Virus record (IMG/VR): IMGVR_UViG_3300030118_003663
Coordinates: 1-35,971 of that record
Reading direction: 5' to 3' (one strand)
Length of the DNA: 35,971 nucleotides
From: a virus
The notes beneath the pieces are model-generated. The model worked only from the letters and a program-made list of their open reading frames with translations. It did no database searches and was not told where the DNA came from. Positions 1 through 35,971 of this stretch are shown one piece after another. The first letter of the stretch is position 1, and the number at the start of each line of letters is the position of its first letter. Both the position numbers and the translations under genes were made by a program.

Positions 1-118
1 CTCCGGCAGTAAAAAATGCCTTGAAGATGCCAGGGTCATTAACTCCCTCCCTCATGAAATTTTCAATAAGGGCCAATTCATGGTCCCTATCGTAAGAATG
101 TTGATTAAAAGAAATCAT
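1..118 (-). CDS. Partial protein at left edge, unknown function
   Basis: Only the first 39 codons are inside the window. The protein begins MISFNQHSYDRDHELA and reads on through FKAFFTAG to the edge. The start codon overlaps the stop of the gene to its right in an ATGA arrangement, which supports a real start and translational coupling. The closing FFTAGG-like run is how several phage P-loop kinases or zeta-toxin-like proteins enter their Walker A motif, but the motif itself would lie outside the window, so this is only a guess. The M-x-S-F opening resembles the leader seen on many proteins here, although no L-x-E site follows it. Confidence 0.6.
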   Translation of the reverse strand, partial: MISFNQHSYDRDHELALIENFMREGVNDPGIFKAFFTAG

Positions 119-384
119 TTTTTGACTTTTTTCTTTTTTGATGCTTTTAAGTGCATGTGTTCTTGTGTTTGAGTTACCTTGACTTTTGATGCCTCAAGAG
201 TAATTTCTTTACCCTCATGGACTACATAGTACTCTTCAATAGTACCATCTTCATCAAGACTATGACTCTCTACTTTAACTTCTCCCAAACTTGGGTGATA
301 GATATGAGTCGCTCAATCGTGTTTGATAGCCTTATCTACATTGACCTTATTCAAGGTCTTCTGCATTTCTTTAAACGTCTTCAT
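115..384 (-). pseudogene. Small phage protein interrupted by one in-frame TGA
   Basis: The reading frame starts MKTFKEMQKTLNKVN at 384 and runs 90 codons to a TGA at 115-117. A single TGA at 313-315 (codon 24) splits it. The frame stays open on both sides, and the downstream part (IYHPSLGEVKVES onward, ending in a lysine-rich tail) looks like normal protein. Both ends are joined to neighbours by ATGA overlaps, as expected of an intact operon member. CGA to TGA, or an equivalent single change, would explain the break. Alternatives are a sequencing error, stop readthrough, or two separate peptides; no good start codon follows the TGA. I do not recognise the function. The MKTF opening matches the leader family of this phage. 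Confidence 0.6.
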
Positions 385-629
385 GGTGCCTTTCCTGTTT
401 CTGCGGCCTGTTTGGCTTGGTCAGCAGCATTCTTACCAGAAATAAAACCAGCAATGATACCGACTATACCAGTTATGGCCATTGATAATAGGTTGATTAC
501 ATCTTTACTTGGTTCACGATGCTCCTGCATGGCAATCCAAAAATCTCCAAGTGTGATTATGAACAGTAAGAGAATTGTCCCAAATGCCAAAGACATGACA
601 ATCCAATCTTTCATTTCATTTCTACTCAT
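381..629 (-). CDS. Small protein with two membrane segments, possible holin
   Basis: This 82-residue protein has two clear hydrophobic stretches, about residues 9-33 and 46-64. They are separated by a short charged loop (MQEHREPSKD), and the C-terminus is hydrophilic and alanine/lysine-rich. The size and two-helix layout would fit a class II holin or another small inner-membrane phage protein, but nothing in the sequence is diagnostic. It overlaps both neighbours by ATGA, so it is probably translated together with the 2H phosphoesterase-like gene upstream. A lysis role is only one option. The M15 peptidase that could partner a holin lies about 29 kb away. Confidence 0.75.
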   Translation of the reverse strand: MSRNEMKDWIVMSLAFGTILLLFIITLGDFWIAMQEHREPSKDVINLLSMAITGIVGIIAGFISGKNAADQAKQAAETGKAP

Positions 630-1396
630 ACTGGTAACTCCATACTTGTTGTTTTGAAATCTTTCTTTCTTATGATCGTTTTTGCCACAAGATTTAACAT
701 ACCATTCTTGTCAATATTTATAACAAATGGCATGTTAATATCCCTCTTCATATCTTTGACAACTGCTTGAGTATCTGGATTTATCTTTGGAATCTTCTTT
801 CCATGTTTCTTATATGTCCTTTTGAATAGACCAATTAACTCTGCTGTGGTTATGGGTTTCTCATTACGTTCATCATTTACTCTGTCTAAAAAATGTTTTG
901 TGAATCCAACGTCAACACCAACTGCAGAAAATAATCTGTCTGCATACTTTTCTACTTGTTCCAAATCAGACCTTGTAATATCCTCAGTAATGTATTCTTC
1001 TACTATGGCAACAGAGTCTCTTTTGTTACCTGTCAAATTTGCCAATGAAATATGATATACCCTGTCTGGATTTGGCACTTTACCTAACATATTGTATAGA
1101 AAGTTCTTCCAATCATTTTGGTTCTTGAGTCTGACATACCATGACTTCTTTGGTCCCTCTTCTGCAACTTTGATAGATGGTTCTACATTCATCTTGAAGT
1201 CTGGTTCTGGCATGTCTCTAGCTTCTCTTTTGACTTTACTCCAATTAGGTCCAGCAGCCAGTGTTATGTGTAAGTCTCCATCTGGGATACCCACTGCATC
1301 TTCGTTCTTGTTGAGAACTCTATCTCTCAATAGTTTGACCTTCTTGAGAATCGGTCCCTCAAGATTCCATTTGAGTATGTCACCCTTCTCAAGCAT
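626..1396 (-). CDS. 2H phosphoesterase-like (LigT-type) protein with C-terminal extra domain
   Basis: The protein is 256 residues long. Two motifs of the 2H phosphoesterase superfamily are visible: H43-I-T45 in DLHITLAAGP and H115-I-S117 in VYHISLANLTG. In that superfamily (LigT, 2',3'-cyclic phosphodiesterases, phage anti-CBASS Acb1) two such H-x-T/S motifs form the active site and act on cyclic or 2'-5' phosphodiesters of RNA or nucleotides. A second region from about residue 150, with KHFLDRVNDERN and a basic tail, looks like a separate domain that I cannot name. The gene directly follows the tRNA nucleotidyltransferase and overlaps it by 8 nt, which hints at RNA end processing. Degradation of a cyclic-nucleotide defence signal is the alternative. 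The fold call is by motif only. Confidence 0.6.
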   Translation of the reverse strand: MLEKGDILKWNLEGPILKKVKLLRDRVLNKNEDAVGIPDGDLHITLAAGPNWSKVKREARDMPEPDFKMNVEPSIKVAEEGPKKSWYVRLKNQNDWKNFLYNMLGKVPNPDRVYHISLANLTGNKRDSVAIVEEYITEDITRSDLEQVEKYADRLFSAVGVDVGFTKHFLDRVNDERNEKPITTAELIGLFKRTYKKHGKKIPKINPDTQAVVKDMKRDINMPFVINIDKNGMLNLVAKTIIRKKDFKTTSMELPV

Positions 1397-2603
1397 TTTG
1401 ACCTTTCACTACTGCGATTAAATCTTTTCTATCGTTTTTACCTGTTTCTACAGCATATTGTAGAAGTTTGTCAAGAGTCTCACCTACTGCTCTGCCTTTG
1501 ATACCCATCTTGATTAAGTCTCTACCAGATAAACCTAATTCTTTAAGTGATGTTGGTTTACCTACTCTTCTAAGAGAATTAAGTCTATAATCTATATCTA
1601 TCTTTCTTTGAGCCTTTAAGACATAGTTTACGTTTTCTACACCCCTTTTTGATGCAGATTTTACAAATCTGATTAGTCCAAGGTCTGAATCTACATCCCT
1701 CATGGCCATGTATTTCAAGACATCAGATACTGCATTCGTATCTTCGTTTGACAGTTTCATTGCACTCTGAATGTCTTTTGATTTGTGTCCTCTAAGTAAA
1801 ACTGCCAGAAAAGCAGGAAAACCTTTCTTATCCAGTTTATCATACTCCATTGGGAATGAGTCACGTGCCCTTGGAAATAACTTTTTGAGTATCCCTGTTT
1901 CTTTTAGAAGAGCAACACCCACACTTGGTGTGCCTTTCTCAAACATTTTTCTGAACTCTTCTTGAAATCTTTCTGGTGATACAGTCTTAATTAGATTTAC
2001 ACTTGATTTGATTTGGTCCATTGTCTTTGGTTCAATGGTGAACTCAAATCTGGCAGCAAATTGAACTGCCCTTAACATCCTCAATGGGTCTTCTCTAAAT
2101 GCACGTATACCTATGACCCTAATCTGTTTGTTGTCAATGTCTGTTTGCCCTTTACCCTCAATATCATGAATCTCACCAGTTTCCACATCACGTGCCATGG
2201 CATTCATCCAGAAATCTCTTCTCAACTGGTCTTGTTTGAGAGTGATTCCCTTACCTAATTTGACTTCAAAATCTTTGTGTCCTTTTCCTGTGCTCTTTGA
2301 ATCAATTCTAGGAACTGATATGTCAATTTCCTCTGTTGCACCATCTGGTATAAACTTTATGATACCAAATGCTTTACCTACTAGATTGGTCTTCCCGAAT
2401 CGTGTAAGTAATGTGGCAAGGTCTTTTAATTCAATACCCACTACGAGTAGGTCTAAATCCTTAGAAACCTTACCCAACATTTCATCACGAACTGCACCTC
2501 CGACTTGGTATATCTTACCACCCCTGTCTATGATTGCAGATCTAACATCAGTAGGTAATGCCAACTCAAGTGCATCTTCCTTGAGGAATTGACTAAATCT
2601 CAC
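1389..2603 (-). CDS. tRNA nucleotidyltransferase (CCA-adding / poly(A) polymerase family)
   Basis: The 404-residue protein has the class II nucleotidyltransferase head: GGAVRD at residues 35-40, then the metal-binding pair D49-L-D51 in SKDLDLLVVG. Further on come the RRDFWMNAMA motif and the REDPLRMLRAVQFAARF region typical of CCA-adding enzymes and poly(A) polymerases. These enzymes restore the 3' CCA of tRNA with CTP and ATP. I see no clear HD motif in the C-terminal half. The N-terminus MRFSQFLKE carries an L-x-E site and matches the proposed head-targeting leader shared by other proteins here. The gene overlaps its neighbours on both sides (ATGA upstream, 8 nt downstream). Specificity for CCA rather than poly(A) is inferred. 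Confidence 0.85.
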   Translation of the reverse strand: MRFSQFLKEDALELALPTDVRSAIIDRGGKIYQVGGAVRDEMLGKVSKDLDLLVVGIELKDLATLLTRFGKTNLVGKAFGIIKFIPDGATEEIDISVPRIDSKSTGKGHKDFEVKLGKGITLKQDQLRRDFWMNAMARDVETGEIHDIEGKGQTDIDNKQIRVIGIRAFREDPLRMLRAVQFAARFEFTIEPKTMDQIKSSVNLIKTVSPERFQEEFRKMFEKGTPSVGVALLKETGILKKLFPRARDSFPMEYDKLDKKGFPAFLAVLLRGHKSKDIQSAMKLSNEDTNAVSDVLKYMAMRDVDSDLGLIRFVKSASKRGVENVNYVLKAQRKIDIDYRLNSLRRVGKPTSLKELGLSGRDLIKMGIKGRAVGETLDKLLQYAVETGKNDRKDLIAVVKGQNA

Positions 2604-2920
2604 TTATTTCTCTCTTTCGTGATCTTTTTCATTTTCTCAATATATCGTCTGTACACATCGGCTGGTCCCTTCTTACCCATCACTCTTGCTCTCTGTTCCA
2701 TTGCAATGGCAGCCTGTATCTTGTGTGCATGTTTCTTACCAGAGTTTTCTATCTTCTTTACACTCTTCTCTGCATCTTCTACTGTGGCAAACTTGAGTCC
2801 ATGTATTGTACCCTTTGGATTCTCATCTGTGTATAGGTCTGAGTGTTTGTCACTACCAGCAGGTTGCCCCTTTTTTCTGGGAATCCTTGGTCCCTCTCTA
2901 AGTTCCTTGAATGTTTTCAT
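2600..2920 (-). CDS. Conserved marine-phage protein of unknown function with MKTF leader
   Basis: This is a basic protein of 106 residues. After an MKTFKELREG opening, which contains an L-R-E site, it has a GTIHGLKF strand-like segment. A helical core follows with KKHAHKIQAAIAMEQRA, and then VYRRYIEKMKKITKERN. I recognise the HAHKIQAAIAMEQRA core as recurring in T4-like marine phages, but I know no function for it. The stop overlaps the start of the tRNA nucleotidyltransferase gene (ATGA), so the two are probably co-translated. The leader suggests packaging into the head. A nucleic-acid-binding role would suit the charge but is not shown. Confidence 0.8.
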   Translation of the reverse strand: MKTFKELREGPRIPRKKGQPAGSDKHSDLYTDENPKGTIHGLKFATVEDAEKSVKKIENSGKKHAHKIQAAIAMEQRARVMGKKGPADVYRRYIEKMKKITKERNK

Positions 2921-3020
2921 TCTTCTTTTCCTTTACTTGTAGTATTACACCCACACTGCCGTCATTATTTTTGTATTTACATAAAGTCTCAAAATAAAAG
3001 TCTTTATCTCCCTTGGCCAC
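2898..3020 (-). CDS. Possible 40-residue protein with GTG start
   Basis: An open frame with a GTG start encodes a 40-residue peptide beginning MAKGDKDFYFETLCKY. It overlaps the 3' end of the basic 45-residue gene upstream and the 5' end of the MKTFKELREG gene downstream. It would fill what is otherwise an 83-nt gap in a tightly packed operon. The composition is protein-like, with alternating charged and aromatic residues. A weak purine-rich stretch precedes the GTG. There is no family recognition, and the non-ATG start keeps the call tentative. Confidence 0.4.
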   Translation of the reverse strand: MAKGDKDFYFETLCKYKNNDGSVGVILQVKEKKNENIQGT

Positions 3021-3141
3021 GATATTTCTTCCAATTCTTTCTTCTGTTTTTGTTTTTAGGTCTTGATTGTCTTGACAGACCTATTGATGTTCTCTTTGGT
3101 TTTGGTTGCTTTCGTAGAACAGTTTCAAGTTTCTTTGCCAT
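3004..3141 (-). CDS. Tiny basic protein, conserved in T4-like marine phages
   Basis: The gene encodes 45 residues, beginning MAKKLETVLRKQPKPKRTSI and ending KKYRGQGR. The protein is strongly positively charged, with runs of K and R and a final RGQGR. I recall very similar short basic proteins in T4-like cyanophages, without a known function. Nucleic-acid or ribosome binding would be natural for such a peptide but is inference. Its ATG shares one base with the TAA stop of the membrane protein gene upstream (TAATG), so it should be translationally coupled to that gene. Confidence 0.7.
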   Translation of the reverse strand: MAKKLETVLRKQPKPKRTSIGLSRQSRPKNKNRRKNWKKYRGQGR

Positions 3142-3815
3142 TAACACCTTTCTGACAATTTACATAGTAATACTTTAACACCTTCCCATGTAAAAGTCAA
3201 CTCATTTGATATTGTTTCAGTTATTGAAAAAATATTTATATCAAAGTGACCCAATGCAAACACACTCATTGCACTTACAAGTCCTATCAGAAATGATGTA
3301 TAACTTAATTTAAGATACTTAAATTTATTGGTTGCCAAAACTCTACCCAAACCATATATGTTGCCAACTACGGCATCATACGTCCTTGAGTCTTTTTCAA
3401 GTCTCTGTGCATACTCACTCTTAAACTCATCAAGTGGTATGTGTGCAAAATGTCCAAAAAATAAAGGATTATAAAAAGGGGATTTCCTGTCAATGTCTCC
3501 ATCATGTGTCTTAGGATACCCTGTCTTTGGTAAAATAACAATGATTGCAAATATCAATGCTATCATAGAAAAGACACCAAGAAAAGTCAATGGCCATTTC
3601 AAAATCTCACTGTCCATGTTTGACAATGTGACAGAAAATACGATAGAGGAAACTGTAATCATGATATTTGCCTTTGTGTCAGCCATCAAAGTCAAATTCA
3701 TGATGTTGGTCTGATTTAGTCTAAGGATGTTATCAATTGCAGTTGATGAAGGAACGTCATCAAAGTGATTTTCTTTAGTTGTAAAATGTTCTTCGTTCCA
3801 AGATTCTTCTGACAT
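3141..3815 (-). CDS. PycTM-like (Pycsar effector type) membrane protein
   Basis: The 224-residue protein has an amphipathic helix with NIMNLTLMADTKANIMITV (A45-D46-x-K48-A-N50) running into membrane segment 1 (about 51-66). Segment 2 follows at about 74-95. A soluble part contains YNPLFFGHFA and DAVVGNIYGLGRVLATNKFKYL, and segment 3 is at about 172-190. The L-x-AD-x-KAN signature, the N-P-L-F-F-G motif and the IY-x-LG-x-VL-x-x-K segment before the last helix match my knowledge of the PycTM/DUF5706 family, the transmembrane effectors of Pycsar anti-phage defence. In defence systems these proteins respond to cyclic UMP or CMP and damage the membrane. No cyclase gene is next to this one, so the phage copy may be a decoy, an exclusion factor or a lysis aid. 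Its neighbours are periplasmic and membrane proteins. Confidence 0.6.
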   Translation of the reverse strand: MSEESWNEEHFTTKENHFDDVPSSTAIDNILRLNQTNIMNLTLMADTKANIMITVSSIVFSVTLSNMDSEILKWPLTFLGVFSMIALIFAIIVILPKTGYPKTHDGDIDRKSPFYNPLFFGHFAHIPLDEFKSEYAQRLEKDSRTYDAVVGNIYGLGRVLATNKFKYLKLSYTSFLIGLVSAMSVFALGHFDINIFSITETISNELTFTWEGVKVLLCKLSERC

Positions 3816-3818
3816 TCC

Positions 3819-5231
3819 TTACCTCAACGGCGGTGCATATAATAAACCTCCCTCCGTGTACAATTTATTATATCCTCTCTTTAAGTTGAGAGGTGTTTCT
3901 GTTCCAAGATATTTTTCGTAAATTTCTTCGTAATTACCTATCTGTTTAACAATTTGATATGCCCAGTCAGCATTCAATCCTAATTTTGCACCAAGATGTG
4001 GAAACTTATCGCCATCTCTCTCACCCATGAATCTCTGTATCTTTGGGTCTTTATTTTCTTTAAACGTGTCAATATTTTGAGATGTAATACCTAATTCTTC
4101 TGCAATAAAAAATACATATACCGACCAACGTGTTATATCAGTCCACAACTGATCACCATATCTTACGGCAGGTCCAAGAGGTTCTTTTGAAATCACCTCT
4201 GGTAGAATCATGTGTTTATCTGGTTCTGGATACTTTGTTCTATCTCCTGCTAATGCTGACCTATCAATACCATACATATCACAATTACCATCCAAATATA
4301 ACTCAACTATATCTTCGTCTGGATAGACACCAACAGGGGTATACTCCATTCCCCATAATTCAAAGAAATCTTTGATGTTTTGTTCTGCAGTTGTATCAAT
4401 ACTATAACAAACTGTGGCTCTGGAAAGGTCTTTGGCACTTTTTGCGCCAAGAGTCCTTCTTACCATAAAACCTTGACCATCATAAAATGTTGTTGGTAAA
4501 AATTCTATGCCATGAATAACATCTCTTGTATATGTCCATGTGGTTGTTGCAGACAATACATCAATAGAACCATCTTTTAATCTTTCAAATCTGGTTCTAC
4601 CATTAATGGTCTTAAATTTTATTTTATCTTTGTCTCCAAATAATGCAATGGCAAATGATTTACAGATGTCTGCATCAAACCCTTCCCAAATGTGATACAT
4701 ATCACCTTCAGGTGAAGTTATTCTTTGGCCTGTTCTTTCACTAAATCCCCATTGATTGTCATACACACCACAAATTACATATCCTCGTTCTTTTATCTTA
4801 TTTACAGTAGAACCATAAATTGGATTGTATTCATCACCACCAGAATATTCATCTTCAGATTCTTCTTGCATCTGAATATGTTGACTCTCTACTTCTTTGA
4901 GTCTTATAACTTCTGCTTGTAATGCATCATATTCTTTTTTAGGTACTACCTCAATATCTGGTCCAACGATACCAGAGAATATTGCTTCTCTCTGTTGTGC
5001 CAGTTCATCAATTTCTGCTTGTAAAGACAATCTATTACCTATATCAGTCTTAGGATCATCTCTCCTTTCAACCAACATATTGATTTCATCTTGTAATGTA
5101 CGAATACTTGCTTCACGAACCTCATCAATGACCTTCAAATTTCCATTACTATCTGAATATACTTTCTGTCCAAGTGATTCCGTAACTAAAAATGATGAAA
5201 CAAAAACTAATATTACGATTAGATTTTTCAT
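3819..5231 (-). CDS. Periplasmic amino-acid-binding protein (AapJ-type, SBP family 3) with coiled-coil N-terminal region
   Basis: The protein is 470 residues long. Residues 1-21 form a Sec signal peptide (MKNLIVILVFVSSFLV, then small residues). Residues about 35-125 are rich in E, Q, R and L heptad-like repeats and probably form a coiled coil. From about residue 140 the sequence follows family 3 solute-binding proteins of the AapJ general L-amino-acid type: GYVICGVYDN, WEGFDADICKSFAIALFGD, RFERLKDGSIDVLSATTTWT, FYDGQGFMVRR. Such proteins deliver amino acids to an ABC importer in the host inner membrane, but no permease or ATPase gene is present here. The extra coiled coil is not usual for AapJ. 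Its ATG overlaps the stop of the cytochrome gene (ATGA). Helping host amino-acid uptake, or serving as an envelope decoy, are both possible. Confidence 0.8.
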   Translation of the reverse strand: MKNLIVILVFVSSFLVTESLGQKVYSDSNGNLKVIDEVREASIRTLQDEINMLVERRDDPKTDIGNRLSLQAEIDELAQQREAIFSGIVGPDIEVVPKKEYDALQAEVIRLKEVESQHIQMQEESEDEYSGGDEYNPIYGSTVNKIKERGYVICGVYDNQWGFSERTGQRITSPEGDMYHIWEGFDADICKSFAIALFGDKDKIKFKTINGRTRFERLKDGSIDVLSATTTWTYTRDVIHGIEFLPTTFYDGQGFMVRRTLGAKSAKDLSRATVCYSIDTTAEQNIKDFFELWGMEYTPVGVYPDEDIVELYLDGNCDMYGIDRSALAGDRTKYPEPDKHMILPEVISKEPLGPAVRYGDQLWTDITRWSVYVFFIAEELGITSQNIDTFKENKDPKIQRFMGERDGDKFPHLGAKLGLNADWAYQIVKQIGNYEEIYEKYLGTETPLNLKRGYNKLYTEGGLLYAPPLR

Positions 5232-5695
5232 TTTAATGTACGATAAATTTCCATTAATTCAGCTTCAGGCATTTCCTGTGCCATTGTGAAATATCTTTGG
5301 TGACCGACCTTCATAAATCCCTTGAGGTCTGCAAAACTAGGATACTTTGCATGTAATCCAGAAATAAGATAATCGGGATCTAAATGACATTCTGCACAAG
5401 CATTACCCTTTGCAAATACTCTTGTACCAAGTTGATACCTCTCACTCTGTACCAATACAGAATTTAAGTCTTTCTCAACCCACCTTATCTTTTCATCCAT
5501 CTCTGGTATTACCATAAAAATCATGTAGGCCAAAAGACCCACTATGACAAAAATAAATGTCTTAACACTTTTGATTGTGGTAAGAGTCTCTTCTTCTATT
5601 TGTTTGACAGGTTCAAATCCAATATGTTCCTCACCATTTGTTGTTACAGTAGCCTTTATTGACCCTTCCTGAGTTGGCTTCTTTTGTTGTGCCAT
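5228..5695 (-). CDS. Membrane-anchored c-type cytochrome
   Basis: The 155-residue protein has about 44 hydrophilic residues, then one membrane helix (about 46-63, FIFVIVGLLAYMIFMVI), and then a domain that would lie in the periplasm. That domain carries one haem c attachment motif, C100-A-E-C103-H104. Near the C-terminus, YFTMAQEMPEAELMEIYRTL resembles the last helix of class I cytochromes c, and M138 or M142 could be the distal haem ligand. Maturation would depend on the host Ccm machinery. The gene is followed by the solute-binding protein with an ATGA overlap. A cytochrome gene in a phage is unusual. Altering host respiratory electron flow during infection is the natural guess, but nothing in the sequence shows the partner. 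Confidence 0.75.
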   Translation of the reverse strand: MAQQKKPTQEGSIKATVTTNGEEHIGFEPVKQIEEETLTTIKSVKTFIFVIVGLLAYMIFMVIPEMDEKIRWVEKDLNSVLVQSERYQLGTRVFAKGNACAECHLDPDYLISGLHAKYPSFADLKGFMKVGHQRYFTMAQEMPEAELMEIYRTLK

Positions 5696-5703
5696 TGTAA
5701 CTC

Positions 5704-6051
5704 CTATTTCGCCTTAGATGCTGTTTTCAGTCTTGATTGTAATTGTTGTGCAAACATTTTGAGTATGATCGGAATACTCACGTTTGAAGTAAGTCCAAAC
5801 AAAAATCCTACTGGATATTTAAATGATGCATATGGTTGCACTTGTTGTACGTTATCAAATACAAGAACGATTAAAATATATCCTGTTACTGACATTCCCA
5901 TATTGATAAACAAATCAAGACATATCAACCACCAGTTGCCTTGATACTTGTCTTTATTATCATGCCTGTAATTAAATAAAAATACAAAGAATGATGAAAA
6001 TAATATTATAGAAAACATAATTAAGTTATCTACACTGAACATTTCTGTCAT
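5704..6051 (-). CDS. Small membrane protein with three predicted helices
   Basis: The protein has 115 residues and hydrophobic segments at about 9-27, 41-66 and 81-100. A short basic loop (NYRHDNKDK) lies between the first two, and the tail QLQSRLKTASKAK is basic. The positive charges suggest that the loop and tail lie in the cytoplasm. I do not recognise the family. The layout could suit a holin or a partner of the neighbouring membrane-bound cytochrome. It overlaps the nucleotidase gene upstream by ATGA and ends 8 nt before the cytochrome gene. Confidence 0.7.
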   Translation of the reverse strand: MTEMFSVDNLIMFSIILFSSFFVFLFNYRHDNKDKYQGNWWLICLDLFINMGMSVTGYILIVLVFDNVQQVQPYASFKYPVGFLFGLTSNVSIPIILKMFAQQLQSRLKTASKAK

Positions 6052-6560
6052 GGAAACCCTACCTTTTTTAAGTCATTTATGGTTGAGGACGCATCAGTAT
6101 GAAGGATTCCAATTCCACCTGCAGCTTCCCATTCTCTAATATTCCCCTCATGGTCATCTATTAAAACATTTGGTCTTTTGTCTCTCCCATCTTTTGCAAA
6201 CTTTTTCTTGTCTGCACGTTTAACTACTCGCATTCTACTTCTGGGTAGTCTAAAATTTTTCTTCATCCACCTTATTTTATCTTCTGGTGCTCTCTTTGCA
6301 ATTGGTCCTCTTGACTCTCTTGGAGCAGCCGTCAACATGATTGGATCAAATTGTTTTATGTAACCCCAAAGGACATCTGCATCTGGCATTTTGTCAAGTT
6401 GTGCAAACGTGTCCTCTGGAATATCTTCCCAAAATCTGTCCTTGAATTTTGTACCCAGAATATTCCTTGTGAATTTGAGGAAATCTGCAACGACACCATC
6501 CATGTCACAATATATTTGTGGGTTATCAAACTCTACTAAATGTTGACTAAAACTTTTCAT
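6048..6560 (-). CDS. HAD-family 5'-nucleotidase-like hydrolase with MKSF leader
   Basis: The 170-residue protein has HAD motif I in C18-D19-M-D21-G-V-V, motif II at T77 in MLTAAPR, and the acidic motif IV in VLIDDHEGN (D135, D136), with lysines near 118-120. The size and the DMDGVVADF motif resemble phage and bacterial 5'(3')-deoxyribonucleotidases, which remove phosphate from (d)NMPs. The ATG at 6560 is preferred over an earlier in-frame one at 6650, because it overlaps the stop of the upstream gene as ATGA and gives the leader MKSFSQHLVE. That leader ends in an L-x-E site, so head packaging is possible. The substrate is inferred. Confidence 0.75.
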   Translation of the reverse strand: MKSFSQHLVEFDNPQIYCDMDGVVADFLKFTRNILGTKFKDRFWEDIPEDTFAQLDKMPDADVLWGYIKQFDPIMLTAAPRESRGPIAKRAPEDKIRWMKKNFRLPRSRMRVVKRADKKKFAKDGRDKRPNVLIDDHEGNIREWEAAGGIGILHTDASSTINDLKKVGFP

Positions 6561-6967
6561 ACGTCCTTCATCCAACTTATGATTGCAGCTGCAATGGCAC
6601 CAATGGCACCGGCAACTAGTGAGGTCATTCCCATCAAACGAGACTTCCATTGCTCCACTTGACGTACCCTCTCTTCTAATTTATGTATTTGTGAAGTTAC
6701 ACGGCGCTCTGAGTGTCCAATCTCATCATGGACATTGCCGATACGAGAATGCAGAAGTTTGAGTTCGGAGCGGATGTCATCATCCACCTTCCGATGCTCT
6801 TCTTGGCGGGAATTTAAAGATTTGATTTCTACAGTCAATTCTACAATTCGGTCTGCGGTAGAATCCAGTTTAGAAAGAAGAGCATCTATTTGTCTACCTC
6901 TGACTTCAACCTCGTTTTGTAACAGGCCTACTTGGAGCTTGACATCCTGTAGCTCTTCTGTTGCCAT
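6557..6967 (-). CDS. Coiled-coil protein with C-terminal membrane anchor
   Basis: The 136-residue protein is nearly all heptad-patterned helix from about residue 5 to 105 (for example RIVELTVEIKSLNSRQEEH). One membrane segment follows at about 112-131 (MTSLVAGAIGAIAAAIISWM), and the last residues are charged. The architecture resembles XhlA-type haemolysin proteins, which accompany phage lysis cassettes, though only the layout supports this. It overlaps the nucleotidase gene by ATGA and follows a small acidic protein with 3 nt between them. Confidence 0.65.
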   Translation of the reverse strand: MATEELQDVKLQVGLLQNEVEVRGRQIDALLSKLDSTADRIVELTVEIKSLNSRQEEHRKVDDDIRSELKLLHSRIGNVHDEIGHSERRVTSQIHKLEERVRQVEQWKSRLMGMTSLVAGAIGAIAAAIISWMKDV

Positions 6968-6970
6968 ATA

Positions 6971-7318
6971 TTACTTCATTACTTGAGTCAACCTCAGAAG
7001 TTCTACACCAGCATTTAATGCCTCTTCAACTCTACTTTCTACATCTGAATCATCATCTGAACTCACATCAAGATCAAATCTTTCTGTAACGTAATCTACT
7101 AGTTCACTCCATTCTGATGCATCTAAATCCATTACCTCTGGAATAACTTCGTCAATATCGTCAATGGCTGGGGCAATCTTTTTCAATGGGTCAATAAAAT
7201 TTAAACCATCTGACCAAGTGAACTCACCATCAGCAGTTGATTTCTTAATTGCTTCTGCAAGAGAGAAAATAAAATCAAGTAATTCTTTCGTTTGTTCTAT
7301 ACCACGTTCTTGTGCCAT
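6971..7318 (-). CDS. Small acidic protein of unknown function
   Basis: The protein has 115 residues and is strongly acidic, with a D/E/S cluster in VSSDDDSDVESRVEEAL. Predicted helices lie at both ends and there are no membrane segments or cysteines. The start ATG directly follows the TAA of the large gene upstream, which supports the start choice. I recognise no domain. Its position between a head- or neck-type gene and a coiled-coil membrane protein gives no firm clue to its role. Confidence 0.65.
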   Translation of the reverse strand: MAQERGIEQTKELLDFIFSLAEAIKKSTADGEFTWSDGLNFIDPLKKIAPAIDDIDEVIPEVMDLDASEWSELVDYVTERFDLDVSSDDDSDVESRVEEALNAGVELLRLTQVMK

Positions 7319-8680
7319 TTAACTCCTTCCATATCGGAGATAAAGCATTGGACCACCTTCTCCGTTCTGTAAAATTATTGGACGCTTTGGAAATTTAAGA
7401 CCATACTCACGAATTGCTTTACCAACTCGTTTCTTACCTACATATTTTTCGTATCTATGATATTTTGCTTTTCCAAGTCTACATGCATGATATGTATCAG
7501 AATCTACAATGAATACATCTTTTCCTGCAAATCTTGACATCTTCACTGATTCACCCACTATCATTTGTTTTCTGGCCTTTTTGGCTTTCTTCTCATCATC
7601 TTTTTTCTTTTTTAGTGTCAAACCAATGTCTCTACCAGCAACACCTGCTGTACTTGTAGTTGGTGCATCTTCTTCTACTCCCTCACCTTTTGCTCTCTTC
7701 ATTTGAGCAGCAGTAGGTGCACCTTTCTCACCTTTCTTTCTCATTCTCTCACCAGAACCTTGTTTGATTCTTTGTCTTTTCTTATGTATGTTTGCCCATA
7801 AACTCTCATCTGTCACACCATCTACAAAGTCAACTTTACGGACACCGACTTCTTCTTTCTTCATTGCCATCTTGGTGGCTGTGGCATACATCACACTATC
7901 TGCATCATCACCATATCTATCTTTGAAATCTTTTTTCTTCTTTTTAAGTGATAGAACAATCTTTTCTCTTTTGTCCATCTCTGCATCAGTCATCTTTCTC
8001 TCTTCTAAAGACTGAATCAGATTCATCATCACTTCTTCAACTTGTGTGTCCAGATAGTCTGCCATACCATCCAGCTTGTCCACTGCAATGGCCACTTTAT
8101 TTGTCCACCATGTAGGAAGACTGCCATCATCTGGTAATTTACTAAGTTCAGTATTCATTTTCTGTAAAGCATCCATTGCAATCTTGACTTGATTTTTGGC
8201 GGATGCCACATCTGTGTGACCATCTTCTGTTAGATACTCACCAAATTTTAGTCTACTCATCTGTTCTACCTCTTCTCTAAGGATTTTGGCAGACTCAACC
8301 CAATCTTCATTCTCAAGAAACTCATTCAGTTTTCTTGTGGCATAGTTTTCATCAGTCCAGACTCTTGGGTTGTTCTGTTCTTTCAAAAGGAACAATGCAG
8401 CTGCATAGTTGAGTAAGATTGACTTACCCACTATTGGCACTTTCTCAATAAGTCTACGAATCTTGAAGACCATACGATGTAACATCGTGTAAGATGCTTT
8501 CTCATCGGTAGTCTCAAGTTCACTACTCTTCCTGAGAGGTTTTCCTTTTGCGTCTATGATTTTATATTTATAGGCATCTGTCTTCTTGTAGTCCATTGTT
8601 AGAAGACGAAGAAACCGAAAAACAAAGTAAAGGTCTGCACCTCTAGAAGCTTGTTTTATTACTGTATTAAGACTTGGCAT
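7319..8680 (-). CDS. Large conserved T4-like marine phage protein, probable virion component
   Basis: The protein is 453 residues from the ATG at 8680, which has a GGGAG ribosome site 10 nt upstream. An in-frame TTG nine bases earlier is less likely. The N-terminal 100 residues (SLNTVIKQASRGADLYFVFR, then YTMLHRMVFKIRRLIEKVP and KSILLNYAAALFL) recur, as I remember them, in T4-like marine phages. A helical middle contains FGEYLTEDGHTDVASAKNQV, a lysine-rich linker follows, and a compact end domain holds RFAGKDVFIVDSDTYHACR and GGPMLYLRYGRS. The FGEYLTED segment carries an L-x-E site. I infer a structural or internal role from neighbours and size; no enzymatic motif is visible. Confidence 0.65.
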   Translation of the reverse strand: MPSLNTVIKQASRGADLYFVFRFLRLLTMDYKKTDAYKYKIIDAKGKPLRKSSELETTDEKASYTMLHRMVFKIRRLIEKVPIVGKSILLNYAAALFLLKEQNNPRVWTDENYATRKLNEFLENEDWVESAKILREEVEQMSRLKFGEYLTEDGHTDVASAKNQVKIAMDALQKMNTELSKLPDDGSLPTWWTNKVAIAVDKLDGMADYLDTQVEEVMMNLIQSLEERKMTDAEMDKREKIVLSLKKKKKDFKDRYGDDADSVMYATATKMAMKKEEVGVRKVDFVDGVTDESLWANIHKKRQRIKQGSGERMRKKGEKGAPTAAQMKRAKGEGVEEDAPTTSTAGVAGRDIGLTLKKKKDDEKKAKKARKQMIVGESVKMSRFAGKDVFIVDSDTYHACRLGKAKYHRYEKYVGKKRVGKAIREYGLKFPKRPIILQNGEGGPMLYLRYGRS

Positions 8681-9080
8681 CTCTATCAAACTCCCTAAGG
8701 CTGTCTATTATTCCTTGATCCATTGGGATATTAGTTGTTAATATCTCCTTCCCATTTATGGATTCTACTTTATCCTCCGGCATGAAGCTGAGGTATAATA
8801 AAAATGTTTTTAACATCGGCCAGAATACTTCGTCAATCTTTAGAAAAAGTATTCTAGTCGCTGCTCTGACAGGAAAGACATTATAGAACACAATCAAATG
8901 GTTCAGTATAAGTCTTTCCTTCAGAGTTCCTTCTGTATGGTATTGGTTGAAGAGTCTTTTGATATACTTAATTTTTCGTAAGTCATCATTAAACTCTTCA
9001 ACGTCTACACATTGCGGATTATTATAATGTTGCATTGCAAAGAGAAGAAAGTTCTTCTCATTCAAATCATGATATATCAA
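8667..9080 (-). CDS. Conserved T4-like marine phage protein, unknown function
   Basis: The 137-residue helical protein has a recognisable core: NFLLFAMQHYNNPQCVDVEE, then DLRKIKYIKRLF and LKERLILNHLIVFYNVF. I recall this core as widespread in T4-like marine phages, without a known role. There is no membrane segment despite aromatic-rich helices near the end. It overlaps the large downstream gene by 14 nt, and the fixed pairing of these two genes suggests a shared function in virion assembly, which is inference. Confidence 0.7.
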   Translation of the reverse strand: MIYHDLNEKNFLLFAMQHYNNPQCVDVEEFNDDLRKIKYIKRLFNQYHTEGTLKERLILNHLIVFYNVFPVRAATRILFLKIDEVFWPMLKTFLLYLSFMPEDKVESINGKEILTTNIPMDQGIIDSLREFDRDAKS

Positions 9081-9094
9081 TAAGTCACCTCATA

Positions 9095-10822
9095 TTATCC
9101 AATAGCAGCTTCAACTGATGGAAGATCACCACTTGGGGTAAATGCTTCACAAACCCATTGTTCTGCAGCTCCACCCTTCATACAAGTAAATCTCATCAAT
9201 GTACCAGCAACTGCATTTGCTTGTGTTCTGACAACATCACCTCCGTCAACATCAGCACCAGCAGTACCAGCATCGTTTCCATATAAATGGATTGTATCAC
9301 CAGAATCCCCATTTGTCTTAATTTCTAGGTTTTTTGATGAGGAAAATGCTGTTGTGACTGCAATATCTACGAACCATCCTTCTTCACCTGCAGCAATTGC
9401 TGGAAGAATTATGTCTAAGTCATAACCAGCACCAGTTACACCAATAATTGCTCCTGAGTGAGCAGTAGTTAATGTTATTGACTCATCATCAACTGCAGCA
9501 GTTACTCCATAGAAAGGTCTTCTAAAACCAAATCCACCTTTTCCAGCTGTACTTGCAAGAGTTGAACCACCAGTTCCAGATGAAGTAACACTATTTGTTT
9601 CGCCATCATGAATACGAGCGACTTCAAATGCATCAAATTGATTTAATGTAACATCAGCACCATTAGTGGAAGCCTGGGCTTTTGTTGTTAAAAGTGCACT
9701 TGTCAGAGTCTTGTTTGTCAATGTATCTGTACTTGATGTTGATACCAAAGAATCTGGTGAACCTTGTGTTCCAGTTCCACTTGGAAGTACACAATAGTTT
9801 GACTGTGCAGCCGAGTGAGGTTGTCCTTGAAGCACCTGACCATGAGTATTATTCTCACAATTAAGTCTCAATGCACCCTGAACAGTTGTACCTCTAACTG
9901 AAACGACACCTGTTCCTTTGGCCAAAAGTCCAAGGTCAACATTTGTCTCACCAGATGAGGAAATAATTGGTGCAGTTGATGTTGCAGCTACGGCAGAACC
10001 ACCAGTTGCAGCATTTGTGATTGTAACCTCGTTCACGGCAGTTGCAACAGGATCAAGAATCAACATTTCTTCAAGTTGCGTTGGATCGTTCATGAACATC
10101 ATTCCAACATCGGCCTCTGTACTACCAATAACTGCCATGTTGGTTGTTGTTGCATTCTGGATGAAGATATGGTTTACAGCAGATCCAGTTTGTTCAAACT
10201 GTAAAAGTTCGTTTCCATTTCCATCAGCAATAAAACCACCATCTGCAAACTTAGGTGCAGTAAGTGTTTTATTGGTCATAGTGGTTGTTCCACTATCAAC
10301 ATAAGCCTTGATAGACTCTGAAGATGAGATGGTTGTTGCACTTGCACCAGACATATCATCTGCATCAAGAACAGCAGTTCCACTTACTCCTGTGTTAAGA
10401 ACAGCACTTGTAAGTGTTTTGTTTGTTAGGGTATCGGTTGTGGCTTTACCTACCAACGTATCCGTGGCATTTGGTAAAGTAACAACTTTTGCGCCACCAG
10501 ATGCACTCCCTGTGAGAGTAGTTGTTGTGTCAGTAGCACCTGCACCAAACTTAATTGTTTGGTTCGCTGTTGAAATAGCCTCGCCAACAAATACAGACTT
10601 TGCAACACCCAAACCTCCGTCAGTTTGAAGTGAACCAGTTGTCGTACTGGTGGCATTTGTAGTGTCATCAACACCAACATCCACTGGAATTCTACCAAAC
10701 ATGCTTGCGATAGACACTTTTTTTGAGGTTGAAGCGTCCGTATCAACAATAGCTAGAATATCCGCAGATGCAACACTTCCTTCAGCTAGTTCTGTAAGTT
10801 CTGAAAATTTTACATCAGCCAT
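9095..10822 (-). CDS. Tail-fibre-like or virion surface structural protein
   Basis: The protein is 575 residues long, rich in T, S, A, G and D, and poor in charge. The first 45 residues (MADVKFSELTELAEGSVAS and DILAIVDTDASTSKKVS) are the usual opening of T4-like fibre-type proteins that dock to a baseplate or fibre partner. The repeat DTLTNKTLTSA occurs at least twice, with a variant TTTMTNKTLTAP, typical of beta-rich fibre shafts. The C-terminal part (AGYDLDIILPAIAAGEEGWF onward) looks like a beta-domain with a final WVCEAFTPSG. No chaperone or lyase domain is evident. It follows a coiled-coil small gene and a terminator. Receptor binding is inferred. Confidence 0.75.
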   Translation of the reverse strand: MADVKFSELTELAEGSVASADILAIVDTDASTSKKVSIASMFGRIPVDVGVDDTTNATSTTTGSLQTDGGLGVAKSVFVGEAISTANQTIKFGAGATDTTTTLTGSASGGAKVVTLPNATDTLVGKATTDTLTNKTLTSAVLNTGVSGTAVLDADDMSGASATTISSSESIKAYVDSGTTTMTNKTLTAPKFADGGFIADGNGNELLQFEQTGSAVNHIFIQNATTTNMAVIGSTEADVGMMFMNDPTQLEEMLILDPVATAVNEVTITNAATGGSAVAATSTAPIISSSGETNVDLGLLAKGTGVVSVRGTTVQGALRLNCENNTHGQVLQGQPHSAAQSNYCVLPSGTGTQGSPDSLVSTSSTDTLTNKTLTSALLTTKAQASTNGADVTLNQFDAFEVARIHDGETNSVTSSGTGGSTLASTAGKGGFGFRRPFYGVTAAVDDESITLTTAHSGAIIGVTGAGYDLDIILPAIAAGEEGWFVDIAVTTAFSSSKNLEIKTNGDSGDTIHLYGNDAGTAGADVDGGDVVRTQANAVAGTLMRFTCMKGGAAEQWVCEAFTPSGDLPSVEAAIG

Positions 10823-10835
10823 TGTTTGTTATCCT

Positions 10836-11069
10836 TTATGATTCGTCCTCTTCAGTCTCTTCATCGGTAGATTCTGTAGACTCTTGGGGCGGTTGTAATT
10901 TACTTATAAAGTAGTCACAAGTTTGGATTGCTCCACCAATTGCTTGGACTTGTGTTCTAATTTGTTCTGAGGTTTTTGTCAATTCTTCAAGACGCTCAAG
11001 TAAAGCTTTTCTATCAGTCAACAACCTCTCTTTTTCAACAGTTAAATCTTCAAGTTTCAAATCAGACAT
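10836..11069 (-). CDS. Small coiled-coil protein, unknown
   Basis: The 77-residue protein has a long amphipathic helix (EDLTVEKERLLTDRKALLER onward) with leucine heptads. It ends in an acidic, proline- and serine-rich tail (PPQESTESTDEETEEDES). It lies between two fibre-like genes, so a fibre chaperone or linker role is plausible but unproven. A ribosome-site-like GGAG lies about 9 nt before the ATG. A terminator-like hairpin upstream separates it from the fibre-like gene on its right. Confidence 0.65.
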   Translation of the reverse strand: MSDLKLEDLTVEKERLLTDRKALLERLEELTKTSEQIRTQVQAIGGAIQTCDYFISKLQPPQESTESTDEETEEDES

Positions 11070-11089
11070 ATAATAACTCCATAGTTAAA

Positions 11090-11108
11090 GGGGCCCTCAT
11101 GGAGCCCC
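11090..11108 (-). terminator. Hairpin terminator after the 11119-11604 gene
   Basis: Read on the minus strand, the RNA would form GGGGCUC / GGGCCCC, a 7-bp stem with one G-U pair and a 5-nt loop, followed by UUU. It begins 11 nt after the stop of the fibre-like gene and precedes the small coiled-coil gene. The short U-run suggests partial termination or end protection. Confidence 0.65.
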
Positions 11109-11118
11109 ATGTTCATAA

Positions 11119-11604
11119 TTATGCATCCATTGTTAATGGAGAACTTGTTCCTATATGTGCGGAACCAGAAGCAGAGGCAAGTAATACCCAACCTCTAGTT
11201 GTTGTAAATACCAAAGTTGCACTATCTCCTGCATCAGTGAGTGAGAAGGAAGTAAAACCAGTTTTGGTAGTTGGTGTAAATTTAGGTATTCCGCCACCAT
11301 CAACATCAAAAACAAAATGAACTGTCTGTCCTGCCACTCCATCTGCAATTGTTGTGTTTGTGGCTCCACTACCAGAAGTTACCAGAACTAAACCACCAGT
11401 AACAGTTAAACTTTCAGTTGCAGCAGTATAAGACTGTATTCCAGTTCCAGAGTAACCAAGGAATGTTGGTGCTTTTTGGAATACGTTATTTGCTGAAATC
11501 TTCTTGTTGGAAGGACTTGAAGAAGGACTGTCTACTACATGAAACAAATCATCAGTAGAGAGTGCTGTTGACTCCGTTAGAGCCGTTATTTTTTTATCTG
11601 CCAT
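11119..11604 (-). CDS. Fibre-like virion structural protein, short
   Basis: The 161-residue protein starts MADKKITALTESTALSTDDL with HVVDSPSSSPSNKKIS. This opening has the same pattern as the larger fibre-like protein at 9095-10822 (ELTEL, ADILAIVDTDASTSKKVS), so the two probably share an attachment module. The rest is a T/S/G-rich beta-domain ending SSPLTMDA. It is flanked by structured, non-coding sequence on the 5' side and a terminator on the 3' side, so it may be expressed as its own unit. Receptor binding or decoration is inferred. Confidence 0.7.
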   Translation of the reverse strand: MADKKITALTESTALSTDDLFHVVDSPSSSPSNKKISANNVFQKAPTFLGYSGTGIQSYTAATESLTVTGGLVLVTSGSGATNTTIADGVAGQTVHFVFDVDGGGIPKFTPTTKTGFTSFSLTDAGDSATLVFTTTRGWVLLASASGSAHIGTSSPLTMDA

Positions 11605-11714
11605 TTTATCTCCTTATGGCTATGGGCCGGGACTCGGCACCGTTAAGGTAATACGCTGGGACTCCGCTCTTGCGAAAGGAACTGTCCCAGACGCAACTTA
11701 GTGTTTTCACACTA
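11605..11714 (-). promoter_or_regulatory. Structured leader between two structural genes
   Basis: This 110-nt non-coding stretch has several inverted repeats on the minus strand. TAGTGT-GAAA-ACACTA (11699-11714) lies right after the stop of the upstream gene. A 7-bp CTGGGAC/GTCCCAG stem encloses a small CGC-AAGA-GCG hairpin. GCCG-AGTCC-CGGC lies nearer the next gene. A ribosome site (AAGGAG) precedes the ATG at 11604. The first hairpin could end or protect the upstream mRNA, and the others could protect the 5' end of the downstream mRNA. I see no TATAAATA box here. Confidence 0.55.
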
Positions 11715-11987
11715 CTACAAATACTTATCTATCTCGTCTAGTAGTACTTGATAATTTTGTTGAGATGAGCAATGTTCATCATACACTCTATCTCTTATAG
11801 TTTTTAAATCATCTCCTACAGTTTCCTTAATCCTTGTATAAACATTTCCATAAGGATACTCTAAACTTGAAAGTGCCTCATGTGGAGACTGTTTTGGTTT
11901 AGTCTCCACTTTGGCAGGTGCAGGTTGAGATGGTTTAGTCTCAACCTTTTTTGTTTTACTAGACTTACTCTTTTTCGCCTGAGCCAT
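11715..11987 (-). CDS. Small protein with lysine/proline-rich N-terminus
   Basis: The protein has 90 residues. The first 35 are K, P, S, T and A-rich and probably disordered, with a repeated VETKP motif. The rest (SLEYPYGNVYTRIKETVGDD onward) looks like a small helical domain. I recognise no family. It sits between two structural genes and ends just before a hairpin. A virion or assembly role is inferred from position only. Confidence 0.65.
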   Translation of the reverse strand: MAQAKKSKSSKTKKVETKPSQPAPAKVETKPKQSPHEALSSLEYPYGNVYTRIKETVGDDLKTIRDRVYDEHCSSQQNYQVLLDEIDKYL

Positions 11988-12012
11988 GAATTACTCCACT
12001 CTAAAATTATTC

Positions 12013-13398
12013 TTATGAATCTGGTGTGATCAAATCTTCCGAGTCACCAGTAATACTTGATGCAGCAACTAGAGTTTCATATTGGACTCTTCCTGCTCTT
12101 CCACCAGTTCCAACTGTTCTCTTTACCCATCCAACGTGAGCAATCTCACGACCACCGACATCATTGCCTGGTGTACCTAAACCAAGTGTTGCTGTTGCAG
12201 TTGGAGTTTCACCAATAAGTGTATGAGCTGTTCCAGATGCTGAACCTGTTGCAATAGTAATATTTGTTCCATCAAGTGCATTTTGTCTTGTAGATGCAAT
12301 AAGAACTTTATTACTATTTGCAGATTTAATGATGAAAAAATCAGTATCATCAGTAAATCCAGTTGGTACAGTATTTGGGGCAGTGCCTGGAGCGGCATAG
12401 GTAACTTTATCACCAGTTTTGATTGCACCATAGAAACCAGCACTTACGACAATTTCATCTGTTCCATCCACAATTTTTGTGCCGTCACTCATGTCTACTG
12501 TTTCTGTTGCAGGAGCAGCAATTGTTACTGTAGGTGCACTTGTATAAGCAGAACCTACACCACTAATATCTACTCTTATTACCTCACCAAGATTGTCACC
12601 AGTTCCTACAACTGCTGTAGCTGTTGCAGTATCACCAATCAATGTTTGTGAACTATGTCCAGTTCCAGTTAAATTAATTGCTGTGCCACTTTGTGCATTT
12701 GAAAGACTTGATGCTAATGCAAATGTGTTGGCGGTCAAATCTCCGAATGTTGTTCCACTATCACTTGTTTCTTTTGCAATAACAAAATATGCTGTTGCAT
12801 CAGTCAGGCCAGTAATTGCTGGGCCAGGACCATCAGAGTAAGTCAACTTAGTTCCAGTACGGAAACCATGATTTGCAATCTCAATAGTATTATCTGTAGT
12901 ATTGACTTTTGATGTTGCGATAGTGTTAGTAGGTGGTGCCGCAACTGTTACAGTTGGTGCACTTTGATGTGCTGTACCACTCTGAAAACCTCTTCCAATA
13001 CTACTTGTACCTGAAAGTCCAATTGCAGACAAGTTATCTACACCTGCATCAGCTTCACCTTTAGTGATACCAAAGACACCAAGCGTCTGCAAAGTATGAC
13101 CCGTTCCGTCATCATTTGTAATCTTAATATCTCTTGGTAGTTTCATTCTAGTGACTGTCTGATTATCAGCAGTAGAACCCTCATAATTTCTATCTAGTGT
13201 TGCAGCAGTATTACTTGAAACAGATGTGATTCTATAAAGTTTTGAGTCTGCTCCAATGACAACATCACCTGGCTCTAAATTATCTGCTTCGAATGTAGTG
13301 TTTGAACCTGATGCTCCGTCAATAAACGTATTTGCACCATTAGTGAACTTTGCCGCACCTGTTAGTGCTGCACCATCGTTCATTCCCCATAGAGACAT
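12013..13398 (-). CDS. Virion structural protein with repeated beta modules
   Basis: The 461-residue protein opens MSLWGMNDGAALTGAAKFTN and ends with HVGWVKRTVGTGGRAGRVQY and ETLVAASSI. I recall both ends from structural proteins of T4-like marine phages. In between, a module recurs: SAPTVTVAAPPTNT and SAPTVTIAAPATET, each followed by D/T-rich strands and a T-G-x-x-x-x-Y-F-x-I-type strand. This indicates an internal duplication of roughly 150 residues. A strong ribosome site (AGGAG) lies 7 nt before the ATG, and a late-type promoter lies about 110 nt upstream. The exact place in the virion cannot be read from the sequence. Confidence 0.75.
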   Translation of the reverse strand: MSLWGMNDGAALTGAAKFTNGANTFIDGASGSNTTFEADNLEPGDVVIGADSKLYRITSVSSNTAATLDRNYEGSTADNQTVTRMKLPRDIKITNDDGTGHTLQTLGVFGITKGEADAGVDNLSAIGLSGTSSIGRGFQSGTAHQSAPTVTVAAPPTNTIATSKVNTTDNTIEIANHGFRTGTKLTYSDGPGPAITGLTDATAYFVIAKETSDSGTTFGDLTANTFALASSLSNAQSGTAINLTGTGHSSQTLIGDTATATAVVGTGDNLGEVIRVDISGVGSAYTSAPTVTIAAPATETVDMSDGTKIVDGTDEIVVSAGFYGAIKTGDKVTYAAPGTAPNTVPTGFTDDTDFFIIKSANSNKVLIASTRQNALDGTNITIATGSASGTAHTLIGETPTATATLGLGTPGNDVGGREIAHVGWVKRTVGTGGRAGRVQYETLVAASSITGDSEDLITPDS

Positions 13399-13500
13399 TT
13401 TCTTCTCCTAGTTAAAGTATTAATGGTGATGAGGTGAACCTGCAACACCAGTTGGGCGGTATTTTCCGGCCGCCGCCTTGCGTGGGAACTTATTTTCCCT
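13399..13500 (-). promoter_or_regulatory. Structured 5' leader of a late mRNA
   Basis: The leader between the predicted late start and the ATG at 13398 holds GGGAA-AATAAG-TTCCC at its very 5' end, then a GC-rich GGCGG...CCGCC hairpin and a GGTG...CACC pairing. A hairpin at the extreme 5' end is a known way that T4-type mRNAs (for example gene 32) resist decay. The function here is inferred from placement. Confidence 0.5.
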
Positions 13501-13505
13501 TATAG

Positions 13506-13513
13506 TATTTATA
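13506..13513 (-). promoter_or_regulatory. T4-type late promoter TATAAATA
   Basis: An exact match to the T4 late promoter box TATAAATA on the minus strand overlaps the stop codon of the upstream gene. It would start transcription about 6 nt further on, close to 13500, just at a hairpin. It fits late expression of the structural gene starting at 13398. There is no -35 element, as expected for gp55/gp33-dependent promoters. Confidence 0.7.
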
Positions 13514-15476
13514 TGGATTCTTTATCTTTTTGATAATGTTTCCGTACAAACCTAATACCTATTGATTCCTCATTAAAATTTTCTACTAATCCGTAGTCAT
13601 CAAGGACATCCATAACTTCGTCTTTTGGCATACCTTCTTTTTTGGCTTTGGCCATGATACCATCCATCCACTTCTTCTTGGCACGTTTGTCCATCTTTTT
13701 CCATTTGGATTGGATTTTCTTTGCATCATTGTCTATCCACGCTTCATTGACAACGGCTTCACCCATCATCTTTTCAAGTTCTTCTTTATCTTTGGCATCA
13801 AGGTCTGCTTCTTTCTTCTTCATTGTTCCATACTTCTTCATGAAACCTTTTGTAACCATGTCAATTTTTCTCTTGTTTGGTCTGTCACCTTTTTGGATCT
13901 TACCACCTTTTGCAAGAAATGCTTTGATCTGGTCTTCGTAGTCAGATGCCTTTTCTTCAATCTCAACTTCTTCACCCATCGTCTTCAGAAGGTAATCTCT
14001 TGGATCTGTGTCTAAAGTTTTGATGAATTTCAATGCACCTTTTTTGTCACCCTTCTTCAACATGGAAGCAGCTTTCATCATGTCTTTTTTGTCAATACCA
14101 CCATGTTTTTTTGCATAGGTTTCTATGTCATCAGCAGCCATTTTCATCTGTAGTGCTGGACTCTCTTCAATTTCTTCATTTGCCAAATCTGTCTTTTGAA
14201 ACCCTTGAGATGCTTTCTTGTCCCTGAGTTTCTTAAACATCTTTAGACGATCCTTTGTCTTTTGGTCAGCCTTCTCTTCAATCTCTTGTTCTACATCTTC
14301 TTTCATTTTATCAAGATGTTTCTTGATTCTCTTTGATTGACCAAGATGTGTCTGAGATGCTTTCTCTAACTCCTTCACTATCTTTTCAAGGTCTTCATCT
14401 TCCTTGACAGGTTTTCCGCCTTTAGAAATGATTCCATTCATTCCTTCTCCCTTGACTTGTGCAAGGAATTTCTTGGCATCATCTAAAGTCTTAAATGCAC
14501 TGACTTTGATTGGACCCTTCTTTGAAGATGCATACTTGACCTCAAACTTTTCTTCAATCTCAACTTCCTCAATGTACATATTGAGTTCGTATCGTTTGTT
14601 GTCTAAGTTTGCAACTTGGACATGGAGTTTTTGTCTCTTATCTGTACCAAGGATGTATCGGTTTGTTTTACCCATTGAAGGTTTTTTTGGACCAGTTGCA
14701 ACTTTATTGTCAATCTCGTCTGGATCTACTGTGTATCCTTTTTTCTTTGCATGCGCATATGCATGTTGCATTGCTGCAGAGAAGGTTTTATGGTAGAGTT
14801 CATAGTCTGAACCTTTTTTTTCGTCAACATGATCCATTGCACCACACTCACCACAATGTTCATCTATCTGTGTATTTTCGTAGACTTTCCTGAGTGCCTC
14901 GGCCCACATACCTCTATGATGTGGATTTCTTGAGATACTTTCCATCTTTGGTCTGGTATCTACTGGTGTTTCTTTACCACTTTCAGCTTCTGTTGCATCT
15001 GGTTCTTCTTCGTCATCCATCTCATCTTCTGCTTTGTCTTTGAGTTTTTGAACCACTAAGTCAGCAATTTTGTCAAGTTGATCAGAGGACATTCCTGCAT
15101 CATCGTCATCGTCATCATCCATTTCTGGTTCATCATCTTCTTTTTGTGAGTTCATTCTAGCTTTGACTCTATCGCCAAGATCCATATCTTCTTCTTGTTC
15201 CTCATCATCCATCTTTTTTGCAATTTTCTTACCTACACTCTTATCTTTCAACGTAACAGGATACATCTTTCCAGAGCCAGGGGGAAACTCAAATTCTTTT
15301 TTTCCATCTGCAGCTGCTTGTGCTACAGCACCCATGAAGTCTGCATTATCTTCAGTTGCATCTACTTCTTTTTCTTTGAGTTTTTTCTGAACCTCTCGCA
15401 TCATACGAGCATGTTCTCTCTTTTGTTGTTTATCTTGTTTGATTATGTCGGCAATGACATTGAGAACATCAGCCAT
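13509..15476 (-). CDS. Modular internal-head or scaffold-like protein with repeated IEE sites
   Basis: The 655-residue, highly charged protein has a helical N-terminus (MADVLNVIADIIKQDKQQKR). A very acidic middle follows (residues 116-127 nearly all D), with CGECGAMDH near 208-216. The globular segment YELYHKTFSAAMQHAYAHAK to about residue 300 recurs in marine phages, as I remember. The C-terminal half is a string of small lysine-rich modules separated by near-identical spacers: EEVEIEEK (302-310), EQEIEEK (397-402), EEIEES (434-439), EEVEIEEK (502-509). Each spacer contains I-E-E, a good fit to the [LI]-x-E site of T4 prohead protease gp21. Neighbours carry capsid-targeting-like leaders. I infer an internal head protein cut into pieces during maturation; scaffold is the alternative. 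Confidence 0.65.
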   Translation of the reverse strand: MADVLNVIADIIKQDKQQKREHARMMREVQKKLKEKEVDATEDNADFMGAVAQAAADGKKEFEFPPGSGKMYPVTLKDKSVGKKIAKKMDDEEQEEDMDLGDRVKARMNSQKEDDEPEMDDDDDDDAGMSSDQLDKIADLVVQKLKDKAEDEMDDEEEPDATEAESGKETPVDTRPKMESISRNPHHRGMWAEALRKVYENTQIDEHCGECGAMDHVDEKKGSDYELYHKTFSAAMQHAYAHAKKKGYTVDPDEIDNKVATGPKKPSMGKTNRYILGTDKRQKLHVQVANLDNKRYELNMYIEEVEIEEKFEVKYASSKKGPIKVSAFKTLDDAKKFLAQVKGEGMNGIISKGGKPVKEDEDLEKIVKELEKASQTHLGQSKRIKKHLDKMKEDVEQEIEEKADQKTKDRLKMFKKLRDKKASQGFQKTDLANEEIEESPALQMKMAADDIETYAKKHGGIDKKDMMKAASMLKKGDKKGALKFIKTLDTDPRDYLLKTMGEEVEIEEKASDYEDQIKAFLAKGGKIQKGDRPNKRKIDMVTKGFMKKYGTMKKKEADLDAKDKEELEKMMGEAVVNEAWIDNDAKKIQSKWKKMDKRAKKKWMDGIMAKAKKEGMPKDEVMDVLDDYGLVENFNEESIGIRFVRKHYQKDKESI

Positions 15477-15627
15477 CGGTTTTCTCCTGTTCAGTTTCTT
15501 TTACTTCAGTTTGAGGTGGTTCTTCCTCTTTTTTACCAGACATAATATCTAATGCAGCCTTACTAACATTTTTAAGGTCACTAAATGCTGATTTACCAAA
15601 ATATTTTGGATCTGTAGATGGTGACAT
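15469..15627 (-). CDS. Small acidic-tailed protein, unknown
   Basis: The 52-residue protein begins MSPSTDPKYFGKSAFSDLKN and ends in a charged tail (KKEEEPPQTEVKETEQEKTDG). The ATG shares a base with the TGA of the adenylyltransferase-like gene (TGATG), and its own 3' end overlaps the start of the modular protein by 8 nt. These overlaps on both sides make it convincing despite its size. A ribosome site for the next gene (CAGGAG) lies inside its last codons. The function is unknown. The small acidic prohead core proteins of T4 are a loose comparison only. Confidence 0.65.
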   Translation of the reverse strand: MSPSTDPKYFGKSAFSDLKNVSKAALDIMSGKKEEEPPQTEVKETEQEKTDG

Positions 15628-16895
15628 CACTTCCTTTCTGGTTTATACTCTGATACCAGTGCCGTAAGAGTTGGCGCTAGCATTGAAAACTTTTGTTGTA
15701 TCGTGAGGACATCAATACCTTGTTCCATTGCCCTCTGAATAATCTTATCTGCTTCTCTTTTAGACAAATTAAGTTTATCCATTATATATTTTACAACTTT
15801 ATTCATGGATTCTTTAACTGTTTCGTCTTGGCCTGGTGTATCTTTTGTGTAAATCACTAAGGATGGATAATCACCACGTTCAATAGTTTCTTGAATCTCA
15901 CTAATATATTTATAAATAAATGAATTGTCAAAGACATCTGAATTATTGACATTGGCCATAAAACGAGTGTATTTGTTGACAAGTTGTTCCATGAAGAACA
16001 AATCTTTTTCGTTTATCTTTTTGACTTTTTGCAATTTATTTCTTATGTCAAGAAACTCATCAAGGACCATTACAGCTTCTTTAAGATAAAATTCATCTTT
16101 TTTACTAAGACCACTAAGAGAGTTGACCATCTCATCAAGCATATTAAATGCATGTGTTGAGTGATGTAGATGAGATGTAGTGAAAGAACCAACTGTAATC
16201 TGGTGTGTCTTGTCAAGAGTAATCTGTTCTACTACGGATTCAGTCTCAAAGTCAATCTCTTTCCATTTCTTGCCTTCTTTGACCACATCTAACTTCATAC
16301 CCTTACGAATATCATTAAACATTTTCTTTGTGTCAGCATCAGAAAGAGATGGTGGAGTACCCATACGAAATGACTTGAAATCTCCATCCACAGCAGCTGC
16401 CCTCATCTTTGATGCAGACATTCCCTCTACACCCTCGGCATCTGGATCACGTTCACCTGCACTTACGACATCAATATTGTCAAAGTCATAGAATCCATGT
16501 TTCTTTTCTTCACCATTGTAGGTCTGTAATAATTTTTTAAAGTCTTGAACTCTATCACTACCAACGACCATGACAAGATTGGTATATTTTTTCTTGTTGT
16601 ATAATTCTACGGCAACGTCAAGAGCAGTTTTGGCATTACTTGAAATGATGTTCCTTGAAAACTTAGAGAACATCTTCTTCATGTATTTAATTTTAGTATT
16701 TCTATCAAGAGGATTCTTTTTAGGGTCTTGGGATTGACTTGGATAGACAAAGAAATCTCCACCCCTCTGTCTTGCCACAGATTGAACTGCAATAATCAAC
16801 TTCTCGTGGCCAACTGTAGGTGGATTGAATCTTCCAAAGGTGAACACTGCTGTATCACCTTTTCTTTCTGTCATAAATCTTTGGTAGGTTTTCAT
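15627..16895 (-). CDS. Nucleotidyltransferase like NMN adenylyltransferase, with capsid-targeting-like leader
   Basis: The 422-residue protein has a HIGH-superfamily nucleotidyltransferase domain. Residues 18-30 read FTFGRFNPPTVGH (the H/T-x-x-H nucleotide site), VVGSDRVQDF is near 110, and GMSASKMR at 158-165 matches the ISST-x-x-R-type motif. NMN and nicotinate mononucleotide adenylyltransferases, which make NAD from NMN and ATP, share this layout, as do cytidylyltransferases. The C-terminal 200 residues, with HHSTHAFNMLDEM and a LSKREADKIIQRAMEQGI end, form an unknown helical domain. The N-terminus MKTYQRFMTE matches the T4 IPIII capsid-targeting sequence as I remember it (MKTYQEFIAE) in 7 of 10 positions. 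NAD rescue on entry is an attractive inference. Confidence 0.75.
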   Translation of the reverse strand: MKTYQRFMTERKGDTAVFTFGRFNPPTVGHEKLIIAVQSVARQRGGDFFVYPSQSQDPKKNPLDRNTKIKYMKKMFSKFSRNIISSNAKTALDVAVELYNKKKYTNLVMVVGSDRVQDFKKLLQTYNGEEKKHGFYDFDNIDVVSAGERDPDAEGVEGMSASKMRAAAVDGDFKSFRMGTPPSLSDADTKKMFNDIRKGMKLDVVKEGKKWKEIDFETESVVEQITLDKTHQITVGSFTTSHLHHSTHAFNMLDEMVNSLSGLSKKDEFYLKEAVMVLDEFLDIRNKLQKVKKINEKDLFFMEQLVNKYTRFMANVNNSDVFDNSFIYKYISEIQETIERGDYPSLVIYTKDTPGQDETVKESMNKVVKYIMDKLNLSKREADKIIQRAMEQGIDVLTIQQKFSMLAPTLTALVSEYKPERK

Positions 16896-17392
16896 TACTC
16901 TTCCATTGAATTAGGATACCAATCTGGTAAAGGTTTTGATTTGATTCGTGCTGCATATTCCTTTTTGGCCTGTTCTTTGTTGACTTTAATTTTACCATCT
17001 ACTAAGTCTTTTACGAACCCCAAAGTGGCAGCATTTGCATAGAGTGAACCACATCGTGCAGTAACTTCCATCTTCAATCCATCGTAAATTATACTTCCCG
17101 AAGCATGACCAAGAATATCCAACATCTCAGTTGGAACTTTCATTTTCATAGTTGAATAGACGTAATCTCTGTGAGGTGCAGGAAAATCATGTGGAATACT
17201 TTCATCTATAACCCAAACTTCATTAAAAGGTGGTTCAATAGAATTCCAGCTTAAACGAGTTTCAGTCATCTCATCTGGTTCACCAAAAACCTTAACCATT
17301 TTCTCTGCATACAATCTTGCATCTTCAAATCTCCAATTCTTTGTGATTTCAGAAGACTTTTGTTCTTTTAAATAATTATTAAAGGTTTTCAC
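16895..17392 (-). CDS. Unknown protein with MKTF...LKE leader
   Basis: The 165-residue protein starts MKTFNNYLKEQKSSE, with an L-x-E site at residues 8-10. The mature part would start with a helix (WRFEDARLYAEKMVKVFGEP) and continue as a mixed alpha/beta domain with PHRDYVYSTMKMKVP and CGSLYANAATLGFVKDLVDG. The end is lysine-rich. I do not recognise the fold. Its stop overlaps the ATG of the adenylyltransferase-like gene (TAATG), linking the two in translation. The leader suggests head packaging. Confidence 0.7.
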   Translation of the reverse strand: MKTFNNYLKEQKSSEITKNWRFEDARLYAEKMVKVFGEPDEMTETRLSWNSIEPPFNEVWVIDESIPHDFPAPHRDYVYSTMKMKVPTEMLDILGHASGSIIYDGLKMEVTARCGSLYANAATLGFVKDLVDGKIKVNKEQAKKEYAARIKSKPLPDWYPNSMEE

Positions 17393-17709
17393 GCTGAACC
17401 TCCGTATTTTTTTGATTTGACTTTTTTACCTTTATTTTCTCCACCTGTTCTGGCAATCTTACCTTTGGCCTTACAGTGTGCTTTACATGAGAAACCTTTT
17501 GGTGCATTACAGTTACAATGACTCATATCCTTTTCTTCAAATGCCATAACCCTTGTACCAGTTGAGTTGAGTTTTACTTTTTTCAGATTAAAATGTTTTC
17601 TGATATACTCTGCAGCATCTTTTACTGAGATGAGGTGACTCATACCCTTGATAAAAGAATTTATCTGCTGAGTAGTTGGTTTTCCATAAAACTCATGAAA
17701 CTGGATCAT
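17389..17709 (-). CDS. Small cysteine-containing basic protein
   Basis: The protein is 106 residues from the ATG at 17709, chosen because it overlaps the upstream stop as ATGA. The ORF extends five codons further upstream without such support. The N-terminal half is helical (QQINSFIKGMSHLI, SVKDAAEYIRKHF). The second half holds SHCNCNAPKGFSCKAHCKAK, with four cysteines and a histidine that could bind a metal ion, then a K/G-rich tail. The start MIQFHEF resembles the leader family but has no clear L-x-E site. A nucleic-acid-binding role is only suggested by charge. Confidence 0.65.
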   Translation of the reverse strand: MIQFHEFYGKPTTQQINSFIKGMSHLISVKDAAEYIRKHFNLKKVKLNSTGTRVMAFEEKDMSHCNCNAPKGFSCKAHCKAKGKIARTGGENKGKKVKSKKYGGSA

Positions 17710-18542
17710 TTTCTTTTCTTCCACAAATCTGCATCTGCTTTACGTGCACCACCACCTGTGATGAAACTATTGACTCTGGCAAATGCCCATTGTTGAGGTG
17801 TAGTGCCTGGTCTGTGACCTGTTCTCCAAGCTGCCATACCCCTGTCATATACCTTCTTCAATATACCATAAGAGATACCTGACTTCTCGGCCTTCTTTAC
17901 AAGTCCTTTGATTTTCTCATTCAAGTTTTCCTCTTTCATAGGTTTCATTCCAAGTTTCTTACGATAGACATTCACTTGTTTGATTAACTCTTTCTGATCT
18001 GGTGAATTCGGAATGGCTTTCATTGCCTTGGTTGTGAGTTTCATCATCATAGCTTTATCACTTTTATTCTCACCAAACATCTTTTTATACTTCAATGTAT
18101 GTTTAGATGGTTTGGTCTTGGCACTTTTGTCGCCTGGTGCTGGTTTGTATGCCGCTGGGTTGTCATCGTCCATCTTTGCACCTTTTTCAAAATGTCTTGC
18201 TCTTGCCTGTTTGGTGGACTTTGACTTTACACCCTTATAATATTTTGCAGGTTGTGTACCCTCTCTGTCTTCAACATCGTCATCCTGTGCAACTTTTCTC
18301 TGGTGACTTCCCTCGTCAAATTTTAAATCATAGTTGTATGCAACCACACCAGAAGACATCTTTCTGAGATACACATGGATAGTCGTACTACCTGTGTGGT
18401 GAGGAAAAGTAAAGGCAGGTTTGGTCTTTTTCATTTTATAGTCATCGGTCGCATTGACAACCTGTTTTGCCAGTCTTCTCTTCTTTATTTCGTCAGCAAC
18501 ATATTGGTCTGTCCTGTCGTCATACTCTTTAAAGTTTATCAT
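17706..18542 (-). CDS. Two-domain phage protein (DUF5824-like N-terminal part)
   Basis: The 278-residue basic protein begins MINFKEYDDRTDQYVADEIK. Its first domain ends with AKYYKGVKSKSTKQARARHF, which I associate with DUF5824 of large phages. A charged linker leads to a helical middle (NSPDQKELIKQVNVYRKKLG) containing the L-N-E-K run. The C-terminal domain (KAEKSGISYGILKKVYDRGM, AAWRTGHRPG, QWAFARVNSFITGGGARKAD) also recurs in many phage and prophage proteins. The function of both is unknown to me. It lies inside the late cluster of leader-bearing genes and overlaps both neighbours by ATGA, so it may be part of the same packaged set. Confidence 0.7.
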   Translation of the reverse strand: MINFKEYDDRTDQYVADEIKKRRLAKQVVNATDDYKMKKTKPAFTFPHHTGSTTIHVYLRKMSSGVVAYNYDLKFDEGSHQRKVAQDDDVEDREGTQPAKYYKGVKSKSTKQARARHFEKGAKMDDDNPAAYKPAPGDKSAKTKPSKHTLKYKKMFGENKSDKAMMMKLTTKAMKAIPNSPDQKELIKQVNVYRKKLGMKPMKEENLNEKIKGLVKKAEKSGISYGILKKVYDRGMAAWRTGHRPGTTPQQWAFARVNSFITGGGARKADADLWKKRK

Positions 18543-18802
18543 TTTTCCTCTATCTGTAGTATAAGTTTAGAATTTCCTTTTATGAGGCGATGATAAGAAT
18601 ACTTAGGTATCTCAATCACATCTCCCTCTTCTATTTCAACTGGCATTTGGTTATCAAACTGAAACTGCCACCCCTCACCTTGCAATACTGTAATAACTCT
18701 ATCTCTTTTATCTCTGTGCCAAACCATTTCCTCTTCGGCCACATCTTCATCAAAGGTTCTCTCAAACCATTCATTCACTATATCATCTGTGAAAGGAAAC
18801 AT
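18539..18802 (-). CDS. Cupin-fold small protein
   Basis: The 87-residue protein matches a single cupin barrel. VWHRDKRDRVITVLQGEGWQ resembles cupin motif 1 (histidine, acidic residue, GxG-like turn), and EEGDVIEIPKYSYHRLIKG resembles motif 2 (P-x-x-x-x-H). Such proteins bind a metal ion or small ligand. The start follows the upstream stop closely, and the gene ends in an ATGA overlap with the DUF5824-like gene. No leader is present. The ligand and role cannot be inferred. Confidence 0.7.
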   Translation of the reverse strand: MFPFTDDIVNEWFERTFDEDVAEEEMVWHRDKRDRVITVLQGEGWQFQFDNQMPVEIEEGDVIEIPKYSYHRLIKGNSKLILQIEEK

Positions 18803-19347
18803 TACCAGAAACCATTTGGATTGTCAACAGAAAGACCAAGTTCCTTTGCATATCTTGGAAGTCTACAAGCCCAATAAGATGGCTTGGTTTTATCATTCCT
18901 TGTATCACACTTATGTCTGGCTGCAAAACTCCTTCTGGCTTCAGGATCATTTATTTTTACTTTCAATCCAGTAGTATCACCCCAAGTAACTTTCTTTATG
19001 TTTTGAGTCTTTGGATCTCTAACATAGACATAGTATTTTTTGGGGCCACCTCTCTTTGGTTTATTCAATTCAACATGATCATCTTCTAACAATGGTAAGT
19101 CCAGAGGCACTTCTTCTCCTTCATATAAGGCAAACTCACCAATATCTGTATTCAGAAACATCACTTCTTCTGCTTGTGGCATGTATTCACCTTCTTCATA
19201 CAGTTCTCTAACCTTCTTAAACAAATTGAAGAAGTTTTCAGAATACATACGGAAAACACTCTGAGTAAGTGGTATTTCGTTATCTACATGATACTTGACA
19301 GCTTCATCAAGTACAATCTCATTGTCGTGTTCTATGAATGTTTTCAT
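18802..19347 (-). CDS. Phage protein with conserved C-terminal ARH...C...YW.C domain
   Basis: The 181-residue protein starts MKTFIEHDNEIVLDEAVKYH. The opening is leader-like, with an L-x-E site at residues 13-15. The middle is acidic. The C-terminal 80 residues (KKYYVYVRDPKTQNIKKVTW, then ARRSFAARHKCDTRNDKTKP and SYWACRLPRY) form a compact basic domain that I have seen in many T4-like marine phage proteins. The spaced H, C, C and C residues could bind a metal. No function is known to me. It sits between the ligase-like gene and the cupin, with short overlaps on both sides. Confidence 0.7.
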   Translation of the reverse strand: MKTFIEHDNEIVLDEAVKYHVDNEIPLTQSVFRMYSENFFNLFKKVRELYEEGEYMPQAEEVMFLNTDIGEFALYEGEEVPLDLPLLEDDHVELNKPKRGGPKKYYVYVRDPKTQNIKKVTWGDTTGLKVKINDPEARRSFAARHKCDTRNDKTKPSYWACRLPRYAKELGLSVDNPNGFW

Positions 19348-20558
19348 TTAGTCCAATTCTTTGCCGCATTAAAGTTTGCTCTTGAGAACTCAAGTCTATC
19401 AACCAACTTTACTGCCTTACCTAATTTGTCTATAGCAACAAAACCCTCTGGTTGTGTAACCTTATATCCATTTTCTGTACGGATGAAAAGGTCCATAAGT
19501 CCTTTTGATTTTTCTAACTTACGAATCACCATCTCTTTGGCATCCACCAGAAGATTTTGCATGTCAAATATTTTTACCAACTGTGAAGAATTTGAACGAA
19601 ACTCTTTCATAAGTCTGTCCATATTCAATTGCTTAATTTTCTTGTTTTGTGGTCTTTTTACTTTGTCAACTTCTTTTTTTAACTTATCATAAACATATTC
19701 AATTAGACCTTTTGTGTGCATTCTGGTGTTTGTTATTTTTTGCCCAGTTCTGACTTTTGTATTGTTATAGGTCTTTATCATTATGTTAATATCGTCATTC
19801 TGAGAAATCATATTTAAGAATTCAGAATTTAGAGTATGAAATGTTTTTCCTGCTTGAGACAATACCTTGGTAATGGCAGTGGTTTCAGTCTTATTGAAAT
19901 TAATACTACCAGATGTGTCTCTATACTCTGCATCTGAATACCATACATCAGAAGTTTTTGCCAAACCTCTGAGGTTGACGGAGAATGACGCAGACATATC
20001 CTCCATCGTTTTTCCGCTATAAGTTGTGTGAAAAACGATCCCCATTTTGGAAGACAATATCCGCTGTGCACTCTCCATCGGAACCGCATATACAATCGTG
20101 TTCGGTTGGAAAGTCACATATTGTTTTCCATCTATTGTTTTATTTTCTAAGTCTTCTTGAGTGAACATCATGTCACCCTGAAGTACATCTTTAATACCTA
20201 ACTTGGACAGTTCAGTGAGTGCTACCTTGAGTTTTTGGTTAAGACCGCTTGATGGATGGTTCCTATCAATGTCATCATGAGAATAGTTGATCTTCGCGTT
20301 CTTGTTGAACACGCCTTTAGTGCCCACAAAGAACTGGCCATTCTCAGGGTTAATACCCGCGAAGATGGCTGGGGCGCCATCCCACTTTACTGTCACGTTG
20401 ACACTGGACTTTGACGATCCGGCCAACATATCTCGTAGGGACTGTAAATAGTTGATAGCAGATCGAGTCCCTACTACACCATTATTTAGAACTTCATCTT
20501 CCAGATGTTCTAAATGTAAGTTTTTTTCTTCTGTTAGGAATCCTGCAAAACTATGCAC
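19344..20558 (-). CDS. Ligase-superfamily nucleotidyltransferase (DNA/RNA ligase fold) with capsid-targeting-like leader
   Basis: The 404-residue protein carries the signature motifs of covalent nucleotidyltransferases. Motif I is K58-W-D-G61-A-P with lysine 58 as the expected AMP acceptor. FFVGTKGVF follows at 76-84, a motif III-like DVLQGDMMFT at 124-133, motif IV E371-G-F-V, and motif V KAVKLVD at 381-387. These enzymes seal nicks in DNA or RNA, or cap RNA. The sequence resembles the DUF6267 group of marine phages, as I recall it. RNA rather than DNA as substrate is inference. The N-terminus MHSFAGFLTE ends in an L-x-E site, so the enzyme may be packaged in the head. It overlaps the next gene in the cluster by 4 nt. 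Confidence 0.75.
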   Translation of the reverse strand: MHSFAGFLTEEKNLHLEHLEDEVLNNGVVGTRSAINYLQSLRDMLAGSSKSSVNVTVKWDGAPAIFAGINPENGQFFVGTKGVFNKNAKINYSHDDIDRNHPSSGLNQKLKVALTELSKLGIKDVLQGDMMFTQEDLENKTIDGKQYVTFQPNTIVYAVPMESAQRILSSKMGIVFHTTYSGKTMEDMSASFSVNLRGLAKTSDVWYSDAEYRDTSGSINFNKTETTAITKVLSQAGKTFHTLNSEFLNMISQNDDINIMIKTYNNTKVRTGQKITNTRMHTKGLIEYVYDKLKKEVDKVKRPQNKKIKQLNMDRLMKEFRSNSSQLVKIFDMQNLLVDAKEMVIRKLEKSKGLMDLFIRTENGYKVTQPEGFVAIDKLGKAVKLVDRLEFSRANFNAAKNWTK

Positions 20559-22356
20559 CGTATATCCTTTGAAATTCAGAGTAATCTATAATTTTATATC
20601 CTTCAAAAACATACGATAACTGACCACCAGCTTTATTAGTTCCCATTCTGTTCAAACTATAATGAAGACTACCATCTTCATCCATACCCATGCAGAAATG
20701 GCTATACATAGTATAGTACCTACCACCTTGAGAACTAACCTGAACTCCTATTAATGGAATATTATCAGCACTTATTGAATCTATTTTATCTTCTATAAAT
20801 TTACTACCACTACCTAAATATTCATAGGGTTTACCTTTATCAGAAGCTCCAAACACTTTAAAAACTGGCAAATCTGTTGATCCAAAAAACATTTCTTTCT
20901 GTAATTCCACTACCTCTTTTGCAATAGATTTAGCATTTGAAATTGTCCTACCAGCAAACATACTATTAAGAGATGTTAAAGTTATCCAATTTGTAAATAA
21001 TTTTATTCTATCATCAATATTTTCTTTACCAGTAACATTAAGGCCAATATTACCTGCAAATTTTATATGACCATATTTTGTTGCTGTAGATTGAATTTTC
21101 TTTACCTCTGTATCTATCACTCTTGATATTTTTTTCAACTCAACAGGAGTCATTTCTTTAATTGTGGGAACTACACTTGCTTCTGTCAAAAATTCTTCAG
21201 ACAATGGTTTTCTAATTCCGGCTTTCTTAAATAATGTTTGTAAATCTCTTACTGGACTTTTGTTCATTCGTCTAAGTAAACTATCTTTTAAACTTGACCC
21301 AAACCCCATCAACTTAGAAACTAATTTATTAAATACATTTTTGATACCTTTGAAAATTTTTACCCCAACTCCTGCAACATTTCCTAACATATCTTTAAAC
21401 CAACCCTCTGCTAGGGCAACGTTCAACATATCCTCAAAAGAATCTAATCCATATCTATCTTTTACAGCCTTAAATATTTTTCCTAGTTGTGCACCACCCA
21501 TCTCTTTTTTCAAAGAAACTAGTACAAACCGAATATTATTTGGAAGTTCACAAATACCAGTTTTTTCATCATAATCAACTTTTTGAGTTTTTAATGCAGT
21601 GATTACTGTATCAGCAGGTTTATTACAAATTACAGCATCTGGTGTTGGTAATTTTGATCCTGTCTTTTGAATTTGATCATTTTCTCTTTCAGCTTGATAA
21701 TAATCATCTATTCTACCATGAATAATATATTTAAATTCTGATGATAATTTTTCTTTTTTAAAAATTGACATACCAGCTGCCAATCTCAAAGTTTCAGCCA
21801 AATCAGCAATATTTCTTTTATTTGGATCACTGAGTATTGAAAGAATGCCATCTACACCCTTTTGATCATAATCTTGACCATTAGTAAGATGTTTTTCAAT
21901 TTTCTTGACAATTTTTACGTCTTCTTCTGTAGGCCTATTTGAATCTCCTAATTTTTCATATTCAATATCTGCATCCATAAACAGCCCAAGACATGCAGCA
22001 GCTTCTAATGTATTAACATTCCATGTTATGCCTTGACCACTAGAACTTTTGTTAAATAAAGGACTTATACTTGCTTCTTTACCATCTAACTTATAAACTT
22101 TTCCATTAAAATCCAAAAATACCACAACCCCTCCACCACCTATTGTGACTAGAGTAGCATCATTGGTTGGTTGAACTTTTACTACTTTATCACCACCATT
22201 TACCGGCATTCCTGCTTTGTTTAACTTATCAACATTTTTACCAGCACTGGAAACAGTTGCCTCAGTCCCTGCAGGATACTTAGGATCATAGATACTCATT
22301 TCTTTGAGTATATTTTTAAAATCTTCTTTTAATATTTTTTGTTTAAACGATAACAT
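20551..22356 (-). CDS. Large putative internal head protein with leader and internal cleavage-like site
   Basis: The 601-residue protein opens MLSFKQKILKEDFKNILKEM, with L-K-E at residues 9-11 and again at 17-19. A Gly-rich beta segment (VTIGGGGVVVFLDFNGKVYK) lies near residue 70. From about 315 to 365 there is a run of amphipathic, basic helix (MLGNVAGVGVKIFKGIKNVF and LVSKLMGFGSSLKDSLLRRM) that could touch membranes. A second leader-like site, SEEFLTEASVV, has L-T-E at 390-392 and could split the protein into two mature parts. A late-type promoter and a ribosome site (GGAG) stand just upstream, making it the first gene of the packaged-protein cluster. No known enzyme motif is visible. Confidence 0.65.
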   Translation of the reverse strand: MLSFKQKILKEDFKNILKEMSIYDPKYPAGTEATVSSAGKNVDKLNKAGMPVNGGDKVVKVQPTNDATLVTIGGGGVVVFLDFNGKVYKLDGKEASISPLFNKSSSGQGITWNVNTLEAAACLGLFMDADIEYEKLGDSNRPTEEDVKIVKKIEKHLTNGQDYDQKGVDGILSILSDPNKRNIADLAETLRLAAGMSIFKKEKLSSEFKYIIHGRIDDYYQAERENDQIQKTGSKLPTPDAVICNKPADTVITALKTQKVDYDEKTGICELPNNIRFVLVSLKKEMGGAQLGKIFKAVKDRYGLDSFEDMLNVALAEGWFKDMLGNVAGVGVKIFKGIKNVFNKLVSKLMGFGSSLKDSLLRRMNKSPVRDLQTLFKKAGIRKPLSEEFLTEASVVPTIKEMTPVELKKISRVIDTEVKKIQSTATKYGHIKFAGNIGLNVTGKENIDDRIKLFTNWITLTSLNSMFAGRTISNAKSIAKEVVELQKEMFFGSTDLPVFKVFGASDKGKPYEYLGSGSKFIEDKIDSISADNIPLIGVQVSSQGGRYYTMYSHFCMGMDEDGSLHYSLNRMGTNKAGGQLSYVFEGYKIIDYSEFQRIYGA

Positions 22357-22390
22357 TCAAACTCCAAAAAAAGTTTACAACTACCTACAA

Positions 22391-22398
22391 TATTTATA
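22391..22398 (-). promoter_or_regulatory. T4-type late promoter TATAAATA
   Basis: An exact TATAAATA box on the minus strand lies in the short gap between the 22400-22738 gene and the ATG at 22356. The predicted start is about 30 nt before the ATG, with GGAG between. It would drive the cluster of leader-bearing genes late in infection, which suits proteins that are packaged into heads. Confidence 0.75.
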
Positions 22399-22399
22399 A

Positions 22400-22738
22400 T
22401 TAAACGGCCGTAGGTTCAGGCGGATCGTTGTCTCTACTTACTTTTTCTGCAGTTTGAATGAATACATCTGGGGAGAGATCATGCCAACCTATAGTAACAC
22501 CTTCAACCATTTGTTCACCAAATATATTGCCGAACTGGTCTTCCATGATATAGACAGGATCTTTTTGTGTGTGGAATTTATCTGTGAGTAAGATACAATG
22601 AACCATCACACCTAACTCTGGATAGATGTAATACTTGCCTGGTTCAAAGGTCAAGGCGGGAGGAAACTCTTTCTTCTTTTCCTGTTTCTTTTTACGAAAG
22701 TCAGCAAGACTGACTACGTTCTCATTCTGTCGGCTCAC
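22400..22738 (-). CDS. Conserved marine T4-like phage protein, unknown
   Basis: The 112-residue protein has a charged N-terminal helix (VVSLADFRKKKQEKKKEFPP). A beta-rich part follows with LTFEPGKYYIYPELGVMVHC and DPVYIMEDQFGNIFGEQMV. I recall this as a common companion of clpS in T4-like marine phages, without a known function. It overlaps clpS by 17 nt, and the late promoter for the next gene lies right after its stop, so it should end the uvsX-gp41 operon. Confidence 0.65.
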   Translation of the reverse strand: MSRQNENVVSLADFRKKKQEKKKEFPPALTFEPGKYYIYPELGVMVHCILLTDKFHTQKDPVYIMEDQFGNIFGEQMVEGVTIGWHDLSPDVFIQTAEKVSRDNDPPEPTAV

Positions 22739-23048
22739 CTGTTATCTTTAGTGGATAGTCGTTTTCTTTTGCAAGTTCCATGACCTCATACACTTTTTGT
22801 TCTGCAATCTGGTAGTCATAGATACCTGCAACTGCAGCCCCTAACTTGTGTACTTCAAACATGATTGAATCTGCCTCTGCCTGTGATTTGTTGAAATATG
22901 CCACCAAAGTCCAAGAAACAAACTCCATCGGTGTAAAGTCATCATTATGATAGATAACCTTAAACTTTCTTGGTGGTTTTGGTGGTTGTTTTTTCTTTTT
23001 GGGTGGCCTGTCTATGACATCTATGCCACCCTTTTTGTCTGTGCTCAT
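22722..23048 (-). CDS. clpS: ClpS-like adaptor of the Clp protease
   Basis: The 108-residue protein has a disordered basic start (RPPKKKKQPPKPPRK) and then the ClpS core: YHNDDFTPMEFVSWTLVAYF, the MFEVHKLGAAVAGIYDYQIA helix-strand, and EQKVYEVMELAKENDYPL. In bacteria ClpS binds ClpA and delivers N-degron substrates to ClpAP. A phage copy could redirect host proteolysis during infection; clpS genes are known in marine cyanophages. The core residues look intact. It overlaps the oxygenase gene by 4 nt. Confidence 0.9.
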   Translation of the reverse strand: MSTDKKGGIDVIDRPPKKKKQPPKPPRKFKVIYHNDDFTPMEFVSWTLVAYFNKSQAEADSIMFEVHKLGAAVAGIYDYQIAEQKVYEVMELAKENDYPLKITGEPTE

Positions 23049-23878
23049 GCAGCCGTATTAATGGTTAATTTCTCTGGTGCCCCTTGTACTGGTGGTGGAG
23101 CCTGTTGCTGTTGCTGTTGTTGCATCATCTGTTGTTGTTTATCCCACTCTGCTTTACTTATGAAGTCAGCATTGAATGAAACACTCCTTCTCTCAAAATC
23201 ACCATCAGTCTTAAATGGATATACACAATGTTGAAGATGAGCAGGAAATATGAAGAAATCACCCACTTTTGGTTTGTGTTTGACAATATTACGAGTCAAT
23301 CTTGCATTCTGGTGACCTGCACCGATAAACATAATACAACCATCGTCATCACGTTCAGGTTTTGTAGATGGTAAAAACTCAGGCACTTTCAGATACATGA
23401 CTGTAGAAAGTGAACACTCTGTATGAATATGAATTGGATTATATTCACCTTCCCACTGACTTACAACCCATGCACTTTTCATTTGAGTCAACCATTGTAC
23501 ATTTGCAACTTTATCAGCATCAGCTCTTGTAGCTTGTTGCAAAGAACATTGTTTGATATACTCACCAACTACATTCATAAGAAATTCAAAAATAGTTCCA
23601 CCTTGACTGATTTGATACTTCTGCATCATTTCATGTGGGATCAATGGTTCATCTGCAATTTGACCTGCAAGATTGTCACCCCAATTTTTTCTGTCTGGGT
23701 CTTGTAGCACTTCATCCGTAATATTCAACATACCATCAAGCACTTCATCTGGTAGTTTGATCTTCATCAAAACATCAGACCAAGGTTGAATCATCTCCAT
23801 ATCAATATTGTATGTACCACCTTTTTGTTGTGCCTTTTTCTCGGCCCGTTGTTGTTGTCTTCTTTGTGCTCTATTCAT
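23045..23878 (-). CDS. 2OG-Fe(II) oxygenase-like protein with polyglutamine tail
   Basis: The protein is 277 residues from the ATG at 23878, close to the stop of gp41. An upstream in-frame start would overlap gp41 by 47 nt. The oxygenase core shows NPIHIHTECSLSTVMYLKVP (H152 and E154 as possible iron ligands), FPAHLQHCVYPF (H217) and ERRSVSFN (R231, the usual 2OG partner). Related phage proteins hydroxylate unknown targets using iron and 2-oxoglutarate. The N-terminus is glutamine- and arginine-rich, and the C-terminus has a QQQQQQQ run followed by PPP, probably disordered. A link to the glycosyltransferase at 33521 is possible but not shown. Confidence 0.7.
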   Translation of the reverse strand: MNRAQRRQQQRAEKKAQQKGGTYNIDMEMIQPWSDVLMKIKLPDEVLDGMLNITDEVLQDPDRKNWGDNLAGQIADEPLIPHEMMQKYQISQGGTIFEFLMNVVGEYIKQCSLQQATRADADKVANVQWLTQMKSAWVVSQWEGEYNPIHIHTECSLSTVMYLKVPEFLPSTKPERDDDGCIMFIGAGHQNARLTRNIVKHKPKVGDFFIFPAHLQHCVYPFKTDGDFERRSVSFNADFISKAEWDKQQQMMQQQQQQQAPPPVQGAPEKLTINTAA

Positions 23879-25268
23879 AATCAAACTCCGTGAAATCTCG
23901 CTTTTTAAATTTTCCATTTGTTGCTATGTCAAATGCAGGTGTATCATCTTCTTGACCATTATCTACCAATTCGTCCTGGGCAGATTGTTCTACATCATAT
24001 AGTTTCATTTTTGCTCTGTCAATACCGATTACAAATTTCTTATTGACAGTTGGATCATTATATCTATTCTTTAACTGTTTGACCATCACTTGTCCAAGTG
24101 TTTCCATCTGTTCAGTAGATATAATTGCAAACATAAGATCCGCCGTAGCAGGAAGTCCGAAAGACTCACTAGTATCTTCCAGACCAACATCAGTATTGGA
24201 ATATCCAGATCGTGTCGTTTGAGTTGCCGATACGATTGGGATTTTATTTTCCACAGCCAATCCACGCAACTCTTCAGCAATAGATTTTATATATGTATAA
24301 GAGTTGACATTTGCACCTTGTCGTATTCTTGATGATGTACAAATATTCAAATAATCAACAAAAATAATATCTGGAACAAATGATCGTTTCAGATTCAACT
24401 CATTTAATAATGCTCTGAAATGATTTACATTGGCAGAGGCTGTGGGATACTCTTTGACTATCAGTTTACCTTTTGTAGTCTTACTCAAATTATTTATTTT
24501 TCTATCATAGATGTCTTTTGGCAATTGATGTAAATCATCAACTGAAATATCCAAGAGATTGGCATCAATTCTCTCTGCAATCTTTTCCTCGGCCATTTCC
24601 AAAGTGATATACAATACATTCTGATTTTGTGCAAGACAGGATGCTGCAACATGACACATGAATAGGGACTTACCTACACCAGTTCCAGCAAGACAAATAT
24701 TCAGAGTCTTTTGGGGAAGACCACCATTTGTAATCTTGTTAAAGTATTCAAGATCAAATGGTATCCTTTCTTCAACTCTGTGATAAAAATCATACCGATC
24801 ATCGGCATCATCAATGTAATCATGACCCACATGAGGATCAAAACTGACACTAAGGGCATCACTAAGAATCTCAGGAATTGCACCTTTATCTTTTTTAGCA
24901 TTTGGATTATCCAGTATACCAATTGATTCAACGACTGCATTATACACTGCTTTATCTTGACAAAACTTTTCAGTAGTATCAAGTAACCATCCAAGCTCCG
25001 TATATTCATCTGATTCTTTACTTATTTCATTCAAAAGATTAACAGAAGTTTTATAGTCCTCATCATTTATTTTTTCATCAGAGAGTTCAATGGCAATGGC
25101 TTCTTTACTAGGCAATGAACTATAATTTGAAACGAATTCATTTATATGATTGTATATAATTTTTTCATTATTATCTGTAAAATAATCTTCTTCCAAAAAC
25201 GGCAAGACTTTTCTTGTATAATCTTCATTCTGTAACAGATTTCTTAATATTGTCGTTTCTATTTTCAT
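23871..25268 (-). CDS. 41: Replicative DNA helicase, T4 gp41-like
   Basis: The 465-residue protein has a DnaB-type two-part layout: a helical N-terminal domain and a RecA-type ATPase core. Walker A is AGTGVGKS at 194-201, followed by NVLYITLEMAEEKIAERIDA (motif 1a), DIIFVDYLNICTSS (Walker B), and SATQTTRSGYSNTD (motif H3). T4 gp41 unwinds DNA ahead of the fork as a hexamer and works with primase gp61. Its place after uvsX and one small gene follows T4 order. The length agrees with T4 gp41 (about 475). Confidence 0.9.
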   Translation of the reverse strand: MKIETTILRNLLQNEDYTRKVLPFLEEDYFTDNNEKIIYNHINEFVSNYSSLPSKEAIAIELSDEKINDEDYKTSVNLLNEISKESDEYTELGWLLDTTEKFCQDKAVYNAVVESIGILDNPNAKKDKGAIPEILSDALSVSFDPHVGHDYIDDADDRYDFYHRVEERIPFDLEYFNKITNGGLPQKTLNICLAGTGVGKSLFMCHVAASCLAQNQNVLYITLEMAEEKIAERIDANLLDISVDDLHQLPKDIYDRKINNLSKTTKGKLIVKEYPTASANVNHFRALLNELNLKRSFVPDIIFVDYLNICTSSRIRQGANVNSYTYIKSIAEELRGLAVENKIPIVSATQTTRSGYSNTDVGLEDTSESFGLPATADLMFAIISTEQMETLGQVMVKQLKNRYNDPTVNKKFVIGIDRAKMKLYDVEQSAQDELVDNGQEDDTPAFDIATNGKFKKRDFTEFDYE

Positions 25269-25578
25269 TGAGTACTGACTCCATTAAAAGTTCTAATATT
25301 GACTCTCCAAGTTTTTCCTCAAATATTTGACCTTGTTCATCAGTCAAATGATTTTCACCAATAGTGCTTGGTGCCATAAGAATGTCATATTCAAAGTCAC
25401 AATTTATTGAACCATCCTCATTCAATTTTTTGTGTAATTGAAAATTCTTGTATCTAACTATAACATGGTGAAAAGGCCCCTCAAGGATTTGAATACAAGG
25501 GGCTGTATCTTCGGGGTTATCTGGATTAGGAACAAGACTGAACCAATTATCCTTCAACTTCCTCTGTTGCTGGTTCAT
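25225..25578 (-). CDS. Small protein between uvsX and gp41, unknown
   Basis: The recognisable part runs from [20 protein letters not shown] through [15 protein letters not shown] to an acidic helical end ([20 protein letters not shown]). I recall similar proteins between the same genes in marine T4-like phages. The start is uncertain. The ATG at 25578 (MNQQQRK) has no good ribosome site, earlier in-frame ATGs near 25605 have GGGAG but lie deep in uvsX, and a TTG nearer the domain is also possible. The end overlaps gp41 by 44 nt. Its function is unknown; T4 carries gene 40 at this place, but I see no similarity. Confidence 0.6.
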
Positions 25579-26608
25579 CGGCGCTAGATTCGGCATCATC
25601 TCCCTTTCCATAAGAAAATTCTTTATCTGCAACTTCATCAATTCTATTCAGAAGTTCTTCTGTGAAATACTTTTCAGGATCATTCAAGATTTGTTTACCA
25701 AATAATTTTGTACCATCAGGCATTTCATAACGAGTTGATACCTTCTTTATTATATCATACTTTTCTGCAAGTTCAAGTAATCCGTAATGGCGACTCAACC
25801 CCTCATCGTAAGTCAAAAGTACATCAACCATCTTGTTTTCTTTGGTCAATCTGGATTTGAAGTTTTTACAGTGAATGATATTTCCAACAACGTCAGTTCC
25901 TACCTTCTCTTTTCTTTTTGATAGGAATACAATGTTAGAAGCAGCATACTGTAAACCAGAACCACCACCCATTACGTCTTGTGGAAACATAGTTCCAACT
26001 TGTTTGTAAGTATGATTAGTGACCAACAACGGAATACCTGCTTTGGCCAGTTTAAGTGTCAAGACTCTAAATGCACCCTTAACAATTCTTGCCTTAGTCA
26101 TATCAACTTTGTCCGCACCCTCAGTTGTATCTCCTACTTCTTTTGCAGTTGACAACATACCAAGACTATCGAGACAAAGTAATAAAGGTTTACCCTCACC
26201 TTTCTCAAGATGTTTGTCTACCACTTTTGCCGCTTGTGATGCAAACTCTTGAATAGTTGCAACTGGTATCTGAGCAAACCTTGACTTATCAATATTCTTT
26301 TCCTCAATCATCTCAGGAGTTAATGCTGACTCAGACTCAAAATAAAGAATACCCCCGCTAGGATTATCTGCAAGAAACTGTTTGCACAACCCAAGTAAGA
26401 AAAATGTCTTTCCAGTTGCACTCTCTCCCGCAAAGGCTGTAATCTTGTTAATCGGTAGACCTTTGTGTATGCTACCAGACAACAAAGCATTGAGAATATA
26501 AGAACCTGTGTCAATGTATCCATCTACGTTCCCCAGCATTCCATCTGCAACTTTAGAAGCATATTCGTTTCCTGTTGCAGATATTAGTTCATCTAAAAAG
26601 TCACTCAT
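25547..26608 (-). CDS. uvsX: RecA-like recombinase UvsX
   Basis: The 353-residue protein has a RecA-type core: Walker A GESATGKT at 61-68, [15 protein letters not shown] (Walker B), and [20 protein letters not shown] followed by [13 protein letters not shown], the DNA-binding loop region. UvsX pairs single strands with homologous duplexes and starts recombination-dependent replication. The acidic tail ([17 protein letters not shown]) resembles the regulatory C-terminus of RecA proteins. It lies third in an operon driven by a consensus-like promoter at 26966-26993. The length is close to T4 UvsX (about 390). Confidence 0.92.
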
Positions 26609-26799
26609 AATTTTAATTCCTTTTTAAGATTTTTCAAATCTTGTTCAAGTCTTGTCACTCGTTTTTCCAATAATTCAGTTGGAGAATAATAACGTGGTAC
26701 CGCTTTATTTGCTTTCGTTTGCCAAGTTTCATCACCTAAATTTTTCTTTTCTACATCTGACATATAATCACCTGCCGTAGTAAATTTTAAATCATTCAT
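26605..26799 (-). CDS. Small coiled-coil protein upstream of uvsX
   Basis: The protein is 64 residues from the ATG at 26799, giving [20 protein letters not shown]. This start overlaps the upstream 54-residue gene by 8 nt, while the longer frame upstream would overlap it more heavily. The C-terminal half ([20 protein letters not shown]) is a leucine-zipper-like helix. The stop overlaps the uvsX start as ATGA. The function is unknown. A tie to recombination is suggested only by coupling to uvsX. Confidence 0.65.
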
Positions 26800-26956
26800 T
26801 ATCATTTCTTTTTTGAAGTTCAGCCATAATTTTAGTTGCAATCATATTTAATTGTTGTCTATCAGAATAATCTTCACACCTGTTTCTATCTCTCAAAATA
26901 TCATCATATAAACTTTTTAAATCTTCTGTAAGCCAACCACCATAATCTATATCCAT
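26792..26956 (-). CDS. 54-residue acidic protein, first gene of the uvsX operon
   Basis: The short frame MDIDYGGWLTEDLKSLYDDI to QKRNDNE has an AGGAG ribosome site 6 nt before the ATG. It is the first gene after the promoter at 26966-26993, which makes it convincing. The peptide is helical and charged, with a RDRNRCEDYSDRQQLNMIAT middle. No family is recognised. It overlaps the next small gene by 8 nt. Confidence 0.7.
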   Translation of the reverse strand: MDIDYGGWLTEDLKSLYDDILRDRNRCEDYSDRQQLNMIATKIMAELQKRNDNE

Positions 26957-26965
26957 AATACTCCT

Positions 26966-26993
26966 ATTATATCATGTAAATGATGTTTGTCAA
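26966..26993 (-). promoter_or_regulatory. Sigma70-type early promoter of the uvsX operon
   Basis: On the minus strand TTGACA (26988-26993) and TATAAT (26966-26971) are separated by 16 nt, a full match to both consensus boxes. The -35 box overlaps the TGA of gp43. The predicted start near 26959 leaves almost no leader before the AGGAG and ATG at 26956. This would be recognised by host RNA polymerase early in infection. Confidence 0.85.
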
Positions 26994-29449
26994 GAAAAGA
27001 AATCCATGATAGTGGCCTTCTTTTCACACTCCCAACCGATTGTGTCAAGAATACCCTTCATAGGATCTAAAAATGATTTCTGGAATTGTTTATCATAATC
27101 TATGTAGTCATCAAGGTTAAACTCTTTTGGTAGAGTTCCCAACATGGCAATGGCAGAATCACCAGTTGGATTTGGTTCAACAAGATATGTATATTTAATC
27201 TTTTCACCTTCTTGAATCTTTGGATATTTCTTTGTCAGTTTGTTTTTCTTCAACATCTCATTGTATATCAGAGAACCCTTGACATGCAAAGGAGTTGATT
27301 TACGATAGATGGTTGCAGAGTCTCTGTATTTTGCCAGACCTTTGACTGATCTTGGAAATGAAACTTCTTCTGCGGTAAGTCCTTTGAATTCATTCTTAAA
27401 CCCTTCAATGAATTCAATGATGTCTGCTTCAGTTCCGTTCATGATAATACGAAAACCTTTCTTCAAGGCCTTCCTACATGGTTCTGGTGTAGAAGACTTA
27501 ACTGCCTCAATACCCATAATCTTCAAGTCTGGTTTTTCATATTCCACACCTTCAGAATTATGCACATTCAAAATGTAGTGTTTCTTACCTGTCCAAATAC
27601 CGACATCAGCAAGAACCTCACGTTTCATTACCATCTTCTGTTCAAATGCATTGACATACACTGCAAGTTCACCATAACACTTATCAATTACATCTTGAAT
27701 CTTACCATCACAAACCTTGTCCATAAAGTTTATGATTTTCTTTGTATCTGTAAGTCCGACTTTCTCAACAAGACTATCCAGAGTAACATACAGAGAATCA
27801 GTATCAGATGCCAAAACATAGTCTTTGTTTTTGGTTTCAAGTAATTCATTTAGATATTCATTTACTGCCCTCTCGGCCCATCTGATAGAAAGTTGACCTG
27901 CAACAGAAACTGCCTCTGCATTTCTCACATCAAAGTAACGAAACCATTGATTGCCGAGAGCACCATAAGCAGAGTTTAGAGCAATTTTAAGGTTCAACTG
28001 AAGATTGAAGTATTGAGAAAGTTTGTTTGGATCAGCATTAGATCCTTTCTTCTTTTCCTCAATCATCAACTTCTTGTATTTGACTCTATCATTATACATT
28101 CTCTCCATAAGTGCAGGAAGAAAACCCTGTTTCTTACGAGTGTACATGGCACCGTTTGGCGTCATTGTAAGATTTTTATCTACCAAAAACTTTGTATCTA
28201 TTTCTTGATCCAGTAAAGTTTCAACCATCTTACTTCTTGGATACATGCCAGTCAAAGTCTCAGGAGAAATATTATACTGCATGATAAGATGTGGATACAG
28301 ACTATTCAAGTCAAAACTACAAACCCACCTATGGCGTCCGATTTGAGGTTCCTTGACATACGCACCTTCATATGCTTCTGACTTCTCTTCATGTCTCTTT
28401 GGTGGTACAACAATATTTTGTTCAAGAAGATAATTATAGATGATACAATCCCACATTTTTACAGGCGAGAAAACATCATTGAAGTTACACTTGGCCATAT
28501 ATGCCAGTGAGATGATCATTTCCATGAGTTTCATCTTCTCTTCAAGTTTACAGACAAGATACACATCATGGACATTGTAATCTACAAACTTCTGAAAATT
28601 TGTTCTATACAATTCATGGAGAGTTGATGCTTCTGAATAGTCCAGTTTCTTCTCACCAAGTTCAGCATATGCAATGTGATTCAAGGCATAAGACTCTTGA
28701 TTCACATAGGTAAATTTTTGATATGCATCCATGTAGTCAATACTTGATACACCAACTATATCGTAGATCTGCTGTTTTCTGTTACCGACAAGGGTTACTT
28801 CATTTGTTTTATACCAACCCCAAGGCGACATTTTCTGTGCAGGTTTTTCTCCAAGAATCCTAATAATGCGATTCATGAGATATGGAATATCAAAGAAACG
28901 AGAGTTCCAACCAGTTACAATATCTGGATAATCTGCAGACCAATCTCTGATGAAGTATTCTAAAAGTTGTGTTTCATTCTCACACTTTACATACATTACA
29001 CCATCAGATGGCACATACTCACCACAACCATAAACCTTGAAGTCATCACCTATCTTGATTGAGATGGCAAGAACTTCTTCATTGGCTTCTCTGATGTTTG
29101 GGAATCCATACTCAGAACTTGTCTCAATATCAATAAATGCAATTTTGATTTTGGAAAGGTCATAGTCTACCATTCCATGATAGTTTTCTGCAATATAAGA
29201 ATACTGAAAACCTTCAATACCAAAAACATCGCCAGGATAACTTCTCATGGCTTCTCTTGTCTCCTTCATGGACCCCCATTTTACAGGCGATACATTTTTA
29301 TTGTCAAGAGTTTTCCAGTTTGAAGGCTTTTGTGAGGGAACAAATAAGGTAGGGTCATAGCGGACTTTCCTACGGAAAGACATGCCATTAGAGTCTATAC
29401 CTCTCAGGGCAATGTAATTACCGAAAGGTAAAACATTTGTGTAGAACAT
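26990..29449 (-). CDS. 43: Family B DNA polymerase, T4 gp43-like
   Basis: The 819-residue protein has both exonuclease and polymerase motifs. Exo I is FIDIET (D107, E109), and Exo II is near WNSRFFDIPY. Motif A is SFDLNSLYPHL (D380), motif B is NLKIALNSAYGALGN (near 486-500), and motif C is ASDTDSLY (D549, D551). This is the replicative polymerase of T4-like phages, which works with the gp45 clamp. It is somewhat shorter than T4 gp43 (898). There is no clear ribosome site before the ATG (the leader reads AAAAAATGGTATTGAATG), so initiation may be controlled. A consensus promoter lies about 40 nt upstream. Confidence 0.95.
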   Translation of the reverse strand: MFYTNVLPFGNYIALRGIDSNGMSFRRKVRYDPTLFVPSQKPSNWKTLDNKNVSPVKWGSMKETREAMRSYPGDVFGIEGFQYSYIAENYHGMVDYDLSKIKIAFIDIETSSEYGFPNIREANEEVLAISIKIGDDFKVYGCGEYVPSDGVMYVKCENETQLLEYFIRDWSADYPDIVTGWNSRFFDIPYLMNRIIRILGEKPAQKMSPWGWYKTNEVTLVGNRKQQIYDIVGVSSIDYMDAYQKFTYVNQESYALNHIAYAELGEKKLDYSEASTLHELYRTNFQKFVDYNVHDVYLVCKLEEKMKLMEMIISLAYMAKCNFNDVFSPVKMWDCIIYNYLLEQNIVVPPKRHEEKSEAYEGAYVKEPQIGRHRWVCSFDLNSLYPHLIMQYNISPETLTGMYPRSKMVETLLDQEIDTKFLVDKNLTMTPNGAMYTRKKQGFLPALMERMYNDRVKYKKLMIEEKKKGSNADPNKLSQYFNLQLNLKIALNSAYGALGNQWFRYFDVRNAEAVSVAGQLSIRWAERAVNEYLNELLETKNKDYVLASDTDSLYVTLDSLVEKVGLTDTKKIINFMDKVCDGKIQDVIDKCYGELAVYVNAFEQKMVMKREVLADVGIWTGKKHYILNVHNSEGVEYEKPDLKIMGIEAVKSSTPEPCRKALKKGFRIIMNGTEADIIEFIEGFKNEFKGLTAEEVSFPRSVKGLAKYRDSATIYRKSTPLHVKGSLIYNEMLKKNKLTKKYPKIQEGEKIKYTYLVEPNPTGDSAIAMLGTLPKEFNLDDYIDYDKQFQKSFLDPMKGILDTIGWECEKKATIMDFFS

Positions 29450-29491
29450 TCAATACCATTTTTTATAGGGGATTTCTAATTTGTCAAAAAC

Positions 29492-29520
29492 ATTATAACA
29501 CCATTTGATCTGCTTGTCAA
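29492..29520 (-). promoter_or_regulatory. Sigma70-type early promoter of gp43
   Basis: TTGACA (29515-29520) and TATAAT (29492-29497) on the minus strand are separated by 17 nt, the ideal spacing. The start would be near 29485, giving a leader of about 35 nt before the polymerase ATG. It lies in the non-coding gap after the M15 peptidase gene (29450-29592). The rest of that gap shows no supported gene. Confidence 0.88.
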
Positions 29521-29592
29521 CCCAAGTACGTTTGGATTGAAACAGACCAATGGTGAATAAAAACTGAAGATATATTTTTAGAGATAGTCCAA

Positions 29593-30063
29593 TTAGTAAA
29601 CTAGACCTTTTTCGTACTTGGTCTTTTTGTTCACTCTTAGAGCTGTTTTTATGTCTCTTCGGTTTGAACCATCTTTGTTGAAAGAGCAATGTACCCATCC
29701 GCTGTTTGGTTTTCCTTTAGTATAAAATTCCAAAATTAGCTGGTCAAAATCCAATTCTTTAGAAATCCATTCTGCAACTTCTCCATTAGGAGTTCCCAGC
29801 TGTTCAAAATCTGCTGCCATTCCAAAACAATGTTGACTAGTTTTAGAACCACCCACTTTAGCATTTAACTCTGGACCTCTATAGCCAGAGTTGACTGTTA
29901 TAACACCAAACTTATCTCTGACAGGTTGCAACACATGATGAGTCAATACTGTGAGGTTTACGATCTCTTCTGTAGTTGGCTCATTCTCAATACCTAATCT
30001 GTCAGCAGTTGAACTTTTTGTAAGTTCACTTAACCAAAAATTCTGTGATAATCTTAACTTCAT
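29593..30063 (-). CDS. M15-type D-Ala-D-Ala peptidase, probable endolysin
   Basis: The 156-residue protein matches peptidase M15: NSGYRGPELNAKVGG at 58-72, SQHCFGMAADFE with zinc ligands H78 and D85, and GWVHCSF with H125. Such enzymes cut peptide cross-links in peptidoglycan. There is no signal peptide or cell-wall-binding domain, so release would need a holin, or it could act from the virion. Candidates for a holin are the small membrane proteins at 31708-31929, 5704-6051 and 381-629. The stop is followed by the gp43 promoter. It overlaps the small upstream gene by ATGA. Confidence 0.85.
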   Translation of the reverse strand: MKLRLSQNFWLSELTKSSTADRLGIENEPTTEEIVNLTVLTHHVLQPVRDKFGVITVNSGYRGPELNAKVGGSKTSQHCFGMAADFEQLGTPNGEVAEWISKELDFDQLILEFYTKGKPNSGWVHCSFNKDGSNRRDIKTALRVNKKTKYEKGLVY

Positions 30064-30344
30064 ACTGTTTCCACCTCAAACTTACCTGTCTCAGTATTAA
30101 GTTTTATCTTGAGGTTAAGTTCCATATCTGGAATATCTAAATTACTTTTCACACCAGACTCAAGCATCTCTGTAAGAGATTGTGCAGGTTGAGTTGGATC
30201 GGCCTTGACTATTGCATCTAAAGCACCTTTTGCATTTTCTGGTATAACATCATCAATCATTTTAGAAACATGATCTTTGGCCAAATCTTGAGCTTTATCA
30301 GCAACTAGACCAGTAATCACATTCATTAAAAGCATTGGTAACAT
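30060..30344 (-). CDS. Small protein with hydrophobic N-terminus, unknown
   Basis: The 94-residue protein starts MLPMLLMNVITGLVADKAQD, a short hydrophobic helix that may associate with the membrane. A helical acidic part follows (DHVSKMIDDVIPENAKGALD), and the end is beta-like (ELNLKIKLNTETGKFEVETV). It overlaps the M15 peptidase gene by ATGA, so a role with the lysis enzyme is conceivable. No family is recognised with confidence. Confidence 0.65.
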   Translation of the reverse strand: MLPMLLMNVITGLVADKAQDLAKDHVSKMIDDVIPENAKGALDAIVKADPTQPAQSLTEMLESGVKSNLDIPDMELNLKIKLNTETGKFEVETV

Positions 30345-30352
30345 TTTGTCTC

Positions 30353-30847
30353 CTAATTAACAATTTCCTCATTGCCAGGTTCAATCACCACACCATCGTC
30401 TGTGACTTCCTCTGTCCCAACTACTTTATTTAGGATTTCAGTTACCCACTCTGGACCTCTTTGTGTATCTGGAAAACCATCTTCTGATGCCCTCCAAAGA
30501 ATCTCACCATCAATCTCAATCACAATATCATCATCTGGAATTGAATGTCTTTCAACATCTGATGGTTTACCTATAAGTTGTGGTTTGTGATTTGCAATAC
30601 CTGCAGTAATTTGAATACCATGAGGAAAACCATACTGTTCATTCATAAAGATGCGAACTTTTCTACCACCCTCAAATGCAGGTGCCCTCATACTTTCAGG
30701 GATTTCCATATTTTGTAATCCCTTACCAGTTGAAGTATCAAGCACTACACCATCGTCTTCTTCTGGTGAATCAAAATCTTGTTCCACCTTAATTGTTTTG
30801 TCCTCAGTATTTTCTTCAGTATCTACTTTGAAAGTTTCTTCTGCCAT
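30353..30847 (-). CDS. Acidic protein, unknown
   Basis: The protein is 164 residues from the ATG at 30847, chosen because GGAG lies 6 nt upstream; the ATG four codons earlier has only a hairpin before it. The first 40 residues are very acidic (EETFKVDTEENTEDKTIKVE). The remainder (RAPAFEGGRKVRIFMNEQYG, KPQLIGKPSDVERHSIPDDD, WRASEDGFPDTQRGPEWV) looks like a globular mixed domain that I cannot name. It follows the hsp20 terminator, so expression may depend on readthrough. Confidence 0.65.
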   Translation of the reverse strand: MAEETFKVDTEENTEDKTIKVEQDFDSPEEDDGVVLDTSTGKGLQNMEIPESMRAPAFEGGRKVRIFMNEQYGFPHGIQITAGIANHKPQLIGKPSDVERHSIPDDDIVIEIDGEILWRASEDGFPDTQRGPEWVTEILNKVVGTEEVTDDGVVIEPGNEEIVN

Positions 30848-30862
30848 TTGTATCTCCATAAA

Positions 30863-30880
30863 GGGGAGCTTTCGCTCCCC
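30863..30880 (-). terminator. Terminator after hsp20
   Basis: On the minus strand GGGGAGC-GAAA-GCTCCCC forms a perfect 7-bp stem with a GNRA-type GAAA tetraloop, followed by TTTATGG. It starts 10 nt after the hsp20 stop codon. The short T-run suggests incomplete termination, with the next gene 16 nt further on. Confidence 0.8.
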
Positions 30881-30889
30881 GCGTCATGA

Positions 30890-31336
30890 TTAAGAACCAA
30901 TAGGAATCAGCCGTGGCTTCTTCTCTTCTGGTATCACTTTCTCAAGGTCAATATTTAACATACCATCCTTGAGGTCCGCACCCTTTACAATAATATCATC
31001 GGAAAGAGTGAAAGAACGAGAGAATGCCCGTTTGGCAATTCCCTTATGAACGAATGAATCACTTTTAGATTCACCTTCTTTGTCTTCGGTTGAACGGATA
31101 ACCAATTTACCATCGGTTACTTCAACCTCTATGTCATCTTTTGAAAACCCTGCAAGGGCTACTTCTATGACATACTGAACTTCGTTCAGTTTCCGAATGT
31201 TATATGGTGGATACCCCGAATCGCGAGTAGAATCCATATCAAAAAAACGATCAAAGAATGTATCAAACCCAACTGTGAGTCCCATCATTTTTTGAAAGTC
31301 TTGGGGTGTAAACGCGGAGTGTCGTGCTAGAACCAT
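30890..31336 (-). CDS. hsp20: Small heat-shock protein Hsp20 (alpha-crystallin family)
   Basis: The 148-residue protein has the IbpA-like layout: an N-terminal arm with FDTFFDRFF, then PPYNIRKLNEVQYVIEVALA starting the alpha-crystallin domain, DGKLVIRSTED, FTLSDDIIVKGADLKDGMLN (the conserved G-x-L motif), and a C-terminal KPRLIPIG with an I-x-I-type tail. These chaperones hold unfolding proteins, and hsp20 genes are common in T4-like marine phages. A full ribosome site (AAGGAGG) stands 5 nt before the ATG, so translation should be strong. It follows the structured RNA element and ends in a good terminator. Confidence 0.93.
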   Translation of the reverse strand: MVLARHSAFTPQDFQKMMGLTVGFDTFFDRFFDMDSTRDSGYPPYNIRKLNEVQYVIEVALAGFSKDDIEVEVTDGKLVIRSTEDKEGESKSDSFVHKGIAKRAFSRSFTLSDDIIVKGADLKDGMLNIDLEKVIPEEKKPRLIPIGS

Positions 31337-31405
31337 AATGCCTCCTTATAAAGCGAGGTTAAAAATAAACTCATCCTGAAGCACACAGCGATAAGTCTGT
31401 TAAAT

Positions 31406-31429
31406 GAGATTTCCACTATGGACAATCTC
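31406..31429 (-). promoter_or_regulatory. Hairpin in the hsp20 leader
   Basis: GAGATT-G-TCCA-TAG-TGGA-AATCTC forms a 10-bp stem with one bulged G and a 3-nt loop. It lies directly after the T-run that ends the RNA element and about 70 nt before hsp20. It could mark the 5' end of a processed hsp20 mRNA. The stretch 31337-31405 shows no other element than the ribosome site. Confidence 0.5.
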
Positions 31430-31664
31430 AAAAAAAGAAAGGGTGAGGTGGGTAGTAGGATTCGGCATACCTACAACATCGGGGAACGAACTTCCGTTAG
31501 CTTTTTACCCTCTGCACCAGAACCTCCACTGGTATGTGGAATGTGACCCCCTTCTGTTACCAAAAGGGTAGCCTCGGCACCATCCGTGAACTGTCTCACT
31601 CAAACCGCTCTCGTGGTTTGTATTATGAGTATACCCAAGGTCCGTCAACCTCTTGTTCACCCTT
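31430..31664 (-). ncRNA. Candidate structured non-coding RNA of about 235 nt
   Basis: A consensus-like promoter predicts a start near 31664. The RNA would begin at GGGTGA (31657-31662), which pairs with TCACCC (31441-31446) at its far end. AGGT/ACCT next to these adds to the closing stem. Directly after the closing stem comes TTTCTTTTTTT (31430-31440), a T-run typical of intrinsic termination. Inside are CAAACC...GGTTTG with an 8-nt loop, CCAC-ATACCA-GTGG, GGAA-GTTCG-TTCC, and GTAGG...CCTAC. I could not match it to RNase P RNA, tmRNA, 6S or a tRNA. A short protein frame (31471-31599) overlaps it and is listed separately. Confidence 0.55.
31471..31599 (-). CDS. Possible 42-residue protein inside the RNA element
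   Basis: From a GTG at 31599 an open frame reads MRQFTDGAEATLLVTEGGHI and ends KKLTEVRSPML. The composition looks like ordinary protein, which is why it is listed. Against it, there is no clear ribosome site, the start is GTG, and the frame lies inside strong inverted repeats. It is an alternative or additional reading of the candidate RNA. Confidence 0.25.
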   Translation of the reverse strand: MRQFTDGAEATLLVTEGGHIPHTSGGSGAEGKKLTEVRSPML

Positions 31665-31670
31665 TATTCT

Positions 31671-31698
31671 AGTATAACATATTTATACGATTTGTCAA
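31671..31698 (-). promoter_or_regulatory. Sigma70-type promoter of the RNA element and hsp20
   Basis: TTGACA (31693-31698) and TATACT (31671-31676) on the minus strand are spaced 16 nt apart. The predicted start, near 31664, falls two bases before the first stem of the candidate RNA. It lies in the gap after the small membrane protein gene. Confidence 0.8.
31680..31687 (-). promoter_or_regulatory. T4-type late box inside the early promoter
   Basis: An exact TATAAATA on the minus strand lies in the spacer of the sigma70-type promoter. If used, it would start transcription near 31674, so the same region could be read both early and late. It may also be chance in AT-rich sequence. Confidence 0.45.
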
Positions 31699-31707
31699 GT
31701 ATTTGGA

Positions 31708-31929
31708 TTACTTCTTTGAATATATGCCCCAAAGTACCCAAACAGCAACTAATCCTACAAGGCCTTCTGCACCGAGTTGTTTTACCAGCCCAACTACTGA
31801 ACCAACAATATCAAGGCCTAAGAACGGAACAGCTGCTCCAAAGATAACTTGAAGCACTACTCCTAGTGCGATTACGGCTAAACCCAATTCCGTAACAGAA
31901 CGAATCCAACCTAAAACTTTATCTAGCAT
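31708..31929 (-). CDS. Small integral membrane protein
   Basis: The 73-residue protein begins MLDKVLGWIRSVTELGLAVI and is hydrophobic throughout, with segments at about 14-38 and 49-69 and a final YSKK. I recall very similar proteins in many T4-like marine phages, function unknown. A holin-like or membrane-scaffold role is possible given its size and helices. It follows the dUTPase gene with 11 nt between. Confidence 0.75.
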   Translation of the reverse strand: MLDKVLGWIRSVTELGLAVIALGVVLQVIFGAAVPFLGLDIVGSVVGLVKQLGAEGLVGLVAVWVLWGIYSKK

Positions 31930-31940
31930 GTTTTTCTCCC

Positions 31941-32462
31941 TTATTTGCCTGTTGAACCGAAACCACCATATCTATCTGTCTTTTGACTTGGTGGTTCATT
32001 GATTTCTTCAAATTCATGATAAATCTTTTCTACCAGTTCAGCCTGACAAATCCTATCTCCATGTTTAATATGTTTAGGAGATTGAGATATGCTGGTTAAC
32101 ATTACAAAAACTGGCTCAACATAATCAGAATCAATCACACCTTCACAATTCGTAAGGTAAATACCATCTTTCCATGCCAAACCAGACCGCGAGTGAAGTC
32201 TCACGGAATAACCTTCTGGAATATCCAGAATTAATCCTGTTGGAACCATAACTCGTTCCATACAGAATATCTCTATTGAATCATTTTTTACACTTCTCTC
32301 AATAGTTCTATTTATAGTGTCTTGATTCACTTCATATTTTGTACCACTGACCAGACATGCATGAACATCAAAACATGCTGATCCTTTTGTTGCAAAATAT
32401 GGTTCTTTAACAGATTCGTGTAGTTTATAATATTTTAATGGTTCTTGACTAACCTTCCCCAT
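31941..32462 (-). CDS. dut: dUTPase
   Basis: The protein is 173 residues from the ATG at 32462, which has GGAG five bases upstream; a longer frame starting at 32483 is less supported. The five trimeric dUTPase motifs are visible: GSACFDVHA (1), HSRSGLAWKDGI (2-3, overlapping), NCEGVIDSDYVEPV (the G-V-I-D-x-x-Y uracil site), GDRICQAELV (4), and RYGGFGSTG (5, glycine-rich C-terminus over the active site). The enzyme hydrolyses dUTP to dUMP, keeping uracil out of phage DNA and feeding dTMP synthesis. It overlaps regA by 14 nt. Confidence 0.92.
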   Translation of the reverse strand: MGKVSQEPLKYYKLHESVKEPYFATKGSACFDVHACLVSGTKYEVNQDTINRTIERSVKNDSIEIFCMERVMVPTGLILDIPEGYSVRLHSRSGLAWKDGIYLTNCEGVIDSDYVEPVFVMLTSISQSPKHIKHGDRICQAELVEKIYHEFEEINEPPSQKTDRYGGFGSTGK

Positions 32463-32865
32463 CCTCACTCCTTTTGCTTCCAATATTATATTTTGCAGTT
32501 AAGTTCCATTCGTCTTTCTCCTTGAAAGATAGGATCTTCAACTGATTGAGAGGAACAGTTAATTCCTCTGTCACACTAGGCTCTGACAACTTTATCAGAC
32601 CCCATTCAGCCAAAAGGTTTGCTACAGTATTTCTTCTTGCTTGATCGTTTTCAGAAAAATTTGTGGGTTTACCATCAAGTGCAAATAATTCTTTAAAATG
32701 TACGATAAAATACCTACCTTGTTTATGTAGAATGTGGCAGGATTGATACAGTGTTTTGTCTTTACGAGACGCCACACCGATTCTAGTCAGTGTTTCTCGT
32801 ACCTTTAGAAAGTCATCGGGATTCTCAAGGGTACATTCAACCATAGTGTCAATTGATACATTCAT
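32449..32865 (-). CDS. regA: Translational repressor RegA
   Basis: The 138-residue protein matches T4 RegA closely along its length: ENPDDFLKVRETLTRIGVAS, DKTLYQSCHILHKQGRYFIV, HFKELFALDGKP, RRNTVANLLAEWGLIKL and ILSFKEKDEWNLTAKYNIG. RegA binds the start regions of many early mRNAs, including those of clamp and clamp-loader genes, and blocks ribosome loading. Its position right after gp62 is the T4 order. It is about 16 residues longer than T4 RegA at the C-terminus. It overlaps the upstream gene by 4 nt. Confidence 0.93.
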   Translation of the reverse strand: MNVSIDTMVECTLENPDDFLKVRETLTRIGVASRKDKTLYQSCHILHKQGRYFIVHFKELFALDGKPTNFSENDQARRNTVANLLAEWGLIKLSEPSVTEELTVPLNQLKILSFKEKDEWNLTAKYNIGSKRSEDGEG

Positions 32866-33242
32866 TTCTCCACTCCACCTTGATTCAGTTTATCTTTGAT
32901 ATAGTCAAGTTGCTCCTTCGTAAGAATTGAAAGAGCGTCTTTGGCTTTTTGATTACCGAATCCATAATACTCTTTCACTATATCCATATCAGATAATTTC
33001 TCAGGTTTCAACCATTTACTATACCTTCTCTTTTTCCTAACACTATTTAGTAAATAGTCAAACTGAAGTCTGGAATCAAGGTGAAAATGAACATTTACCT
33101 CATTGGCTTGAAAGATTGTGTCCATGAAGAAAGACAATCCACGATTTACAATAAAAGGTGCATACTTCTTCTCGTCTTGAGAAGTCAGCATGATGTCTTC
33201 TTTTGTTTCGTTGATTGCCTTCAAATAATCAAACGGACTCAT
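32862..33242 (-). CDS. 62: Clamp loader small subunit gp62-like
   Basis: The protein is 126 residues from the ATG at 33242 (MSPFDYLKAINETKEDIMLT). It contains NRGLSFFMDTIFQANEVNVH, QFDYLLNSVRKKRRYSKWLK and VKEYYGFGNQKAKDALSILT. The phrasing (short helical protein, Y-x-x-F, RKKRRYSKW) and the place between gp44 and regA match T4 gp62, which forms a 4:1 complex with gp44 to load the gp45 clamp. It is shorter than T4 gp62 (187). Overlaps of 14 nt upstream and 4 nt downstream link it to its neighbours. Confidence 0.85.
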   Translation of the reverse strand: MSPFDYLKAINETKEDIMLTSQDEKKYAPFIVNRGLSFFMDTIFQANEVNVHFHLDSRLQFDYLLNSVRKKRRYSKWLKPEKLSDMDIVKEYYGFGNQKAKDALSILTKEQLDYIKDKLNQGGVEK

Positions 33243-33528
33243 CTTCAACCCATTTTAAAACCGTGGCACTATTCTTCTCCAAAGGTGGATACCAAATTGC
33301 CTTGGTTTTCGTAGTAATATTGGTTTGATCAATCTTTTCTGCAAATTCTCTTAGGTCTTCTTCATTACGAAATCTGACTCTAATCAAAGCATATTGACCT
33401 TTTTCTGGATTGTCAAATTCTGGCATATCATCCCATCCAAAGGGAGTTTGTGCCTCTTCATCACCTGCAAGAACAAATAGATTTGTTTCTGTTCCTTTTT
33501 CTGGAACCTTATTTAATACGTTACCCAT
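33229..33528 (-). CDS. Small protein between glycosyltransferase and gp62, unknown
   Basis: The 99-residue protein begins MGNVLNKVPEKGTETNLFVL and contains GWDDMPEFDNPEKGQYALIR, then VRFRNEEDLREFAEKIDQTN and KAIWYPPLEKNSATVL. The second half looks like a small alpha/beta domain (V-R-F-x-x-x-E-D-x-x-x-F). I have seen this pattern next to other phage glycosyltransferases of the TET-associated type, but know no function. It overlaps the glycosyltransferase gene by 8 nt and gp62 by 14 nt. Confidence 0.65.
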   Translation of the reverse strand: MGNVLNKVPEKGTETNLFVLAGDEEAQTPFGWDDMPEFDNPEKGQYALIRVRFRNEEDLREFAEKIDQTNITTKTKAIWYPPLEKNSATVLKWVEDESV

Positions 33529-34468
33529 ACTGGACTTCCTTTTCTAATTGTTTCGGGAACTCTTTTAAAACCAAACCATACTCATTGTTTCCCTTTGGTA
33601 TATTTAGCCCACTTTTTAGGATAGGTTTTTGTTTGTATCTATAGTAATCCACATAATGATGCCATCTGTCATATTTCCATGTAACTCTGGCAACATCTGG
33701 ATGTTGATTTGCAATAGACTCCGCAAATTTTCTTCTCTTATCAAATTTCTCACCACCTCTTGACTCTTTACCGCCTGGGTCATCCACTGCATAGACTTCT
33801 TGCGTGTTACCACCTTTCATAGTCATGGAAGCGGCCTTACCTATCAGAAAACAATTGAATAACATAGTACAAAGACCTGCCTTTAGAATCCTAATACTAA
33901 TATCAGTATCTTCATTATACATCCCACGCCATCTTATGTCAAGTGTGTTATCAAGTAGGATACATGAATAAATTCTTGTGTTCAAAACGTATGGTGGCCT
34001 TTTAGATATTGCAGGAATAATGAAATCATAGTTCATACCTGCCATGCCAACATTTGTATATCTGTCAACAAAGTTCTCCAAGATTGCAAATGGTGATCCA
34101 CTTTCAACTTGTAGTTTTCTATTCTGGTGTAGACGATAGAGTGGTGCCATGTTATCATCAAGAATCCAATGTCTCTTGTGACCTTCCGACTTTGAATGTT
34201 CATAGACAAAATTACGAACTGGTATAGATCCACCCAAAGTATCAGTAACTTCACATCTTACTGCATACAGCGGGTTCTCTCTAAAATCTTTGGGAAGTGC
34301 AATTATCTTCTCTTCTGGTACATTTTCAGCATATGCATCAAACTCCGAATCTTCAACAACCATCCGATATGGCACACCATACCTCTCAAGCATTTCTTGA
34401 GTGAGTCTAAGACCATTCTCGTAACGACCTTTTGAAATAATGTAAATAGGATATTTTGGTTTCATCAT
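33521..34468 (-). CDS. TET-associated-type glycosyltransferase
   Basis: The protein is 315 residues from the ATG at 34468, with AAAGGAG five bases upstream. It shows the pattern I know from the TET-associated glycosyltransferase family: YPIYIISKGR near the start, VPYRMVVEDSEFDAYAE, GGSIPVRNFVYEHS, HWILDDN (D104, D105) as metal/sugar site, YVLNTRIYSCILL, and YNEDTD (186-189), ending with YDRWHHYVDY. In phages such enzymes add sugars to hydroxymethylated pyrimidines in DNA, hiding it from restriction and CRISPR nucleases. No TET/JBP oxygenase lies next to it, so the acceptor base is unknown. It is inserted between gp44 and gp62, a place where expression is early. Confidence 0.7.
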   Translation of the reverse strand: MMKPKYPIYIISKGRYENGLRLTQEMLERYGVPYRMVVEDSEFDAYAENVPEEKIIALPKDFRENPLYAVRCEVTDTLGGSIPVRNFVYEHSKSEGHKRHWILDDNMAPLYRLHQNRKLQVESGSPFAILENFVDRYTNVGMAGMNYDFIIPAISKRPPYVLNTRIYSCILLDNTLDIRWRGMYNEDTDISIRILKAGLCTMLFNCFLIGKAASMTMKGGNTQEVYAVDDPGGKESRGGEKFDKRRKFAESIANQHPDVARVTWKYDRWHHYVDYYRYKQKPILKSGLNIPKGNNEYGLVLKEFPKQLEKEVQYG

Positions 34469-34495
34469 ATCAACTCCTTTCAATACTATTTAGCA

Positions 34496-35440
34496 TTATT
34501 TAAATTCACACTCTACCATGATCTCAGTCAAACAAGCAACAAGATTGATCTCTTGGTCTACTACAAATGCTGATTTGTATTGATAGTCTGCAATAATCAG
34601 AACGGCCTGTGGCACAGATTGAGGTTTCAGATGTGAACTCAAACTGTCATATAACCTACGGAAGATACGAGCAGTATCTGTATCCATGTTGGAGTTTGCC
34701 CACTTCCGCATATCAGAAAACTTTTTAGTCTTCAAAAAACTTACCAACTCACCAACATTGACTTCTTCCAATGAAGACAATATGCCAGTATCTATCGTAC
34801 CACTGGCAGAATATCTCTGTAACTCATTAAGAACTCTCCGAAAATCTGGAAAGTGTTTCATGATGAGTTGAATGAGAACTTTTCTCTCAAACTTTACATC
34901 CTCTTTCTGTAGAATCCCTTCAACAAGAAAAAGATATTCCTCTGCAATCTTTGGTTTCTCGTTTACTGGAATAGAGAAGTCAAGGACAGAACAGCGGGAA
35001 TGGATGGGATCAATAATACGACTAGGATAATTACAAGTAAAAAGAAAAGAGACATTATTTCCAAATTTTTCAATGAAACCTCTTAGTGCGGGTTGAACCG
35101 AATCGGGATTCATATAATCGGCCTCGTCCATGATTATGGCCTTACGATTCCCTGTCATTGATATAGAACTACAGAATTGATTCAGTGTGGTTCTTACTGT
35201 GTCTATATTTCTGCCTTCATCAGAACCATTGACCATGAGATAGTCTGTCTTGGTTTCGTCACACAGAGCCCTGGCAGCAGTTGTCTTGCCTGTGCCAGGT
35301 CCACCTGTGAGAATGAGATTCGGAACTTTGCCTTGTTCTACGAATTCTGAGAAAGGTTCAGATAGATCACTAGGAAGAACACAATCACTGATCTTGTGTG
35401 GGCGATATTTCTCCACCCACAAAAAATCATCTCGTTGCAT
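34496..35440 (-). CDS. 44: Clamp loader large subunit gp44
   Basis: The 314-residue AAA+ ATPase has Walker A GGPGTGKT (46-53), Walker B IIMDEADYM, sensor 1 LFTCNYPSRI, and the HSRC motif with the arginine finger. The N-terminal LWVEKYRPHKISDCVLP is the standard clamp-loader opening. gp44 subunits, with gp62, open and load the gp45 ring at primer ends. Its ATG shares a base with the TAA of gp45 (TAATG). The length agrees with T4 gp44 (319). Confidence 0.95.
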   Translation of the reverse strand: MQRDDFLWVEKYRPHKISDCVLPSDLSEPFSEFVEQGKVPNLILTGGPGTGKTTAARALCDETKTDYLMVNGSDEGRNIDTVRTTLNQFCSSISMTGNRKAIIMDEADYMNPDSVQPALRGFIEKFGNNVSFLFTCNYPSRIIDPIHSRCSVLDFSIPVNEKPKIAEEYLFLVEGILQKEDVKFERKVLIQLIMKHFPDFRRVLNELQRYSASGTIDTGILSSLEEVNVGELVSFLKTKKFSDMRKWANSNMDTDTARIFRRLYDSLSSHLKPQSVPQAVLIIADYQYKSAFVVDQEINLVACLTEIMVECEFK

Positions 35441-35971
35441 TATCCTCCAAATGTTGAATCTGATTCAGTTGCGATAAAGTATTGAAGATTACTAGAAGTG
35501 TGGGAAAACTTAGATATTCCCTTTGAAGTGATTTCTACATTGTAATCACCTGCAAATAATTTAAGATTCTCAATCTTAAAAACCATACAAAAGTTTTTGT
35601 CTGTTGTGCCAACTTCAGTCACAAAATCATCAGAAGATGAATTATGCACATCTGTTGCACCCAGAGTGATTTTAGAACCATCACCAACTATACAAACATG
35701 AGGCAGCCCTAACATAGCAGCTGCCTTTGTTGTTTGTGTAAAGTCTGCATTAGACATGACAAACGATACTTCTGGATCTGGAAAAGTCAAATCTTTTTCA
35801 GGCGGAGTGAGAATCATTGACGGATCAGCAAACATATACTTTACCTTTCCACCAACATTCATGGTTTTATCACCAACCTCTAACTCAGGGTCTTGAAACA
35901 ATTTCATGACTCCAAGAAACTTGTTTAGGTCATAGATTGCGAAGTCACTTGGAAATGACTCAGGAATCTCT
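35440..35971 (-). CDS. 45: Sliding clamp gp45, N-terminus beyond the window
   Basis: The frame is open to the right edge (IPESFPSDFAIYDLNKFLGV precedes the internal methionine at 35907), so about the first 40-50 residues are missing. The visible 176 residues contain PELEVGDKTMNVGGKVKYMF, PSMILTPPEKDLTFPDPEVS and a C-terminal beta-rich domain. This matches the T4 clamp, a trimeric ring that tethers gp43 and also activates late transcription. The final SDSTFGG tail is short and acidic. The start at 35907 would remove part of the conserved first domain and is rejected. Confidence 0.9.
   Translation of the reverse strand, partial: EIPESFPSDFAIYDLNKFLGVMKLFQDPELEVGDKTMNVGGKVKYMFADPSMILTPPEKDLTFPDPEVSFVMSNADFTQTTKAAAMLGLPHVCIVGDGSKITLGATDVHNSSSDDFVTEVGTTDKNFCMVFKIENLKLFAGDYNVEITSKGISKFSHTSSNLQYFIATESDSTFGG

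Follow-up and report, generated by a model that had tools for sequence, protein, structure and literature searches.

We found that a phage gene encoding a membrane-anchored protein with a strictly conserved haem c attachment motif belongs to a set of three adjacent genes, designated c1, c0 and c2, in uncultured marine phages. The gene for the putative cytochrome, c0, was analysed in a stretch of 35,971 nucleotides, hereafter the window. As judged from gene order in related contigs, the three genes are shown to be inherited together as a nearly obligate cassette. With a probability of about 0.4, we read this cassette as a late periplasmic cargo module, in which an anchored mono-haem c protein would act beside an amino-acid scavenger for the Aap/Bzt importer of the host; we infer both the haem binding and the mechanism from sequence.

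The c0 gene is an open reading frame of 155 codons on the minus strand, with boundaries at exactly 5228 and 5695. Its product has a single transmembrane helix at about residues 45–65 (hydropathy peak at 46–64, mean 2.54), followed by a short helical stalk (approximately 66–83) and the CAECH sequence at residues 100–104, encoded at 5384–5398 on the minus strand. Only about 51 residues follow the motif, including a C-terminal helix (approximately 144–154) that is predicted in a low-confidence AlphaFold model. One membrane helix, an intact C-A-E-C-H motif and a C-terminal helix had been noticed in a sequence-only reading of the window, and all three are borne out. C100 and C103 are the only cysteines in the protein. 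The charges flanking the transmembrane helix are balanced and do not settle the topology; N-in/C-out is the usual arrangement of signal-anchor proteins. A CxxCH motif alone is weak evidence for a cytochrome because seven of them occur over the six frames of the window, one inside another open frame of 210 residues.

The evidence for c0 therefore lies in its relatives. The number of related loci in IMG/VR rose from 12 with the window protein as the query to 56 with a first alignment and 195 with a broader one, of which 80 were kept; the sequence-only reading had proposed a search in other phage genomes. C100, C103 and H104 are invariant in all 106 distinct c0 sequences that reach the motif, whereas position 102, between the two cysteines, is occupied by Ser, Thr, Glu, Gln, Gly or Asp. 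Four additional sequences have no motif, their reading frames ending ahead of CxxCH, and are taken to be truncated at contig ends. This invariance is no product of the search, since many loci were retrieved by way of the adjacent c1 gene or with patterns lacking CxxCH. Comparison of the window gene with two related loci gave a pN of 0.016 and a pS of 0.34 (L001) and a pN of 0.101 and a pS of 0.683 (L002). With pN far below pS, the c0 frame is protein-coding and its product is under purifying selection. Conservation across 106 sequences, together with the excess of synonymous over nonsynonymous change, rules out a chance occurrence of the motif. Cellular contamination is also ruled out, as the c0 relatives sit among phage neck, sheath and terminase genes. 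Three loci come from GTDB species genomes assembled from metagenomes and labelled 'Flavobacteriaceae', 'Flavobacteriales' and 'Saprospiraceae' (L063, L064 and L065). The same phage genes flank c0 there and the sole AapJ homologue is the phage copy, and we therefore read these Bacteroidota loci as probably mis-binned phage contigs and do not take the taxa for hosts. A search of the PHROGs library with c0 gave no meaningful match. Neither c0 nor c1 occurs in any of the 50,697 annotated phage records searched, so that no isolated phage among them has the cassette.

Linkage of the three genes is nearly complete. Wherever a contig leaves room, c1 lies directly upstream of c0 (111 of 111 loci), and c2 lies downstream of it in 89 of 92. 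A separate search that started from c1 found c0 after it in all 44 new loci with room. The loci were drawn from many metagenomes and are not all independent. The stop codon of c0 and the start of c2 overlap by 4 nucleotides in the window, as they do in 36 of the 49 loci measured, and some other loci have extra genes inserted between the two. The genomic surroundings of the cassette are of at least two kinds. In many contigs, it follows gp14-gp15-gp16-like genes and precedes gp17-gp18-like genes; in the window, it follows a run containing a deoxyribonucleotidase gene. In a 167-kb carrier record (G001), it lies between the small- and large-terminase open reading frames, which were assigned by comparison with Pelagibacter phage HTVC008M and phage Mosig. 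In HTVC008M, genes for a phytanoyl-CoA dioxygenase and a tryptophan halogenase occupy the gap between gp16 and gp17, which in Mosig has one small open reading frame. Because these phages carry other genes at this position, we regard the gap as a cargo slot.

The product of c2 (3819–5231, minus strand) belongs to the AapJ/BztA type of amino-acid-binding proteins (SBP_bac_3). It matches PF00497 with 35.9 bits against a cut-off of 26.4, and its last approximately 330 residues align with residues 8–328 of a Brucella periplasmic amino-acid-binding protein (PDB 4z9n; E = 9e-80). R236, T281 and D323, which we take to be the equivalents of the HisJ residues binding the α-carboxylate and α-amino groups, are conserved in at least 97% of 98 sequences. 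Thus, c2 shares the full domain and the ligand residues with AapJ/BztA proteins, but it is phage-encoded, begins with a signal-peptide-like N-terminus and an N-terminal extension of about 110 residues, overlaps c0, and has no identified ABC permease or ATPase gene near it in the window. Relatives at about 45% identity are found on alphaproteobacterial plasmids; the 50,697 phage records contain three matches, all remote. Methanol dehydrogenase operons also contain a cytochrome c gene followed by a gene for a substrate-binding protein (XoxG/XoxJ or MxaG/MxaJ). A pair of that kind is rejected here, as c2 is AapJ-like and no MoxJ model was matched.

The third gene, c1 (5704–6051, minus strand), encodes a small integral membrane protein of 115 residues with two or three transmembrane helices and a basic C-terminal tail. 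It matched neither a holin family nor any other assigned family in Pfam and PHROGs. Two candidate identities were discarded: a haem b protein, since c1 has no invariant histidine, and a remnant ABC permease, for which the PF00528 matches (5 of 22 members, best E = 0.024) are too weak.

The window belongs to a T4-like phage, with gp43, RecA/UvsX-type and clamp/clamp-loader-type genes. Its gp43 is about 50% identical to those of cyanomyoviruses over the full length, and the large terminase of a related contig is about 60% identical to those of cyanophages and of Methylophilales phage Melnitz. Other carriers show a gp14–gp18-type gene order, sharing the arrangement of neck, sheath-stabilising and terminase genes with the pelagimyophages HTVC008M and Mosig (Kyanoviridae), which differ in having no cassette. 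On this gene content, the carriers are uncultured marine T4-like, pelagimyophage-like phages. A permuted tmRNA was found in 4 of 18 carrier records (G001, G002, G013 and G020) and none was found in the window. In G001, its gene lies at L174:17473-17817 and encodes the tag ADNTDYFPAQVALAA, which looks alphaproteobacterial, in our judgement. At the DNA level, comparing the tmRNA with isolated phages was uninformative. tmRNA of the permuted type is known from Alphaproteobacteria, some Gammaproteobacteria and Cyanobacteria (PMC9004378). Over about 176 bp, DNA from the neck gene region of G001 is 78.5% identical to that of HTVC008M. Together with the plasmid relatives of c2, these features indicate that the host is probably alphaproteobacterial, perhaps of the SAR11 type, and the window phage may share it. 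G001 also contains a long run of open reading frames at about 45–97 kb (L172–L174) that appear, by eye, to be radical-SAM, sugar-nucleotide and glycosyltransferase-like genes.

A T4 late-promoter-like element, TATAAATA, lies at 8565–8572 on the minus strand, upstream of the run of co-directional genes to which the cassette belongs. The window has nine such sites against 1.9 expected, eight of them on the gene strand; the tested segment of G001 showed no enrichment. The position of the cassette among virion genes and these sites suggest that it is expressed late. Several other genes of the window, all on the minus strand, have recognizable products: a tRNA nucleotidyltransferase/poly(A) polymerase-like protein (1389–2603; PF01743 and PF12627), the N-end-rule protease adaptor ClpS (22722–23048; PF02617, E = 7e-28), an Hsp20 small heat-shock protein (30890–31336), and a TET-associated glycosyltransferase (33521–34483; PF20691, E = 9.6e-41), which hints at modified bases in the phage DNA.

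The next question is whether c0 is a cytochrome c. All 28 members that were scanned matched the SoxA/TsdA cytochrome c domain (PF21342), and this is the only domain family common to them. The matches are below threshold: the best E-value is 4.5e-5, and the window protein scores 23 bits over approximately 30 aligned residues against a curated cut-off of 27. The profile search proposed earlier thus returned a consistent cytochrome c family, though at a sub-threshold score, and the Pfam Cytochrome_C model did not match the window protein. The best sequence match in the PDB is the di-haem cytochrome c SoxA (1h31; E = 0.05–0.13). SoxA and TsdA resemble c0 in having an L..YP.. stretch after CxxCH, whereas c0 is putatively mono-haem and is membrane-anchored, and no Sox partners were seen. 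When the 1h31 alignment is extended, the distal Cys ligand of SoxA would fall on residue 138 of c0, a column that contains no Cys. This residue is Met in 68 of the 106 sequences, Ala in 17, Leu in 11, Asn in 7, and Val and Arg in one each; the distal Met by which class I cytochromes are recognized, and which the sequence-only reading had singled out for structure prediction, is therefore conserved in part of the family only. The His and Met residues that are conserved after CAECH are H132 (106 of 106) and M128 (105 of 106). Because only these two are kept throughout, the family-wide distal ligand would be one of them and not the classical Met. AlphaFold gave a pLDDT of 57 for the full-length protein and an all-helical domain with a pLDDT of 70 and a pTM of 0.50, modelled without haem, and a Foldseek search of these weak models against the PDB found no fold match. 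A covalent haem in c0 is likely, given its conserved motif and membrane anchor together with the domain matches. The earlier description of a phage-encoded, membrane-anchored protein with a c-type haem motif holds, given the T4-like phage genes in the window and the strictly conserved attachment residues. The label 'respiratory-type' is not supported, in view of the partly conserved Met138, the short chain beyond CAECH, the sub-threshold SoxA/TsdA score and the lack of a fold match in the PDB, and the three-gene cassette around the gene had been missed.

Two other views of c0 itself were weighed against these data. It could be an ordinary class I electron carrier working between the bc1 complex and an oxidase, like the membrane-anchored CycM. 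The anchor, CxxCH, the C-terminal helix, and a Met138 that the window protein has in common with 68 of 106 relatives would suit such a carrier, but Met138 is replaced by Ala, Leu, Asn, Val or Arg in 38 of 106 sequences, and the inspected examples offer no other Met close by, the domain is very short, and the window protein has no Cytochrome_C match; we consider this unlikely. That the site is not a haem site at all is, in our assessment, improbable. According to this alternative, C100, C103, H104 and H132 would bind zinc or copper, or the CxxC would be a thiol-redox pair on an anchored periplasmic protein. The invariant His132 provides a fourth ligand-type residue, and no cytochrome c was matched by the predicted fold. 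However, that fold was modelled without haem, and the strict C-x-x-C-H order with a variable residue between the cysteines, the N-terminal anchor, and the SoxA/TsdA matches in 28 of 28 members are better suited to haem c.

In the cargo-module reading, c0 would be inserted N-in/C-out and would receive one haem c from the Ccm system of the host. The short stalk would present this haem on the periplasmic side of the inner membrane; His104 would be its proximal ligand and His132 (or Met128) its distal one. The c2 protein would be secreted beside c0. No permease gene was observed alongside c2, which would therefore deliver amino acids to the Aap/Bzt importer of the host itself, and c1 may anchor or organise c0 and c2. 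The module would be produced late, from the virion-gene region, so that the infected cell is kept in amino acids and its periplasmic electron flow or redox state is maintained until lysis. A second binding protein, of the Bmp family (PF02608), is encoded in 4 of 14 carrier records (G001, at L184, G001:C1:21765-22628; G002; G011; and G013), which fits the theme of uptake. This account is weakest where it ties the cytochrome to uptake, and it leaves the near-obligate pairing unexplained. A bis-His pair would mean a low potential, unsuited to the step from bc1 to the oxidase, and this also counts against it.

Two further explanations concern the cassette as a whole. The three proteins might form one inner-membrane complex that monitors respiration and nutrient status in the host and controls how, or when, infection proceeds. 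The cassette might likewise be a sensor or timer, with c0 as a haem sensor of redox state, O2 or NO and c2 as an amino-acid sensor, both reporting to c1 as a holin-like pore or holin regulator, so that lysis would be tied to the energy and nutrient state of the host. Such a sensor or timer would account for the near-obligate linkage of three envelope proteins, for the variable position 138, as if some members had an open distal site, for the size, helices and basic tail of c1, and for the late-gene setting. Nevertheless, c1 matches no holin family, the cassette has no signalling domain, and the window has a peptidase M15 endolysin candidate elsewhere and another potential holin, a small membrane protein of 73 residues (31708–31929). 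We regard both the complex and its role as a lysis timer as possible but doubtful. We give little credence to a role in exclusion, whereby the cassette would alter the periplasm against superinfection or host defence. A gene for PycTM, a Pycsar-effector-like protein with two transmembrane helices (3141–3815 in the window, minus strand; Pfam E = 2.9e-20, PADLOC E = 1e-14), adjoins many cassettes, and c1 has a marginal match to AbiC (E = 0.004, 14.7 bits). However, PycTM is a frequent but non-obligate downstream neighbour, the AbiC match does not rise above the noise expected of a short hydrophobic protein, and c2 retains transport-type ligand residues. No cyclase was noticed near PycTM in the window phage.

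The phage electron-transfer genes known so far mainly concern photosynthesis. The open-access papers searched for phage cytochrome c yielded no such three-gene cassette, the nearest cases found being phage soxD and viral cbb3 oxidase reads (PMC3474794). Phage-encoded soxD was proposed as cargo from two metagenome datasets, with one or both haem motifs missing (Kieft et al. 2021; PMC8190135). Like c0, it is a gene of cytochrome c type read as phage cargo; in contrast, the CxxCH of c0 is invariant in 106 sequences and its gene lies within a fixed cassette. A strictly conserved haem c motif thus occurs in a near-obligate cassette across nearly 200 uncultured marine phage contigs, and the cassette is small enough for direct expression in Escherichia coli. 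From the predicted functions of its products, the phages probably alter the host periplasm through this cassette, in a manner that none of the papers searched describes. If this is true, phages of marine heterotrophs would place their own haem protein and an amino-acid scavenger in the host envelope.

Follow-up and report, generated by a model that had tools for sequence, protein, structure and literature searches.

We report that a gene for an AapJ-type solute-binding protein in an uncultured T4-like phage is, judging by the order and inheritance of its neighbors in related viral contigs, not a lone host gene but the third gene of a cassette that also encodes a membrane-anchored c-type haem protein and a small membrane protein with three TM segments (3TM). 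The DNA analyzed, called the window hereafter, is a stretch of 35,971 nucleotides from the IMG/VR virus record IMGVR_UViG_3300030118_003663. The 3TM, haem and binding-protein genes form a tightly linked, co-inherited unit; in an uncultured T4-like clade it lies mostly between gp16 and gp17, two packaging genes. For its function we prefer a phage-specific envelope complex over a PstS-like loader, a sensor or a virion part, and we consider the chances about even that the cassette encodes such a dedicated complex, which would support the infected cell with the binding protein as its ligand-capturing subunit.

The window encodes an intact AapJ-type binding protein

Positions 3819-5231 of the window (minus strand) form one unbroken ORF encoding an AapJ-type solute-binding protein of 470 aa with an N-terminal helical extension. 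By inspection of the translation, residues 1-21 (5169..5231, minus strand) resemble a signal peptide, with K, a hydrophobic stretch and small residues ahead of Q22 and without a lipobox, and residues 2-19 are helical in the model. The SBP_bac_3 profile is matched at 7.6e-09 with 35.9 bits, above the Pfam cut-off of 26.4. The best solved relative found with phmmer is 4z9n (E 9.3e-80), a periplasmic amino-acid-binding protein of Brucella whose entry title names bound glutathione, and this alignment defines residues 139-470 as the solute-binding domain (3822..4817, minus strand). An AlphaFold2 model was built from an input alignment of 28 phage sequences including that of the window (mean pLDDT 76), and Foldseek returned the 4z9n fold as its top match (1.4e-30), with 40-41% identity in that alignment. 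The AapJ-like domain and signal peptide proposed in the sequence-only reading of this ORF are thus both borne out, the latter by inspection.

The dN/dS ratio of the binding protein against its nearest relative is 0.037, and that of the N-terminal extension by itself is 0.042. Over the whole-gene pairs computed the ratio ranges from 0.037 to 0.24 for the binding protein and from 0.017 to 0.20 for the haem protein. These low values indicate that the binding-protein frame is under purifying selection, and low ratios were obtained for all core genes wherever a value could be calculated.

We searched for the transporter that a protein of this type would be expected to serve. The ABC permease profile BPD_transp_1 had no match in the 37-kb record of the window (G000), the ABC_tran profile gave a weak match of 15.3 bits, under its cut-off, and neither an Aap permease nor its ATPase is encoded alongside the binding protein in that record. 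Likewise, no permease above the cut-off was present in 13 of 14 viral records, all of which are fragments. The earlier statement that transporter partners are absent therefore holds for ABC partners, but it overlooked three conserved envelope genes that flank the ORF.

The binding-protein gene is linked to haem and 3TM genes

The order of the cassette is 3TM gene, haem gene, binding-protein gene and then, usually, a gene for a PycTM-domain protein. In the window these neighbors encode a small 3-TM inner-membrane protein of 115 aa (5704..6051, minus strand), a TM-anchored monohaem c-type protein of 155 aa (5228..5695, minus strand) and, as a loosely associated fourth gene, a PycTM-domain membrane protein of 224 aa (3141..3815, minus strand). 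In the window, the haem gene and the binding-protein gene that follows it share 4 nt, and an overlap was found in all 95 junctions compared (4 nt in 89, 1 nt in 6).

To quantify the linkage, viral contigs were scanned separately with the haem, binding and 3TM proteins as bait. Counts refer to 115 viral loci distinct in DNA, after merging loci whose haem genes (or next complete core genes) are identical and leaving out the window, whose own copy is locus L001. Where more than 400 nt preceded the haem gene, a 3TM gene was always present (96/96 loci), and where more than 150 nt followed it, a binding-protein gene was present in 95 out of 97 loci. Conversely, the haem gene was found upstream of the binding-protein gene in 93/93 loci and downstream of the 3TM gene in 95/95. 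One of the two haem loci without a binding protein is L133, in which the haem gene is split between two frames and the contig ends soon after; the other is L106, which like its near twin L105 carries the 3TM and haem genes followed by an IscU gene, with no binding protein within 1.3-2.2 kb. The binding protein has been lost or was never gained in the L105/L106 lineage, which indicates that it is not indispensable.

The PycTM gene is less strictly associated. Among 78 distinct loci whose sequence continues for more than 700 nt beyond the binding-protein gene, it occurs in 69 and is directly adjacent in 59, while in L155 gp17 comes straight after the binding-protein gene. Pairwise protein distances are correlated among the three core genes (r 0.67-0.83) and, at lower values, with PycTM (0.53-0.61). 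Together with the linkage counts, this indicates that the three genes form the core and that PycTM is a frequent companion.

The membrane partners and a possible sensing role

The haem protein, a member of conserved family A2/A7, has one TM stretch, and by inspection its CxxCH motif lies on the exported side of the membrane anchor. This motif (CAECH, residues 100-104, 5384..5398, minus strand) is present in 90 out of 90 distinct homologues, as is H132 (90/90). The match to the SoxA-TsdA_cyt-c profile (8.1e-05, 23 bits) is below the Pfam cut-off of 27, SoxA 1h31 was hit with E 0.23, and the model of the protein, made without haem, is of low confidence (pLDDT 63, pTM 0.27) and has no fold match, so we did not adopt the assignment of the protein to SoxA/TsdA. 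The two share CxxCH followed by a short similar stretch, and they differ in that the cassette protein has only one haem domain, a short one, attached to a TM helix.

The 3TM protein (family A3/A8) belongs to no known family and is the most conserved member of the cassette, 27 family members being 54-85% identical to the copy in the window. We examined the possibility that it is the remnant of an ABC permease, since 8 of these 27 members have weak BPD_transp_1 matches (best 0.0019, sub-cut-off where shown). Profile-profile comparison with AapQ and AapM alignments (five cell loci each) gave probabilities of 0.2% and 3.2%, and the candidate was rejected. In length and inspected topology the 3TM protein resembles class I holins, which are usually far less conserved, and no holin family was matched by the 27 members in Pfam or PHROGs. 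In addition, Phage_lysozyme (PF00959) was above the cut-off in 0/13 viral records, and a SleB-type hydrolase (PF07486) was found in 3/14, lying near the cassette (about 5 kb) only in G005. As these searches show no general linkage to lysozyme or SleB genes and no holin family match, a lysis module was also rejected.

The PycTM protein matches PF18967 at 2.9e-20 with 73.1 bits, far above the cut-off of 27.2, and PycTM was found in 9 of the 14 records. We take this domain to be the membrane effector of Pycsar defence. The phage protein differs from the Pycsar TM effector in being phage-encoded and located in an envelope gene cluster. As an observation in its own right, a PycTM protein of a T4-like phage (window 3141-3815) might be a membrane effector, a decoy or an anti-defence protein.

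These partners raise the possibility that the cassette is a sensor or gate, in which the binding protein would report an extracellular amino acid, or redox state by way of the haem protein, to the 3TM and PycTM proteins, and these would act on the membrane to set lysis timing or exclude a superinfecting phage. The presumed effector function of PycTM, the holin-like dimensions of 3TM and the late packaging-operon position all fit such a role, which would give a lytic phage a switch that reads nutrients or redox state. However, the unmatched holin families, the high conservation of 3TM and the scarcity of lysozyme and SleB genes near the cassette do not, and PycTM is missing near 9 of the 78 loci, is less well co-inherited and is bypassed in L155. 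Taken together, we find a sensor or gate distinctly unlikely. In a more far-reaching reading, the cassette would be an amino-acid receptor that works autonomously in the host envelope and is coupled to redox. The haem and 3TM proteins would read the ligand state of the binding protein, and a PycTM-type membrane effector would tune membrane energization, lysis timing or exclusion to the amino acids outside the cell; we regard this as unlikely.

The N-terminal extension is a helical elaboration found in part of the family

In the AlphaFold2 model the extension (residues 37-124, 4860..5123, minus strand) consists of three helices, at residues 37-57, 64-86 and 98-124, that are interrupted at 58-63 and 87-97. 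Block means of pLDDT over ten residues range from 83 to 91 between residues 41 and 80 and are lower at 87-97. Because of these breaks, the extension is better called a helical hairpin plus one helix than a 90-residue coiled coil. A heptad-shuffle test on the three helices, which is crude and weak, was not significant (p about 0.6). What stands of the coiled coil of about 90 residues proposed from the sequence is therefore the existence of a helical N-terminal extension, and not its coiled-coil nature.

Out of 91 complete distinct phage homologues besides that of the window, 18 have at least 430 aa, 10 have 380-429 aa and 63 are shorter than 380 aa. Most homologues thus lack the extension, which indicates that it is an elaboration in part of the family and cannot be the key to a general function. 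Four N-terminal types were seen among the phage binding proteins. The hairpin type of the window occurs at 6 out of the 84 loci in which each of the three core genes is complete and corresponds to one change on the binding-core tree and on the 3TM tree and two on the haem tree. The locus L048, in which 3TM is 83-89% identical to the hairpin group but the haem protein and binding core only 56-60%, suggested that hairpin and 3TM co-vary. This was rejected, since the change counts on the three trees give no case for contact. A second N-terminal kind ('RNRLDI ... GDTFVIP', about residues 30-90) replaces the hairpin in the binding proteins of L008, L039, L146, L102 and L018 and is scattered over the tree with 5 changes. 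We considered a LysM-like reading of it (L008, L039 and L146) and dropped it, as no Pfam match was obtained, nor was there one for this region in the four of these five proteins that were scanned.

The idea that the extension ties the binding protein to another envelope component receives indirect support from the translational coupling of its gene to that of the TM haem protein and from its co-inheritance with the 3-TM protein.

The cassette mostly lies in an interval known for insertions in cyanomyoviruses

In many of the loci that are long enough, neck genes, gp15, gp16, the cassette and gp17 are found in this order, often with further genes before gp17. To sample the site independently of the cassette we used gp15 as bait and kept 80 loci of 593, of which 50 extended at least 1.5 kb beyond gp15 and 30 were too short. 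Out of the 50 loci judged, 15 carry the cassette and 35 do not. Among these 35, gp16 and gp17 were both found in 30, often directly adjacent, and gp17 was not found in 5. Relatives with the cassette carry it at the same place, and on a gp15 tree of 68 rows (27 with the cassette, 41 without) 2 changes account for its presence and absence. In the lineage of the window, the cassette instead adjoins a deoxyribonucleotidase-like gene upstream (6048..6650, minus strand; phrog_2643 3.6e-23), a neighbor shared with L105/L106 and others.

The late-promoter motif NATAAATA was found at most 120 nt upstream of the 3TM gene in 13 out of 105 distinct loci and of the PycTM gene in 12 out of 76, for an expectation of 2.8%, although AT-rich spacers may add to these counts. 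The same motif precedes 0/103 haem genes and 0/96 binding-protein genes. Moreover, gp16 and 3TM overlap by 8 nt in 42 out of 77 loci (not deduplicated). Motif counts and overlap together make it likely that the cassette is expressed late and co-transcribed.

The gp16-gp17 site falls inside the g15-g18 interval. In cyanomyoviruses this interval is, according to a review, a hypervariable region with 4 to 14 inserted genes, host-adaptation genes among them (PMC2984593). The same text calls the insert position unique to cyanophages, and our data show that an inserted gene set in this interval is not confined to one isolated phage group. The cassette resembles these insertions in using the same structural-module interval, and it differs from the 4 to 14 variable genes in being a fixed set of three core genes, with PycTM in most loci, in another clade.

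Its position beside packaging genes and its old phage lineage could also mean that the binding domain has been re-used as a virion or assembly protein with a structural or adhesion role. We consider this very improbable, given that signal-peptide-like starts recur throughout the phage binding-protein family (by inspection), that the ligand residues are kept (see below), that the partners are membrane and haem proteins and that, according to PMC2984593, the site is a known hot spot for non-structural inserts in cyanomyoviruses.

The cassette appears to be an old phage property

The 37-kb record carries T4-type replication genes, including a DnaB-like helicase and a DNA polymerase about 50% identical to cyanophage polymerases. 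A tblastn search of 50,697 deposited phage records with the binding protein returned 7 records, all below 30% identity, and the three neighbor genes had no match in the same set. At the sensitivity used, the cassette therefore seems to be absent from these records, which suggests that culture-based phage biology has not met it. In IMG/VR viral contigs, by contrast with the deposited genomes, the protein itself recovered 14 relatives, and the first alignment recovered 193, of which 80 were kept.

We then scanned bacterial and archaeal genome contigs with the 28 phage proteins, which led to alphaproteobacterial and other AapJ-type proteins. The best 80 of 591 cell hits are at most 48% identical to the phage proteins, and no cassette-type relative of the haem, 3TM or PycTM proteins was found in the flanks of these 80 loci. 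In six cell loci inspected, aapQMP-sized genes lie downstream. A tree of the 28 phage rows and these best 80 of 591 cell rows separates the two groups by a long branch with an SH-aLRT of 100, its root not being fixed. The phage proteins are thus not placed within the cellular AapJ tree sampled, and the depth of their clade and the identity of at most 48% do not fit a recent acquisition from a host lineage. That the phage copies form one deep clade beside the 80 cellular AapJ proteins suggests that the cassette is an old phage property. An old phage lineage of structural proteins had been named beforehand as the finding that would count against an uptake role; the tree supports the old lineage, and nothing makes the proteins virion-structural.

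The distribution also answers the concern that a bacterial gene was assembled into a viral contig, which might be raised because the record is a 37-kb metagenomic fragment. The same arrangement recurs in distinct viral loci (115 examined) beside T4-type genes, and none of the best 80 of 591 cell loci has the three neighbors. Furthermore, the haem family did not turn up in 385 genomes from the same class as a Pelagibacteraceae MAG (0/385), and neither the haem nor the 3TM family did in 398 genomes from the same phylum as a gammaproteobacterial MAG (0/398 each), whereas the haem model matches 14 out of 14 viral records. Contamination or chance is refuted for practical purposes.

The ligand site is kept with a uniform shift

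To evaluate the binding site we compared 90 distinct full-length phage sequences with 80 cell sequences (the best 80 of 591), using Peb1A (2v25), an aspartate/glutamate receptor, for alignment of the positions. R214, T231, R236, T281 and D323, which by this alignment we take to be ligand-contacting positions, are kept in at least 95% of both sets. The roles of such Arg, Thr and Asp residues in binding the alpha-amino and carboxylate groups are known from Peb1A and HisJ. The loss of ligand-binding residues, which the sequence-only reading had proposed as a refutation, is thus not observed for the head group. In contrast, R228, T282 and E283, all invariant in the 80 cell sequences, are replaced by Ala in 88, 83 and 77 of the 90 phage proteins, respectively, and T321 is Gly in 89 of 90. 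From knowledge of the family, these four residues probably line the side-chain pocket. A uniform shift rather than decay suggests that the phage proteins keep binding with an altered specificity.

These results bear most directly on the possibility that the protein is a PstS-like auxiliary metabolic gene product, that is a free periplasmic protein that loads the host AapQMP while the membrane genes serve other ends. The full AapJ-type domain, the conserved head-group residues and the lack of a permease above the cut-off in 13 of 14 viral records (fragments) are all in agreement with this, and the related phage contig G008 carries a complete ABC importer and two other binding proteins, which indicates that the clade does invest in uptake. 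There is also a precedent in T4-like cyanophages, in which a possible nutrient gene, that of the binding protein PstS, is present by itself (PMC10976474, PMC2984593), so that the earlier remark that uptake genes are rarely carried as a binding protein alone overlooked a known case. Cyanophage PstS was taken from hosts, apparently twice, and is patchy (PMC10976474), while the cassette binding proteins belong to a fixed gene set and form a single deep clade of phage sequences. Against a free loader stand this separation from the 80 cellular AapJ proteins (best 80 of 591), the strict coupling to the haem and 3-TM genes, the replacement of the cell-invariant R228, T282 and E283 in most of the 90 phage copies and the N-terminal extensions, which, helical or other and in a minority of proteins, seem ill suited to free diffusion. 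We consider a PstS-like loader unlikely. The proposal that the protein mainly feeds the host Aap permease is accordingly not supported, given the deep clade and the coupling to non-transporter genes.

A model for the cassette and its relation to known systems

In the dedicated envelope complex that we prefer, the cassette would be expressed late in infection, and the binding protein would be exported, mature in the periplasm and bind an amino acid or a similar small alpha-amino ligand. The haem protein and/or the 3-TM protein would hold it at the inner membrane, and in the lineage of the window the helical extension may make or strengthen this tether. The haem protein would receive haem from the host c-haem machinery and might pass electrons, this electron route being a guess. 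Most likely, the net effect would be that amino-acid capture and membrane energetics of the infected cell continue during assembly, with the fate of the ligand also a guess. A supporting role of this kind is ascribed to PstS and electron-transport genes in cyanophages. Our reading of the cassette as support for the cell draws on the insertion region, on the PstS precedent and on exported-looking or metabolic neighbors in relatives, the exported-looking ones being, by inspection, a class-3 lipase, a nuclease and lipoproteins, and the metabolic ones, in one contig, a whole ABC importer with salvage genes. Points against the complex are the L105/L106 lineage without the binding protein, the poor model of the haem protein with no fold match, and the late-promoter motif ahead of 3TM in only 13 out of 105 loci. 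If our reading is correct, the cassette would be a heterotroph-phage counterpart of the cyanophage photosystem and PstS genes, and the regular set of neighbors suggests that phages with the cassette build a dedicated envelope device and do not merely borrow a host uptake gene.

Among known systems, the closest are AapJ/BztA-type proteins (SBP_bac_3; 4z9n), with which the phage protein shares the full-length domain at 40-41% identity and the head-group residues. It differs from them by its separate clade, the lack of aapQMP beside it, the uniform changes at R228, T282, E283 and T321, the extra N-terminal helices and the coupling to a haem protein. XoxJ/MoxJ and XoxG/MoxG are a binding-protein-like subunit and the cytochrome c of methanol dehydrogenase, and they resemble the cassette in that a solute-binding-protein fold works with a cytochrome c. 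In contrast to that system, no dehydrogenase gene was noticed beside the cassette, the best match of the binding protein is AapJ-type and the cytochrome is unlike in size. While a phage-borne binding protein is already known (PstS), a fixed cassette of c-type haem, 3-TM and AapJ-type proteins is, as far as we searched, undescribed; no description of such a cassette or receptor machine was found in the literature covered, which included few subscription papers and no bioRxiv preprints. A single odd gene thereby becomes a conserved, testable unit, for which concrete residues and genes are listed here.

Other genes near the cassette and in the window

Several other genes were observed around the cassette in related loci. 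A class-3 lipase with a lipoprotein-like start (L008:10212-10970, L009:9586-10359 and L015:10429-11205) lies between the binding-protein and PycTM genes in 24 out of 137 loci examined. Beside 2-TM and PycTM genes, L313:1-753 encodes a DNA/RNA non-specific endonuclease (2.6e-29) whose start resembles a signal peptide, apparently a phage nuclease sent to the periplasm. An IscU-like gene is found near the cassette in L105 (2511-2897), L106 (3678-4064) and 15 other loci, and an IscA/HesB-like gene in several, so that iron-sulphur assembly genes, named here by inspection, occur as phage accessories.

The cassette-bearing contig IMGVR_UViG_3300020436_002755, which comprises L313 and also L015, encodes an ABC importer at 18050-21901 (minus strand, L313:13051-16902), with a permease (1.4e-26), an ATPase (1.6e-32), an NMT1-type binding protein (5.7e-16) and a PnrA-like nucleoside-type binding protein (2e-46). 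Downstream of it are genes for an arylsulfotransferase, a 2OG dioxygenase, a PRPP synthetase, an OMP decarboxylase and a phosphoribosyltransferase, and the set looks like phage-encoded nucleobase/nucleoside import and salvage.

In the window itself, positions 381-629 encode an 82-aa 2-TM protein, holin-like by size, with 83-84% identity to copies in L009 and L015, where its gene lies close after PycTM. Positions 1389-2603 encode a tRNA nucleotidyltransferase (phrog_2244 4.4e-59), and no tRNA gene was found in the window. Finally, the ORFs at 15627-16895 and 17706-18542 match opposite ends of the cytidyltransferase family phrog_3041, as if a single gene had been split with other ORFs between its parts.

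Follow-up and report, generated by a model that had tools for sequence, protein, structure and literature searches.

To our knowledge, most of what is known about internal head proteins comes from T4 and a small number of giant phages, in which each gene provides one cargo. Among the closest counterparts of the gene described here are the T4 internal head proteins IPI, IPII, IPIII, and Alt, which carry a short N-terminal capsid-targeting sequence (CTS) and are cut by gp21 after L/I-x-E; neighbours of this gene have starts (MKTYQRFMTE, MKTFNNYLKE, and MHSFAGFLTE) that resemble the T4 sequence MKTYQEFIAE. In T4, however, each internal protein gene provides one cargo and one N-terminal cut, whereas this gene encodes about seven modules with predicted internal sites, and its modules, unlike the T4 internal proteins, are exchanged between genes and phages. 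Precursors from which peptides are released at several gp21 sites are also described, namely T4 gp22 and gp67 (PMC9026906), but these belong to a conserved scaffold the fragments of which mostly exit the head, whereas the cutting predicted here would yield recurring and variable domains. In SPN3US and phiKZ, ejection proteins are processed by a gp21-like prohead protease, with multiple cuts after A-x-E in head proteins and many proteins packaged for ejection (PMC10052503), although the multiple cuts fall within N-terminal propeptides and leave one mature protein, and no shuffled string of modules has been described for them. Lastly, the polyvalent proteins (Iyer et al. 2017, PMC5512222) are multidomain, are predicted to be delivered together with the DNA, and have been compared to polyproteins; they contain recognisable enzymatic domains and are released by embedded peptidases, in contrast to the small and mostly unassigned modules found here, for which release by the head protease is predicted. 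Enzymatic or LPD domains of the polyvalent type and embedded peptidases are absent from the present protein in Pfam and PHROGs searches, which return only a sub-threshold SutA-RBD match, and LPD22 gives a weak match in one of 57 relatives. Precursors with several gp21 sites and CTS-borne cargo are each already known separately, whereas a swapped string of cargo is, as far as the literature was searched, without a previous description, and neither CTSs nor cargo polyproteins are described for cyanophages in that literature.

The window, i.e., the whole stretch of 35,971 nucleotides that was analysed, covers 36 kb of a 37,025-bp virus record, itself a fragment, without head genes, from an uncultured phage. 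The modular ORF (13509..15476, minus strand) encodes 655 aa from an ATG start in a frame without interruption, and genes for a family B DNA polymerase, a UvsX-like recombinase, and a DnaB-like helicase lie on the same strand. The order helicase, hypothetical protein, DUF6267 protein, cytidyltransferase, and modular protein recurs, with some other genes interspersed, in the Kyanoviridae isolates Methylophilales phage Melnitz, Pelagibacter phage HTVC008M, and S-SZBM1, the modular gene of Melnitz being CDS 20 (L030:14038-15426); in phage C48C1 the DUF6267, cytidyltransferase, and modular genes are grouped, and in S-CREM2 a cytidylyltransferase gene and a modular gene occur in a somewhat different arrangement. 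A 461-aa neighbour does not align with the S-layer-like protein of HTVC008M and was ruled out as its homologue. The window also encodes a ClpS-like Clp protease adaptor (22722-23048, minus strand), and eight exact TATAAATA octamers, which are T4 late-promoter-like, are present on the coding strand, including those at 22391-22398, 15907-15914, and 13506-13513 of the minus strand; one is just 5' of the 20551-22356 gene and one is at the end of the modular ORF.

Targeting and processing of T4 IPII and IPIII depend on residues 4, 7, 8, and 10 of their CTSs (PMC9026906). A pattern derived from these two proteins and defined over the N-terminal 10 residues, with aromatic residues at 4 and 7, an aliphatic residue at 8, and E at 10, occurs at four gene starts of the window against 0.08 expected, all on the minus strand. 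Specifically, the cytidyltransferase-like gene (15627..16895) starts with the T4-like CTS MKTYQRFMTE|, the 165-aa gene next to it (16895..17392, GTG start) with the CTS-like MKTFNNYLKE|, the DUF6267 gene (19344..20558, GTG start) with the CTS-like MHSFAGFLTE|, and a CCA-adding tRNA nucleotidyltransferase-like gene (1389-2603, GTG start) with a T4-like CTS (MRFSQFLKE), so that the last product may be a tRNA-repair enzyme that travels in the head. The DUF6267 protein has relatives in 468 phage records and no match among PDB sequences, and its VKWDGAPA resembles the KxDG nucleotidyl-transfer motif of ligases. In the viral loci the same pattern is found at 147 starts against 1.2 expected, which is not a count of events, because the loci overlap and share ancestry; it is absent from a further 93 kb of HTVC008M sequence, and a 46-kb stretch of T4 has it only in IPII and IPIII. 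The N-terminus of the modular ORF itself (MADVLNVIADIIK) does not match the T4 CTS pattern.

The modular protein, all features of which are on the minus strand, begins with an acidic part (residues 1-206; 14859..15476; net charge -24) that ends in QIDE|; its closing stretch, GMWAEALRKVYE, looks by eye like the N-termini of other modular proteins (MRYSKSWTEALREV, MTRYNKTMSEALSEV), and this part may have a propeptide or targeting role. The 13-aa mini-module h (HCGECGAMDHVDE; residues 207-219; 14820..14858) follows, and then module A (YELYHK...ELNMYIEEVEIEE; residues 220-309; 14550..14819), with a predicted compact fold, which closes with the spacer EEVEIEE| (residues 303-309; 14550..14570). Modules B (FEVKYASS..., predicted beta-beta-alpha-beta) and C (DLEKIVKELEKASQTHLGQSKR, found too in Synechococcus phages ACG-2014a/b) together span residues 310-401 (14274..14549) up to the end of the spacer EQEIEE| (residues 396-401; 14274..14291), and module D (KADQKTKDRLKMF...; residues 402-438; 14163..14273), which recurs in relatives, closes with NEEIEE| (residues 433-438; 14163..14180). 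Module E (ALQMKMAADDIETYAKKHGGIDKKD...; residues 439-508; 13953..14162) is modelled as helical with a pLDDT of about 71-84, occurs in 63 of 111 modular proteins, and ends in a second EEVEIEE| (residues 502-508; 13953..13973). Module F (SDYEDQIKAFLAKGGKIQK...; residues 509-578; 13743..13952) ends in VVNE|, module G (AWIDNDAKK...DDYGLVE|; residues 579-632; 13581..13742) recurs in one related locus (L019) and as a partial copy in another (L026), and a C-terminal tail covers residues 633-655 (13512..13580). Beyond the I-E-E spacers, likely boundaries lie at 206 (QIDE|HCGEC), 219 (HVDE|KKG), and 632 (GLVE|N). The segments past residue 219, whose termini are predicted, have a net charge of 0 to +4 and contain 18-30% K/R.

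I-E-E ends at residues 304, 309, 401, 438, and 508, the last four of which had been located in the initial annotation; shuffles of the 655-aa protein contain 0.36 copies on average, and none of 5000 reaches five. Likewise, the exact repeat EEVEIEEK, present in two copies (303-310 and 502-509), appears in none of 2000 shuffles. To call all four spacers near-identical goes too far: EEVEIEEK is shared exactly by two of them, but the other two, EQEIEEK and NEEIEES, have only the EIEE core in common with these. The module lengths of 92, 37, 70, and 147 residues given by the initial annotation are correct, and the extra cut that it suspected near 578 (VVNE|AWIDNDA) gains support from L019, where the AWIDNDA module stands behind a different V-x-E. 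The proposed agreement of I-E-E with the gp21 rule also holds, T4 gp21 being known to cut after L/I-X-E (PMC9026906). In these spacers D/E prevails at P2 and K is frequent at P1', which differs from FLTE|A and FIAE|A. The total of [LI]-x-E tripeptides in the 655-aa protein, 8 against 7.0 by chance, is not elevated and was discarded as evidence; the signal is thus in the form and placement of the spacers.

A whole-protein scan of viral contigs finds homologous modules in 27 of them (27 loci), and such modules are present in Melnitz phages as well. Two additional scans with modules A and E yield 111 non-redundant modular proteins, in which 67 distinct architectures are recognised on the basis of 20 hand-picked modules defined by eye, a count that varies with the choice of modules, some proteins being cut by contig ends. 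These proteins are modular, and their modules, bounded by L/I-x-E, are shuffled. Module A is encoded by 358 viral contigs and is present in 80 of the 111 proteins. The order h-A-B-C-D-E-F-G of the window becomes X-V-B-Z-E-F-W-A-R in L001, V-F-A-E-D-X in L005, and X-W-E-A-C-F-M-h-B in L053, and modules B and E, about 90% identical, enclose a Cys-rich insert in L001 and L002, another insert in L003, and C and D in the window. Modules are gained, lost, and swapped among relatives while the [LI]-x-E spacers are retained, as the initial annotation had foreseen, and the lack of spacer conservation that it had named as a refutation did not occur. A recurrent module termed CW (CWxGYxxVGxKKKGxxMVPNCV) is found directly after the starts MISFKQYLE|A and MKTFKQYVE|A in small ORFs of two loci (L185, L153). 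A module around MRKPGEEGAPES in L017:6660-9077 recurs in T7-like cyanophages and other podoviruses, phages that are not known to have a gp21-type protease.

Homologous stretches of at least 30 aa with at least 70% identity and unrelated flanks define 519 homology boundaries in 98 proteins. With no motif assumed, L-x-E comes first in enrichment among all X-x-Y patterns at these boundaries (z 14.4, a value that assumes independence, although related sequences are not independent), followed by E-x-V, which is part of EEVE, and then by I-x-E. [LI]-x-E is present within 3 aa at 25% of boundaries, where 7.5% would be expected (3.4x), and the control patterns [LI]-x-K, [LI]-x-D, and A-x-E show no enrichment at the 519 boundaries. 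The peak of right-hand boundaries falls immediately after [VIL][DENQ]E, with 33 at offset 0, and [VIL]-x-E is found within 6 aa at about 52% of boundaries, i.e., not at all of them. A looser first set (50% identity) gives the same signal in diluted form, the stricter set having been picked after seeing the data. At the level of single modules, module A has the motif within 14 aa in 42 of 46 diverged contexts against a background of 26%, and in some relatives it directly follows the N-terminal MKSFKNFIE|A or MKSFKQIRE|A. The DUF5824 module, which in the window stands behind NLNE| in the gene of module S (SDKAMMMKLTTK...; 17706..18542, minus strand), is found behind cytidyltransferase-like sequence, inside modular proteins, and alone, and an [LIVMF]-x-E ends between 5 and 10 residues ahead of its anchor in 33 of 34 contexts, sometimes within an N-terminal CTS-like sequence such as MKFKNHVINE. 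Modules CW (11/20) and the EF-hand-like X (0/5 directly behind the motif) fit poorly.

These data bear on the alternative that the product of the ORF is an internal or structural protein of several shuffled domains that stays whole, its E-rich spacers being flexible linkers. The spacers are acidic and, as expected of linkers, mostly of low confidence in a structure model built on a shallow alignment: those at 305-309, 433-438, 503-509, and 578 are in or beside low-confidence stretches, the one at 396-401 is within a medium-confidence helix, and modules B and E are predicted ordered islands. Generic linkers, however, do not need L/I-x-E, whereas the HCGEC mini-module is preceded by [ILM]-x-E in 14/14 contexts, with P1 always E, P3 always I, L, or M, and varied upstream residues and codons. 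Moreover, before DUF5824 and module A the internal spacers interchange with N-terminal CTS-like sites, and a protein that stays whole is accordingly considered unlikely.

Less probable still is that the spacer is mainly a DNA recombination handle, in which GAAGAAGTTGAA(C/A)TTGATGAA-like repeats drive exchange and the encoded peptide is functionless. Inside one ORF, spacers share the same codon in 87% of comparisons, where codon usage predicts 57%, with GAA, GTT, and GAT dominating, so that part of the spacer conservation reflects copying at the DNA level and exchange via spacer DNA is plausible too. Against a purely nucleotidic role, unrelated DNA encodes L/I-x-E before one and the same module, HCGEC being found behind ATA TTA GAA, ATG AAC GAG, CTC GAT GAG, and ATC CAA GAA. 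Recombination as a second function of the spacer is compatible with cleavage of the same sequence.

Among 12 longer records that encode a modular protein, 8 carry a gp21 homologue (E 1e-64 or better), including every one of the seven of at least 130 kb, and a gp23 homologue is likewise present, including in all seven of these module-bearing records; the conserved gp23 site reads LLSE|A, FLTE|A, or LLTE|A in two module-bearing records and S-CREM2, and FLTE|A in T4. Orthologues of the cytidyltransferase-like protein are found in virions. In S-CREM2, the cytidylyltransferase, with the N-terminus MKNFSSFLTE|A, and the modular protein gp160 were detected, in a set that may include contaminants according to its authors (PMC10665884); S-SZBM1 virions contain the cytidylyltransferase _140 and the product of the next gene, _139 (PMC9146016), and S-SM1 virions a citidylyltransferase (PMC3037559). 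gp160 has modules in common with ACG-2014b gp101, which carries module C of the window, and CW is present in both gp160 and S-SZBM1 _139. That the ORF encodes a scaffold or core protein like gp22 or gp67, the modules being waste fragments that leave the head, is highly improbable, since, although T4 gp22 and gp67 are cut into several mostly departing fragments (PMC9026906) and the first 206 residues are acidic, a gp22 scaffold is annotated separately in HTVC008M, a member of the same family, close relatives differ in module content, unlike a core scaffold, and relatives are found in mature virions.

The reading that we favour, and regard as likely, is that the ORF encodes a head-targeted cargo polyprotein that is cut by the prohead protease and whose modules are exchanged between phages. 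The modular internal-head protein proposed from the outset is supported by the swapped modules, the T4-like CTSs in the cluster, and the presence of relatives in virions, and we infer its cleavage by the prohead protease with good confidence; ejection of the modules is only somewhat favoured over its opposite. In this marine T4-like phage of Kyanoviridae type, the polyprotein would probably be made late, alongside the CTS-bearing neighbour enzymes, and would enter the prohead core. A gp21-type prohead protease would then cut the spacers after L/I/V-x-E and remove the acidic N-terminal part, leaving in the capsid a set of short modules of 13 to about 92 aa, most of them Lys-rich, that would probably leave with the DNA at ejection and may act in the host. 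Since cleavable spacers would flank every module, adding, removing, or reordering one could leave the others unharmed, and near-identical spacer DNA within one genome may offer homology for their exchange.

The 655-aa ORF has no hit above cut-off in PHROGs, Pfam, or NCBIfam and none at all in PHROGs, and modules A, E, and F have no meaningful match in PDB profile searches. Module A gives a compact alpha/beta model (pLDDT 74.5), and the best Foldseek matches to this model, in PDB (E 0.21) and in BFVD (E 0.044), are not significant; the one in BFVD, a weak lead, is a region of a 1134-aa protein named Acb1. Residues 514-529 of module F match SutA-RBD (Pfam PF20661) at 20 bits, below the gathering score of 29.3, and FLAKGGKIQK gives sub-threshold matches to the SutA RNAP-binding domain and PFL_1563; SutA-RBD is matched in 10 of 57 relatives (best E 1.4e-6), and the FLxxGGxI motif occurs in 8 modular proteins against 0.08 in shuffles. 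A SutA-like RNA-polymerase binder is a lead only. Tentatively, and with less confidence than the polyprotein itself, the modules can be regarded as evolvable cassettes, in which the spacers serve both as protease sites and as DNA homology handles, and through which a phage-specific cocktail of effector peptides for takeover or counter-defence, one of them possibly acting at RNA polymerase, would be injected with the CTS-tagged enzymes (CCA-adding, cytidyltransferase-like, and DUF6267).

If the polyprotein reading is true, a single gene may supply the particle with a mixture of peptides for delivery to the host, and the start of a module after L/I-x-E or after an N-terminus of the MKxFxxF[LI]xE type would provide a sequence rule for injected phage proteins. 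The recurring modules would then form a catalogue of candidate host-takeover and counter-defence factors in widespread marine myophages.

Follow-up and report, generated by a model that had tools for sequence, protein, structure and literature searches.

A divergent manA RNA followed by a ROSE-like hairpin element upstream of a phage hsp20 gene

The region upstream of the hsp20 gene in the window (the whole stretch of 35,971 nucleotides that was analysed, part of the 37,025-base virus record IMGVR_UViG_3300030118_003663) contains an RNA of the manA family, though a divergent one; this assignment can be regarded as close to certain. As an RNA class it is already known and ordinary: both manA and its association with a chaperone gene have been published, and Weinberg et al. 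(2010, PMC2864571) recorded manA RNAs in marine phages ahead of chaperone genes of the ibpA (Hsp20) type. What makes the region interesting is that manA stands in tandem with a ROSE-like element that covers the Shine-Dalgarno (SD) sequence of hsp20. This tandem, the closure of the RNA by an outer stem (P0) in the clade of the window, and the family-wide combination of promoter and U-tract were not found in the literature searched. The DNA polymerase encoded in the window is nearest to the gp43 protein of a T4-like cyanophage (50.7% identity). The features of the region are listed in Table 1.

Table 1. Features of the hsp20 gene and its upstream region (window coordinates)
Feature	Positions	Strand	Basis
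-35 hexamer TTGACA	31693..31698	-	promoter scan; TTGACA without mismatch in 19 of the 20 clade members
T4 late-promoter-like box TATAAATA	31680..31687	-	within the spacer of the sigma-70 promoter; weak, resemblance to the consensus only
-10 hexamer TATACT with extended TG	31671..31676	-	promoter scan and conservation in the clade; predicted start near 31665
P0 closing stem, 5' strand AAAGGGTGA	31657..31665	-	clade alignment; compensatory change in L109
manA RNA domain (RF01745, model 1-192/192)	31445..31651	-	covariance-model match and covariation
P0 closing stem, 3' strand TCACCCTTT	31438..31446	-	clade alignment
U-tract TTTCTTTTTTT, candidate attenuator/terminator	31430..31440	-	sequence; same place in relatives
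Hairpin A, UGAGAUU..AAUCUCA	31405..31430	-	covarying
Hairpin B, ACUUAUC..GAUGAGU	31369..31396	-	covarying
SD hairpin CCUC-G-CUU/AAG-GAGG, ROSE-like, bulged G	31341..31358	-	U(U/C)GCU anti-SD motif
hsp20, small heat-shock protein, 148 aa	30890..31336	-	Pfam PF00011, E 1.3e-18; phrog_432, E 2.2e-43

Family membership and fold

At the curated Rfam thresholds the window gave no match; with an E-value threshold, RF01745 surfaced as the sole match at E values up to 0.1. It aligns over its full length to 31651-31445 of the minus strand with 53.9 bits, slightly under the gathering score of 55.2, and with E values of 3.5e-13 in a 411-base stretch and 3.1e-11 over the whole window. This match rules out a novel RNA class and overturns an earlier sequence-only reading of the region, according to which the RNA matched no known class. 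Relatives were collected both through the Hsp20 protein and through a conserved 19-base pattern; 9 of 11 match RF01745 over its full length at E values of 4e-8 or better, 4 of these at or above the gathering score. The cut-off is reached by the relatives L025, L086, L097, L090, and L088, several of which precede the same hsp20 gene. No tRNA or tmRNA was found, and a blastn comparison with isolate phages returned chance matches only. An RNA on the plus strand was rejected, as that strand gives a poorer fold and the promoter, the U-tract, and the manA model all indicate the minus strand.

The order of stems, the conserved GACG hairpin loop, and the GGG/CCC enclosing stem of the manA motif are all present in the window RNA, as are the marine phage source and the ibpA/Hsp20 gene next in line. 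Members of the window's clade differ in their scores (44 to 58 bits, versus 177 to 194 in cyanophages) and in having P0, an additional stem that closes the RNA from outside where transcription is predicted to begin and that was not seen in the cyanophage type. Some stems of the model (helices 6, 8, and 11) pair differently in this clade.

The support for the predicted structure is the covariation among aligned relatives. The minimum free energy (-78 kcal/mol, z -1.94) is reached by 8 of 200 shuffled sequences, so stability alone is unremarkable, and folding energy was discarded as proof of structure because it is not significant enough. A covariance analysis of related loci had been suggested by the sequence-only reading as a check; in the alignment of the 20 clade members, 27 of the 67 consensus pairs carry at least one compensatory change affecting both sides. 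The covariation score of this alignment is 0.276 versus 0.123 in shuffles, the Rfam core together with P0 holds 93 double-change cells versus 28 in shuffles, and the signal vanishes once the partner is shifted by 1 to 3 columns. The earlier count of at least four internal hairpins was correct. The clade shows no variation at many of the unpaired positions, and the alignment to the Rfam consensus shows conserved unpaired blocks that the manA family has kept across distant phages.

Promoter, closing stem, and U-tract

The promoter in the window (TTGACA, a 16-nt spacer, and TATACT; 31698-31671, minus strand) scores 11/12, but alone it is weak evidence, since 7 promoter-like sites were found in the scanned region versus 5.9 expected. 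Among the 20 members of the hsp20 clade, a TTGACA-N16-TATAAT-like promoter is present in 19 and lies 5 to 7 nt ahead of P0 in 16; the promoter proposed from the window sequence, with a start near 31664, is thus borne out by a position conserved in relatives. P0 does not mark the 5' end in every member: in L086, L097, and L099 the promoter is displaced upstream by about 30 nt, and none was seen in L109. The spacer also contains TATAAATA, which fits the consensus of the T4 late-promoter box and is a weak candidate for one; early transcription may therefore overlap with late transcription at this site. Such a box is found within the sigma-70 spacer in many related loci as well.

The GGGTGA/TCACCC pairing, originally described as closing the RNA over 220 nt, lengthens to 9 bp (AAAGGGTGA/TCACCCTTT) around 210 nt and is followed by CTTTTTTT at 31437-31430. 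It is the sole perfect 9-bp stem with such spacing and a T-run in the whole window, versus a total of 3 in 20 shuffled windows. P0 is nearly invariant in the clade, and a single member contributes covariation to it: L109, which retains the stem with changed letters (AGAGGGGUGA/UCACCUCUCU). The T-run expected at the RNA end is present at 31440-31430 (minus strand), and a U-tract occupies the same site in relatives. Whereas an intrinsic terminator has a GC-rich, short-loop hairpin followed by a U-run, the stem and the U-run here enclose and follow a loop of 210 nt, and the terminator scan listed none at P0 and the U-tract; it is possible that the two could still work like a terminator.

A pattern scan together with isolate records yielded 118 cyanophage-type manA loci, or 100 after thinning of near-duplicates. 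A sigma-70 promoter scoring at least 10/12 lies right upstream in 99 of the latter (versus 1.75% of shuffles), with a perfect TTGACA in 91, and a T-rich stretch directly follows the domain in 73% (versus 16% of control windows), counts that are not independent because the loci are related. Judged from these sequences, a strong upstream promoter and, usually, a U-tract are traits of the manA family. With a promoter of its own on essentially every phage manA, and usually a U-tract as well, the unit of transcription that should be tested is defined, and it offers a compact construct for assaying termination and ligands in vitro.

Cultured cyanophages that carry manA include P-SSM2 and P-HM2. The next gene is on the same strand as manA, often 20 to 60 nt away. 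Downstream of the 118 cyanophage-type loci, gp32 is found within 900 nt in 26 and transaldolase in 22; other genes after manA, checked singly, include those for mannose-6-phosphate isomerase, phosphomannomutase, ThyX, Hsp20, and a 2OG oxygenase. In L109, manA lies ahead of a 2OG-Fe(II) oxygenase gene instead of hsp20. Loci L023 and L029 have no manA, yet the promoter is still there upstream of hsp20, together with the GGGTGA hairpin in bare form, as if, to judge by these sequences, the manA domain had been inserted into or lost from the hairpin loop. None of the manA-less loci L023, L029, L021, L015, and L030 gave an Rfam match.

In 29 of the 118 cyanophage-type loci (such as L149, L146, L203, and L171), a conserved hairpin, CCTAAGATGCAACT(N)GGGCAGATGG, lies at most 140 nt downstream of manA and has a T-run after it; this hairpin belongs to no Rfam family and is possibly a second regulatory motif or a terminator. 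One or two glutamine-riboswitch-like aptamers (RF01739, RF01704) were detected at L135:266-363, about 230 nt upstream of the manA RNA that precedes a thyX gene.

The hairpin element proximal to hsp20

The hsp20 gene begins about 93 nt past the U-tract, which places manA in its potential 5' UTR. The last 94 nt ahead of the gene (31430-31337, minus strand) are filled by three conserved hairpins with compensatory changes in 11 of 22 pairs. The third pairs AAGGAGG with CCUCGCUU and carries UCGCU at 31356-31352, which corresponds to the U(U/C)GCU motif that lies opposite the SD sequence in ROSE thermometers (PMC3669281; PMC10226581). This anti-SD motif is present in 23 of 25 thinned hsp20 UTRs, versus 17 of 189 genes other than hsp20 that share this SD sequence, and in all 8 isolates read by eye (P-SSM2, P-SSM4, S-SM1, Syn30, HTVC008M, HTVC115P, Mosig, and Melnitz).

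Similarly to ROSE (ROSE_2, RF01832; PMC3669281), several hairpins precede an Hsp20 gene (three here, two to four in ROSE), and in the 3'-most of them U(U/C)GCU is base-paired to the SD sequence while a G, at 31354 in the window, is left bulged; the element in the window is phage-borne, whereas ROSE is bacterial. The element is ROSE-like in layout only, because the Rfam ROSE models gave no match beyond a ROSE_2 fragment (14 bits versus a gathering score of 65) and in ViennaRNA, whose model leaves out non-canonical pairs, the SD hairpin stays closed from 10 to 50 C. Modelled SD accessibility was no lower than with shuffled upstream sequence, and thermal melting was left unsupported by this modelling. 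Going by motif and layout, the element may be a thermometer; no phage thermometer class of this kind was found described in the literature searched. If it is one, marine phages hold temperature control over their own chaperone.

A covariance model, R1, was built from the three-hairpin element and tried on loci outside the building set. Ahead of hsp20 it gave strong matches in L090, L086, L093, and L083, and also in L104, although this locus is near-identical to L099, a part of the building set. L045 and L049 matched at an E value of 4e-4 and pelagiphage Mosig weakly (E 0.013), while Melnitz and HTVC115P scored at chance level, though exactly in place.

Most relatives carry a conserved 43-aa ORF (METKYKLLVKG...HRCEH...GEGWRD) between manA and hsp20, and this ORF sits before hsp20 where manA is absent (e.g., L023:2775-2900, L029:1982-2110, and L090:2177-2305). 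It is missing from the window and from L097, L099, and L104; compared with the near-identical L005, the window has lost about 140 nt between manA and hsp20. The 43-aa protein had no match in isolate phages.

Regulatory readings of the manA RNA

The reading that we favor, with modest confidence, is that the manA RNA acts in cis as an attenuated 5' leader of hsp20. Its bases are family membership, the covarying fold, the position of the promoter, the U-tract after P0, and the same-strand place before hsp20. RNA polymerase would start at about 31665, and the nascent RNA would adopt the manA fold within P0, with the U-tract coming directly after it; the closed domain would then serve as an attenuator, with only some transcripts reading through into hsp20. 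manA has counted as a candidate riboswitch since 2010, a function that is only suspected for the family, and no ligand is reported in the literature searched. If manA is a riboswitch, a ligand or an infection-state signal would shift the balance of read-through. The read-through mRNA would bear the three-hairpin element, whose last hairpin would mask the hsp20 SD sequence with U(U/C)GCU and restrain translation until it opens, for example on warming, by analogy with bacterial ROSE. The fuller proposal, that the chaperone gene is under two serial RNA controls, a manA sensor in a start-to-end attenuator and then a phage-borne ROSE-like SD thermometer that is widespread in marine T4-like phages, is put forward only tentatively.

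An aptamer that forms part of a terminator has a precedent in the HMP-PP riboswitch (thiS motif; PMC6478431), where, likewise, the sensing domain lies within a stem followed by a U-run, so that aptamer and terminator are one object. Its aptamer is small and sits in a classic hairpin, whereas the putative sensor in the window is a 210-nt multibranched domain inside the closing stem. A structured loop of this size is no classic terminator, which counts against the attenuated leader. So do the displaced promoters of L086, L097, and L099, the lack of one in L109, and the extra terminator-like hairpin that many cyanophages have after manA and ahead of the following gene, which would suit a free-standing RNA.

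Such a free-standing small RNA, of about 235 nt from promoter to U-tract and acting in trans, with the adjacency of hsp20 being incidental, is the main rival, although we consider it rather unlikely. It is kept alive by these additional hairpins and by the great variety of downstream genes, and it would also fit the family-wide promoter at a fixed position with a terminal U-tract and the persistence of promoter and bare hairpin in L023 and L029. However, manA shares its strand with the next gene, which is usually near, the recurrent links to gp32, transaldolase, sugar-phosphate, and chaperone genes fit control in cis better, and both Rfam and the founding paper (PMC2864571) class manA as cis-regulatory. 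The agreement of promoter, stem, and T-run, from which a discrete RNA had originally been deduced, stands and has gained comparative support, but the gene context favors a leader.

A constitutive leader, whose fold would protect the 5' end or fix the level of read-through with no ligand sensing, appears less probable still. Closure of the RNA directly at its predicted start would prevent 5' decay, and the bare hairpins of L023 and L029 could serve equally well, but mere protection would need neither the unpaired positions that are invariant in the clade nor the unpaired blocks conserved across distant phages. Finally, it is most improbable that the region is protein-coding sequence on the strand of the RNA: open frames are present at 31599-31471 (42 codons) and 31660-31505 (51 codons), but neither matches a protein family, the first, whose conservation the sequence-only reading had named as evidence against an RNA, is not conserved and lacks its start codon in most relatives, either frame is broken by stops and frameshifts in about half of them, and across both frames it is the pairing that covaries.
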